64,000 nucleotides of DNA from Cephalotus follicularis (taxonomy: Eukaryota; Streptophyta; Magnoliopsida; Oxalidales; Cephalotaceae), in assembly GCA_001972305.1 (NCBI GenBank), contig BDDD01000124.1, forward strand, positions 545,486 to 609,485, written 5' to 3'. The notes beneath the pieces were generated by a model, which was not told the DNA's origin, did not search any database, and was given only the letters and a program-made list of their open reading frames with translations. Position numbers and translations under genes: made by a program. Of the stretch, positions 1-64,000 are shown piece by piece (positions within the stretch are counted from its first letter, which is position 1; every line of letters begins with the position of its first letter).

Positions 1-1010
1 TGCTTTGACACTTTTATAAACCAGTGACTGACGTCTTGATGCTGTGTCATTTACACGTCAACGCTAAGACAAATGAGACTACGTGCCTATTTCATCTTAT
101 CGTTGGCATTGACACCTAGACAAGATTAGACACATGGCGTTGACACCATGACAGGCTGATGCGCGGGTCTTACCAACTTAAGAGGAGTTGGTGAGTGAGA
201 GAAAAGTCAAAAGTCAAAAAGTAGAAATACTTTATGACACTGGGACAAAAGTATTGAAGCTTCCATAATACACTTCCTCTTTCTCTCTCTTCCCTGCTGC
301 TTCTCTCTTCTTTCTGCTGATAGTGTACGCGTTGACGCCCAGATCGCCTCGTTCATTTTTGCAGCCATTTTCAACCCTCCTTTCACCACACAAAGCTCAT
401 TATAGGTGGAGATAACTTGTACATTGTGTCTTATCTTTACCTAGAGTGGTTTAGTGTAGGATAAACACTTGGATTGCATTCTTAGATCCTCCCTTTTGTG
501 GCTTGAGGAGGAGCTTGGAGCTTTGGGAACAAAGTGTAGAGGGACCTTTACTTGAAGGAAGGAATCTTCACCTTGGTAAGAATCTCTTCTCTTCTTGTTG
601 TTGTGGCCATGGCAGGGGGTTGTAGCTTGTGTTATAGAACTCTTTCCAAACCCCTTGCCTTCTTGGTGGTTTGCTTGTCATCCATTAGGGTTAGGGATGT
701 TTGGGTTTGGGTTGATTGGACTTTGGCTAGGGTTTTGTGTGTTTCCATGTGAGCCATTTTTTAGGAGTCCATTTTGAGGGTTTACGGAAACCCTAGCTTT
801 TCGACCCTTTTCACCCTATGCTTGGTTTTGGCTTTGTTTTGATTGGTTGTTCAATTAGGGTTCCTTGGCACTCATTGGGATAATTCAAACTTAGCTTAGG
901 GCATCCCATTGCTTGGGGATTAATCAATTGGATGAAATTTAAAATTAATCGGCCATAAACCCTAAAGTTCGGATTGCACGTTTTCTTCCACTGCATATTT
1001 GAGCCATTCC
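1..1010 (+). repeat. LTR-like repeat fragment, partner of the inverted copy at 20865-21780
   Basis: No gene is recognisable. The stretch around 390-460 (a Gly-poor, AT-rich segment containing ATAGGTGGAGATAAC and TTTACCTAGAGTGG) matches, in inverted orientation, the segment at about 21424-21475. The segment around 900-925 (CCATTGCTTGG) also matches inverted sequence near 20950. This suggests two copies of one LTR family in opposite orientation. The first 150 bases hold spaced GTTGAC/GTCAAC palindrome variants, listed separately. The window starts inside the repeat, so its left end is unknown. Similarity was judged by eye and is clearly diverged. Confidence 0.4.
29..146. promoter_or_regulatory. 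Spaced GTTGAC/GTCAAC palindrome cluster
   Basis: Variants of GGCGTTGACRCC are centred near 29, 58, 109 and 140, giving steps of about 29, 51 and 31 bp, close to three, five and three helical turns. This is the same motif class as the array at 22497-22821, and it lies at the start of an LTR-like repeat. Confidence 0.4.
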
Positions 1011-2050
1011 CAATATCAATTGCTTATAGTAAAAGAAGATTATGCTTCGGATGATTTTCGTTACCAATTAAGCGCCTGGCTAGGCTAGCCACGTTATCAA
1101 GAGTGTGATATCATTGGTTAAATATTATAGGTGCACCTCTAATATTATTTAGGCTAATGAAAGATATTCACGAGGCTAAAGATTAAATTATTGGGGCCTG
1201 ACATAATCCGTACCCTTGATTTAATCAGAACATTGTTAATAGAAGGACTATACGTGCATAAATAGTGGTTCGTAGATAATTCATATTACATGGGGGTCGT
1301 TATGCATTGCTAGATGCCGATGTCCACAAGTAGGATGCTCGAGATTAAATTGATAAATTAATCATGGAAGAAAAGAATTAAAAGAGTTTTAATTCAAAAT
1401 GTCCAAAAGAATATTTTTTATGTGATAATAGATATTTAATCGGATAATCATGAGCGTCATGATTTAATCCTACGGCCAGCGTAATAGTGAACCCATAGGG
1501 TCACACAAAATACAGGCTAATATTTCCAACACGTAACGAGAGAAAAATAATTAGGATAATTATTTCCTAATTATAATTAATGAGATTAAGGAAAGTAAGT
1601 AGTCTAAAAGGAAAGGAAGACTATTTAAAAAGTAAGGCAATTATATAAGGAAGCAAGGAGATTGTGTTTTAGTGGGATTTGTCTAGCAGCAAATATAAAA
1701 ACATATCTATCTCCATAAATCAAAGAACACGTTTTCTCTCTTAAACCCTAGCTGCCCCTCTCTCTAAAAAAGATACAATCAAGAGTTGAAAGCTTGTGAA
1801 GCCGGTGTTGGAGATTGACGCTTGGTGTGGATACCTTGGAGGCCTTCTACAGTTGGAGGCTAGAACCGTTTCACAGAAACAAGGAACCTGCGCTTTTGGA
1901 GGCAAGAAGACGGAAAGGAAGAAGGACATGTGAGTAATTCCGCCCGCTCCTCCTTATATATATATATATATATATCATGCGTATGAATCATGTGGCTTGA
2001 TAACCATGAGATGATAATGCAATATATATGTATTAGTGTTATTTGCATCT
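1011..2050 (+). repeat. Probable Copia-type LTR remnant
   Basis: No gene is recognisable. The sequence is AT-rich and contains GTGAACCCATAGGGTCACAC near 1488. Near 1810-1930 there is a purine-rich stretch with GGATACCTTGGAGG, followed by a (TA)n run. In my recollection this arrangement is common in LTRs of small plant Copia elements, but no matching second LTR, primer site or TSD was found, so boundaries and identity are tentative. Confidence 0.25.
1955..1975. repeat. (TA)n microsatellite
   Basis: About ten uninterrupted TA dinucleotides. Confidence 0.9.
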
Positions 2051-2059
2051 AGATATTTT

Positions 2060-3540
2060 ATTGTTTGATAGCCATAAGGTCCAACACTTACCTCCCTGGT
2101 CAGAGCATAAAGTCCTCATAGACTCACCTGTTTGCTTTTCTACTTCATGTCCGAAGTTCTTGAACCTCTCTAGGATTCAGACTTGTGTTTCACTTGAAAC
2201 ATATAACCAAACCATGATAGATCACTAGTAATGGTAATGAAGTAGAGAGAACCATCACATGCATTGACCGACATTAACCATAAACGACAATGGGGACAAA
2301 CAGTAGCATGTCCACTGCTCTTTCTTCACTCGAAAAAGGGAGATTTGGTCATTTTTGCAAATCAAACATGGCTCACAAGTTGGAAAGTACTTCTTGTCCT
2401 GGATGTCCAAAAGTCCATCCTTAACCAAATGTGTTTATCAAGCTTTGCTAGAATGACCTAATTTGCAATGCTAAAAAGTGAGAAGGATTTACAACACATG
2501 TCTCTCATAGCCTTTTACTTTGATTCCTTATTGAATTGTTAATGCTATTGTATGGTTATGTTCAAGACATAGATCCCTTTTATCCACGTACCCCCTTGCA
2601 CTAACTAGAATAATGCGATGTATAAGAATATAAGAATTTCCACATAAATTTTGAGCTTTCAGCTCTTCCTCTACAAATAGGAAACATGTTCATTACAAGG
2701 TTCTTTATAAAGTTCAAGTCTTTATACATTTCCATAGCAAAATTACAATTCAAAATCGCATATACAAATAGTGTGGATCCCCGATTTGTCACTATGGTGC
2801 AAATCCAATACTTCATCAGCTCCCGCTACCTAGCTCCTCTTACCGTTTGCAAGATTTATGAATGTTAGTCTCATACCTTGAGTCAAACATAATAAGCTAG
2901 GTAAAGTTTAATCATGGAAGTACCTGACCCTGAGGCACCTCCTGATTTGGATTTGAGGAACTCACCACAATCTCTCTTCCAATGCCCTTGCCTCCCATAA
3001 TAGAAGCAGGCATTCTCCTTTCTAAGCCTTTTGAACATTTCCTTAATGTAATCCCATTGACCAAGCAACCTCTTCATAGGGGCCTTAACCTTGGAACACG
3101 ATGCCTCGTATCTACCTCTCCTTGAGCTTGTTCCAGAAGAGGGAAGAGGCATCACAGATGAGTTTAACCTTCCAAGGTCAAAATCTACCTCATCAGTCCC
3201 CGAATGTGTGCCATACAACTCTTTGAGTTGCATGAGCATGGCACGTAAGGTCTGTGATTGCTCAAACTTCCTTTGCAATTGTGGCATCATGCCATCAAAT
3301 GCTAGCCATCATGCTTGGTAATCATCGAACCACCGCTTGGCCACTAAAGCCTTGTGTTCTTTGGATGGGTTATTACCCAATAATGGGGGGTTGCTCAATC
3401 ACACCATGAGAAATTTTTAAGCTTCCCAAAATAAAGAGAAAATTCCGTTGCCATTCGAGGAAATTAGGACCTTCTAGCTTATTAGTTTCCAAAACATAAG
3501 TTATTGCGGTGCTGACTTCCATTTGAGTTTTACAGAGTAA
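2060..3540 (-). mobile_element. Element K: decayed Ty1/Copia body (gag and integrase remnants)
   Basis: Fossil of a Copia retrotransposon, read on the minus strand. The right part (about 3540 down to 2900) shows gag features: a segment resembling the usual NxxEWQRN N-terminal motif and a single zinc knuckle related to C-x2-C-x4-H-x4-C (CFYYGRQGHWKRDC). The left part (about 2460 down to 2060) shows integrase features: a pre-integrase zinc-binding remnant (TCEPCL) and a catalytic-core stretch resembling YFITFTDDLSRYGYVY. The order gag then integrase fits Copia. The element is heavily broken (many breaks), its LTRs were not located, and it looks old. Confidence 0.75.
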
Positions 3541-5551
3541 GTTATATCAACCTTTAGGAGGAAACAAAAGAGTATTAGTAGATCATTCCAATTTATGTTA
3601 TTACCATTAACTATTGGTCTTTAGTAGTTATGGCTCCTCCCACTATTCTAATCGTATCCCACACCTCCATGTGGAATTCGGGAAGCACCCGCCTCCCAGT
3701 GGGGATCGGAATCTACCCAGAATACTATATCCTCACCTGTTGGCGTACGAGCCATAATACCCAAATAGGTAGACTTATTAGGTCAATTTACATTAGGGCC
3801 CCGCCCTTGAAATGTAAGATCCGATACAACATTCGGCCTCTCGGCTCACTATGGTCCCAATTTTCGCTGTGCAAACCATAAGCACCTGGTATAAGTCCAA
3901 ACCCACAATCCTCGAAGAAATTGACTCCTTTTGAAGCACCCATACGTGTCCATGTCCTGATACCAAAACAGAGCCATTTCCTTCCAGTGCCCACACACTG
4001 AAGTTGAACAATAATGGTCATACGGGGACCTCTGCTATCACAGTGCCATCCCCAATATTTCCACATCGTTCAATGAAGGCCGTGGAAGGCCAACGATGAG
4101 ACACACCTTAGTGCCCCACCGCTTATGGACTTATTATTTTAAAGTTTTGAGGAATTTGTGTCGCATCAAATTTTAAATTAACCGAGCTTTTATTAGATTG
4201 ATTTTATCTTCCAATCCATTTAAGATGGCTTAGCATGCTTGGACGTGTGTGGATTGTTTGCAAAAATAAAACATCCATCTCATGCATCCTAGAAAAAAAT
4301 GGCCTGACTTGAGACTTAATCTGTTAGTGATCAAGTGAGCCAAACGTGATCACTTGGTCCCCAAGGTGATCTATTTAAAATAATTTATTACAACATATAC
4401 CATGCATAAATGGCCTTCACTTGGTCTTGTAATCCTCTTGATCCATTGCTCTCCTTCTTGAAATTGCAACCAATATATATATGTATATATAAAGAAAAGA
4501 AATACAATGGAAGGGAGAAGAGATTTCTAACCTATAGAAATGAATTAGAGGATAAGAAATTATGGAGTACGCAGGCAGCCTTATTACAAACCAAATGTAT
4601 AATAAAGCAATAAATAAGTCATCCACAAACGAACCGAAAGCTAGGTCTAGTCCCAAGTCTACTGGCATGCATAAGAAATTCAAATAAATATCTCATATAA
4701 ATATTTGAACAAACACATAAATATTTCATTATTCGATGGTTTGTGATTTAGCAGCTAGCCAAAATTAAAAGGTTACTCACACTAGATAAATTAAAATCCA
4801 GTTACCTTTATTGTAGATAACCACTACATTAAATAAATGGTTTCACCATATAAAATTTTTAAGTGGAAAATTATGTAATTAAATATTAGTATTCCACCAA
4901 TATTATTTTCCTTAAGGAATAAATTGCATTATTCAGTGAACTGAGTGCATAAGTGTAATTAATTTCTGTCCAAATTAACTGGTATGTACCTATCCAGTCC
5001 ATGCAGTATTCATGCCAGTCTCCGCATGAAAACTGCACAGAAACTGCATTTAAAAGCTCGCAGGAAGCTTACAGGAATCCCGTTGGCAACTTGCTGGAAT
5101 TGTGCTGGAAACTGTCAGTTAGAGTGCAGAAAACGGCCAGAATCTCAGCATAAGCTACTAGAAGCTGTGCAGTATATTCCTGCAATCAGACTGTCACTAA
5201 CCAATCCAATTATCAGTGTAATTAATCTGCCAGAAAATCTACACTATGCAGTGCAAAAAATCTGTGCAGAAAATTTTGCACATAACCAGAATTTCCAACA
5301 GAAATTCCAGTCGCTTAGAACCCTGCGTTCATTGACTGTTTAAGGTACAGTTCGAGATCCTAAAAGGTACTAAGGAATGTTATAATGCCCCTTGAATCCT
5401 GAACATCAAAATTACACATCCTTGGATCATCAAACATTCCAATTAAACATTCCAATTAAACATTCAATTGAACTAGTTCACCTAATTGGTTCCTACAAAT
5501 TTTAATTAGACTAAACCGATTAATTCAATCTTAATTTCACTTAGGGTTAGT
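3541..5551. other. No recognisable gene; AT-rich sequence left of element B
   Basis: Read on both strands, this stretch shows no family I recognise. It may include the 5' LTR of element K and internal sequence of element J, whose primer site lies across element B at 20848. An open frame of 119 codons at 4984-5343 has no recognisable domain and sits in sequence rich in repeated TGCAGAAA-like words, so I do not call it a gene. A short AT microsatellite lies near 4472-4490. Confidence 0.5.
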
Positions 5552-5691
5552 GTCACACCCCGTTTCTCATACAACACTTAAGTGTAGCAATTAACATAAT
5601 ATCCGTCCTATCCATTTTCATGATAAATTTTAAACTTTGAACCAGTTATATCAGTTGCGGAAGCATTTGATAATAAGCCGAATTAAAACGC

Positions 5692-5715
5692 AACACGCGT
5701 CCCATACCACGTGTT
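5692..5715 (-). other. Covarying U5 hairpin, element B left LTR
   Basis: Arms AACACG and CGTGTT enclose a 12-nt loop CGTCCCATACCA. The same fold with different arms and nearly the same loop occurs in LTR families D, E and H. The other B copy is at 18459-18482. Confidence 0.65.
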
Positions 5716-6707
5716 ACCAATAACATAAATAAACCATTGTCAAAAGCCCTTAAACAGAGCGTGAATTAAAACATTCGATACGGTATCTGAACATATACCG
5801 ATATCCATCAAAATAAATTATCCCAATAATACAGTTATCCAAATAAATTAATCCACTACAATAACCGAAAATCCATCGGTTACAATAACATAACACATTA
5901 ACAGTTTAGGAATTCCAATAAGAGTTACAACTCCACTAGCTAACATTATTACAATCATGCTTCTCCATGCACATCCATGTAGGTCCCACTGCATCAATCT
6001 AAAATGTATGGGGTTTGCCTTTGTCCTCACTCGTCTAAGTAGAGAAGTTATAAAGGCAGTTCAAGGTCAATAATAATGAAGTCATGTATGAATGCACAAT
6101 GCTGTAGTACATAGTGTATAACAGTACATATACATATATTATATGTATATTTATCAGTATGACCCAACATGTCTTCAAGGGGACCACTCAAACTCATTCA
6201 GTACAAACAATGTCCACGTTACTCGCACGGCGGCGGTAACAACAGTCCGGCACGGTAAACGATACTCGAATGGCGGCTAAGCACCAACAGTACCCCGCTG
6301 ACGGCAACAGTGGAAAACGATACCCAGAACGGTGGCTAAGTAAGAACAATACCTCGCTAGTGGCAACAGTAACAATTACATTCAATAGTCAACTCAAGTG
6401 ATGCATAACTATAAACACTTGAAACAGTAATATCGATGTATAAGCCATCTATTAAACTGTTCTCAATATTTGGGGATTACTTCCCCGTCATTTGAAAATA
6501 TATGTATTTTTGTACAAAATAATGATTCATTTAAAATCATTTATAAACTTCTAAAATGACATAACACTTTAGAAAACAGTCACAATTCGTTTCACAATTA
6601 TGTTGACAGTGCAATATATAATGCAAACATATGCTCAGAATGCATCTAAGATCGTTGCGTCGCGCCTATGTTTATCACTTTCTCTAAGGTCGATTTTAAC
6701 TATGTGA

Positions 6708-6921
6708 CAGTCGGCTGCTTTCCATAACAGTCGGTTGTTCCCTTGAGTTAGTCGGCTATCTTCCTTGGCAGTCGACTAATCTGGTACGAGAATCAATAGT
6801 CGGCTGTCTTCCTTCGATGGTGCGCTGTTCTGAGCGGGCAACACATACACAGTCGACTGTTCTTCTTAATAGTCGGCTGTATACATTGAGAAATCGAATT
6901 TTGTAGCTCAACAGTCGGTTG
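6708..6921. promoter_or_regulatory. CAGTCGGCTG/CAGTCGACTG palindrome array, element B left LTR
   Basis: About eleven variants start near 6708, 6728, 6749, 6769, 6797, 6818, 6850, 6870, 6891 and 6912. Steps are 20, 21, 20, 28, 21, 32, 20, 21 and 21 bp, and the filler between copies is unrelated. The array lies upstream of a TATA-like stretch (about 6498-6515) when read in element orientation, that is, in U3. The right LTR keeps eight copies with the same spacing (19438-19609). Confidence 0.8.
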
Positions 6922-7122
6922 TTCTGCGAAAAACGGTAGCACTCAATTCATTCTATTTCGTCGAACATTCATATACAACCCATTCTACCATATTCATACA
7001 ATAGAATATCATAAATGATCACTTCACAGTCCAGATACATAACTAAATTCATGCATTTTCTCTGTTTTATGAAATATTAGTGGAAGCCAACATGGTATGC
7101 ATGCAATCAAGTCCATTTCCAT

Positions 7123-8391
7123 TATTGGCCTTTGCCACCCCGATTAAATGTTTACCATAAGTTATTTTGATGATTAACAAACGTAGATTACTTGTATGCA
7201 TAATTCTTTAAGTTATAAATGCATTTACTCACTTGATTCTTTGTCCAAAGTTATGCCAATAATGTTTATGCAGATACAGGCAATTCCAGCCGACTGGAGA
7301 GCAATCCAGTCTACTGCTAAGGCTAGGAGTCGACTTCCAAAGTTATGTAGTCGACTGCATCTTCAACCAAATCCCAGAATCTGCAGAAACAGCACACCAG
7401 TCGACTGACACAGGGGTCCAGTCGACTGCCAGGCAATTCTAGTCGACTGTCACAGGGCATCAGTCGACTGCCATGGGATACAAATCAGGCAGAAGCTTCT
7501 GTAACATTTCACACCCAATCCAGCCGACTGAAGTAGGGGACCAGTCGACTACCAGGGGGTCCAGTAGACTGCCACAGGGGTCCAGCCGACTGCCTTCAAT
7601 TGGGAAAAATCTGGCAGTAGGTTCTATAACTTCTAAATTAGCCTCAACAGCCGACTGAAGCAGGGCATCAGTCGACTGCCGAGCATACCAGTCGACTGCC
7701 TATAGAATCCAGCCGACTGCCCACTCCCAACGGCTATATTCAAATATACGCGCCATCAAACCAGCTGACTGCCGTCCAAATCCAGCCGACTGGATTTGTA
7801 TCAGACAGTTAAAAATAGATCCGTTGGAGGCTCAACTATAAGAGGAAATTTGGACATCTTGCACAAGTGATCAAGCTTTCAAGTTACACATTCTCTCAAG
7901 CTATCTCAAGAACAATACCAAGCATTCACACAATCAAAAGAGATCAATCCAAAGCAATTATTTACATTCACAAAGCTTTGTACTTTGCATTACATACACA
8001 CTTGTAGCTTTGTTTAGAGTTGTGCTTCATTGTAAACAAATTCGCTACGAATTTGTAAACACTTAAACTACTACTTTCACACATACAAGAGAGGTTGTCT
8101 CTTGTATTGCTCGGTTGGAGCAAAGTGTAATTCGCTTGGTTGGAGCGAAAGTTTGTTGGAGCTCGGTTGGAGTTCCAAGCCCGGATTGGGGCATACCTAG
8201 TGAATACTCAAGGGGAGGCCTTGGGGAGTGGACGTAGGCGGTTTACCGAACCACTATATATCCGTTTGCAATCTCTAAACCCTACACTCTTTACTTTCCG
8301 CATTGTGTGTTTGAATAATTAATTTTATGTGTGGTATATTTGCTAGATAAACTTTTATTAGTCTATTCACCCCCCCTCTAGACTTCCAACA
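7123..8391 (+). repeat. Element A 5' LTR
   Basis: 1269 bp, ending in CTTCCAACA directly before the primer site. It contains the 18-copy palindrome array (7287-7792), then a TATA-like CTATAAGAGG at about 7836-7845. The tail carries a GGACGTAGGCGG...CCGAACCACT segment and a C-run before the end, both typical of plant Copia LTRs of this kind. Confidence 0.93.
7287..7792. promoter_or_regulatory. 18-copy CAGTCGACTG array in quartets, element A 5' LTR
   Basis: Ten-bp palindrome variants start at 7287, 7307, 7327, 7348 | 7398, 7419, 7440, 7461 | 7521, 7542, 7562, 7583 | 7648, 7669, 7689, 7710 | 7762, 7783. Steps within groups are 20-21 bp, and gaps between groups are 50, 60, 65 and 52 bp. The 10-11-bp fillers differ from copy to copy, so this is not a simple tandem repeat. 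The array ends about 45 bp upstream of a TATA-like CTATAAGAGG. The 3' LTR repeats it from 12145. Confidence 0.9.
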
Positions 8392-8393
8392 AT

Positions 8394-8404
8394 TGGTATC
8401 AGAG
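8394..8404 (+). other. Primer-binding site, element A
   Basis: TGGTATCAGAG, complementary to the 3' end of initiator methionine tRNA, two bases after the 5' LTR. Confidence 0.9.
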
Positions 8405-8446
8405 AGGGTTACTCTTTATTAAGATTGACATCTTAAGTTTAGATCA

Positions 8447-9511
8447 ATGGCCTCTACTAGCATGAACAACCAATCTCGACACAATGACGACGTCTCCGAA
8501 TTTAAGGTCCCATTCTTTAGTGGTGACGATTTTCCTTATTGGAAAAGCCGTATGGAGATATACCTTAAGTCTAGAGACTTTAGGAATTGGGTTAGTGTTA
8601 AAAATGGCCCTCACACCCCTATGAAGCTCAATGACAAAAATGAACTCATTTCTAAACCGGAAGACGAATGGGATGAAGAGGACTTTAGAAAATTGACCAT
8701 AGATGACAAGGCCTTGAACATTCTACTTGTATCATTAGACAAGACCGAATACAATCTCGTTAGGAGATGTATTTCCGCACATGAGGTGTGGAAATTGCTC
8801 ATTCTTACCCACGAGGGTACCGAGCAAGTTAAGAATGCCAAACTTGCCTGGCTAAATAGAGATTATGAATTGTTTAAAATGCAACCAAACGAATCCATTA
8901 AGAATTTGTATAATCGGTTGTTTGATATTACTAATGGTTTGCTTGGTCTTGGCAAGGTATTTGGGCAGGACATACTTGTAAGTAAATTGATATGGTGTCT
9001 CAATGATGAGTGGGAACCCAAGGTGACGGCAATTGAAGAATCGAAGGACTTGAAGACAATGGAAATTGAAGAATTGCTTGGTTCCCTCATGACTCATGAG
9101 GTTAAGTTGAACAAGAAATCGGCGAAACTTGTGGAGACAAAACCACAAGAGGAGAAAAGAAAGGACATTGCCCTCAAGAGCACTCACAAGGAAGATATGT
9201 CAAGTGAAGATGAGCTAGAGGAAGAGGACTATGTTCTCTTTGCGAAACGATTCACAAAATTCGCAAAGATGAACAAAGCAAGAAGGTTCAAAAGAAAGAA
9301 CTTCAACAAGGGAGAAGGAAGCAAGATGGATCCTCCCACATGCTTCGAATGCAATAAGCCGGGGCACATCAAAGTTGATTGCCCACAATTGAAGAAAAAG
9401 AAGTTATTCAAGAAGAAAGCACTCAAGGCTTGGCACCTAAGTGATGACGAATCCTCCGAAGATGAAGTCACCGAGCAAGTAGCAAAACCTATGCTTTATG
9501 GCATTGAGTGA
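8447..9511 (+). CDS. Copia Gag (nucleocapsid/capsid) of element A
   Basis: A 354-residue open frame starting 43 bases after the primer site. Family knowledge: Copia Gag assembles cytoplasmic virus-like particles around element RNA. Residues about 19-42 hold the FxGDDFPYWKSRME start typical of plant Copia Gag. The middle resembles the UBN2 gag domain (KLLILTHEGTEQVKNAKL). Residues 299-312 form a zinc knuckle, CFECNKPGHIKVDC (C-x2-C-x4-H-x4-C), flanked by lysine-rich stretches. An acidic stretch (about 244-265) precedes the knuckle and another follows it. The ATG at 8447 is the first in frame after the primer site. The next coding pieces lie in other frames downstream. Confidence 0.88.
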   Translation: MASTSMNNQSRHNDDVSEFKVPFFSGDDFPYWKSRMEIYLKSRDFRNWVSVKNGPHTPMKLNDKNELISKPEDEWDEEDFRKLTIDDKALNILLVSLDKTEYNLVRRCISAHEVWKLLILTHEGTEQVKNAKLAWLNRDYELFKMQPNESIKNLYNRLFDITNGLLGLGKVFGQDILVSKLIWCLNDEWEPKVTAIEESKDLKTMEIEELLGSLMTHEVKLNKKSAKLVETKPQEEKRKDIALKSTHKEDMSSEDELEEEDYVLFAKRFTKFAKMNKARRFKRKNFNKGEGSKMDPPTCFECNKPGHIKVDCPQLKKKKLFKKKALKAWHLSDDESSEDEVTEQVAKPMLYGIE

Positions 9512-9584
9512 TGACGACGAGGATAGAGAGAATGAGGTAGGTGATTCCTATACTTTTGGTGAATTGTAATTTGCTTTTGATGAA

Positions 9585-10238
9585 TTGCTTGTAGAATTTA
9601 AGAAAAAATGTTCACAATGTTCACTTCTTAAGAAATCCATGACTAGTGTAGAAAAGGAAAAGGAATTACTAGTTGTTGAAAATGAGCATTTAAAAAATGA
9701 CATTGCTATGTTAGAGCATGAACTAGGTAAAAAGGAAAATGACTTAGCTAACCCTACTTCACCTAGTGACACTACCTTAGAAAAGGAAGTATAGTCCCTA
9801 AGAGAAAAGAATGTGAACTTAGAAAAATCCTTTAGTAAATTCACATTAGGAAGTAAGAAACTAGAAAAGATGCTAAGTAGCCAAAGATCTTACCTAGATA
9901 AGACCGGAATAGGTTATGCCCCTATAGAGGTTAAGGCTAAATTGAAAAAGGCTAGGAAAAGACCTCATTGCACATATTGCAATAAAATAGGACATAATAG
10001 AAATAAATGCTTTAGAAGGATTGCACATTCACATCACTCACACACTAGACCATCACCATATTATGATGCAATTACTTTTAGACAAGTGTGGGTTCCCAAG
10101 AGAACTATTAGTGCTAAAAGTAACATTAAAGGACCCAATAAACAATGGGTACCAAGATCAATTTCTTTCAACACTTTTGTAGGTGGAACAATGCTTGCGA
10201 GCAAATCACAAAGAGGAGCAACCGTGGTATGTGGATAG
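9585..10238 (+). pseudogene. Gag-distal region of element A (coiled coil plus second zinc knuckle)
   Basis: Two open segments continue the gag theme. The first is rich in Glu, Lys and Leu heptad-like spacing (coiled coil). The second has the knuckle CTYCNKIGHNRNKC followed by a WVPK motif. The same arrangement (coiled coil, knuckle, WVPK) is seen in element I at 63140-63847, which supports homology. In SIRE-like Copia elements this region joins gag to the protease. As a fossil it is broken. Confidence 0.7.
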
Positions 10239-10239
10239 C

Positions 10240-10444
10240 GGGAAGTAAAAACCCTGTTCAACACTCTAAGTCTAAGCACATTGAAATTATACACCATTTT
10301 CTTAGAGATGATGTTGAAAAGGGAGATATATTTCTTGAATATATTGACACGTTGAACCAAGTTGCAGATATTTTCACAAAGCCGCTGGACAACGAGCGTT
10401 TCTGCACTTTGCGGAGAGAGCTAGGTATGCAAAATCCTTCCTAA
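10240..10444 (+). pseudogene. Short RNase H C-terminal tail of element A
   Basis: The encoded sequence contains SKHIEIIHHFLRDDVEKGDI and QVADIFTKPL, the well-known end of the Copia RT-RNase H polyprotein. No protease, integrase or reverse transcriptase core was found in element A. Confidence 0.85.
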
Positions 10445-10661
10445 CTCATTTTATGTGTAATTGTGATGCTTAATTGATTTTTGACTGAATTGTTTGAAAA
10501 ATGTTTTCAAAAATCATCTTGCATTTAAACATTGAGTTTTCAAACTCAATAACATATATTAGCTCACTTGCCTTGGTTGCTATTAGTCCATAATAGTGTA
10601 CCAAAGGTTTGAATTTCATTTGGATTGGCAAATTTTCTGCACTTCCTATTTCTGCAGAAAA

Positions 10662-10692
10662 CAGCCGACTAGACAACTTGTCCAGTCGACTG
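10662..10692. promoter_or_regulatory. Palindrome pair upstream of the extra ORF, element A
   Basis: CAGCCGACTA at 10662 and CAGTCGACTG at 10683, 21 bp apart, lie between the RNase H tail and the extra ORF. Element I has two quartets in the equivalent place (62631-62815). Confidence 0.7.
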
Positions 10693-10831
10693 ATCGCTAC
10701 TTCTTGTTACCAACACTTTTCTACCAAAACAAGGATCACACACCCTCCCATCCGAGCGCGACCTTAAATTCGTCGCTTGTGTCAAGAATGGAACCCAAAT
10801 TAACCTTCCCTATCTTATTGTAAACCACTTA

Positions 10832-11344
10832 TTGTCTAGGCCAAATCACACTCCATATCCTATGCTTCTTAGTAGGATTATTTCGACTGTCCTAGCTTCT
10901 TTTAACATAGATATCCCTGATGATGAGCAAAGTGTTAAGCCTTCCCATAAGCATTTGGTGAATAAGGTGGGACTTAGACAATTAAACCTTACATTTGAGG
11001 AAGGAGAGTGGGTCAAGGTGAGAGGGAGAGGTAGAGAGCAAGCAAGAGAGCAAGAGCATGTTAGGGGTGATGATGATGAGGAGGAGGAGGACGACGATCC
11101 ACAGCAGTATGAGATGCGTCCGAGTACTGGTCCGAGTAGTAGCAGCAGCAGGCCTACTCTTGATTCACTGCTGGCCAGAATGGATATTTCCCAAGCTGAT
11201 ATGGAGTTTATCAAAGGTGAAATGCATCAGTTTTGTGAAGGCCAAGCAAACATTCTTCAAGGTCAGGCCGAACTTCGACAGGGACAAGCGTACATCCTTC
11301 AGTTGCTTCAAAACGCTTTCCCACATCACCCTCCACCATCTTGA
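10832..11344 (+). CDS. Extra 3' ORF of Copia element A, homologous to 61406-62515
   Basis: A 170-residue open frame downstream of pol, in the place where some SIRE-like elements carry an env-like ORF. It shares SRPNHxPYPMLLSRI and a K-x4-L-x-NK-x-GLR segment with the 369-residue ORF of element I. It then has an acidic run (EEEEDDD), a Ser-rich linker, a helical segment with GQAxxLQGQAELRQGQA repeats and a proline-rich end. No signal peptide or membrane segment is visible, so it is not an obvious envelope protein. It resembles proteins I recall being labelled putative plant transposon protein. Function is unknown. It is shorter than the copy in element I. Confidence 0.65.
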   Translation: MSRPNHTPYPMLLSRIISTVLASFNIDIPDDEQSVKPSHKHLVNKVGLRQLNLTFEEGEWVKVRGRGREQAREQEHVRGDDDEEEEDDDPQQYEMRPSTGPSSSSSRPTLDSLLARMDISQADMEFIKGEMHQFCEGQANILQGQAELRQGQAYILQLLQNAFPHHPPPS

Positions 11345-11966
11345 GCTGACATTTGCATCACATGTTTTTCCTTGTATTTTCAAACTTTGAATTTGTTATG
11401 GTTTTTAGTGTTTAACTTATGTGAAAAGACAATGTGGTTTATGTACTTGAAGTTTTTAAGTACTTTATGCTTTGATCTTATATTTTTGGATATGGTTTAT
11501 GAAATTGATGGATTATGTGTTGAATGCAAAAGCATTTCATATTATTGCTTTGATGTGTTTACTTCAAATGTTTAATAGAATTGTGCTTCTATCTTAATGG
11601 ATCTCTCTTATTGCATTGTTTTTATTGATAAAAGTGTATAGGAATGCATAAGTTGAGGGGGAGCTCTTCAATCCGTGCTATGATTGAGGGGAGCTTTCGT
11701 CTCTCTTTTTGTTGTTTGACAAAAAGGGGAGAGAGATATATTATTTTGCACATTGCATTGAAAGGTTGCATATGCATATACATTTGAGGAATATATATTT
11801 AATATATTGCATATTGATGAGATGGGTTAATATCTTGCATTGAGCAAGTATATCTTTGATATGACATGTGTCTTGGATATGCCTAATTGATAAATTTGGA
11901 CTTTGGAACTAAATTGAGTATAATTTGTCAAGATTTATGCAAAATATGCATGTTTTGTCAATCATC

Positions 11967-11980
11967 AAAAAGGGGGAGAT
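11967..11980 (+). other. Polypurine tract, element A
   Basis: AAAAAGGGGGAGAT directly before the 3' LTR, the plus-strand primer of reverse transcription. Confidence 0.9.
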
Positions 11981-13205
11981 TGTTGGCCTTTGCCACCCCG
12001 ATTAAATGTTTACCGTAAGTTATTTTGATGATTAACAAACGTAAATTACTTCTATGCATAATTCTTTAAGTTATAAATGCATTTACTCACTTGATTCTTT
12101 GTCCAAAGTTCTGCCAAGAATGTTTATGCAGATACAGGCAATTCCAGCCGACTGGAGAGCAATCCAGTCGACTGCCAAGGCTAGGAGTCGACTTCCAAAG
12201 TTATGTAGTCGACTGCATCTTCAACCAAAACCCAGAATCTGCAGAAACAGCACACCAGTCGACTGACACAGGGGTCCAATCGACTGCCAGGCAATTCCAG
12301 TCGACTGTCACAGGGCATCAGTCGAATGCCATGGGGTACAAAACAGGCAGAAGCTTCTGTAACATTTCACACCCAATCCAGCCGAATGAAGTAGGGGACC
12401 AGTCGACTGCCAGGGGGTCCAGTCGACTGCCACAGGGGTCCAGCCGACTGCCTTCAATTGTGCAAAATCTGGTAGTAGGTTCTATAACTTCTAAATTAGC
12501 CTCAACAGCCGACTGAAGCAGGGCATCAGTCGACTGCCGAGCATACCAGTCGACTGCCTATAGAATCCAGCCGACTGCCCACTCCCAACAGCTATATTCA
12601 AATATACGCGCCATCAAACCAGCTGACTGCCATCCAAATCCAGCCCACTGGATTTGTATCAGACAGTTAAAAATATATCCGTTGGAGGCTCAACTATAAG
12701 AGGAAATTTGGACATCTTGCATAAGTGATCAAGCTTTCAAGTTACACATTCTCTCAAGCTATCTCAAGAACAATACCAAGCATTCACACAATCAAAAGAG
12801 ATCAATCCAAAGCAGTTATTTACATTCACAAAGCTTTGTACTTTACATTACATACACACTTGTAGCTTTGTTTAGAGTTGTGCTTCATTGTAAACAAATT
12901 CGCTACGAATTTGTAAACACTTAAACTACTACTTTCACACATACAAGAGAGGTTGTCTCTTGTATTGCTCGGTTGGAGCAAAGTGTAATTCGCTTGGTTG
13001 GAGCGAAAGTTTGTTGGAACTCGATTGGAGTTCCAAGCCCGGATTGGGGCATACCTAGTGAATACTCAAGGGGAGGCCTTGGGGAGTGGACGTAGGCGGT
13101 TTGCCGAACCACTATATATCCGTTTGCATTCTCTAAACCCTACACTCTTTACTTTCCGCATTGTGTGTTTGAATAATTAATTTTATTGGTGGTATACTTC
13201 CAACA
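11981..13205 (+). repeat. Element A 3' LTR
   Basis: 1225 bp, TGTTGG to CCAACA, followed by TSD TCCAT. It carries the same palindrome array (starting 12145, 12165, 12185, 12206 and onward) as the 5' LTR. Several of the differences between the two LTRs fall within motif copies. Confidence 0.93.
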
Positions 13206-13853
13206 TCCATTCTAAAACTCAATGTACATATCATGTTAACAATTAGCCATAAACATGATACTTCACCCAACAATCCACAGTCCGTATTAACATGCAATCC
13301 ATTAATTAGAAACATTATTTTAGAACTCGATTTTGCATGCATAATTCCTTTACAATTTCCCCTGGCTTTGATTTCAAGTTAGAAATATGTAAGTCCACCT
13401 CTTTGTGTTCCAACAGTGAAGTTTTGAGCTCCCCAGAAGCTTCAACTCCAATCTAGTAGCTCCAACCCATCACCTCCAAACTCCTCTTGGTTCAACAATT
13501 TGGGAATCTCTCTCTCTTTCTCTCATGATTCCTCACTGTTCTTCTCTGTAACTTCTCATTGGTTTCTTTCCTTTTAGGTACTGGGCGAGAGAGGTGAAGA
13601 GGAGAGCGTTTTATGCAGGCAGTTCTCTCTCCCTCTTTTCTCTAACCCATTTCCATGGCTCTAAATGCCATCCCTCTCTCACATCTGCATGCACACACCC
13701 ACATGACTGATTGTCCCTGTCCCATGACCTGCATGGCATATAGGTATTCACTCTTCCCTTTGCATTGGCCTCATGACGCACATATGGCACACCTTTCTTC
13801 CTTATCAGTCGTTGCATGTGATCTTGTCACATGCAACAAAACAGAGCATAATC

Positions 13854-14002
13854 CAGCCGACTGTTCTTCCCCAACAGCCAGCTGTCTTCTTGGCCGTGGT
13901 TGCCAGTTGGCTCGACAGCTACCAGTTGGCTGGTTCGTCCAACCATTCGACTGTTCCGTTAAACAGTCCACCAGTCGGCTGGTCTATTGTACCAGTCGAC
14001 TG
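13854..14002. promoter_or_regulatory. Second palindrome cluster of element B left LTR
   Basis: Variants start near 13854, 13875, 13904, 13923, 13944, 13972 and 13993, with steps of 21, 29, 19, 21, 28 and 21 bp. The right LTR has the matching cluster at 20454-20602. Confidence 0.75.
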
Positions 14003-14156
14003 CCCCAGTCAACATTTTCTCAATTATGCTTCTAAGTACTTTACTTGATTTGGAAATCAACATATTGGAAGGAAAATACATCTTTCTCAGTAATTCAATA
14101 ACAAGATTACATTTGAAATCAATATATTACAACATGCGAAAATCCCAGGCGTTACA

Positions 14157-14174
14157 TCCACCCCTCCTTCAAGG
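14157..14174 (-). other. Polypurine tract, element B
   Basis: In element orientation CCTTGAAGGAGGGGTGGA lies directly before the 3' LTR. The same tract is seen in element D at 40074. Confidence 0.8.
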
Positions 14175-14201
14175 AATTTTGTCCTCGAAATTATAACAGT
14201 A

Positions 14202-17200
14202 CTAGAACAAGCGCGGGTAAGGCTCTCGGATATCATCCTCACGTTCCCAAGTGGCCTTATCCGGATGGTGGAACTGCCATTGAACCTTTACCATCGAAAT
14301 GGTTCGATTTCTCAACATCTGCTTCTTCCAATCTAGAATTCGCACCAGCGACTCCTCGCAAGAAAGGTCATCTCGTACATGGACCGAATTGTAATCCAAC
14401 ACATGTGATGTGTCTCGGATGCATCTCCTCAGCATAGACACATGAAAGACATCATGCACGTTTGACAGTGCAAGAGGTAAAGCAAGCTAGTAGGCTACCT
14501 CCCCAACTCTCTCCAAAATCTCAAAGGGACCAATATAGCGCAGAGCTAAGTTTCCCTTTTTCCCAAACCTTTGCACGCCCTTCCATGGTGAAACTTTCAA
14601 GAACACATGATCACCAACATCAAAGGTTAAAGGCCTCCTCTTGACGCTGTCAACATAGCTCTTCTGCCAGCTTTGAGCAGCAAGCAGCTTCTCTTTAATC
14701 ATCTTGATCTTTTCTGAAGTCTCCTCCACCAAGTCAGCCCCGAGTAAAGGTCGCTCCCCCACCTCATCCCAACAAACAGGAGATCTGCACTTCCTCCCAT
14801 AGAGTGCTTCTAATGGTGCCATGACGATACTGGAATTATAGTTGTTACTATAAGAAAACTCTATCAATGGAATGTGATCCTCCCATGTACCAGTGAAGTT
14901 GATAACGCAAGCCCATAGCATATCCTCCAAGGTCTAGATGGTACGCTCAGACTGACCATCTGTCTGAGGGTGAAAGGCAGTACTCAGGTTCAGCTTCGTC
15001 CTGAAAGCTGTCTGAAATCTCTTCCGAAAGTTGGAAGTAAAGATAGCGTCCCTGTCACAAACAATACTCACGGGAACACCATGCACTCTTACGATCTCCT
15101 AAACATACAAAGGAGCCAACTTGCTCGTAGTGTCCGTGACATGAGTGGCCAGAAAATGAGCTGACTTTGTGAGTCTATCCACGATAATCCACACTGCATT
15201 GTGACGATGCCTAGTCAGTGAAAATCTTGAAACAAAATCCATAGTTATGTGTTCTCACTTCCACCCTGCCACTGGCAACGACTGTAATAACCCTACCGGC
15301 CTCTAGTGCTCGGCCTTAACTGTCTGGCAAGTCAAACACCTTGCTACATACCCGACGATTTCTCGTTTCATGCCAGGCCACCAGTAATCCCTCTTCATGT
15401 CTTGGTACATTTTTGTGCTACTAGGGTGAATGTTGTACTAAGATTTATGAGCCCCATAAAGCAACTCACTCTTCAAACCATGTTCATTCAAAAGACACAC
15501 CCATCCCCAAAATCTTAAAACACCATCGGCATGTACCCAAAAAGCAGACTCCGAGTCCAGATTCTCTCGAATCCGTTACAATGCAGTATCGTGTGCCTGA
15601 GCGTTCTTTATTTCGTCAAGCAAAGCTGGTTGTACTCTCATGCTAGCCATAACGACTCCAGGTGACTGATTAAACGGAAACCACTCTTGGAAGTCTTCTA
15701 ACATCTTCCATCGAGACACCATTGTACTTGCAATCATAGCCTTGCGACTCAAGGCATCAGCAACCACATTCGCTTTCCCCGGGTGGTACTGAACACTGTA
15801 ATCATAATCGTTAAAAGAATTCTACCCATCTTCGTTGCCTCATGTTCAGTGTATCTTGGCAGAGCAGGTACCTCAAACTCTTATGATCTGTAAAGATTTC
15901 AAATTGAGCCCCATAGAGATAGTGCCTCCACTTCTGAAAAGTGAAGATAATAGCTGCAAGTTCAAGGTCATGTGTCGGGTAGTTTTCTTCATACGGCTTT
16001 AGCTTCTGAGAAGCATAAGCGATCACTCTGCCTCGCTGCATCAGTACACAGCCCAAGCCCTTACCCGAAGCATCACTGTAGACTGCAAAGCCCTCATTAC
16101 CATCAGGTAATGCCAACATAGGAGCGGAAACAAACCGATCCTTCAGCTCACGGAAACTAGCTTCACAATCTTCGTCCCAAACTAATAAGGTCTTCTTCTG
16201 GGTTAGTCTAGTGAAAGGCACGGCTATCCTCGAAAAGTTCTAGATAAACCTCTTGTAATACCCTGCCAATCCAAGGAAGCTACGCACCTCCGTCACATTC
16301 TTCGGTTGCACCCAGTCCCGCACAACCTCGGTCTTTGACAAATCCACCATCAAGCCTTCACCAGATACGATGTGACCGAGAAAGATCACATGATCAGGCC
16401 AGAATTTACACTTGCCAAACTTGGTGTACAACCGATGCTCTCTGAGAACCTGCAATACCCGCCTCAGATGATGAGTGTGTTCTCCTCACTCCTCGAGTAT
16501 GCCAGTATGTCATCAATAAACACTACGACAAACAGATCCATGTATGGTCAGAATACGTCATTCATCAACGACATGAATGCTTCTAGTGCCTTTGTAACAC
16601 CAAACGGCATCACTAGGAACTCGTAGTGACGATACCGTGTCCGAAAGGCAGTCTTCTCAATGTCTTCTTCCCTTACACTCAGTTGGTGATAACCCGATCT
16701 CAAATCGAGCTTGGAAAACACCCTTGGCCCTTGCAACTGGTCGAACAAAACTTCGATGTGTGGGAGGGGGTATTTTTTCTTAATAGTAGCCTTGTTCAGC
16801 ATTCTGTAGTCGATGCAAAGCCTCATCGACCCATCTTTGTTCTTGACAAATAACACAGGCACACCCCAAGGGGAAACACTGGGTCTAACAAAACCTTTTT
16901 CAATCAGATCTTGCAACTGTAACTTCAGCTCTCGCAACTCGGCAGGAGCCATTCGATAAGGTGATTTAGAGATAGGAGCCGTTCTAGGAACAAGATCAAT
17001 TACGAACTCCATACTCCTCGTCGGTGGTAAGGACCCCAAGTCATCAGGAAACACATCCTGAAATTCACACACAATCGGAATCTCCTCCATACTCAAACCT
17101 TTTTCTTTCCTTCGGTTAATTATGTAAGCCAGGTATCCTTCGCATCCCTTCTCTAGATACCTCGATGCTCGAACAAAGGATATGATCGATGTCGATAACC

Positions 17201-18138
17201 CTTTGTCTCCCTTGAACTGAAATGTCATTCCGTCAGGTAGACAAAAATTCACAATTTTATTATAACAATCCATGCGAGTACTATGTGCTGATAGCCAATC
17301 CATCCCAAATATAACATCAAAGTCACTGATGGGTAGCACAATCAAGTCTTCATACAAGGGAATACCTGCCATTTCGAGGAAGCCAGTCTAGACTGTGTTG
17401 GGCTCTGTTTATTCTGCTGTGCACGGGCCCTCTTTACTCGGTCTTCACTAGATATACTCTCCAGCAGTCTCACTTTCTGAGCGACCTCTGAAAAAGTCCC
17501 CAACTCCATGGCCCTGATCCTTGACCAAAGATCCGATCGCAAACCTCTCAGAAACCTCCGTATCTTCTTCACTTCATCAGCTACCAGGTAGGATAATGCC
17601 TGGCTAGTTCCATGAACCTTGCTTGATATTCTGCCACTGTCATCTCTCCTTGACGTAACTCATGGAATATTGTCTCCCTTCTCTCCTACTCAATTCGAGG
17701 AACATATGTCTGCAGAAATTCTGTCTGAAACCTAACCCTGGTACTGTCGAGCCCCATGGGCTCCCATTTTACTTTGATCATCTCCCACCAGTGGGTGGCC
17801 TCTCCCAATAGACGATATACAGCGAACTTCAATTTCTGATCCTCTGTACAGTCCATCACATCAAATATCTTCTCCAAATCCTGTAGCCATCTCTCTGCAA
17901 TGGTGGCATCGAGTTCCCCCCAGAAACTGGGTGGATTTTGCCACATGGACCTCTCAAGGTCCCTCCCAAACTGACTACCGTGCTCTCCCGGGCATTGGTC
18001 CGGAGCCCTATGTCGTGGCTGAGCCTGCGCGTAGTATTGGCGCAACTCCTCTGCATTAGCCATATTAAAGGCCACCTGCTGCTGGAAATAATCTACGATG
18101 CGGACCATTGGATCCCTCTCATCTTGGGGAACATTCAC
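14202..18138 (-). pseudogene. Element B gag-pol remnants
   Basis: Read on the minus strand, domains follow the Gypsy order. Gag is at the right end (about 18138-17400). Protease-distal [10 protein letters not shown] is near 17300. Reverse transcriptase has [15 protein letters not shown] and [12 protein letters not shown]. The RT/RNase H connection carries [13 protein letters not shown], and RNase H has [18 protein letters not shown] and [11 protein letters not shown]. Integrase and its C-terminal domain follow (EALYGRKCRSP, VSPWKGVQRFGKKG). A chromodomain-like tail ends the region (VKVQWQFHHPDKATWERED). The chromodomain tail places it with Tekay/Del-type chromoviruses, which are thought to target heterochromatin. 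It is a broken fossil with roughly ten breaks. Confidence 0.9.
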
Positions 18139-18303
18139 TCCTTGCGGAACATTCGCCCCCTCAGGGGTATTTGCTCCGGCAGATCTAGCACGTGTTCTAC
18201 TTCTATCCTTCCTGTCTCCTATAAGGAAATGATATAACTATCATCAAGAAACATTTGATTAATTGCCAAGGAAAATATCCTAGCTAAGCATAGATGGAAT
18301 ATG

Positions 18304-18314
18304 CTCTGATACCA
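18304..18314 (-). other. Primer-binding site, element B
   Basis: CTCTGATACCA on the plus strand (TGGTATCAGAG in element sense), complementary to tRNA-iMet and adjacent to the right LTR. This fixes element orientation as minus. Confidence 0.9.
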
Positions 18315-18458
18315 TGGTGTCAGACGCCGCTTCTCAAAAAACAATTAAGTGTAGCAATTAACATAATATCCGGCTTATCCATTTTCACAATAAATTTTAA
18401 ACTTTCAACTAGTTATATCAGTTACGGAAGCATTGGATAATAAGCCAAATTAAAATGC

Positions 18459-18482
18459 AACACGCGTCCCACACCACGTGTT
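18459..18482 (-). other. Covarying U5 hairpin, element B right LTR
   Basis: Arms AACACG and CGTGTT, 12-nt loop CGTCCCACACCA. Confidence 0.65.
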
Positions 18483-19437
18483 ACCAATAACATAAATAAA
18501 CCATTGTCAAAAGCCCTTAAATGGAGCGTGAATTAAAACATTCGATACGGTATCTAAACATATTCAGATATCTATGAAAATACATTATCCCAATAATACA
18601 GTTATCAAAATAAATTAATCCGTTACAATAACTGAAAACCCATCGGTTATGATAACATAACACATTAACAGTTTAGCAATTCCAATAAGAGATACAACTC
18701 CACCGACTAACATTATTACAATTATGCTTCTCCACGCGCATCCATATAGGTCCCACCGCATCAATCTGAAATATAGGGGGGTTAGCCTTTGTCCACACTC
18801 GGCTAAGTAGAGACGTTATAAATGCAGTTCGGGGATGATAATAATGAAGTCATGTATGAATGCACAATGATGTAGTACATAGTGTATAACAGTACATATA
18901 CATATATTATATGTATATTTATTAGTATAACCCAACATGTCCTCAAGGGGACCACTCAAACACAATAAGTACAAACAATGTCCATGTTACTCACACGGCT
19001 GCGGTAACAACAGTTCGGACACGGTAAATGGTACTAGTATGGCGGCTAAGTACCAACAGTACCCCACTAACGGCAACAGTGGAAAACGATACCCAGCACG
19101 GTGGCTAAGTAACAACAATACCCCGCTAGTGGCAACAGTAAGAATCACATTCAACAGTCAACTCAAGTGATGCATAATTATAAACACTTGAAACAGTAAT
19201 ATCGATGTATAAGCCATCTCTTAAACAGTTCACAATATTTGGGGATTACTTCCTCGTCATTTGAGAATATATATATTTTCATACAAAATAATGATTCATT
19301 TAAAATCATTTATAAACTTCTAAAATGATATAACACTTTAGAAAATAGTCACAATTCGCTTCACAATTCAGTTGACAATACAATATATAATGCAAACATA
19401 TGCTCCGAATGCATCTAAGATCGTTGTTCCCTTGAGT

Positions 19438-19609
19438 TAGTCGGCTATCTTCCTTGGCAGTCGACTAATCTGGCACGAGTATCAACAGTCAGCTATCTTC
19501 CTTCGACAGTTGGTTGTTCTAAGCGGGCAACACATACACAGTCGATTGTTCTTCTTAACAGTTGGCTGTATACTTTGAGCAGTGATTGTTGTACCACAAC
19601 AGTCGACTG
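19438..19609. promoter_or_regulatory. Palindrome array, element B right LTR
   Basis: Eight variants start at 19438, 19458, 19486, 19507, 19539, 19559, 19580 and 19600. Steps of 20, 28, 21, 32, 20, 21 and 20 bp mirror the left LTR. Confidence 0.8.
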
Positions 19610-20453
19610 TTCTGCAAAAAACAGTAGCACTCAATTCATTCTATTTCATCCAACATTCATATACAACCCATTCTACCATATTCATATAATAGAATATCAT
19701 AAATGATCACTTCAAAGTCCACAGACATAACTCAATTCATGTATTTTCTCTATTTTATCACAATATTAGTGGAAGACAACATCGTATGCATGCAACCAAG
19801 TCCATTTCCATTCTAAAACTCAATGTACAGATCATGTTAACAATTAGCCATAAACAAGATCCTTCACCCAATAATCCACAGTCCAAATTAACATGCAATC
19901 CATCAGTGAGCAACATTATTTTAGAACTCGAATTTACATGTATAATTCCTTTACAATTTCCCCCTACCTTTGATTTCAAGTTAGAAATCTGTAAGTCCAC
20001 CTCTTTGTGTTCCAACAGTGAAGTTTTCAGCTTCCCATAAGCTTCAACTCCAATCCAGCAGCTCCAACCCGTCACCTCCAAACACCTCTTGGTTCAACAA
20101 TTAGAGAATATCTCTCTCTCTTTCTCATGATTCCTCACTGTTTTTCTCTATAACTTCTGACTGGTTTCTTTCCTTTCAGGTACTGGGCGAGAGATGTGAA
20201 GAGGAGAGCATTTAATACAGGCAGTTCTCTCTCTCTTTTCTCCAACCCGTTTCCATGGCTCTAAATGCCATCCCTCTCTCACATTTGCATGCACACACCC
20301 ACATGACTAATTCTCCCTGTCCCGTAACCTGTGTGGCGTACATGTATTCACTCTTCCCTTTGAATTGCCCGCATGACGCATAGATGGCACACCATTCCTC
20401 CTTGTCAGTCGTTGCACATGATCTCGTCACATGCAACAAAACAGAGCATAATC

Positions 20454-20602
20454 TAATCGGTTGTTCTTCCCCAACAGTCGGCTGTCTTCTTGGTCTTGGT
20501 TGCCAGGTCACTCGACAGCTGCCAGTCGGCTGGTTCGTCCAAACAGTTGACTGTTCCATTAAACAATCCACCAGTCGGCTGGTCTATTGTACCAATCGAT
20601 TG
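20454..20602. promoter_or_regulatory. Second palindrome cluster, element B right LTR
   Basis: Runs from TAATCGGTTG at 20454 to CAATCGATTG at 20593, including CAGTCGGCTG copies. It is the counterpart of 13854-14002. Confidence 0.7.
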
Positions 20603-20756
20603 CCCCAGTCAACATTTTCTCAATTATGCTTCTAAGTACTTTACTTGATTTGTAAATCAACATATTAGATGGAAAATTCATATTTCTCATGAATTCAATA
20701 GCAAGATTACATTTGAAATCCAAATATTACAACATGCGAAAAACCTGGGTGTTACA

Positions 20757-21780
20757 GTTAGGGTCCTAAATTATTTTGGCCAGCCTCTTTAATAACCATT
20801 CAAGCCACAAAATAATTAAAATTAGGTCCAATTGATGTGAAATTAGTGGCTTCGATACCACTTTTGTTAGGCTTACAAGCCGATTAGGTCAATTTTGGGC
20901 ATTAGGTCATTAGGGTGTTCAATTTTACAATTTTTTTGCAAAGTCCTCCAAGCAATGGTTCACCCTAATAACTATGTTCAAAACAACCCCAATAATGACC
21001 AATGATCACTAATTGATCCATTCAAATGAACCATAAATCATTCCAAGCATGAAAAGGTGATGGGTTGAGCTAGGGTTTCACTAACCCTAGCTTGGCCTAC
21101 ACACTAAATGGACTAGGGTTTGCACACCAAGAACCCTAATCCAAAGCCATCAATCCTATCACCAAGAAAGGCCTTAGTGTTTCAAAAAGGAACCCTAAAA
21201 GGGTCGACTAGGGTACCAATCCCTAGGCCCAAACCTGAGCCCAAAACCAACCACAAAAGGGAAGAAGAAAAAGGGTGATTTAGGAACCATTACCTAAGTC
21301 CTTTAATTCCTTCACTTTTAGTGCTCCCCCTACACTTTTCCAAGCTTTAAAATCCTTTGAATATGCTCCAAAAAAACACTATCCATGCTTGGAAATGATG
21401 CAGGCCAAGGGTTTAAAAACCCTAAACTAAATCACTATAGGTAAAGGTTAAACACAAGGCATGAATAACCTCCACCTATAATGACTTTTGGGTGTGAGAG
21501 AAGACTTTAGTGTTGCTCTAGCTTTTGTGTGCTTTAAGATGATATTGTCTTCTTGAAATTCTCTAGAAAAAGACGGAGAAGAAAAGGTATAGAAGGGAGA
21601 GAACTTACGGGTGAGACAAAACATGAGAGAAAGTGGGCAAAATGAATCTTGTGTGTGATGATGTGTGAGACAACCTTTTTCCCTGATTTATTTTGGTCAA
21701 ACCCAGCCATCCAACACAAGAAACAAGGCTACCCATGCCTTGTAAGTTCAGGCTATACTAGGTAAGAAAGGGCCCATGCT
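20757..21780 (-). mobile_element. Element J: leader, primer-like site and LTR
   Basis: On the minus strand a primer-like site (TGGTATCGAAGCC, plus-strand 20848-20860, close to the tRNA-iMet complement) lies just inside a TG at 20865 that could begin the LTR. The part from 20757 to 20847 would be 5' leader, continuing across element B to sequence left of 5552. Segments near 21424-21475 match 390-460 in inverted orientation. No coding region was found. The right end near 21780 is a guess. Confidence 0.45.
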
Positions 21781-23030
21781 TTGTGCATAATCACGTGAAG
21801 GGTCCACAAAGGCAACCAAGAGGGGGGTGAATTGGTTATGCAGAAAATAACCACCCTTTTTAAAGATTAAAAACAATAATGATAAAAATGAACAAGTTAC
21901 TCTAAACATTAAATTAAATAACAAATAAAGTAAGGAGTAAGAGATAGAGAAATGCAAACGAGTTTATAGTGGTTCCGCAAACCGTGCCTACGTCCACTCT
22001 CCCAAGCCGTGCTTGAGGTTCCACTAGAATGTAATCCCCTGATCACTAACAATGATTCTGGATTTGTACAAGCTTATCCTAACTCAGATTTTTATGAGCT
22101 AAATCCTAACTCGGATTTTCAAAAGCTAAATCCTAACTTTGGGTAAGTAACTAATGATCTTGAGTATATAATGGATTTCTGAGTGTTTGTAATGTTTAAA
22201 AACCTCTCAAAAGGTTGGATAACAAAAACAATAATTGCTCAAAGGATCTCAAAAAAGAACTTTTTAAACTATAGCTCAAAATTATTCTTTCTTGCTCTTA
22301 TAAGACTTGGATATTGCTTGTGTGAGTAGTTGATTATTTCTTTACGGTTTGGGTCTCTATTTAAAGCTTTCAGATGAATGTAGCCATTGCTGGAGTTCAG
22401 GGAATCGTCAGATAGACGTTTGAATGATGTATGGAAAGTCTTCAGCATTTCAACACCTTCAAATTTTGCAAATTCTGTGTTTGGCTGTCATTGTCATTGA
22501 CGTGTACGAATGGCGTTAACGTCTATCCCCTTATGCATGGACTCCCGTGGATTTCTGCGTGGATACTCCAAGATTTTTTTCATCTTCAATTCTATTTACG
22601 TTGACGCGCATGCATGGTGTTGACGTATAGAGACAAGATGTTGACGTCTTAATGTCTTTGCGTTAACGTCTAAACTCACTGTCTGAAATGTGCACCATTT
22701 GCGTTGACGTCTTGATATGGAGTTAATGTCTATAGACAAGGTGTTGACTCCACTTGTTTTTTGCGTTAACGTCCAAACCACTATCACCTTTTGACGTCGA
22801 TGTCTTTACTCATGACGTTGACGTAAATCATAAGTTTCTCAGCACATTGATGCGAATAATGAATGGCTGTGATGAGAATCATCCTTTCAAGCCCAGAACA
22901 TGTACTTATTCCCAGCACGTTGACGCCTAAAGCATAGCCGTTGCTGCCAATAGTTCTGATTTGGAAGTTTAATCTTTCTTTCACTGCAAGTTCACTTTGT
23001 TAGAGATTCCTCCACATCACACACACAGAT
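21781..23030 (-). mobile_element. LTR L: Copia-type LTR, minus orientation
   Basis: The stretch AAGAGGGGGGTGAATTGGTT near 21820 and CCTACGTCCACTCTCCCAAG near 21990 are reverse complements of features at the 3' end of Copia LTRs (compare element A at 8229-8380 and element I at 60840-60960). In element sense, TATA-like sequences lie near 22305 and 22355 (TTATAAGAG, TTTAAATAGAG). A GTTGACGTC array lies upstream of them at 22497-22821. No primer site or internal region was found, so it may be a solo LTR. Ends and TSD are uncertain. Confidence 0.6.
22497..22821. promoter_or_regulatory. GCGTTGACGTC array in quartets, LTR L
   Basis: Cores (TTGA, TTAA or TCGA) lie at 22497, 22516 | 22601, 22620, 22641, 22663 | 22704, 22723, 22744, 22766 | 22797, 22818. 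Steps within groups are 19-22 bp. Gaps between groups are 85, 41 and 31 bp, and a further core lies at 22921. This is a third dialect of the palindrome grammar, in a different LTR family. Confidence 0.8.
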
Positions 23031-23752
23031 TGTCACACCCGTCCCTACCGAGACGGATGTGACCATCACGTGGCAATTAAAACTGTTTTGAAAACTTCTT
23101 AAATCATTAGAAACCATAAAGTTAAACCTTTTCCAAAAACTTGAACTTTTTCTAACTCTTAAAATTTTATGAAAATTGGGCTTGTAGTATCCGTTTATCG
23201 GACTATGCCTCATGTAAAGAAAACACAGTTTATAAAACACACTCCCGAAGGAGGAATCACTAGTATATAATTGGGCTCAGCCCTCAACAAACCACAACTT
23301 AAAGCAGTAAACAAGAATGGGTTGGGCTCAGCCTCAATCATATCAAAGCATAAAAAGAAAATATATGGGGCTCAACCATTTTTAAAAACAAAATTATAAA
23401 AGAATTTCACTTATATGAAAACATAAACAAATGCTGATGTAGTGATATTATGCATGTGTTGAAAACTGGTAGCATGCCCTATTCTCGTGGTACATCCCCT
23501 ACTGAATCCGTATTAGCAATTATTCGCTATCATCTGAAATAGAAAACTGGGAGGGGGTTAGTCCAAATGCCTAAGTGTAACGCCCGGTATTTTCCTGAAT
23601 GTAATATTTTGATTTATGATGTAACCATAAACTTGAATTAATGAGAAGAATGAAGTTTCAAACTCAAACATGTCTCTAAACCCTAGTTATGGTTTTGGAA
23701 ATGGAATGTGTATGTCAAAAGCTTGAAACGGCACTGTTTTGGGACAAAGACA

Positions 23753-23898
23753 TCGATGTCTTTGTAAAGACGTCGACTCCTTTGGGAACCAGGGGTACAC
23801 GTGAATGCACGGGCATACACGTCGACATTGAGAGAAGGCGTCGACACCTTCTTACAAAAATGGAAAAGACATCGACGTCTAAGGAAAGACGTCGATGC
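23753..23898. promoter_or_regulatory. GACGTCGACGTC pairs, solo LTR F
   Basis: TCGA cores at 23753, 23773 | 23822, 23841 | 23872, 23892. Pair steps are 20, 19 and 20 bp, with gaps of 49 and 31 bp. The same architecture occurs in D at 39755-39896. Confidence 0.85.
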
Positions 23899-24657
23899 CT
23901 TTGTATGAACGTCTGTCGCGCTTTTTCGCTGGCAGAGTAACATGCAAGGGGATTTGTTTGGGGGCTTTACCTGATGCCTTTTCAAGTGTATTATGACGTG
24001 TTGAGCATGTCGGTGTATTGCCAGGAATACTAAACATGCCCATCACCTGGAACATGCAAGGAATATGTAGCCTAACATGCAACCTGCAAAAGGGAGATTA
24101 TAAAACAAAAAGCAAATACAGAAAACCTGGGAAGTGGGAGAGAGCACGAGGGGGCCTGTTAAATGGCAGAAGAAGGAGGTTAGGAAGGAGCCATCTGCAT
24201 AAGAACAACCCTCCCCACTTATCTCTCTCGTTTTAAAACACCAGAAGAAAGAAATGAGAGAAAACAGTGAGTGTGAGAGTCACCATTGCTGAGTTTGCTT
24301 GGAGCTTCAGGTTTGAGCTCGTGGGTGGCAGCTGCTGAAGGAATCTTGGAGCTGCTGGAAGCCAGAACTTGGGAACTTAAAGAGGTGGACTTTCTAGTTC
24401 CTAACTTGGAACATTAAGGTAGGGGAAAGTGATGGATTTATATATGCATTTTGAGTTCTAAGTTAATGAATAGCGTGGTGAATTGCATGTTAATGATCGA
24501 ATTGAGATTCTGGACTTGTTGTAGTGTTACTGTGATACACCGAGCAGATCGTGCATGTACATTTACATGAATACGTGAATCTGTTGTATAAAGGATGAAT
24601 TTGTTAATGGCTTGGTATGTTAAAATTATGGAAATAACGTTCTGGGTTTTGAAGACA

Positions 24658-24987
24658 TCGACGCCTATGTGAAGACGTCGATGCCTTCGTGTGAATATGT
24701 GAAAGACATCGATGTCTTTTTATTGACATCGACGCCTTTTCTGGAAAAATCGTTGAACTGAAATGTTCATTTCAATGGCCATTTAAGCCACTTGGGATCA
24801 CCTGTTTGGTTTCGATTTGATGTTCTGGATATGTTACTGTTAACCAGTAGCATTCCTTACACGTTTAGAGAGTGATATTCGATTTCATGAGGGATTAACA
24901 GGTCGGATTTCACCCTCCTGAACCAAGACTTGCGTATTGATACTCTCCGGTATGATAAAGATGTCGACGCCTTAAGGATGACATCGA
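24658..24987. promoter_or_regulatory. More GACATCGACGCC pairs, solo LTR F
   Basis: Cores at 24658, 24678 | 24709, 24729 | 24964, 24984. Steps are 20, 31 and 20 bp, then a further pair 20 bp apart. TATA-like sequence (AATATATATT-type runs) follows near 25190-25215 in F orientation. Confidence 0.8.
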
Positions 24988-25439
24988 CGCCTTTTCCCCT
25001 GATCAGTAGAACTTCACTCGAATGAGACCCGCTAGACCCTAAACGACTCTAGAAATGATCTTAGATACATTCTGAGCATATGTTTGCATTGTTACTGTGA
25101 TATACATTATGGTTGATTTCTAAAGAGTGATAACCATTTTGGAAAGCTTGCATGATTACTGTAATCATTTTGTACAAAAATGTATATTTGTCAACATATG
25201 AATTTATATATTTTTGAGATGACTGGGGAAGTATTTCCAATGATTGAGAAATGTTTTAAAGGGTATTGTGCGAAAATGTATAATTGTATATGTTTTCAAA
25301 ATGATTGGGGAAGTATTTCCAAAGACAGAGAAATGTATTGTTTTAAGTTTTACAACTTATTACAACTTGTGAACGAAATAATATATTTTAAACAAATATA
25401 TTTGATCAAGTAAATATATGTAGTTGCTTGACTTGTACT

Positions 25440-25620
25440 TGAAATGCTTGTGCTTGTTGATTATTAGCCGTCGTGCTAATAACTTGTTGATTATTAGCCA
25501 CCGTGCTAATAACTTGTTGATTATTAGCCACCGTGCTAATAACTTGTTGATTACTTAGCCACTGTGCAAGTAACTTGCTGTTGGTTTAGCCGCCGTGCTA
25601 AACAACTTACTGTGACTTGC
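25440..25620 (+). repeat. Hairpin-repeat block, solo LTR F
   Basis: About five units of roughly 31 bp. Each contains TTAGCC-x-CCGTGCTAA, so every unit can fold (TTAGC/GCTAA). The corresponding block in D is at 38025-38175. Confidence 0.8.
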
Positions 25621-26098
25621 TCCCGGGGATGGAGTAAGAGCGCATGACATTGGGGCCAGGAGGTGACGACGGTCATGACGATTGGATTGTCTGGTTCCTT
25701 TTTGGGGACATATTTCTTGCTTGTGTTGATATAACTTATGAGTTATACTTGTACTATGAGCATGCATATATTTTTATATGTATATATGGAGGTATTTTTA
25801 CTATAAAAATTACATGTCATGGCTCATCATTATGCATTCATTCATGGCACTCATTACCATATGACTTGAACTGTATTTATGGGTTTATTCGCTTAGCCGA
25901 ATGAGGACAAAGGCTAACCCCCTAGTGTAACTGATTGATGGAGTGGACATGTCATGCTTGGAGATTTAAAGAGAAGACTTGGTTATTTCTCTTATTTATG
26001 TATTTGGATTATTGTAACAAAGGATATTTGTTATCTTGTATTGTATCATTATTTCACGCTCCGTTTTGGGCGATCAACAGTTATGTTTGGTTTATTGG

Positions 26099-26126
26099 GC
26101 ATCACGTAGTATGGGATGTGTGATGC
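26099..26126 (+). other. Covarying U5 hairpin, solo LTR F
   Basis: GCATCACG, loop TAGTATGGGATG, TGTGATGC. It is the reverse complement of the D-family hairpin and is shown here in element sense. Confidence 0.65.
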
Positions 26127-26835
26127 ATGTTTTAATTCTGCTCATTATGTTGTTGCTTCCGCTATTGAAGGTTTTTAATTGTTGGTATTTTTTTGCATGA
26201 GCTGGATTATTTTATGTTGATTGCCTTACCACTTTATATGTTGTCTATGTTGTGGAAAATGGGGTGTGACACTAAGTGAGTTGGGACACGTCATTCCCCA
26301 ATGCATCCATACAAACAACCGAATGCGTTGAAAGAAATATATGCGATAATCAAAAGTATAGGCTACAAATATAAGAGAATCCATGAGAAGAACAAAATCA
26401 ACAATAAGACTCCAAAAATAGAAGATCACAAACTCAATAATGGAAAAGACTATATGATATCTATGACCGGCTTTAAGCCCAAGATAAACATCTGAATACT
26501 CACTGAATAACAGCACAAACAAAAATAACACTGTCTGAATATAACAAGATCACAATAATTCAGTATAGAATGAATATCAAGAATGAAATACATGATCATC
26601 AATCACAAATTAAGATATGTGCCCAAAATTCATAGAAGAAAACTGGGAATGCTAGTATAACTATAAGGTCATCATCATATCCTCATACCTCATATCATCA
26701 TCATCATATCCTCCTCATACACCGGTGCAATATCTCATACCACCACCATATCTCATGGCGTCATAACATATCACCACCAAATCCTATGGCGTCATAGTAC
26801 AACCGTTGCAGCAATGATATACATATATGAACCTT

Positions 26836-27080
26836 GACCAAGGGGACGTCGTTATTTCATGGATGTGCCCTCGCCGGAACCACATATCCGAACTTCGACC
26901 GAGGGGACGTCGTTATTTCACGGATCTGCCCTTGTCGGAATCACATACCAAACCTTGACCGAGGGGACGTTGTGTTGCACACAGATCTGCCCTCGTCAGA
27001 AATTATGTATCACAATCTCGACCAAGGGGACGTCATTATTTCACGGGTCTGCCCTCGTCAGAATCACATATCCATAATCC
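26836..27080. repeat. Four-copy 60-63-bp tandem repeat in LTR of element G
   Basis: Units start at GACC 26836, 26897, 26957 and 27020. Each contains CGAGGGGACGT...TATTTCACGG...TGCCCTCGTCGGAATCACAT, and CCGAGGG can pair with CCCTCGTCGG within a unit. It lies where the other Gypsy LTRs have their hairpin-repeat blocks. Confidence 0.85.
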
Positions 27081-27841
27081 CGGTACCAGCATCAGAATGT
27101 AACATAGTATGACAACATAACAAGTCACGGTATCATTAATATAAGAACCCAGAACATCGAAAACATACCATCTCGGAATCATATCACAAATAAACATGCC
27201 GCAGAAAACAAGTGGGATATAATCTCAAACCATGTCCCATCATAAAACAAAGGATACGCCAATAGAAGGAAAATATACAAATCTTGATCAATATCATATA
27301 TCACAAGGACACATAAAAATAGGAAGGTGACTTTGTCACCCATAGCCCAAGCACATAAAACATAAAGAAATCAATGAACATGCTCAACCAAAGACATGGG
27401 AGACAAATCCCAATGAAATCATCACATAACACAAGTATATAAGGGCACATAAATAGGAGTCTCAAAGACAATAAAGAATAGGAAGGGAATGTCCCACTCA
27501 CAGTTTTACGGAGAGTAACAACCGCTACTTTACCCCTCGATGGCTTCGAATCGAATACGAAATCCATGTCTCTATCATGCTATCACATAACAACATCTAT
27601 AAGCATACTGTAATACCCTATTTGTTCGTATGCATGTTTTACGAATTTTAACCTGTTTGTTTTTGGGATTTTTAAATTGTGTTGTTATGAAGTCCGTTGC
27701 TCTGTGTTTGGGCCTATGTGTTGTTGGCTGACTGATACCAGCCTGAACCTTGGATATGTTGGTATGTGAATGCATCGGTTTATGTTATGTCAATTCTTGA
27801 TAATAAAAAACAACTATTTTAAAACTTATTAAAACAATTTG

Positions 27842-28090
27842 ACCTCTTTTATAATTCTATTTCCTTTCTTTTATTTTAAAATTTCTTATTTTCCTTTCCT
27901 TTTCTTTTCTTTTTCCTTTTTTCTTTCTCTCTTTTTTTCTTCCCTCCCTCTCCCGTATCTCTCCCTCTACCACCCGTCTCTCTCTCCTATCTCTATCTCA
28001 ATCCCGAAAATCCTCCCTCGTTCCTTATCTAATCTGATATGTCTCCATATTTCCTTATGCCTCCCACAATTCTCTCTTTTCTTTTCCGTT
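27842..28090 (+). repeat. Polypyrimidine tract in element C 5' LTR
   Basis: Almost only C and T over about 250 bp (CTTTTCTTTTTCC-like, then CTCTCTCTCC-like). Confidence 0.85.
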
Positions 28091-28781
28091 TTAAGACTGC
28101 CTATGTCATTGTTATATGTTATTCTCACTTTGCAGGCCACTACCGAATCTGCCATTGTGTAATCGTTGTGTTCTTCGATCAGTTTCGTTCATCAAAAGTC
28201 AGGTTTGTTTTATGTAATCTGTCTCTTGTTTTTCTTTTGGTTATTTTTCCCTTGGCAGGCATTGAGATGTGTAATCGTTTTCTCCTCTATGGTTTTTTGT
28301 TCACAGCCGATTAACATTGTTTTGTGGTGTTTCTTCCTACTGTTTTAGTGTCTGTTAAATCATTGCAAATTAGTAATTGTTGTTTTGATGGTTTGTTTCA
28401 CTTGTTATTCGGTTCACATGCATATAGGTTGTTAGTGTCCCTGTGGCTTTGATTCCTGTAATTGTGTTCTGTCATGGTTTATCACACTGTCAGCATGTTT
28501 TAGACAGCATGGACATGTTGTAATCTGGTTTTAATATCTGTAAATGGTAATGGACAGAAGAATTGGACTAATATATGTATGCATGTGTTTAGGATTTTTT
28601 TCTCTTTTCCTTGAGTTAGCCATTGGTCTCATAAGTTATGTCAATTCTATGTTTTTCCTACTATCTGAACATCATATAATGTCTTATGTATATGTTCACA
28701 GGTCTCTAATAATGAGTCACTCATGTTTAGACAAGTTTTGCATTAAAAAGGGTTATGTTTTTGCTCTTCTGTCGACAAGAA

Positions 28782-28989
28782 CAGTTGGTTGTTCTTATGA
28801 TCAGTCGACTGGTTTGGTTGTACATTCAGCTGTCCTATGAATGCAGTCGACTGTTTTGTGTTGAGTAGTCGAATGGACCCTTGTCACAGTTGACTGCTTG
28901 TAGTCCAGTTTGTGTAGTTGACTGGCCCTGTTGCATAGTCGGCTGCAAAGCTTCCAACAAATCGACTGGAGCTCTGTAACAGTTAGCTG
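28782..28989. promoter_or_regulatory. Palindrome array, element C 5' LTR
   Basis: Variants start at 28782, 28802, 28823, 28844, 28866, 28887 | 28915, 28936, 28959, 28980. Steps are 20-23 bp with a single 28-bp gap. The consensus is CAGTYGACTG. The right LTR has a shorter counterpart at about 35711-35850. Confidence 0.8.
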
Positions 28990-30441
28990 TTTTGCTCAGA
29001 AAATTCCTGTTTTCAACTGTTTTGATTTGTTTATTCTTCGAATCGATCTGGGTATTTTCTAAACACATTATTGAATCTATTCTATGTTTCTCAGACCTAT
29101 ATATGCTTAGTTTTGTGTCTTTTAGATTGTTGTGCTTCAAGGGAGTTTGACTTAACAATCTTTCGTAAGTCTTTTCTAAGCGCATAAGGTACGAATATTC
29201 AGCTCTTTGGCCATCTGGTTTTATGAACGAAAATCAATTTTACTCTTATGATATGTTCTTTCGGTTTTATGACTTGGTTATGCTTTATAGTTTTAATATG
29301 TTTCGAAAATAAAGTTGGTTTTGACGTTTTGCGAAATTAAATACTCCTGACTTTATTCTTATGCTATGATACATTATGATATGTTATGATCATCTCGTTT
29401 ATTATGAGAAATAAATGGGTTGATGCTTCATTTATGGAAAGTGTGCAATGATATCGTTTATTAACGAGTTTACAATATATTTCGAAAAAGCGTATTTTAC
29501 GTGTTATTAGATTGATTTTGATAAATCAATGTTTTCTAAATGATAAAGTACTGAGTATTTTTACTTACCTATGGGGCGTACCATAGACATGTCGTAGGCC
29601 TGGCACGGGGACAAGACACTTCCGTAGCGGTGTGATTAGACTACGGCGTCTCTGTGTGTTATGAATAAATCCCATGCGGTGGATTCATGGATCCGTTATG
29701 TTTGATAATGGCGTATGAATCGATTCTAGTTTATGGTATACGTGTGGAGTTATGCAATATGTGATATGATGTGAAATGAGAATTGACTTTTGTAGTGCCG
29801 TACACTTCAATTCTAATGGACATGTGGAATTAGTGCCTACCTGGCCATCTATATGTTGTGGATACATGATATGTTATGTGGCTCAGTATACATTTGTGTT
29901 TATGAAATTTATGTTTCGTATACGTGTCCCAAGTTATGGCTTTAACTGTAAGAATGTTTTAACTGTTACTGCTTAGGATTTTTGTTATGAGTTTTATTGA
30001 AATCTTACTACTTTTAAGTTATTGTTATTGTTTTACATTCTTTATTCGTACTGAGGTTTGCTCAGCCGCGTTTTTGTTTCCATGTGGCAAGTTATCAGGA
30101 GCAACATGGAAAAGTGTGATTTGAGAGATGACCACCATATGTCCAGGATCCTCTAGGAGTGTGATCCCTTTAGGTTTTCTGTTAATATTGGCTATGAACA
30201 ATAAGTTACTTTTGGTTTATGTTTTCAGAATTTAACTTTGGAACATGTTTAAGTTTTTTCGAATATGTTAAGTTTTAAGTTTATGATCAGTTTTTAGATA
30301 TGCTATGTTATGACTGCCACATTTTTAGCTAATGAAGTTATGCTTATGCTCAGTATGATGTTAAGTTAAGATATGTTATGCTTAAGTTCTGTTAAGTTAT
30401 GACCCGTGATGACTCCCACCGTCTGGGGGTGTTACAGATTA

Positions 30442-30452
30442 TGGTATCAGAG
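30442..30452 (+). other. Primer-binding site, element C
   Basis: TGGTATCAGAG, five bases after the LTR end, complementary to tRNA-iMet. Confidence 0.9.
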
Positions 30453-30676
30453 AATAGGTTTTGTTTCCTTAAAAGACCTGACTAGGTTTGACCTGTGAGA
30501 CTTGGTAGACTTTGGGTTAGGCTTCTTCGATATGGTCTTTTGATATGTCTTATGCTTTGATTTCTAATTGCTTTTGATATTTTATGTTTTGGTATCTTTT
30601 CATAGTTGGTACGTACAAGGAATGCTTCTCAGAGAACAGCCACAGCTGAGGCTCGTGAAGTCAGGTTGATCCTACT

Positions 30677-33600
30677 ATGGAAGAATTGGTACGTCAGTCA
30701 GTAGCTCAGGAGGTGCGCCGTGTGATTGGTCAACAGAATCCGGAACAAGGGTGTAGAGAGCCAGTTGCTGAGGAGAAGGCTCCAGCTGATGTTCAATTGG
30801 GAAGGGAAACTAGGGACAGGACTGACACACCTGTTTATATCTGGCTTGAGTGGTTCCAGAAACAGAGGCCGCAGTCTTTCATCTCAGCCGTGACTCCTAT
30901 GGAAGCTGTGCATTTGGATTGCGCATGTGGACAAGATCTTCGATGTGCTTGGTTGTGGTGACGAGCAGAAGGTTAGGTTGGCTGCTTATAAGCTTAAAGG
31001 TGATGCTCAGAAGTGGTGGAAGACTCTGGGTTTGGGTAAGGGTGGTGAGTACATTGATGCTTTGACTTGGTAAGAGTTTTGCAAAGTTTTCTATCTGCAG
31101 TAGTTTCCCGCTGCTGATAAGGAGGCTTATGCTAGCGAGTTCATAAATACAAGACAGAAATACGGAGAGTCGGTTACTGAGTTTCTGACCTATTTCACTA
31201 GACTTGCTGGTTTCGCTGGGTCCGCGGCGGGGACAACACTTCGACAAGCTGAGAAATTTAAGTGAAAGTTGCACTATCAACTCTGTGGTAAGCTGATTAA
31301 TACCAAGTTTGCTGATGTTTCTGAAGTGGCTAACGCAGCTAAGAATATTGAAATGGAGAGGCTAGATTTCCAGGCAGCTTGTCAAGAAAGTGATAAGAAG
31401 AGAAACAGAGGGGATTCTCAAGGATAAGGTTCTGGTCAGAATAGTAAGAATAGAAATTGTAAACGAGGAAGGAGGAATGATAACCGGGGACAACAATAGT
31501 CAGGCAATAATCAGGGGCAGACACAGAAAGCTGCGGATGTTCAGATTGCCAAGTGTGACACTTGTGGTATACAGCATCCGGTGGGAGTGTGCTATAAGGC
31601 CATCGGGGCCAGTTTTGTATGTGGTCTGAAGGGGCATTTTGTGAAAGACTGTCCTGATCCTAGAGCAATGGAAAGAAAAGGAAACAATGCAGAATCTGGA
31701 CAGCGCAATGTGGGAGGTCATGTCTTTGCTATCACGACACAGCAGGCCACTAACGCACCAGGTACTGTTTCGGGCTTTATTTATGTTGCTAACTGTAGGG
31801 CTTATGTTTTGTATGATACTGGATCGACCCACTCGGTTGTAGTGAGGTCTTTTGTTTGGCATCTTAGTATGCCTTCACAGTTGCTTGATTCAGCTTTGGT
31901 TCTTTCGACCCCAACGGGTACATCTGTTGTGATATCTGAGTGTTTTTATGCTTGCCCTCTTGTTTTTGATGATCGGATTCGTGATACAGATCTTCTTCCT
32001 ATTGATATGTATGACTTTGATATGATTCTGGGTATGAATTGGTTGGTTCGCCATCAAGCTACGATTGATTGTCACGCTCGGAGGATTCTGTTTGGGGATG
32101 TGGGTAGACCTGATTTTATTTATCAGCGTTCACAGCCGAGAAAAGAAGTTAAAGTTTTTTCTGCTTTGAAGGCTTGGAAGTTGGTGGCTAAGGGCGCTGA
32201 AGGTTTCTTAGCTGTTGGGAAAGATGTCTCTAAGGATGAGCCTCTCTTTGAGGACTATCCTATGGTTAGAGAGTTTTCTGATGTGTTTCCGGAGGAGTTA
32301 CGAGGTTTGCCACCCCAACGGAAAGTGGAGTTTACCATCGAACTCATTCTTGGAGCGGAACCTTTGTCTAAAGCACCGTATAGGATGGCACCACTTGAAT
32401 TGCAAGAATTGAAAGAGCAGTTGCAAGAGTTATTGGATCGGGGTTTCATCTGGCCTAGTGTTTCACTATAGGGTGCTCTAGTTGCAAGAGCAGTCTTTTT
32501 GATGACTTATTTGATCAACTCCAAGGTGCTCGGTATTTTTGGAGGTCAATTTGAGGTCTGGATATCATCAGCTGCGAGTGAAAGATGAAGACATACCCAA
32601 GACTATTTTCCGTACAGGGTATGGGCATTATGAGTTTCTGGTAATGCTGTTTGGACTTACTAATGCACCGGCAGTCTTCATGGATCTGATGAATCGGGTA
32701 TTTCATGAGTTCTTGGATAAGTTTGTGATTGTGTTCATAGATGATATCCTTGTGTATTCCAAGTCGAAGGAAGAACATGAATAACAGCTTCATATAGTTC
32801 TTGGTATTCTGAGGAAGAATCAACTATACGCAAAGTTTTCGAAGTGTGAGTTCTGGTTGGAACAAGTGGCGTTTTTGGGTTATGTGGTTACAGCTGAAGG
32901 GATTAGTGTGGATCCTGCTAAAGTTTAGGCTATTACTACATGGCCGAGACCTGCCACAGTGACGGAGATTAGGAGTTTCTTGGGTTTAGCTGGATACTAT
33001 AGGCGATTCATGGAAGGCTTTTCCTCCATAGCCTTACCATTGACTCAGCTTATGAGAAAGGGAGCTCAGTTTGAGTGGAATGAAGAATGGGAAGCAAGCT
33101 TTGGGAAATTAAAGAATAGTCTTGTGTCAGCACCGATTCTTCGGTTACTGTCTGGGTCGGGTGCATACCAGATATACAGCGATGCTTCTAAGAAGGGTTT
33201 GGGGTGTGTACTAATGCAGCACGGTCATGTGATAGCTTATGCTTCGAGATAGTTGAAGCCTTATGAAGTGAACTATCCTACACATGATCTCAAGTTAGCA
33301 GCAGTCGTGTTTGCGTTTAAGATATGGAGACACAACTTATATGGAGAAACTTGTGACGTCTTTACCGATCATAAGAGTCTCAATTACATCTTTACGCAGA
33401 AAGAGTGGAACATGCGTTAGAGAAGGTGGTTGGAGCTTCTGAAAGACTATGATCTGAATATTCAGTACCACCTTGGTAAAGCAAACGTGGTAGCTGATGC
33501 ACTTAGTCGGAAGAGTTCTGGGAGTGTAGCGGCTTTGCTTACTCAGCCGCAGTTGATAGCCGATATGGAGAGGTTGGATTTGAATATGTATGTTTGAGGT

Positions 33601-35018
33601 TCTGAAGGTTGTGTTGTTGCGATGAATGTAGAGCCTACTCTTATATCTCGGATTAAGACAGCTCAGAGTGACGATGGTGAGCTTTGGGCCTTAGTCCAGA
33701 ACGTTGATAAGGGTAAACAATCAGAGTTCCGTATGGATGAGCATGGTGTGATATGGTTAGGCAATCGATTGTGTCTTTTATCAGTGAGGCTGTTTTGTCT
33801 GAGGCACACAGTTCTCCATTTTCTATACATTCGGGTTCTACGAAAATGTATAGAGACTTGAAAAAGAACTTCTAGTGGAATGGAATGAAAAAGGATGTAG
33901 CGGAGTTCGTTGGGAGGTGTTTGGTCTGTCAGCAGGTAAAGATTGAACACTAGTGTACGAGTGGTTTGTTGCAGCCCTTGGAAGTTTCAGTTTGGAAATG
34001 GGAAAGCATTTTAATGGACTTTGTTACGGGTTTGCCGAGGACTTTCAGGAGGAACGATGCTATCTGGGTAGTAGTGGATCGATTGACGAAATCGGCTCAC
34101 TTCTTGGCTATTCCAGAGGATTTCTCTGTAGACCGTTCGGCCGAGGTTTTCCAACATGAGATTGTGAGACTCCATGGGACTCTGGTATCCATTGTTTCGG
34201 ATAGGGATCCTTGTTTTACTTCGCGGTTTTGGAAAGGGTTTCAGAAAGATTGGGGTACTAGGCTCAGTTACAGTACAGCTTTCCATCCACAGACAGATGG
34301 GCAGACTAAGAGGACCATCCAGACCTTGAAGGATATGTTGAGGTCTTGGGTGTTGGAGTGGACTGGGAACTGGGATGAGTATTTGAGCTTGGTGGAGTTT
34401 GCATACAATAACAGTTGGCATGCTAGCATCGGTATAGCTCCGTTTGAAGATCTTTGTGGGAGGAAGTGTCGAGCTCCGACATTTTGGGATGAGGTCAGAG
34501 AACGAGTTATCGAGGGACCCGAGCTAGTACGGATCACTACTGAAAAACTGGCAATAGCAAGGGAGAGATTGAAAGAGGCTCAATCTCGACAGAAGAGTTA
34601 TGCGGACCGACATCGGAGGGATTTGGTGTTCAAAGTAGGTGAACACGTGTTCTTCAAAGTTTCACCATGGAAAGGAGTCCGACGTTTCGGGCTGAAAGGA
34701 AAGTTGAGTCCATGGTATATTGGACCTTTTGAAGTTCTGGAAAAGGTGGGTGCAGTTGCTTATCGGTTAGCTTTCCCTCTGCAGTTAGCACACGCCCATA
34801 ATGTGTTCCATGTGTCCTTATTGAGGGGTTATCAGTATCATCCCCTTCATGTGGTGCACTATTCTCTAGACAGCATTCGGGAGGACCTATCTTGTGACGA
34901 GGAGGCCGAGGCTATTCTGGATTGACAGGAGCGGGTTACACGTTGTAAGACTGTTCCTTTTGTGAGAGTTTTGTGGAGGAACCATCCCAAACGTGAGGCT
35001 ACTTGGGAGTTAGAGGAG
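30677..35018 (+). pseudogene. Element C gag-pol remnants
   Basis: Order on the plus strand: Gag (from about 30677), a zinc-knuckle remnant (CGLKGHFVKDC, about 31620), aspartic protease (VLYDTGSTHSVV, about 31808) and ILGMNWLVRHQ. Reverse transcriptase has [12 protein letters not shown] and [15 protein letters not shown], the catalytic centre of the family. RNase H has [19 protein letters not shown] long integrase segment (33966-34925) contains WVVVDRLTKSAHFLAIP and [12 protein letters not shown], and a tail carries VRVLWRNHPKREATWELEE, chromodomain-like. It resembles Tekay/Del elements but is clearly distinct from B and D. Broken, with about ten breaks. Confidence 0.9.
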
Positions 35019-37293
35019 CAATTCTCTCTTTTATTTCCCGTTTTAAGACTGCCTATGTCATTGTTATATGTTATTCTCACATTGCAAGCCACTACCAAAT
35101 CTGCCATTGTGGAATCGTTGTGTTCTTCCATTAGTTCCGTTCATCAAAAGTCAGGTTTGTTTTATGTAATCTGTCTTTTGTTTTTCTTTTGGTTATTTTT
35201 CCCTTGGCAGGCATTGAGCTGTGTAATCGTTTTCACCTCTTTGGATTTCTGTTCACAGCCGATTAACATTGTTTTATGGTGTTTCTTCCTGCTGTTTTAG
35301 TGTCTGTTAAATCATTGCAGATTAGTAATTCTTGTTGTGATGGTTTGTTTCACTTGTTATTCGGTTCACATGCATATAGGTTATTAGTGTCCTTGTGGAT
35401 TTGATTCCGGTAATTGTGTTCTGACATGGTTTATCACACTGTCACCATGTTTTAGACAGCATGGACATGTTGTAATATGGTTTTAATATCTGTAAATGGT
35501 AATGGACAGAAGAATTGGACTGATATATGTATGCATGTGTTTAGGATTTTTATTCTCTTTTCCTTGAGTTAGCCATTGGCCTCATAAGTTATGTCAATTC
35601 TATGTTTTTCCTACTGTCTAAACATCATATAATGTCTTATGTATATGTTCACAGGTCTCTAATAACGAGTCATTAAAAAGGGCTATGTTTTTGCTGTTCT
35701 ATCGACCAGAACAGTCAGCTGTTCTTATGATCAGTCGACTGGTTTGGTTGAACTGTCGGCTGTCTTGTGAATGAAGTCGACTGTTTTGTGTTGAGTAGTC
35801 GGCTGGACCCCTGTCACAGTCGACTGAGTTTTGTAACTGTCAGCTGTTTTGCTCAGAAAATTCCTGTTTTCAACTATTTTGATTCGTTTGTTCTTCAAAT
35901 TGATCCGGGTCTTTTCTAAACATAGTAATGAATCAGTTTTATGTTTCTAATGTTTCTAAGACCCTTATATGCTTAGTTTTGTGTCTTTTAGATTGTTGTG
36001 CTTCAAGGGAGTTTGACTTAACAATCTTTCGTAAGTCTTTTCTAAGCGCATAAGGTACGGATATTCTGCTCTTTGGCCATCTCGTTTCATGAACGAAAAT
36101 CAGTTTTACTCTTATGATATGTTCTTTCGGATTTATGACTTGGTTATGCTTTATAGTTTTAATATGTTTTGAAAATAAAGTTGGTTTTGACGTTTTGTGA
36201 AATTAAATGCTTCTGACTTTATTCTTATGCTGTGATACGTTATGATATGTTATGATCATCTAGTTTATTGTGAGAAATAAATAGGTTGATGCTTTGTTTA
36301 TGGAAAGTGTGCAATGATATCGTTTATTAACGATTTTACAATATGTTTCGAAAAAGCATATTTTACGTGTTATTAAATTGATTTTGATAAATCAATGTTT
36401 TCGAAATGATAAAGTACTGAGTATTTGTACCCACCTATGGGGTGTATCGTAGGCATGTCGTAGCCCTGGCACGGGGACATGACACTTTCGTAGCGGTGTG
36501 ATTAGACTACGGCGTCTCTCTGTGTTATGAATAAATCCCATTAGGTGGATTTATGGATCCGTTATGTATGATAGAGGCATATGAATCGATTCTAGTTACG
36601 TGTGGAGTTATGCAATATGTGATATGATGTGAAATGATAATTGACTTGTGTAGTGCCGTACACTGCAATTCTAGTTGCCATGTGGAATTAGCGCCTCTCT
36701 TGCCATCTATATGTTGTGGATACATGATACGTTATGTGGCTCAGTATGCATTTGTGTTTATGAAATTTTTGTTTCGTATACGTTTCCCAGGTTATGGCTT
36801 TAATTGTAAGAATGTTATAACTGTTACTACTTAAGATTTCTGTTATGAGTTTTATTGAAATCTTACTGTTTTTAGGTTATCGTTATTGTTTTACATTCTT
36901 TATTCGTACTGAGGTTTGCTCAGCCGCGTTTTTGTTTCCATGCAGCAGGTTATCAGGAGCAACGGGGAAAATTGTGATTTGAGAGATGACCACCATATGT
37001 CCAGGATCCTCTAGAAGTGTGATCCCTTTAGGTTTTCTGTTAAGATTTGCTATGAACAATAAGTTACTTTTGGTTCATGTTTTCTGAATTTTACTTTGGA
37101 ACATGTTTAGGTTTTGCCGAATATGTTAAGTTTTAAGTTTATGATCAGTTTTCAGATATGCTATGTCATGACTGTCACGTTTTTAGCGAATGAAGTTATG
37201 CTTATGTTCAGTATAATATGTTAAGTTAAGATATGTTGTGCTTAAGTTCTGTTAAGTTATGACCCGTGACGTCTCCCGCCGTCCGGGGGTGTT
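35019..37293 (+). repeat. Element C 3' LTR (shorter copy)
   Basis: Matches the 5' LTR from about 28070 onward (for example ACTGCCTATGTCATTG at 35048), including a reduced palindrome array at 35711-35850 and the region before the LTR end. Its final ACA lies after nested element D at 55470-55472. Confidence 0.88.
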
Positions 37294-37438
37294 TGTCACG
37301 CCCCCGTTTTCCAAAACATAGACAACATATAAGGTAGTAAGGCAATCAACATAAGATAATCCAGCTCGTGCAAAATTCCAATAAATAAAAACCTTAGATA
37401 GCGGAAGCAACATCATAAATGAGCTGAATTAAAAACAC

Positions 37439-37466
37439 GCATCACGCATCCCATTCTACGTGATGC
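37439..37466 (-). other. Covarying U5 hairpin, element D left LTR
   Basis: GCATCACG and CGTGATGC, a perfect 8-bp stem, enclose the 12-nt loop CATCCCATTCTA. The right copy is at 53408-53435, with loop CATCCCATACTA. Confidence 0.7.
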
Positions 37467-38024
37467 CCAACAGGTTTATAAAATAAACCCAACATAACTG
37501 TCGATCGCCCAAAATGGAGCGTGAAATAATAATACAGTACGAGATAACAAAATAACCTTTGTTACAAAATCCGAATAACATGATCAAAGTTCAATAACCC
37601 AAATACATAAATAAGAGAAATAACCGAGTCTTCTCTTTAAATCTTCACGCATACTCATGACATGTCCGCTCCATCAATCTGTTAGAGTAAGGGTTAGCCT
37701 TTGTCCTCACTCGGCTAAGTGAATAAACTCATAAATACAGTTCAAATCATATGATAATGAGTATCATGAATGGATGCATAATGATGACAGATGACGTGTA
37801 TTTTTCAAGTAAATATACTTCCATATGTACATATAAAAATATATGTATGCTCACAGTACAAGTATAACTCATAAGTTATATCAACACAAGCAAGAAATAT
37901 GTCCCCAAAAAGGAACCAGACAAGCCAATCGTCATGACCGTTGCCACCTCCTGGCCCTAACGTCATGCACTCTTACTCCATCCCCGTTTGCGAACGGTTT
38001 TGGAGCAAGTCCTCTGTAAATTGT

Positions 38025-38175
38025 TTAGCACGGCGGCTAAACCAACAGCAAGTTACTAGCTCAGTGGCTAAGTAATCAACAAGTTATTAGCACGGTGGCT
38101 AAGAATCAACAAGTTATTAGCACGGTGACTAATAATCAACAAGTTATTAGCACGGCGACTAATAATCAACAAGCA
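38025..38175 (-). repeat. Hairpin-repeat block, element D left LTR
   Basis: About five units of roughly 31 bp carrying TTAGCACGGTGGCTAA-like inverted repeats and AATCAACAAG spacers. The right LTR retains much less of this block, so copy number varies. Confidence 0.8.
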
Positions 38176-38669
38176 CAAGCATTTCACAGTACAAGTCAAG
38201 CAATTACATATAATCACTTGATCAAATATGTTTGTTTAAAATACATTATTCCGTTCACAAGTTGTAATAAGTTACAAAACTTAAAACAATACATTTCTCG
38301 TCCTTGGAAATACTTCCCCAATCATTTTGAAAATATATATATTCATATGTTGACAAATATACATTTTCGCACAATACATTTGGTTTCATAACCAAACCTT
38401 TAAAACATTTCTCTGTCATTGGAAATACTTCCCCAAACATTTCGAAAATATATAAATTCATATGTTGACAAATATACATTTTCGCACAAATGATCATAAT
38501 AATGATGCAAGCTTTTCAAAATGGTTTAACACTTTTAGAAAGCAACCATAATGCAAATCACAGTAACAATGCAAACATATGCTCAGAATGCATCTAGGTT
38601 CATTTCTAGAGTCGTTCGGGTCTAGCGGGTCCCATTCGAGTAAAATTCTACTGATCAGGGGGAAAGGCG

Positions 38670-38997
38670 TCGATGTCTATCCTTAAGGCGTCGACGTCTT
38701 TACACTAAGGCGTTGATCCCATGCAGAAATATTCCCTCATGTAACGAATCCAGCCTTTTAATCCCTCATGTAAACGAATATCACCCTCACAACGTGTAAA
38801 GCATGCTACTGATCAACAGGAACATAACCAGAACATCAATTCGAAACTAAACAGGTGATCCCAAGTGGCTAAATGGCCATCTGAAATGAACATCACAGTT
38901 CTACAATTTCCCAGAAACGGCATTGATGTCAATACAAAGTCATCGATGTCTTTCACATATTCACACGAAGGCATCGACGTCTTTACATAGACGTCGA
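38670..38997. promoter_or_regulatory. GACGTCGATGTC pairs, element D left LTR, first cluster
   Basis: Cores at 38670, 38691, 38713 and 38923, 38943 | 38974, 38994. Steps are 21, 22, 20, 31 and 20 bp. The right LTR has counterparts from about 54137 to 54385. Confidence 0.8.
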
Positions 38998-39754
38998 TGT
39001 CTTTACAACCCAGAATGTCCTTTTCCATAGTTCTAACATACCAAGCCATCATCAAATCCATCCTTTACACAATCAACCCACGTATTCATGTAATCGTACA
39101 TGCATGATTAACTCAGTGTATCACAGTAACACCATAACAAGTCCAGAATCACAATTAACATGCAATTCATCATGTTATTCATTAACTTAAAAACCATAAA
39201 TGCATGTATAAATCCATCACTTTCCCCTACCTTATTGTTCCAAGTTAGGAACTGGAAAGTCCACCTCTTTGAGTTCCCAAATTCTGGCCACCAGCAGCTC
39301 CAAGGTTCCCTCAGCAACTGCAACCAACGAGCTCCAATCTCTAGCTCCAAGCAAACTCAACAATGGTGGCTCACACTCCCACTATTTTCTTTCCTCTCTT
39401 TCTTCTGGTGTTTTAAAACGAGAGAGAGAAGTGGGGAGGGATATTCTTATGCAGATGGTTCCCCCCCAACATTCTTCTCTTTACATTTAATAGGCCACCC
39501 TCATGCCCTCTCCCACTTTCTAGGTCTCTGCATTTTCTTTTGTTTTCTATTCTTCTTTCTTTTGCAGGTTGCATGTTAGGATGTATATCCCTTGCATGTT
39601 CCATGTGAGGAGCATGTTTTAGCATTCCTGGCAACACACCGACATGATCCACACGTCATAATGCACTTGTACAGGCATCAGGTAAAGCCCCCAAAGATCC
39701 CCTTGCATGTTACTCTGCCAGCGAAAAAGCGCGACAGACGTTCATATAAAGGCG

Positions 39755-39896
39755 TCGACGTCTTTCCTTAGACGTCGATGTCTTTTCTCCTTTTGTAAGA
39801 AGGTGTCGATGCCTTCTCGAAATGTCGACGTGCATGCCCATGCATTCACGTGTACCTCGGCTCTAATAGGCGTCGACGTATTTCAAAAGACGTCGA
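39755..39896. promoter_or_regulatory. GACGTCGACGTC pairs, element D left LTR, second cluster
   Basis: TCGA cores at 39755, 39775 | 39806, 39825 | 39873, 39893. Steps are 20, 31, 19, 48 and 20 bp. Counterpart in the right LTR at about 55146-55290. Confidence 0.85.
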
Positions 39897-40119
39897 TGTC
39901 CTTACCCCAAAACAATGCCGTTTCAAGCTTTGACATACACATTCCATTTCCAAAACCATAATTAGGGTTTGTAAGCATCTCTTGAGTTTGAAACTTCAAC
40001 ATTCACATTAAGTCGAGTTTAAGATTACATCATAAATCGAAATATTACATTCAGGAAAATACTGGGCGTTACATCCACCCCTCCTTCAAGAAATTTTAGT
40101 CCTCGAAATTTACACAATA

Positions 40120-43100
40120 CTAGAACAGATGCGGGTAACGTTCTCGGATGTCATCCTCACGTTCCCAAGTCGCTTCATCCGGGCGATGAAATTGCCACTG
40201 AACCTTTACCTTCGGAATGGACCGGTTCCTCAATACTTGTGTCTTCCAATCCAAGATTCTCACGGGTGACTCCTCACAGGAAAGATCATCCCTCACCGTA
40301 ACCGAGTCATAATCCAGGACATTTGATGGGTCTCGGATATAACCTCGTAGCATAGATACATGAAAGACATCATGTACACTTGACAATGTAGGAGGCAAGG
40401 TTAGCTGATATGCTACCTCCCCAACTCTTTCCAGAATCTCAAAAGGACCAATATAGCGCGACGCTAGCTTGCCCTTTTTCTCGAATCTTTGTACCCCTTT
40501 CCACGGAGATACCTTCAAAAACACGTGATCCCCAACATTGAAGGTTAAAGGCCTTCTCTTCACATTGTCGACATAGCTCTTCTGCCGACTCTGTGCTGCA
40601 AGCAACTTCTCTTTGATGAACTTGACTTTCTCCGTAGTCTCCTCCACCAAATCCGACCCAAGCAGCGGTCGTTCACCAACCTCGTCCCAACAGACAGGTG
40701 ACCTACACTTTCTCCCGTACAGTGCTTCGTATGGAGCCATACAAATACTCGAGTGATAGCTGTTGTTATATGAAAACTCTATCAGAGGAATATGGTCCTC
40801 CCATGTTCCTCCAAAATCGATCACACAAGCCCGAAGCATATCCTCCAAGGTTTGGATAGTACGCTCTGACTATGCATCTGTTTGAGGATGGAAAGCAGTA
40901 CTGAGATTCAATCTCGCTCCGAAGGCTGTCTGGAAGCTCTTCCAGAAGTTGGAAGTGAAGATCGAATCCCTATCACAAACGATGCTCACCGGAACACCGT
41001 GCAATCTCACAATCTCCTTCACATATAACCGAGCCAACTTGCTTGCAGAATCAGTGACATGTGTGGGCAAGAAGTATGCTGATTTGGAGAGTCTATCAAC
41101 AATAACCCACACGGCATTATGACGATGCCTAGTCAGTGGAAACCCAGAAAAAATGTCCATCGTAATGTGTTCCCACTTCCATTCTGCCACTGGTAATGAC
41201 TGTAACAGTCCCGCAGGTCTCTGCTGCTCGGCTTTGACCCTCTGGCAAGTCAAACACTTTGCGACATATTCTACAATCTCGCGCTTCATGCCGGGCCACC
41301 AGTAAGTCTTCTTCATATCTTGGTACATCTTGGTGCTACCAGGATGAATACTGTACAGGAATTTATGAGCCACGCGGAGTAGTTCATCCTTCACTATTGG
41401 TTCATTCGGAAGACATACACGTCCCCGATATCTCGTAATACCATCATCATGTACTCTAAAATCAGACTCCGAATCCAGATTCTCTCGAATCCACTGCAGT
41501 TCAGGATCATGTGGTTGTGCATCTTTGATGCGATGCAGTAATACTGGTTCTACCCGCATGTCGGCTAGAAAGATCCCCGGTGACTGATTGAATGGAGACC
41601 ATTCCTGGAAGTCTTCCAACATCTTCCATTGCGACACCATTGTATTAGCGGCCATAGCCTTGCGGCTCAAGGCATTAGCTACTACATTCGCTTTCCCCGG
41701 GTGATACTGGATACTACAGTCATAATCATTCAAGAATTCCACCCACCTGCGCTGTCTCATGTTCAGTGTGTCCTGGCAGAACAGGTACCTTAAACTTTTA
41801 TGATCGGTGAAGATCTCAAACTGCGCCCCATAAAGATAGTGTCTCCACTTCTGAAGGGCGAAGATAATAGCTTTCTCCAGATACTATGTGACCAAGAAAG
41901 ATCACATGGTCAAGCCAAAATTCACACTTACCGAATTTGGCATACAACCGGTGTTCTCGGAGAATCTGTAAGGTCAACCTCAGGTGGCAAGCATGCTTTT
42001 CCTCACTCCTTGAGTACACAAGTACTTCGTCAATAAACACAACGACGAACTGGTCCAAGTACGGTCGAAACACATCCTTCACCAATGACATGAACGCAGC
42101 CGGTGCATTGCTCACACCGAAAGGCATCACCAGGAACTCATAGTGAACGTATCTTGTCCGGAAGGCAGTCTTCTCAATATCTCCTTCCCTCACCCTCAAC
42201 TGGTGATATCCCGTTCTCAGATCAAGCTTCGAGAACACTCTCGCTCCTTGCAACTGGTCGAACAAATCCTCGATGTTGGGTAAAGGATACTTGTTCTTAA
42301 TAGTTGCCTTGTTCAACATTCTGTAGTCGATGTAGAGCCTTATCGACCCATCCTTTTTCTTGACAAACAGTACAGGTGCACCCCAAGGTGAAACACTGGG
42401 TCGAATGAAACCCTTATCGATCAGATCCTGTAATTGCAATTTTAGCTCTCTCAATTCTGCAGGAGCCATTCTATACGGTGCCTTCGAAATAGGAGCCGTA
42501 CCTGGTGTAAGATCGATAACAAACTCCATATTTCTTCTTGGTGGCAAAGATTCCAAGTCATCCGGAAATACATCTGGAAATTCACACACTACTGGGATCT
42601 CATCCAAGCTCAAACCCTTCTCTTTCCTCCGATCAATCACATAAGCAAGATACCCTTCACATCCCTTCTCGAGATACCTCGACACACGGATGAAGGATAT
42701 GATCGGCGTAGAAAACCACTTGTCTCCCATGAACTTCAAAGTAGTACCATCGGGCAGACGAAGATCAACCGTCTTGCTGTAGCAGTCCATGTAAGCATGA
42801 TGTGGTGACAGCCAATCCATCCCCAAAATAATATCAAAGTCGCGGATAGGTAATACTATCAAGTCCGCGTACAAGGAAATGCCTGTCATAGACATCTCAC
42901 AACCCCTATATACAGTGTCTGTATACATGGAAACTCCGACAGGTGTGCTCACATCCAAGGTATATGGCATACAGTCAGGGGTTACATCTAAACATGATGC
43001 AAAATGTGATGCTCCAGGGTCCATCAATACTCTAGCACCAAAACCATAAATATACAGTGTACCTCCAACTACCAAGGTAGACTCCGGAACCTCTGTTTAT

Positions 43101-43793
43101 GAAAGGGTAAAAACTCTACCTTTCGCGATGCCCTTTCCGATGTCCCTACACTATGATAGCCCTGCTGCTGCTAGCTGGTCCGGTAGGTGCTGTAGCCTGA
43201 CCCTTCGGGCAATCTTTCATCAAATGGCCAGATGCCCCACACCTCAAACATAGTCCGTTCATCCTCCAACAATCCTTCTGCAAGTGGCCCTTCCGACCAC
43301 AGTGATAACAAGTTCCGGTTCCCGCATTACTCCCCTGACTAGGAGTCCCCAGTGTGGCAGTCTGCCCAGGTCTGTTCTTCAATGATTTAGCCGGAGAACC
43401 ACTACCATGCCACTTCGAAGAAGCCGGTCTTGTCGAGTTCTGTTTAACTTGTTGTGCCCGGGCTCTCTCTGCTCGGTCCTCACTGGATATGCTCTCCAGC
43501 AGCCTCGCCTTTTGAGCGACCTCCGTCAAAGTGCCCAGCTCCATAGCCCTAATCATCGACCGAAGGTCCGGTCGCAAACCTTTCAAAAACCTCCTTATCT
43601 TTTTCACATCATCAGCTACCAGATATGGTGAATGTCTGGCTAGCTCCATAAACCTGGCCTGGTACTCAGCCACAGACATCTCTCCTTGTCGTAGCTCCAG
43701 AAGCTCTGTCTCCCTCGGCTCTTGCTCAATCTTGGGAACATAGGAATCGAGGAACTCTGTTTGGAATCTCCCCCATGTAGCATCGAGTCCCAC
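40120..43793 (-). pseudogene. Element D gag-pol remnants (main part)
   Basis: Minus-strand order from right to left. Gag has the zinc knuckles CYHCGRKGHLQKDC and CLRCGASGHLMKDC. Protease has [12 protein letters not shown]-like and [11 protein letters not shown] segments. Reverse transcriptase has [15 protein letters not shown] and [16 protein letters not shown]. An RNase H remnant follows, then integrase ([47 protein letters not shown]). The integrase C-terminal part and chromodomain tail come last (VKVQWQFHRPDEATWERED). It is closely related to element B in protein sequence although the LTRs differ. The rest of gag lies beyond element E at 52712-53156. Broken fossil, a handful of breaks. Confidence 0.9.
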
Positions 43794-43934
43794 TGTCACA
43801 CCCCGTTTCACAAACAACATATATAGTGGTGGCATCAACATATAAATCCGGCTTATGAAATTTACCTTAAATTTAAAACTTTCCATAGCTATTAACAACT
43901 TGCGGAAGCATTTAAATATAAGCCGAATTAAAAC

Positions 43935-43962
43935 GTAACATGCATCCCATACTACATGCTAC
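43935..43962 (-). other. Covarying U5 hairpin, element E left LTR
   Basis: GTA-A-CATG and CATG-C-TAC (one internal A/C mismatch) around the 12-nt loop CATCCCATACTA. The right copy is at 49641-49668. Confidence 0.65.
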
Positions 43963-44394
43963 AACAAAAACATCATCAAAGTTAACTGCCCTCAAACGGA
44001 GCGTGAACAATATTCATCAATACATCGATTCATTATTACAATGATCCATGAACATTTCTCAAAAGTAGAAACAACATAAACTCCACTTTGCTCCACAGAG
44101 CTCAATGGTAGCCATCCGCTGCATCAACCTGAAATCAATCTAAAACTGTAGGAGGGTTAGCCTTTGTCCTCACTCGGCTAAGCTATAAACATGATTTGGG
44201 GTCAACGATAAAGAATGCTATGTATGAATGCACAATGATGCAGTACAATATATATATATAAACAATATGTATTTGTATATGTATCTCGATCAATAGTTAC
44301 GCAACCATGCCAAGTGGCTACATCAACACAATCCATCAGTCATGTCACTAAGGACCAATCAATTCAATTAGTATTCGATAACCACCACTCGTAG

Positions 44395-44580
44395 GTTAGT
44401 ATTATCTCACGTCGATGCTAACCGGCCCATAGGCGGAGGAAAGCTCGATCAATAATGGACACTAACCGGCACGTAGCGGAGGAAAGTTCAACAAACAAAT
44501 GAGTCTAACCGGCATAAGGCGGAGGATAGCTCATAGTGTGGATGTCAACCGGCACGTAGCGGAGGAAGACCATCCGGTGT
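44395..44580 (-). repeat. CCGGCACGTAGCGGAGG repeat block, element E left LTR
   Basis: Four units of about 40-50 bp, each with TAACCGGC-(CCATAG or ACGTAG)-CGGAGG. It is in the same LTR position as the hairpin-repeat blocks of B, D and F. The right LTR copy is at about 50110-50290. Confidence 0.8.
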
Positions 44581-45096
44581 GGTGTCCCTAGCTATCTCCT
44601 GGCCCCTAGAGCACAACCTACCATTAGCGTAAGTGACAACCTCCGTCACCGCACTAACAGCGTAACAATCACAAACAGCAATCACAGTCAAGCTCAATCA
44701 CAATCACAGTCAAGCTCAATCACAATCACAGTCATCTCGATGCTCAAAACAGGTTCCCAAGTAATTTATAAAACAAAATACTTGGAAACAAACCCATTTT
44801 CACGATGTCACGGTTCTCGATTCACGATGTTACAAAACCCAGTTCACGATGTTTGGAAACCATTTTCACAGTCCTTTGAAAATATATATTTGCTTGAAAC
44901 ATACATTTTCGTGTAAAATAATGATTTATAATGATCATGAATGCACTTCCAAAAGAATTATACAACAGTTCACGATTAGTTATCACGATGCACAATCAGT
45001 TTACCACAGTTCACAATCAACAATACTCAGTCACAATTAACAATTCATCACAATACAAAATGCATACACATGCCCACAATGCAAGAAAGACACAAA

Positions 45097-45405
45097 CAAT
45101 CGGTTGTCCCTCACTGACAGTCGGTTGTTTTCCTTCAACAGTCGGCTGTCCTAAACTGGCAGTCGGCTGCCCACACTCGACAGTCGGCTGTCATCCTTGA
45201 CAGTCGGCTGTTTATACCCAACAGTCGGCCGTTGGCCTACAGCAGTCGGCTACTCAAGCCTCTGCAGGCATTTCTCAGTAACACACATGGAAAGTCGACT
45301 GGCTCCCAAGCACAGTCGGTTGGATCCATTGAGTAGTCGGTTGTTCATACCGAATAGTCGACTGGCGCACTCGAGCAGTCGGCTGTCCTCTTGGACAGTC
45401 GGCTG
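45097..45405. promoter_or_regulatory. 14-copy CAGTCGGCTG array, element E left LTR
   Basis: Copies start at 45097, 45118, 45139, 45160, 45181, 45201, 45222, 45243 | 45292, 45313, 45334, 45355, 45376, 45396. All steps are 20-21 bp except one gap of 49 bp, and fillers are unrelated. The right LTR repeats it at about 50800-51109. Confidence 0.9.
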
Positions 45406-45489
45406 GATTCTGCAGACAATGCAGAAAAATAGCAGCAAAACAAGCCACAACTCACAACGATCCACTCTAACACACAACGAATCATAGCG

Positions 45490-45584
45490 TCGACGTTATC
45501 TCTAAGCGTCGACGTTTATCGCAAATCAAGACTCATTGTCCGTATAACAATTTATAGCGTCGACGCTTCTTTCCTAAGCGTCGA
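45490..45584. promoter_or_regulatory. AGCGTCGACGCT pairs, element E left LTR
   Basis: TCGA cores at 45490, 45509 | 45560, 45581. Pair steps are 19 and 21 bp with a 51-bp gap. The second palindrome dialect occurs here in the same LTR as the first. The right counterpart is at about 51185-51285. Confidence 0.85.
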
Positions 45585-47015
45585 CGGTTAAACGAACCAA
45601 AACATGGTTCCTTCAACATGCCTCAAAACCGATCGAGTTCAAGGCATACAACATATGCAATCCCATCTATAATCATCGTAAAACACGATATGCATAGCAG
45701 GTTAACTATTCATAGCAACCCTAACACAGTCACACAATTCACAATTCACAATCCACAACCCACAATCATTCAAAGACACGATATGCACGCATTTCATCAT
45801 GGAACATTTATTATAATTGAACTCAAACCACATATGTAAAATCCCCTACCTGTTACAGCAGTAACAACCGTACAGTCGAGCTGCACGTTCAATTGCCGAA
45901 CCTTTTCGATAAACGCTGAACCAAAGCCGATTCTCGCCAATTGATTAGTTCCTCAACGCCAAAACCAATTGCCACTCGCACACTGTAGATACAACACATT
46001 TCCGTTATGTTCGACACACAAAACATTTCCGTCGCCGAAACGCCGGCCGGATTCTGACCGACACAACCAGGCGACGAAACACCCATCAACGGATTCCACA
46101 TTGAACGGTCGACTCAAAACCAGTCAAGACTCATCGGGAATCGGCGCCGAACGCCGTGCCACGGCCGGCAGTGAGTCGTGACTCACTGAGTCGACTCGCC
46201 GGACCTCCACAGGTCCGATCACCACCCAAAAACACCACACATTCACCGGTTATACCCATCCATGCCCGTGACTCGCCAAGACTCAGCGCCGAACGCCGTG
46301 TCTCAGGCGGCCGTGAGTCGACTCGCTGAGTCGACTCGGTCCACTGGTTCTGGCCGATTCTGGCCGAATCACGTCTCACCGGTGGTGGAAATGGGTAGAG
46401 CGGACCTCCTACACCATAACCCACCCCACCCGCGATGCTAACGGCGCCGGGAAAAGGCACGAACAGTGGCGGCAATGAGAAGAAAAAGAAGAAAAAGAGA
46501 AGGAGGGGGAGGAGGTTACCGTTGATTGGAGGCCCTGGGTTGACCGGCGTGCTCTCCCGGTTCGGTAGCTGGCTCCGGCGTCCTCTCCCGTTCTCCCTGC
46601 CGATCTCTCTCCCACTCTCTCTCGCCATCTCTCCCTGCAGGCGCACAGAGCGCCTGCTGTTCTCTTCATGCACGGGCGCGTGATGCGCCCGTGTGTGTGT
46701 CTTTCCCCCTTTATTCTTTTGTTAATTTTGCTTCCCCCTTAGTATTTTCTGGTAAAATACTAAGGTCTGGGTCCCGATTTTTTCGCAAAACGCGACATAA
46801 ATTTTCCAAACGACCACCAAAATAATCGTAATAAAAACGCGAACATTCAGGCTTTATTGTCACGCGTTAAAAATATATTTTATTAGCCGTCTTAGCTAAC
46901 ACAATTACGACTTAAATGCGTAATGCCTTTTTATTACTCCGGGCTCTATCGATTTTATTACGATCGTACACGCACCAATTTCATAATAATTATTTATGAA
47001 ATTCGGGGTGTTACA

Positions 47016-49498
47016 TCCTCCCCTCCTTAAAGAAATCTCGTCCCGAGATTCCCTAGATTAAACATGCGAAGGTAGAATGCCTTCACTTCTTCCTCACGTT
47101 CTAAGTGGCTCGCAACCACAGCTCATCCACATCAAACAATTCATAAGCATACGATCCATAACCATATGGTTTACGACTGAACAATCCATAACCGTAAAAT
47201 CTGTATCCGTTCAATCTGTAACCATACTATATCCACATCACTGGGTCTCCAAGAACCCAACATCTTACCCATTACTATTTCGCAACTCCAAATAACTCCA
47301 ACTAGCACTTACTCAGTTAATCACTTTCAATCTCCCAACAGTAAGGATCCTACACTGGTATATCCAGCACAGTTTCGCAACAATCATACGTCAATCATAC
47401 TCAAAAGTGCTAAAATCTAGAACCTCAAACTCTAAATAATCACATCATGTTAGCGGAATAATCAGTTGAATACATTTCAACTCTTATAATCTCCCGAAAA
47501 TTGGGCATGAAGTATTCGTTTACAGGACTATGCCCCCTATAAAGAAAACACAATTTATATCCAAACTCCTGAAGGAGGAACCAACAGTTTACAAATGGGC
47601 TCAGCCCTCATCAAACCATAATTCAATAGAATTACATCATTCTAGAACCTCAAGTGATGAATACATCAAAATCAAACTCTTAAGATTTCTCAAAATTTCG
47701 GCATGAAGTATTCGTTTATCGGACTCCATGCCACCTGATAGACCACAGTTTATATGTTTTGGGATTTAACCCTCATATCTCATGACAATCTATATGCTGG
47801 GGGCTCCACCCACACCGGACCACATCTCAAATAAATCCAAATATATCATTTGCATGCGGAAGGATAATCCTTTCAACACCCTCAAATGATGAGCTTGATC
47901 ATATGCAATAATACCATACACATGTGAAGGATAATCACGTCAAAACCTCAAATGATGGGTCTGATCATATCCAATAATATCATACATCGATCAAATGATG
48001 CACTGCCACATGCCGACAGGTCCAATACATCAACACACATTTATTTGTAGCACTGCCACAAGCCGGCAGGTCATATAATGTACAATAACAACCCACAAAA
48101 CATCAGTTCCCTTACTTCATTCATATAACACAAGATAGGCTGGAGAAATGTAATTTCTTACCCTGCGCTTATCCTGACTAGTCACTGTAGCTGTCATATG
48201 AACCTGAACCTGACCACTTCATCTCAATGAAACAGGTCAGTTGCCAATGGCCGTGTACAATATACATATGCAATGAATGTATGCAGAGGTGTAGCAGTTA
48301 TATATATAATGCCAATCATGTGAGATGCGTACATAGCATAAGCAATGTGAACAATGTCATTTCACATTTATACAAGTCATAACACAATATGTCATCGGTA
48401 ACTCTACCATATACCATCATCCGGGGCCTTTCGTCCCGTATCAATCCATGATTGTGCTCCAACCATTACGTTTCATGTCCGTTTATGGTCCATAGCCATT
48501 TACGGTCTGTATCCATTCACAATTCGTATCCGTTTATGGCCCACAGCCGTTTACGGTCAATATCCGTTCACTCGCAACCTAGTCCGAGCATCCACGTAAT
48601 GCCCATCTATCCGATAACAGTCCATTCAAACACTATCCAATCAATAACGACCCATTCGATCACTAACCGTTCAACAACGGTTCATACGATCGCTAACCGC
48701 TCAACAACGGTTCATTCGATCATGATACGATCGATAATGATACACTGACCATCCGCAATGGCCATTCATATTCTATTCCGATCAACCAACACTCGATACG
48801 GAAACTATTCCGACAGCACATATGCCTTTCGGCTCATCCGATCGACCATTTAGCCCTTACGAGTTACTCGGTTGGTCACTTGACCATTTTGGACTTCAAA
48901 GCCCTCACTGTCACTTCATTTGATATATCCCGCAGGATTTCGGGAGGTCTGCCTTCTTGAGGTCGGCCTTCCTGGCAAGTCTAGACTGCTCAGCAGCCTT
49001 AGGCGCTATTTCGGAGGCTTAAACATTAGCATGATCTCGATCGGAAATAGGATCCATGCAAAACTGGGCGGTTTCACCAAAATAGAGCTATTGGCGTCAA
49101 CACCATCCCTTAGGCGTCGACATCATCAGTCTAGGTATCTGCGTTCATATCAGGCTCTTCCAAAACGGTTTCCATCATGCCTTGCAACATGGTCTGGAAC
49201 CATGTGCCTTGGCTATGCTTGTGCGTACAATTGACGCATATCCTCCATGTTTGCAGCATTCGCAGCCATCTGCTGCTGGAAGTAATCCACTATACGGCTC
49301 ATAGGGTCCGTTCTATCATTTACTTCCTTAGGAACACTTCCATTAGCGGCTCAAAGCCTTCCGCGTTTTCTCCTTCCGTCCATTTTGTTTCCTATAAGGA
49401 AAGATGTCATGGTTCAATCCGAGGAAACAATCGTTAATTGCCAAGGATAGTATCCCAGCGATAGCTTATATAAGGAATATAAGCTCTGATACCACTGT
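47016..49498 (-). other. Element E interior: no pol; repeats and a gag-start remnant
   Basis: A purine tract (plus-strand TCCTCCCCTCCTT) begins it. At about 47490-47620 and 47695-47760 lie segments very similar to 23150-23290 of element G's LTR (ATTGGGC...GTTTATCGGACTATGCC, AATGGGCTCAGCCCTCA). Two degenerate short-repeat fields lie at about 47110-47230 and 48470-48760 (CCGTTTACGGT, CGATCACTAACCG words). A palindrome pair lies at 49097 and 49117 (20 bp apart). At about 49230-49390 the minus strand matches the start of gag in B and D (compare 18000-18130). Confidence 0.7.
49484..49494 (-). other. Primer-binding site, element E
   Basis: CTCTGATACCA on the plus strand, adjacent to the right LTR; tRNA-iMet type. 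Confidence 0.88.
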
Positions 49499-49953
49499 TG
49501 TTACACCCCGTTTCACAAACAACATATATAGTGGTGGCAATCAACATATAAATCCGGCTTATGCAATTTACCATAAATTTAAAACTTTCCATAGCTATTA
49601 ACAACTTGCGGAAGCATTTAAATATAAGCCGAATTAAAACGTAACATGCATCCCATACTACATGCTACAACAAAAACATCATCAAAGTTAACTGCCCTCA
49701 AACGGAGCGTGAACAATATTCATCAATACATCGATTCATTATTACAATGATCCATTAACATTTCTCAAAAGTAGAAACAACATAAACTCCACTTTGCTCC
49801 ACGGAGCTCAACGGTAGCCATCCGCTGCATCAACCAGAAATCAATCTAAAACTGTAGGAGGGTTAGCCTTTGTCCTCACTCGGCTAAGCTATAAACATGA
49901 TTTGGGGTCAACGATAAAGAATGCTATGTATGAATGCACAGTGATGCAGTACA

Positions 49954-49984
<31 letters not shown>

Positions 49985-52711
49985 ATGTATTTGCATATGT
50001 ATCTCGATCAATAGTTACGCAACCATGCCAAGTGGCTACATAAACATAATCCATCAGTCATGTCACTAAGGACCAATCAATTCAATCAGTATTCGATAAC
50101 CACCACCCGTAGGTTAGTATTATCTCACGTCGATGGTAACCGGCCCATAGGCGGAGGAAAGCTCAATCAATAATTGACACTAACCGGCACGTAGCGGAGG
50201 AAAGTTCAACAAACAAATGAGTCTAACCGGCACAAGGCGGAGGACAGCTCATAGTGTGGATGTCAACCGGCACGTAGCGGAGGAAGACCATCCGGTGTGG
50301 TGTCCCTAGCCATCTCCTGGCCCATAGAGCACAACCTGCTATTAGCGTAAGTGACAACCTCCGTCACCGCACTAAAAGCGTAACAATCACAAACAGCAAT
50401 CACAGTCAAGCTCAATCACAATCACAGTCATCTCGATGCTCAAAACAGTTTCCCAAGTAATTTATAAGACAAAATACTTGGAAACAAACTCATGTTCACG
50501 ATGTCACGGTTCTCGATTCACGATGTTACAAAACCCAGTTCACGATGTTTGGAAGCCATTTTCACAGTCCTTTGAAAATATATATTTGCTTGAAACATAC
50601 ATTTTCGTGTAAAATAATGATTTATAATGATCATGAATGCACTTCCAAAAGAATGATACAACAGTTCACGATTAGTTATAACGATGCACAATCAGTTCAC
50701 CACAGTTCACAATCAACACTACTCAATCACAATTCACAATTCATCACAGTACAAAATGCATACACATGCCCACAATGCAAGACAGACACAAACAATCGGT
50801 TGTCCCTCACTGACAGTCGGTTGTTTTCCTTCAACAGTCGGCTATCCTAAACTGGCAGTCGGCTGCCCACACTCGACAGTCGGCTGTCATCCTTGACAGT
50901 CGGCTGTTTATACCAAACAGTCGGCCGTTGGCCTACAGCAGTCAGCTGCCCAAGCCTCTGCAGGAATTTCTTAGTAATACACATGGAAAGTCGACTGGCT
51001 CCCAAGCACAATCGGTTGGATCCATTGAGTAGTCGGTTGTTCATACCGAATAGTCGACTGGCACACTCGAGCAGTCGGCTGTCCTCTTGGACAGTCGGCT
51101 GGATTCTGCAGACAGTGCAGAAAAACAACAGCAAAACAAGCCACAACTCACAACGATCCACTCTAACACACAACGAATCATAGCGTTGACGTTATCTCTA
51201 AGCGTCGACGTTTATCGCAAATCAGGACTCATTGTCCGTATAACAATTTATAGCGTTGACGCTTCTTTCCTAAGCGTCGACGGTTAAACGAACCAAAACA
51301 TGGTTCCTTCAACATGTCTCAAAACCGATCGAGTTCAAGGCATACAACATATGCAATCCGATCTATAATCATCGTAAAACACGATATGCATAGTGGGTTA
51401 ACTATTCATAGCAACCCTAACACAGTCACACAATTCACAATTCACAATTCACAGCCCACAATTATTCAAAGACACGATATGCACGCATTTCATCATGGAA
51501 CATTTATTATAATTGAACTCAAACCACATTTATAAAATCCCCTACCTGTTACAGCAGTAACAACCGTACACTCGAGCTGCACGTTCAATTGCCGAACCTT
51601 TTCGATAAACGCTGAACCGAAGCCGATTCTCGCCAATTGATCAGTTCCTCAATGCCAAAACCAATTGCCACTCGCCCACTGCACACACCATACATTTTTG
51701 TTATGTTTGACACAAAAAACATTTCCGTCGCCGAAACGCCGGCCGGATTTCGACCGACCCAACCAGGCGACGAAACACCCATCAACGGATTCCACATTGG
51801 ACGGTCGACTCAAAACCGGTCAAGACTCATCGGGAATCGGCGCTGAACGCCGCGCCACGGCTCGCAGTGAGTCGCGACTCACTGAGTCGACTCGCCGGAC
51901 CTCCACAGGTCCGATCACCACCCAAAAATGCCACACATTCACCGGTTATACCCATCCATGCCCGTGACTCACCAAGACTCGGCGCCGAACAACTTGTCTC
52001 AGGCGGTCGTGAGTCGACTCGCTGAGTCAACTCGGTCCACTGGTTTCGGCCGAATCACGCCTCACCGGTGGTGGAAATGGGTAGAGCGGACCTCCAACAC
52101 CATAACCCACCCCACCCGCGACGCTAACGGCGTCGGGAAATGCCGGGAAAAGGCGCGAACAGTGGCGGCAAGGAGAAGCAAAAAAAGAAAAAGAGAAGGA
52201 GGGGGAGGAGGTTACCGTCGATTGGAGGCCCTGGGTTGACCGGCGTGCTCTCCCGGTCCGGTAGCTGGCTTCGGCGTCCTCTCCCGTTCTCCCTGCCGAT
52301 CTCTCTCCCACTCTCTCTCGCCATCTTTCCCTGCAGGCGCACAGACCGCCTGCTGTTCTCTTCATGCACGGGCGCATGATGCGCCCGTGTGTGTGTCTTT
52401 CCCCCTTTATTCTTTTGTTATTTTTGCTTCCCCCTTAGTATTTTCTGGTGAAATACTAAGGTCTGGGTCCCGATTTTTTCGCAAAACGCTACATAAATTT
52501 TCCAAACGACCACCAAAATAATCGTAATAAAAATGCGAACATTCGGGCTTTATTGTCGCGCGTTAAAAATAGATTTTATTAGCCGTCTTAGCTAACACAA
52601 TTACGACTTAAATGCGTAATGCCTTTTTATTACTCCGGGCTCTATCGATTTTATAACGAAAGTACACGCACCAATTTCATAATAATTATTTATGAAATTC
52701 GAGGCGTTACA
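49499..52711 (-). repeat. Element E 5' LTR (right copy)
   Basis: Same internal order as the left copy, including hairpin (49641-49668), repeat block (50110-50290), palindrome array (about 50800-51109) and GCGTCGACG pairs (about 51185-51285). It has an AT microsatellite at 49954-49981 that is longer than in the left copy. Confidence 0.92.
49954..49981. repeat. (AT)n microsatellite in element E right LTR
   Basis: About 14 AT dinucleotides; the left LTR has a much shorter run at the same place. Confidence 0.9.
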
Positions 52712-53156
52712 CCCACTGACTCCCACTTTGCTTTGACCATCTCCCACCAGTGAGTGGCCTCTCCCCATAGACGGTACACGGCAAACTTCAGCTTCTGAGC
52801 ATCAGTACAGTCCATCACTACAAAAATCTTCTCTAAATTTTGAAGCATCTTTCAGCAATCGTGGCGTCAAGTTCTCCCCGGAAACTAGGTGGGCTTTGTC
52901 TCATAAATCTCTCGATGTCCCTTCCGAATTGACTACCATCCTCTCCCGGGCAGTGATCGGGAGCTCTAGGTTGCGGTCGAGCTTGCGCGTAGTATTGGCG
53001 CATCTCCTCCGCATTGGCCATATTAAACACTGTCTGGTGCTGGAAGTAGTCAGCAATCCGGGTCATCGAGTCCCTACTATCTTGAGAAACATTCCCTCCT
53101 TCAGGGGCATTGGCTCCAGCGGCCCTAGCCCTACCACGTGTTCTCCTTCGGTCCAT
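52712..53156 (-). pseudogene. Element D gag start (beyond element E)
   Basis: Minus-strand segment beginning near 53156, with an Arg-rich N-terminus, then DSMTRIADYFQHQTVFN and MRQYYAQARPQPRAPD. It matches the gag start of element B (17870-18138). It lies about 90 bp from the primer site at 53249, as expected for gag. Confidence 0.85.
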
Positions 53157-53248
53157 ATGTTCCTATAAGAAGGACGATGTCACGACTTTAGGAAAAAATT
53201 TTATTGATTGCCAAGGAAAATATCCTAGCTAAGCATATATGGAATATG

Positions 53249-53259
53249 CTCTGATACCA
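53249..53259 (-). other. Primer-binding site, element D
   Basis: CTCTGATACCA on the plus strand, three bases from the right LTR; tRNA-iMet type. Confidence 0.9.
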
Positions 53260-53262
53260 CAT

Positions 53263-55464
53263 TGTCACGCCCCCGTTTTCCAAAACATAGACAACATATA
53301 AGGTAGTAAGGCAATCAACATAAGATAATCCAACTCGTGCAAAATTCCAATCAATAAAAACCTTAGATGGCGGAAGCAACATCATAAATGAGCCGAATTA
53401 AAAACACGCATCACGCATCCCATACTACGTGATGCCCAACAGGTTTATAAAATAAACCCAACATAACTGTCGATCGCCCAAAACGGAGCGTGAAATAATA
53501 ATACAGTACGAGATAACAAAATAACCTTTGTTACAAAATCCGAATAACATGATCAAAGTTCAATAACCCAAATACATAAATAAGAGAAATAACCGAGTCT
53601 TCTCTTTAAATCTTCACGCATGGCGGCTAATAATCAACAAGCACAAGCATTTCACAGTACAAGTCAAGCAATTACATATAATTACTTGATCAAATATATT
53701 TGTTTAAAATACATTATTCCGTTCACAAGTTGTAATAAGTTACAAAACTTAAAACAATACATTTCTCGTCCTTGGAAATACTTCCCCAATCATTTTGAAA
53801 AAATATATATTCATATGTTGACAAATATACATTTTCGCCCAATACATTTGGTTTCATAACAAAACCTTTAAAACATTTCTCTGTCATTGGAAATACTTCC
53901 CCAAACATTTCGAAACTATATAAATTCATATGTTGACAAATATACATTTTCGCGCAAATGATCATAATAATCATGCAAGCTTTTCAAAATGGTTAACACT
54001 TTTAGAAAGCAACCATAATGCAAATCACAGTAACAATGCAAACATATGCTCATAATGCATCTAGGTTCGTTTCTAGAGTCGTTCGGGTCTAGCGGGTGCC
54101 ATTTGAGTAAAATTCTACTGATCAGGGGGAAAGGCGTCGATGTCTATCCTTAAGGCGTCGACGTCTTTACACTAAGGCATTGATCCCATGCACAAATATT
54201 CGCTGATGTAACGAATCCAGCCTTTTAATCCCTCATCTAAACAGGTGATCCCAAGTGGCTAAATGGCCATCTGAAATGAACATCACAGTTCTACAATTTC
54301 CCAGAAAAGGCGTCGATGTCAATACAAAGACATCGATGTCTTTCACATATTCACACGAAGGCATCGACGTCTTTACATAGACGTCGATGTCTTTACAACC
54401 CAGAACGTCCTTTTCCATAGTTCTAACATACCAAGCCATCATCAAATCCATCCTTTACACAATCAACCCACGTATTCATGTAATCGTACATGCATGATTA
54501 ACTCAGTGTATCATAGTAACACCATAACAAGTCTAGAATCACAATTAACATGCAATTCATCATGTTATTCATTAACTTAAAAACCCAAAATGCATGTATA
54601 AATCCATCACTTTCCCCTACCTTATTGTTCCAAGTTAGGAACTGGAAAGTCCACCTCTTTGAGTTCCCAAATTCTGGCCACCAGCAGCTCCAAGGTTCCC
54701 TCAGCAACTGCAACCCACGATCTCCAATCTCTAGCTCCAAGCAAACTCAACAATGGTGGCTCACACTCCCACTATTTTCTTTCCTCTCTTTCTTCTAGTG
54801 TTTTAAAACGAGGGAGAGAAGTGGGGAGGGATATTCTTATGCAGATGGTTCCCCCCCCAACATTCTTCTCTTTACATTTAATAGGCCACCCTCGTGCCCT
54901 CTCCCACTTTCCAGGTCTCTGCATTTTCTTTTGTTTTCTATTCTTCTTTCTTTTGCAGGTTGCATGTTAGGATGTATATCCCTTGCATGTTCCATGTGAG
55001 GAGAATGTTTTAGCATTCCTGGCAACACACCGACATGATCCACACGTCATAATGCACTTGTAAAGGCATCAGGTAAAGCCCCCAAAGATCCCCTTGCATG
55101 TTACTCTGCCAGCGAAAAAGCGCGACAGACGTTCATATAAAGGCGTCGACGTCTTTCCTTAGACGTCGATGTCTTTTCTCTTTTTGTAAGAAGGTGTCGA
55201 TGCCTTCTCGAAATGTCAACGTGCATGCCCATGCATTCACGTGTACCTCGGCTCTAATAGGCGTCGACGTCTTTCAAAAGAAGTCGATGTCTTTACCCCA
55301 AAACAATGTCGTTTCAAGCTTTGACATACACATTCCATTTCCAAAACCATAATTAGGGCTTGTAAGCATATCTTGAATTTGAAACTTCAACATTCACATT
55401 AACTCGAGTTTAAGATTACATCATAAATCGAAATATTACATTCAGGAAAATACCGGGCGTTACA
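53263..55464 (-). repeat. Element D 5' LTR (right copy)
   Basis: 2202 bp, shorter than the left copy mainly through less hairpin-repeat sequence. It contains the hairpin at 53408-53435 and both palindrome clusters (about 54137-54385 and 55146-55290). Confidence 0.92.
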
Positions 55465-56782
55465 GTGTCACACATACTTTTCATGCTTAAACAATATTAG
55501 TGCATAAAATGCCCATATAGGCTATACGATAGCTATATTCATTCAATCTCTACTCTTAATACTCAATAATTCCAACCTTAACATACTCATACAAATTCCA
55601 TTCATTAAACCCTTAAACACTTTCAATTTTATGACTGTACATGAACATCTCTTCTCAATTCCTCATTATATTATGATATTCACTTTACAATTCACCGTTC
55701 ACTATCAAAAGCTTATTAAATCACATTTAAACAGTATAGAAAAAGCGAAATGTGACTTACCAAAAGGAAACTGTTATTGTCATCGTTTGGAACTCTACCA
55801 TCTTTTAACCTGCACAAACAATACATATCCATTACCACCTACGGACAGGAATCACAATACAGTCTCCATCGGGGCCCCGACCAGATTTTCGGTCAACCTA
55901 CCGAAGTTCTGGCGACACCCAAAACAATCTCCCAAAACCACTTATCAACGCACAATTAACAGAGAACTGTCATGACTTGGCGCAGAATTGCCCGGTCATG
56001 GCCAACAGTGAGTTCGACTCACTGAGCTGACTCACTGGTTATCCAACAATTAAGACCACTTCACAAAAAGGTGTCCACGAGGCCCGTACTACGCATCTCT
56101 GCCCGTAATTCGTCGAGAATCGGTGGCTGTTGCCATCCGGAGCTCCGGTCACACCACCACTAGCTTCCACAACCTCTGATCTACGCATTGGTGACCGAAA
56201 CTCGCCGTGACTCCGCGCCAAATGTGGCATCACAGGCGACAATGAGTCAACTCGTTGAGTTGGCTCAATCGCTAAATTTCGACCGAATCACGCCTTAACT
56301 ACTGTCAAAATGGGTAAAGCTGATCTTCTAGATGAAGATTGACTCCTCCCGCGATGATTTTGACGGCGAACACGCACTGACAGTGACGGCATAGGAGAAA
56401 GAACGGGGAAGAAAGGAGTAGAAAGAGGGAGAAGAAGGATAACTGGAATGGAGGCGACGTTGTCCACCGTCTGTTCCTAGACCACGGCGCCTCGCCCGAC
56501 GTCTTCTCCGGCGTCTCTCTCACGCTCTCTACATCTCTCTCACTTCTTCAATGGCACGGGTGCTTAGCGCCCGTGACTTGTCCCTTTTTTTATTTAGTGT
56601 TTTGAAGTGCCTGACGTTTTCTAGAAAATGCCCGGCACTTCACACACATTTTTTTTAAATAATAATAACAACACTATTAATGCACTCGTGCATTTGGCAC
56701 GCCACATTAAAAAAAATGACACGGGAAAATTTACTTTCATCACATAACAAAGAATCTGAGTACTGTCTGCTCATTTCGTCCA

Positions 56783-58600
56783 TACTCCCCCAAGAAGTAT
56801 TTTTCTCAACACTGATACGTGGAAACTATCATGGATTGGTAGACTAACGTACTGATACATAAAGTGGTTTTTGAACGGTCCAATGTCATTGTAACTGAGC
56901 CTTTCGTGGCTTCCTAACTCAATCACTCTTGTACCGTGATGCTCGTAGGAACACTTTTTCATCCAACTGAAACTTCATGTTCACGCGACATCTATTTTCG
57001 AACTCCTCAACCTACTTTGAGATATCAGTAGGCTCTTCATGTAATACTATCACCGATATTATCCCAACATGAGTGTATCTTGTGTTGCCAACCATACAAC
57101 ATTCTTGGAGATGTCAAGCCACCAGCCTGAATCTATGAAAGTCATAAGACAAGCCCATCATAGAACTATTCTCGCCCAAGCACGCAAAACTTCGAAGTTC
57201 TGATGGAATCTCATGCATTAGTGCTGGTTTGATTGCACCCCCAAACGGTCTATATCGTACATGAGCCAAATCGACAGAAATATGTCGTTTGAATAGGTCA
57301 TTCTAGTATGACTCATATTGCATCGCCCCTTAGTGGTGTTCCTGTCGATTAAAAAAAAAGAGTCCATCGTGACATGCTCCCACATGATGTCAACAACCAC
57401 ATGAGCCACCCATTAAGCCAAAAGGCACGTTCGTCGGATCAACGAGGTATATAAATATCATATGCATCGAAGCAGCAAACGCTTGGACAACGAACAAGGA
57501 ACAAAGTCCCACGCCCATTTTGATATTTCGTATCCAACTGCACGAGAAAGGTCTAGTGGCTCAGAATACGTCGAATGAACAGCGTATGCTTGGAACACAA
57601 AACTGCTACATGGGCAGCTAACACTTGAAAAGGGCATCAGGCAAAAATTTTCCAAAGGACATTTAGATCCCGTTTCATTGGTATATAGCACAGGATCTCA
57701 GACACCACTCACCAATAGCAAGATTGTCCAAAGACAGAACTGAAGAGGCATGCATATTGATAGATTGATGAATCAACATGGAGTCAGTCAAGCCACGCAT
57801 CCAAAATGCCACGCAAACACCTGAATGTACACAAAACAAGGGGTTGTCTAAACGAGCCCCAAAACAAGATGATGAATAGTCAACATCAAACATGTGGAAA
57901 CATCGAGAGAACCAATACTTGCCCCGATAGGCAAGATATAAGAATAAGTAAAAACTTCTTGTGCGGATAATCAAAGCTGACAATCGAAACATCATGTGCA
58001 CATAATGCACAGGCTATACATCATCCCAGCCACACAAGCTACGCATCAGAGAAGGCAGGTTACACACACTCAAGTCATCATACGTACAAAACCCAGTCAC
58101 ACACAGAAAAATGTGCACATAAATACGCAAACAAACCCCATACGAGCATCACATCATGCACGCACAACCGCCAAGAAATCAGCAAGAAGTGCACACAATA
58201 ACATGTGTACAAAAACTTCGTGTGGATAATGAATGCATCATCTGCATAAAATGCACACTAGGGCACATCAAAATGCCCATACATCAGCCGAGCGCACAAC
58301 AATTTGCATCAATAGCACAAGGGTACAACGATCATAGCACACACTTCCAATAGAGAATATAGAGTAGATGTAATGGTATAGAAGTTTCGTTGTTGCTCCA
58401 CATAGAGTTGCTGGTATGTTGAGCATCTGGTAATCAAAACTACGATATTCTTTCTTCATGTACTGTTTTACCAAAGTGCTTCCTCGAGTAACAATATACT
58501 TGCCACTACTAGAAAGCATCGTATAAGATGAATTATGGACTTCAAAAGGACTTACGGTTGACGGCTTCATTGTGACACGCACATAACTTGTCCCCATACA
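56783..58600 (-). pseudogene. Decayed gag-pol body of element G
   Basis: Minus-strand traces of a Gypsy polyprotein. HDSFHVSVLRK near 56800 resembles the HDVFHVSMLR motif of the integrase C-terminal region, and WEHVTMDS near 57360 resembles the start of the integrase core (WEHITMDF). The order matches B and D. Beyond about 57450 nothing is recognisable with confidence. It is very old, with many breaks. Confidence 0.5.
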
Positions 58601-59599
58601 TCAGCATTCCATTATCTTTAAGCAAGTAGTCAATGCGGTTACAAGTCTATCACTGAGCATCACTAATTCAGTCCTGCAATATCAGTCTCTCCCAGAGAGT
58701 AGACAATAGAACTCCCATATATTAGGCTGACAGATTCACGTGCACTAATCCGACCTGAATGAATAACTCATTCGAAGATGAGCAAGAGAAGTAGAAAACT
58801 TCTTACTCATAGCATCTGTGACCATGTTTATATTGTTTTGGGTATTAATTGGTGTAATAACAGTCGTTAATTATCTTAACTCATCTCTGTTTGAGGTTCA
58901 GATCCCTATCTTTAAAGATCTGTGTAAAGCCGGCATTCTCTAGCAATAAGTGATGTCTTCTAGACACATATGTATACATATATATATATATAGTTATCAA
59001 TGACTCCTTTCTGCCTTTCAGACACTTTTCTTCATTGATAATTCTAATACTCATTCTTAGTTACATAACTGCTCAATCTGTGGTTTATCAGATGTTTTCT
59101 TTTTATTACATTCCTTTTTTTAATCACCACTCCTCTGTTTCTTTATTTCTTTAGCCACTAGCATGATCATCAGTAGTGTAATCCAAGCCTATCATAACCA
59201 ATACTACTATTGATTCACTGTAGAACTATCCTTCATTACCAGAAAACACTTACTCCAATTATATATATATCCTGCTATGAACTTATCCAATCAAGGTGCA
59301 GATGCGTATCCAAATATTACTTACCTCCCACGTTGCCCTTTATGAATCGGTATACTTCTATCAAGCTTCCTATTATAATAATGACTTGATACACAAAAGA
59401 ATATTTAATCATCTTAATGGCACCCGTTATAAATTTTTATCATAGATAAGGTTATTAATAAGAAGATTCACAGGATTTTTGACAAGACTTATCAAAAGAA
59501 ATACTTCGAGTATCTCATTCTATAACAAGATATGCCAGTAGCCTAAACACCAGGTCATACACGATGAAAAGAAAACAATAGTAGTCAGAAATCGGTAAT
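58601..59599. other. No recognisable gene
   Basis: AT-rich sequence with a (TA)n run at about 58978-58992. I see no domain, LTR end or repeat that I can place. It may be the rest of element G. Confidence 0.4.
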
Positions 59600-60800
59600 T
59601 GTCACACCCCGCTTTGGTTAAACGCACATAAAGTGGTAATGGCAATTAACATTAAGATTTAGCTCATGCAAAAACCATAAAAATTAAACTTTCCAAACAG
59701 ATATTAGTTGCGGAAGCATTAAACTCATAAGCTGAAAACAAGTAACGTGCATCCCATACTGCACGCTACTCAATACAAGTCTGTCATTGTCAAAAGCCCA
59801 CAAAACAGAGCGTGATCCATAAAACATTAATCGGTAACATCAGAAAGCCTAGTAAACTGGAAAAATACGATACACGACACACAAAGGGACATAACCCCTG
59901 AAGAAAACATTATTAAAACTTGTACTTCATCCATGGTGGTTCCCTAAATGATCCACTGCATCAATCTGTAAAGTAGGGAGTTAGCCTTTATCCTCACTCG
60001 GCTAAGTCATAAAAGTAGTTTGGGACCAACATTACGTGCATGTCTTGTGATGTATGTATAGATAATGCAGTACATAAGAAATACTAGTTTATATATATAT
60101 AATTTAACAGTACAGTAAAATATCAGTAGGAACATATATGAAAATATATGTATGCAACAACAGTACAGGGGTAGCTCGGCCAGGGCTACATCAATAGGAA
60201 CAGTAATGTCCGAATAGGACCAGTAAACAGTACAGTATGTCCATAAAGGGACCATAAACAGGCAAGCAGGATGTGCAACGCCCCCAACTTCTGGCCCCAG
60301 GTTACACTCCCACTTCGGTTCCTTCTCCAGGCAACCAAGCAAGACAACAGTACAGTACAGTGAGTTACCCAGGCAACTCCTGGCTCATAGGTCAACCCTT
60401 CCACTAGCCAACGCTGGTAGTCTCCGCCATGCAACTAGTGGCTCAAGCAAAAACACATAAAATTCACAAAGCAAACAATGAATAGCTACAGTAAACATTG
60501 CAATAAACAGTACAGTAATAATCCGTAGATCAACAACATGTAGTTTATTTCAAACTATTTCTGAAAGTTATAACATTTGAAATATGTATTTCTAATAGAT
60601 AGAAAATACTTTAAACAGTTTTAGTGAAGTTACTTTCCCAGTTGTTCGAAAATATGTTATTATCAAATATCTATTTCGTACTCAAAATAGTCATTTTCAG
60701 TTTCACATGCATTTCTAAATTAATATAGAAATCCAGAAATCATAAACAGTTTATAATCAGTCGATAAACAGGCGGTAAACAGTATATATGCAATGCATAC
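59600..60800 (-). mobile_element. Element H: start of another Gypsy-type LTR, interrupted by element I
   Basis: Begins TGTCACACCCCG. It carries the shared blocks in the usual order: TTGCGGAAGCATT (59708), hairpin (59742-59769), GAGCGTG (59818), CTTTATCCTCACTCGGCTAAG-like block (about 59985), a GC-rich repeat block (about 60170-60440) and a TATA-like region (about 60640). It then stops where Copia element I begins, before any palindrome array. The remainder presumably lies beyond the window. Confidence 0.75.
59742..59769 (-). other. Covarying U5 hairpin, element H LTR
   Basis: GTA-A-CGTG and CACG-C-TAC around the 12-nt loop CATCCCATACTG. Compared with element E, an A-T pair in the stem is replaced by G-C. 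Confidence 0.65.
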
Positions 60801-61405
60801 TGAAATAAACACTCTAGCAATATACAAGAGGAGGGGTGAATTGAATATTGATGTAAATATCGGGAATTTAAAAACTTTAAAAGTAAAGAGTGAAGGGAAA
60901 GAAAAACTTCTCTGAATTTAGAGTGGTTCGGCTAACTCTTTCCTACGTCCACTTTTCCCAAGGGAGCTTCTTGAGTTTCCACTATCTCGAATTGATTATG
61001 GCAGCAATTCGTTACACCTTACAATTTCGTGATTGACCTCAATCACAAGACCTTGACCTCAAGACCTTAGAGGATTCTCCTCTTTTACAAGTAATTTGTG
61101 AAAGTGTTTACAAGATAACCTCTCAAATAGGTTGATATGACTTATACAGATCACAATATGAAACACTCAAAAAAACTCAAAAGATAGAGCTTAGAAGCCT
61201 TTTAGAACACTATAGAGCACTTTGAGTTTTTACACACTAGAATGCTTGAATCCATAAATAACAAAGCAAGTTCATTACATAAACTTCAAAGTCATATTAC
61301 AATAAAAACACCAATTTAAACACAAGTTCATTACACAAGATAAAAACTCATAACAAGTTCATTACACACTACAAAATGAAAATGTGATATGCATAAGATG
61401 TTTGC

Positions 61406-62515
61406 TCATGAAGATCCGGGAGGTGGTGGTTGAGGGTAGGCGTTTTGGAGCATTTGAATCACTTGGGCCATTTGCGCGTCTTGCGAGTCTAAGCGATCAT
61501 AAATTTGATCCACCCTTCCTTGAATGTATTCCATTTTTGCTTGAAGAGACTCCATGGTTGTCCGACTACTACCACTCCCACTTCCACTCCCCCTTCCACT
61601 TGGCCTTACTTCAAATCTATCAAAGTCATCATCTTCTTCCTCTTCTCCAACATCTCCACCAAAATCTACATCTGGTGCCCTCACCGGTGCTCTTCCCACA
61701 ACTTGTATATTTACCCATTGATCATCCTCAAACTTGATATTACAACTTCTTAAACCGGCTTTATTGATCAATTGTTTGGATTTTGGTTTGACATTGTGTT
61801 CATCACTTAGGTCAATGTCAAGAGTAGCTAAAATTCTACTAAGGAGCATGGGGTATGGGAGGTGATTAGGTCTTGACAAGATATGGTTGACAATAAGATA
61901 TAGAAGATTGACAAGGGTTCCATTCTTAATGCAAGCTATAAATTTTAGGTCTCGCTCGGATGGAAGTGTATGCGAGCCTTCCTTTGGAAACAAAGTGTTT
62001 GTAACTAGCAAAAAGAGAATACGGGTAGCTATGGGCAAATGGCTACTCGTGACGGTCATAATAGGATTGACATTAGGCCGTTCTAAGCAAATTTCTAATG
62101 CATCAAATCTTACGATATCATTGAAGTTTGTGATACAGGTGCAAGGAATGCCTAGGGTTTCTCCTATGAATTCAGGGGTTATATTGACAGCAACACCAAG
62201 AACAAAAGATTTGGCAACACAAGTGGAGGGTTTTTCTAGGTTAGCATAAAAGAGTTTCACAATTCTAGGGTATATGGGGTGTGATGAACACAAATAATCA
62301 AACCATCCCATTTGTTCAAGCCATGGTTTAATAGCAGCAATATTACAAGTTAAAACAGCCCTATCTAACCACTTCTCATTGTGTAATTTGACAGAAATTA
62401 GAGAGAAGTTATACTTATCCTCATTTTCCTTTGAGAGGAACAAGTCATCATCATAATCCTTCCTTGCACTTGAGCTTGCTTGCTTTGCTGTAGTTTTCCT
62501 CTTCCTTGAAGCCAT
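61406..62515 (-). CDS. Extra ORF of Copia element I (369 aa, function unknown)
   Basis: An uninterrupted frame of 369 residues with good start context (CATCAATGGC). The N-terminus is basic (MASRKRKTTAKQ), and a globular middle (about 45-245) contains WLEQMGWFDYL, KLFYANLEKP and SRPNHLPYPMLLSRI. An acidic run (EEEEDDD, about 290), a Gly/Ser linker, a helical segment (about 320-350) and a proline-rich end follow. It is homologous to 10832-11344 in element A and resembles proteins I recall labelled putative plant transposon protein. There is no signal peptide or membrane segment. It has its own upstream TATA-like sequence (62605-62613) and palindrome quartets. Inference: a separately expressed accessory protein, possibly regulatory or a DNA/RNA-binding partner of Gag. 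Confidence 0.75.
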   Translation of the reverse strand: MASRKRKTTAKQASSSARKDYDDDLFLSKENEDKYNFSLISVKLHNEKWLDRAVLTCNIAAIKPWLEQMGWFDYLCSSHPIYPRIVKLFYANLEKPSTCVAKSFVLGVAVNITPEFIGETLGIPCTCITNFNDIVRFDALEICLERPNVNPIMTVTSSHLPIATRILFLLVTNTLFPKEGSHTLPSERDLKFIACIKNGTLVNLLYLIVNHILSRPNHLPYPMLLSRILATLDIDLSDEHNVKPKSKQLINKAGLRSCNIKFEDDQWVNIQVVGRAPVRAPDVDFGGDVGEEEEDDDFDRFEVRPSGRGSGSGSGSSRTTMESLQAKMEYIQGRVDQIYDRLDSQDAQMAQVIQMLQNAYPQPPPPGSS

Positions 62516-62604
62516 TGATGATACAGGGGCGATATTTGGGCGATTTTAGGGTTTTGCAAGGTTTTTGGAGAGCGAGATGTGAGGGACACAAAGAGAAATC
62601 GCGT

Positions 62605-62613
62605 GTTTTAAAG
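62605..62613 (-). promoter_or_regulatory. TATA-like box upstream of the extra ORF, element I
   Basis: In element sense CTTTAAAAC lies about 90 bp before the ATG at 62515, directly downstream of the palindrome quartets and followed by a pyrimidine-rich leader. This is the usual layout of a plant promoter, but it is unproven. Confidence 0.4.
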
Positions 62614-62630
62614 TCTGTTCTGTGTAAAAA

Positions 62631-62815
62631 CAGTCGACGGGTGTCATTGGACAGTCGACTGGATCACAGGCAGTCGACTGGACCAGGACACCAATCAACT
62701 GGAATCTGCAGAAAAGAGAAAATGGCAGATTCAACTTGAAAGACTTCGATGTCTTATGAAAGGGGTCGACTTCTTTTGTAACAACAGTCGACTGGACCAA
62801 GACACCAGTCGACTG
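62631..62815. promoter_or_regulatory. Two palindrome quartets upstream of the extra ORF, element I
   Basis: Copies start at 62631, 62652, 62671, 62692 | 62743, 62763, 62785, 62806. Steps are 21, 19, 21, then 51, then 20, 22, 21 bp. The second quartet mixes dialects: ACTTCGATGT-like, GGGTCGACTT-like and two CAGTCGACTG. Confidence 0.85.
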
Positions 62816-63139
62816 GAATCTACAGATGAAGAATTTGGCAGATTCGAGTCTTTTCTTTGATCCGAAGAAATCGTGGTCAGCTATTATTAATTAATAGTGA
62901 CTTAGATATATGAGCATTTTGATGTGATTGAGTTGAAAACTCAATGTTTGATGCAAGGCATGTTTTAAAAAAAAACAAATATACAACCAATCATTTAATT
63001 GTATTAAAAAAAACACAGCACATACACACATACCAATTTTCATGACATGTGCTAAAATAAAAACTTACTACACATGTGCTCACATAGCTTGAAGTTCCAA
63101 AATATCATTTCCTTTGAGCACACCTACAAAGTAAGAGAT

Positions 63140-64000
63140 TCAAACTTTTGGTACCCAAATAAATTTGGGTCCTTGAGTGTTAGTCACGAAAGTTCCTTTC
63201 GGAACCCAAATTTTCTTAGTCTTACCATAATAACGATTATTTCTATATAAGCAAGAAGTAGACACATGTCCAAGTCTACCACAATAGTTACAAGACATTT
63301 TATGCTCACTTTTCTTGATAAAGAAATTTTGAAAATGTTTGACATTTTTCATTTCATCGTAGCCGAGACCGGCTTTGTCAAACACACATCTTTGTAATCC
63401 AAGTAATTTATCCAATTTATCACTACTATTAGAAAATTTGGAAAACGTTTTCTTCAAAGCATCAATTTCCATTTTTAATTTTTCATTTTCTTCCAAAGAA
63501 TCAATTGATAGTTTTGAAGAGACATTTTGAATTTCAATCTCATTCATGTAAAAAATATTTTTATCTTTTAGAGATTCAATTTCATTTAAAAGCTTGCTAT
63601 TCTCACTTTTTAACACGTCAATTTCTTTTGACATAGAGATAGCATTTTTCTTAAAAGTCTTATTTTTCAAACACATATTCTCATATTCATCATACAATTT
63701 TTCATAAACAATTTGCAATTCATCAAATGTAAAGTTTACCTCATCTTCTTCCTCATCCTCAATTGCAATGTAAGCAATGTGTGCAACTTCTTCATTGCTT
63801 TCCTCTTCGGAGCTTGAGGAATCGCTATCCGACCATGTGGCCACCATTGCTTTCTTCTTCTTGAAGTATTCATTCTTTTTCTTGAATTGCTCTTTCTTTT
63901 TGAGGTTTGGACATTCGTTCTTGAAATGGCCGGGCTTCTTGCATTCATAGCATGTTGGTTCTTCCCGTTTGCTTGGTTCTTCATCTTGAAGGTAATTCTT
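63140..64000 (-). CDS. Copia Gag of element I (partial at window edge)
   Basis: In element sense the right edge shows a first zinc knuckle (CYECKKPGHFKNECP-like, about 63950-63910) and lysine-rich sequence, then an acidic Ser/Glu-rich stretch. A long coiled coil rich in Lys, Glu and Leu (about residues 45-150 of the 235-residue segment 63847-63140), a second knuckle CNYCGRLGHVSTSC and WVPK motifs follow. It has the same architecture as element A's gag-distal region. The N-terminal capsid part lies beyond the window. Confidence 0.75.
   Translation of the reverse strand, partial: KNYLQDEEPSKREEPTCYECKKPGHFKNECPNLKKKEQFKKKNEYFKKKKAMVATWSDSDSSSSEEESNEEVAHIAYIAIEDEEEDEVNFTFDELQIVYEKLYDEYENMCLKNKTFKKNAISMSKEIDVLKSENSKLLNEIESLKDKNIFYMNEIEIQNVSSKLSIDSLEENEKLKMEIDALKKTFSKFSNSSDKLDKLLGLQRCVFDKAGLGYDEMKNVKHFQNFFIKKSEHKMSCNYCGRLGHVSTSCLYRNNRYYGKTKKIWVPKGTFVTNTQGPKFIWVPKV

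Follow-up and report, generated by a model that had tools for sequence, protein, structure and literature searches.

Long terminal repeats (LTRs) of both Ty1/copia- and gypsy-type retrotransposons in Cephalotus follicularis carry arrays of one near-palindromic motif, CAGYCGACTG, at a pitch of about two helical turns, and, judging from their sequence, these arrays are probably docking sites for a DNA-binding protein by which both kinds of retrotransposon would be switched on. The stretch analysed, referred to below as the window, comprises 64,000 nucleotides (C124:545486-609485) within a 1.58-Gb assembly. With about 189,000 phased motif pairs in both LTR superfamilies, what reads the arrays becomes accessible to a simple biochemical test, and the question arises whether unrelated retrotransposons have converged on one host factor or are trading control modules.

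Nested LTR retrotransposons are stacked across the window. One of them, element A, sits within an LTR of the gypsy element B, flanked by a 5-bp target duplication whose site is uninterrupted in the other LTR of B, near 19807-19811 (Table 1). Its LTRs are 97.2% identical, most of pol is absent, and its gag best matches other Cephalotus follicularis proteins (86% over 88% of the length, with shorter stretches up to 95%). The LTR end CCAACA is followed by ATTGGTATCAGAGA, which shares 8 of 9 bases with the Sirevirus PBS TATCAGAGC. A repeated PPT, a PBS after the LTR end CA, a polyC-rich integrase-signal feature and a mid-LTR TATA are described as Sirevirus marks (PMC2829016); judged by such marks (gag, PPTs, PBS, polyC and TATA), element A is a Sirevirus-like Ty1/copia element.

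Table 1. Features of the window, with positions counted from its first base
Feature	Position	Strand	Remarks
Target-site duplication TCCAT, element A	7118..7122	+	second copy 13206-13210; read from sequence
Element A 5' LTR, TATTGG...CCAACA	7123..8391	+	nested in gypsy B LTR; LTR pair, ends read
18 CAGYCGACTG near-palindromes, U3 of element A	7287..7792	+	20-21-bp pitch
TATA-like box CTATAAGAGG, mid-LTR	7836..7845	+	44 bp past last motif
PolyC-rich integrase-signal-like tract	8368..8375	+	close to LTR 3' end
PBS-like TGGTATCAGAG	8394..8404	+	follows 5' LTR
Copia-type gag ORF, element A	8447..9511	+	PF14223, E 4.7e-26; zinc knuckle (zf-CCHC)
Two motif copies, element A	10662..10692	+	21 bp apart; directly upstream of env-like remnant
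Env-like remnant, element A	10703..10879	+	76.8% identity to 62008-61832; frames read, stops left in
Sirevirus-type PPT AGGGGGAG, extra copy, element A	11656..11663	+	
Terminal PPT AGGGGGAG, element A	11971..11978	+	precedes 3' LTR
Element A 3' LTR	11981..13205	+	about 44 bp missing near end; LTR pair, ends read
Corresponding 18-site array, element A 3' LTR	12145..12650	+	
Array, gypsy element B LTR	6708..6921	-	copy 19438-19609
Second array of B	20475..20602	-	152-279 bp into LTR; copy 13854-14002
Array, gypsy element D LTR	28782..28989	-	antisense to element; copy 35712-35846; LTR 5' edge undefined
Sister motif GRCRTCGAYGYC, gypsy element F LTR	39752..39901	.	20/31/19/48/20-bp steps; similar set 55143-55291
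14-site array, element C LTR	45097..45405	-	0/14 exact palindromes; copy 50793-51101
Element E env-like ORF	61406..62515	-	PF20167 (putative plant transposon protein)
Six motif copies, element E	62631..62815	-	upstream of env-like ORF

The array of element A, spanning LTR positions 165-670, is built as the earlier note had described it: 18 sites at 20-21-bp steps in groups of 4, 4, 4, 4 and 2, separated by gaps of 50, 60, 65 and 52 bp, directly upstream of the TATA-like box. The sites had also been called palindromes; near-palindromes they are, with position P4 being T or C and P7 being A throughout, and exact palindromes are just 5 of the 18. At up to 2 mismatches, the window contains 122 motif matches against 18.1 expected (sd 3.6), a number reached in 0 of 100 shuffles. 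When all 1024 palindromic 10-mers are compared (up to 1 mismatch), CAGTCGACTG comes out on top with 32 pairs at 20-21 bp, and the runner-up, with 8, is its relative CAGCCGGCTG. For six arrays in five families, 61 sites were picked by eye from matches with up to 3 mismatches, using one LTR copy per family and leaving out matches that were out of register or isolated (e.g. 28769, 20509, 45174, 62645 and 62763); 41 of their 55 consecutive spacings are 20-22 bp, and 13 of the 61 are exact palindromes.

That the array is exclusive to element A, an idea also considered, is ruled out by the gypsy-type arrays of B, C and D and by the env-linked copies. Gypsy pol ORFs lie between the LTRs of B and D; in C, no ORF of 200 aa was found between the LTRs, and its class as gypsy-type is by LTR-end similarity to B and F. 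In the gypsy element F, a chromodomain match (PF00385, E 1.7e-4, 21.8 bits) stays below the cut-off of 25.1, the D integrase ORF has no PF00385 match, and B aligns to the F region at 78%; by similarity, the gypsy carriers look chromovirus-like. TATA-like boxes follow the gypsy arrays as well, which is weak evidence given AT-rich DNA. Motif copies further occur upstream of the env-like ORF or its remnant in A (2), E (6) and L061 (4), the last being a relative of A from elsewhere in the genome that has LTR arrays and its four additional copies directly upstream of the ORF. The env-like ORF of E has its best matches among Cephalotus follicularis proteins (85% full-length, up to 94% over 82%), to which, by name, the best 120 of its 296 PF20167 homologues all belong.

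The arrays run sense in A, B and C and antisense in D (28782-28989), and C4-bearing sites in the D-like LTRs of two sampled stretches (L047, 9342-9527; L059, 2712-2876) point the same antisense way as D. A block, TCTG[CT]AGA[AT]TC, stands directly before arrays twice in E and twice in C, once in either LTR of the latter, and in antisense it is seen twice in A, again once per LTR. Together with orientation-specific filler similarity (smallest p 0.002 in 30 comparisons, uncorrected for multiple tests), this common block is a hint that copia and gypsy arrays have been exchanged.

Beyond the window, the spacing rule holds on the scale of the genome. A genome-wide spacing scan, which the earlier note had put forward as its check, comes out in its favour: the pattern CAGYCGRCTG-N5..35-CAGYCGRCTG yields 188,936 pairs, as compared to 542 for a control pattern read backwards. 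The 100 pairs among the matches listed, all from contig C1, are spaced by 19-22 bp (79), 27-28 bp (7) or 40-42 bp (14), with nothing elsewhere in the permitted range of 15-45 bp. In a sample of 20 stretches of 10 kb from large contigs, picked by contig number, 69 sites (up to 1 mismatch) were found, and of the 59 spacings between neighbouring ones 41 measure 20-22 bp; here too, CAGTCGACTG ranks first of the 1024 palindromes, with 29 pairs at 20-21 bp and the next having 4. Four additional 10-kb stretches contain no site, such that at least three sites are present in 6 of 24: L061; L053 and L055, in which gypsy pol has arrays downstream of it, at the place expected for the 3' LTR; L047 and L059, which match the D-type LTR; and L057, of unassigned element type. 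In the sampled stretches and the C1 pairs (the latter covering 15-45 bp only), the distances peak at 20-22, 28, 41-43 and 48-50 bp, which agrees in part with the forecast of about 21, 31, 42 and 52 bp; at 31 bp there is none. In scans of viral contigs, the motif gave 2 chance-like matches and no related locus, and a literal search of the literature returned, among the matches listed, papers that are unrelated by title.

Within the window, motif variation is asymmetric: all 51 sites of A, B, C and E have A at P7, as do all 61 if D is flipped, a flip chosen post hoc. The notion of a strictly directional site is, however, weakened by 98 sites on contig C1, in which the two motif halves vary roughly as independence predicts and CAGCCGGCTG is seen 3 times against 4.3 expected; these sites represent 64 of the 100 rows listed, and among the 36 rows left out are every pair at 40-42 bp (14) and 5 of the 7 pairs at 27-28 bp. 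The reader of the motif may be a dimer on the near-dyad, as the earlier note expected, or a monomer on one side. Co-varying symmetric flanks were considered for the 67 GTCGAC sites of the window and are not significant: among the 35 sites that do not belong to the CA/TG class, 6 have symmetric flanks, against a permutation mean of 3.5 (p 0.11). An RYCGAC core is present in 47 of the 61 window sites (D read in reverse), and is retained in just 3 of the 10 D sites.

What, then, might read these arrays? On balance, the best reading is that of a U3 cis-regulatory (enhancer) array bound by a putative DNA-binding factor. Repeated many times at two-turn intervals upstream of the LTR TATA-like box, the motif would serve as a protein-binding site at which a host sequence-specific DNA-binding protein binds cooperatively and drives LTR transcription, while the sites ahead of the env-like ORF, as a second set, may give rise to an internal transcript, as has been suggested for similarly placed repeats of Sireviruses (PMC2829016). 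The arrays would expand and contract by 21-bp units and larger blocks, selection on mobile copies would preserve motif and pitch, and gypsy elements of the same genome may have come by the module either through exchange or because they converged on one and the same factor. The phasing has its bounds: all groups had been proposed to lie on one helical face, but the group gaps are out of step with a turn of 10.5 bp: the 12 spacings outside 19-23 bp in the six arrays give R 0.48 (p~0.06) at a mean phase of 0.77 turn. Spacings of 28 bp, or 2.67 turns, recur and count against a helical-phase enhancer.

Among named candidates for such a reader, an AP2/ERF factor of the CBF/DREB-like kind comes first, albeit one put forward with low confidence. 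The RYCGAC core resembles the barley CBF element, (G/a)(C/t)CGAC (PMC3602543), and the CRT/DRE core of CBF/DREB factors corresponds to the motif centre; as described, however, the CRT/DRE comes without the outer CA...TG, the near-dyad symmetry and the dense phased arrays (PMC3602543, PMC4196112). The CBF core covers 6 of the 10 conserved bases and leaves the outer CA...TG unexplained, and sites lacking RYCGAC, namely CAGCCGGCTG at 3 of the 98 C1 sites, speak against it.

The direct precedent for the arrays, not mentioned by the earlier note, is the RM boxes, palindromic high-copy repeated motifs of Sirevirus LTRs, which were proposed in 2010 as Sirevirus regulators, with no factor named in the text consulted (Bousios et al., 2010; PMC2829016). 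Like these, the sites described here are upper-LTR palindromes upstream of a TATA, with divergent flanks and with copies upstream of an env-like ORF (PMC2829016). RM boxes are described as at least eight near-palindromic upper-LTR copies starting at 200-400 bp, where element A has 18 starting from LTR base 165, and as having extra copies upstream of the env-like ORF, which is found in A (as a remnant), E and L061. The Vitis RM, CGGTCGACCG, even has the GTCGAC centre in common with our motif (PMC2829016). In contrast, CAGYCGACTG is devoid of the CGG-CCG signature, as is 1 of the 13 published RMs (Tnd-1), and a CpG island is absent over most of the element A array, with CpG o/e being 0.39-0.54 and GC 0.46-0.55 in 200-bp windows starting at 7221-7521, and o/e 0.92 at 7621. 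Moreover, RM boxes were restricted to Sireviruses in the 2010 comparison, a Ty1/copia set, whereas the arrays described here extend to gypsy-type LTRs (B, C and D) and lie beside gypsy pol in L053 and L055. Palindromic Sirevirus LTR motifs are thus known, and what goes beyond them is the pitch rule, the sharing between copia and gypsy, and a sister motif (see below); pitch rule and gypsy sharing were found neither in the excerpted text of PMC2829016 nor in the open-licence literature searched. The maize Sirevirus palindrome, CACCGGACNNNGTCCGGTG, differs from CAGYCGACTG; it is likewise shared across kinds of element, being reported also from Helitrons, another class of transposable elements (TEs) (PMC5311732, PMC10760457). 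Heat-responsive elements, with far fewer copies per LTR, are a further comparison. In ONSEN and other Brassicaceae COPIA LTRs they are likewise LTR sites for a host factor, with the difference that the motif is another and the factor is known (PMC5059998).

Could the palindromes act at the level of RNA instead? As parts of U3, which lies close to the 3' terminus of the genomic RNA, they would fold into hairpins that are diced to small RNAs, by way of host recognition, or serve RNA packaging, with a DNA site being secondary. Indeed, none of 100 shuffles folds as well as the A array (z -4.1), for the C array (z -2.5) 1 of 100 shuffles is as good, and the palindromes of maize Sireviruses, the LTR clusters of which are placed in the cis-region, are described as small-RNA hotspots (PMC5311732, PMC10760457). 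However, these are short motifs that in many cases deviate from a perfect palindrome (exact ones number 13 of 61), the C array, which has no exact palindrome among its 14 sites, folds only weakly, and hairpins need no constant 20-22-bp pitch; targeting by siRNA would, if anything, select against the motif. On this evidence we consider an RNA module unlikely.

The F LTRs, which have no CAGTCGACTG within 2 mismatches, were considered as array-negative, but this was ruled out since they bear the sister motif GRCRTCGAYGYC. This motif has the same TCGA core and a similar pitch as CAGYCGACTG, and forms 61,675 pairs genome-wide against 210 for its control; the 78 plus-strand pairs among the matches listed fall at 19-22 bp (52), at 40-45 bp (24) and elsewhere (2). 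In the C LTR, GCGTCGACGT-type sites with 19- and 21-bp steps (45487-45587, 51183-51283) adjoin the CAGYCGACTG array, such that a single LTR has both motif types. The same LTR also has clusters of GAGTCGACTC, the third palindrome with a TCGA centre (46106-46346 and 51802-52042), at irregular spacing (82, 127 and 13 bp in the first copy), and ACGTTGACGY-like sites cluster at 22598-22917, in a stretch without element assignment. One could imagine an array code, in which copia and gypsy elements depend on and exchange phased TCGA-centred arrays that are read by one small trans-acting family; its specificities would number two or more, CAG-YCGA-CTG and GRC-RTCGAY-GYC having replaced one another within gypsy LTRs at equal pitch, the reader maybe being a TE-encoded anti-silencing protein; we regard this as improbable.

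Returning to the enhancer array, a more mundane origin of its regularity has to be weighed, namely that of a minisatellite, in which slippage of a 21-bp unit spreads the arrays and the motif seems conserved owing to duplication or conversion in the recent past, not to function. The fillers between the sites had been called unrelated, which does not hold: in element A their mean identity is 0.37 against 0.26 for shuffled ones (p<=0.001), compared to 0.86 for the motif, and the array therefore began at least partly as a tandem duplication. Filler similarity, although not significant in B, persists at p 0.001-0.04 in the other four families (A, C, D and E), TRF finds tandem repeats of 20-21 bp at 7389-7470 and 7535-7594, and one exact 21-bp unit of A is missing in L061. 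Gap 2 is homologous to gap 3 in element A (score 18, 1000-shuffle maximum 14), whereas the remaining 9 of the 10 gap pairs compared score no higher than their shuffles do (best p 0.012). A higher-order duplication of about 125 bp thus accounts for some of the quartet pattern, which weakens the view of quartets as a design.

This weak filler similarity counts against the enhancer array, in that it would accommodate a minisatellite with a motif conserved on some other ground. Against a minisatellite, between A and its independent family member L061, compared position by position, 8 of 170 motif bases differ (4.7%), as opposed to 74 of 313 in the fillers (23.6%; p 2e-8) and 86 of 761 in the rest of the LTR; the motif is retained and the fillers diverge, as the earlier note had claimed, although weak filler similarity remains. 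D and L047 differ in the same direction, albeit not significantly (motif 17/96, filler 30/106, p 0.10). Moreover, motif and pitch are common to unrelated superfamilies, and in a rough simulation, for which indel rates had to be assumed, 14-51% of spacings end up 2-6 bp away from 21, and at least 23% from one substitution per filler site upwards, against 3 observed among 86 single-step C1 pairs, with 6 more being 7 bp off. We thus hold slippage on its own to be quite unlikely. Between LTRs of one insertion, the motif changes faster than the remainder (42/506 vs 385/7109, p 0.009; five comparisons of four LTR pairs, with the clearest excess in D), which gives no support for constraint on resident copies; as motifs are not spared there, constraint, if any, is on the mobile lineage. 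Such decay after insertion is expected if selection acts on moving copies while dead ones drift.

Least of all do we favour an anti-silencing target, quite improbable in our view, in which a TE-encoded VANC-like protein would bind the arrays and lift silencing, with the two motif types representing two specificities. In its favour, the gypsy LTRs of the window contain both motif types, which have their core in common and a similar pitch, and an ORF lies directly downstream of the env-linked motifs. However, this env-like ORF yielded no match to a DNA-binding domain, PF20167 alone passing its cut-off and two weak matches staying below theirs; its AlphaFold model is poor (pLDDT 47, above 75 for a C-terminal long helix alone); and on incidental inspection of the gypsy elements no comparable ORF was noticed. 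VANC, moreover, belongs to VANDAL elements, which are DNA transposons. Its targets in Arabidopsis are likewise often tandem repeats and variable between related TEs (PMC5735166), but that system has a TE-encoded protein, while here the host elements are LTR retrotransposons and the env-like ORF was not identified as a binding protein; the link to VANC is an analogy.

Finally, spaced copies of the motif also occur far from plants. A scan of prokaryote genomes yielded 35 stretches with two exact CAGTCGACTG copies, and in 24 of these, e.g. in Sporosarcina and Myxococcales, by a hand count that keeps related records in, the copies are 20-24 or 40-44 bp apart (15-45 allowed); perhaps they are operator pairs.
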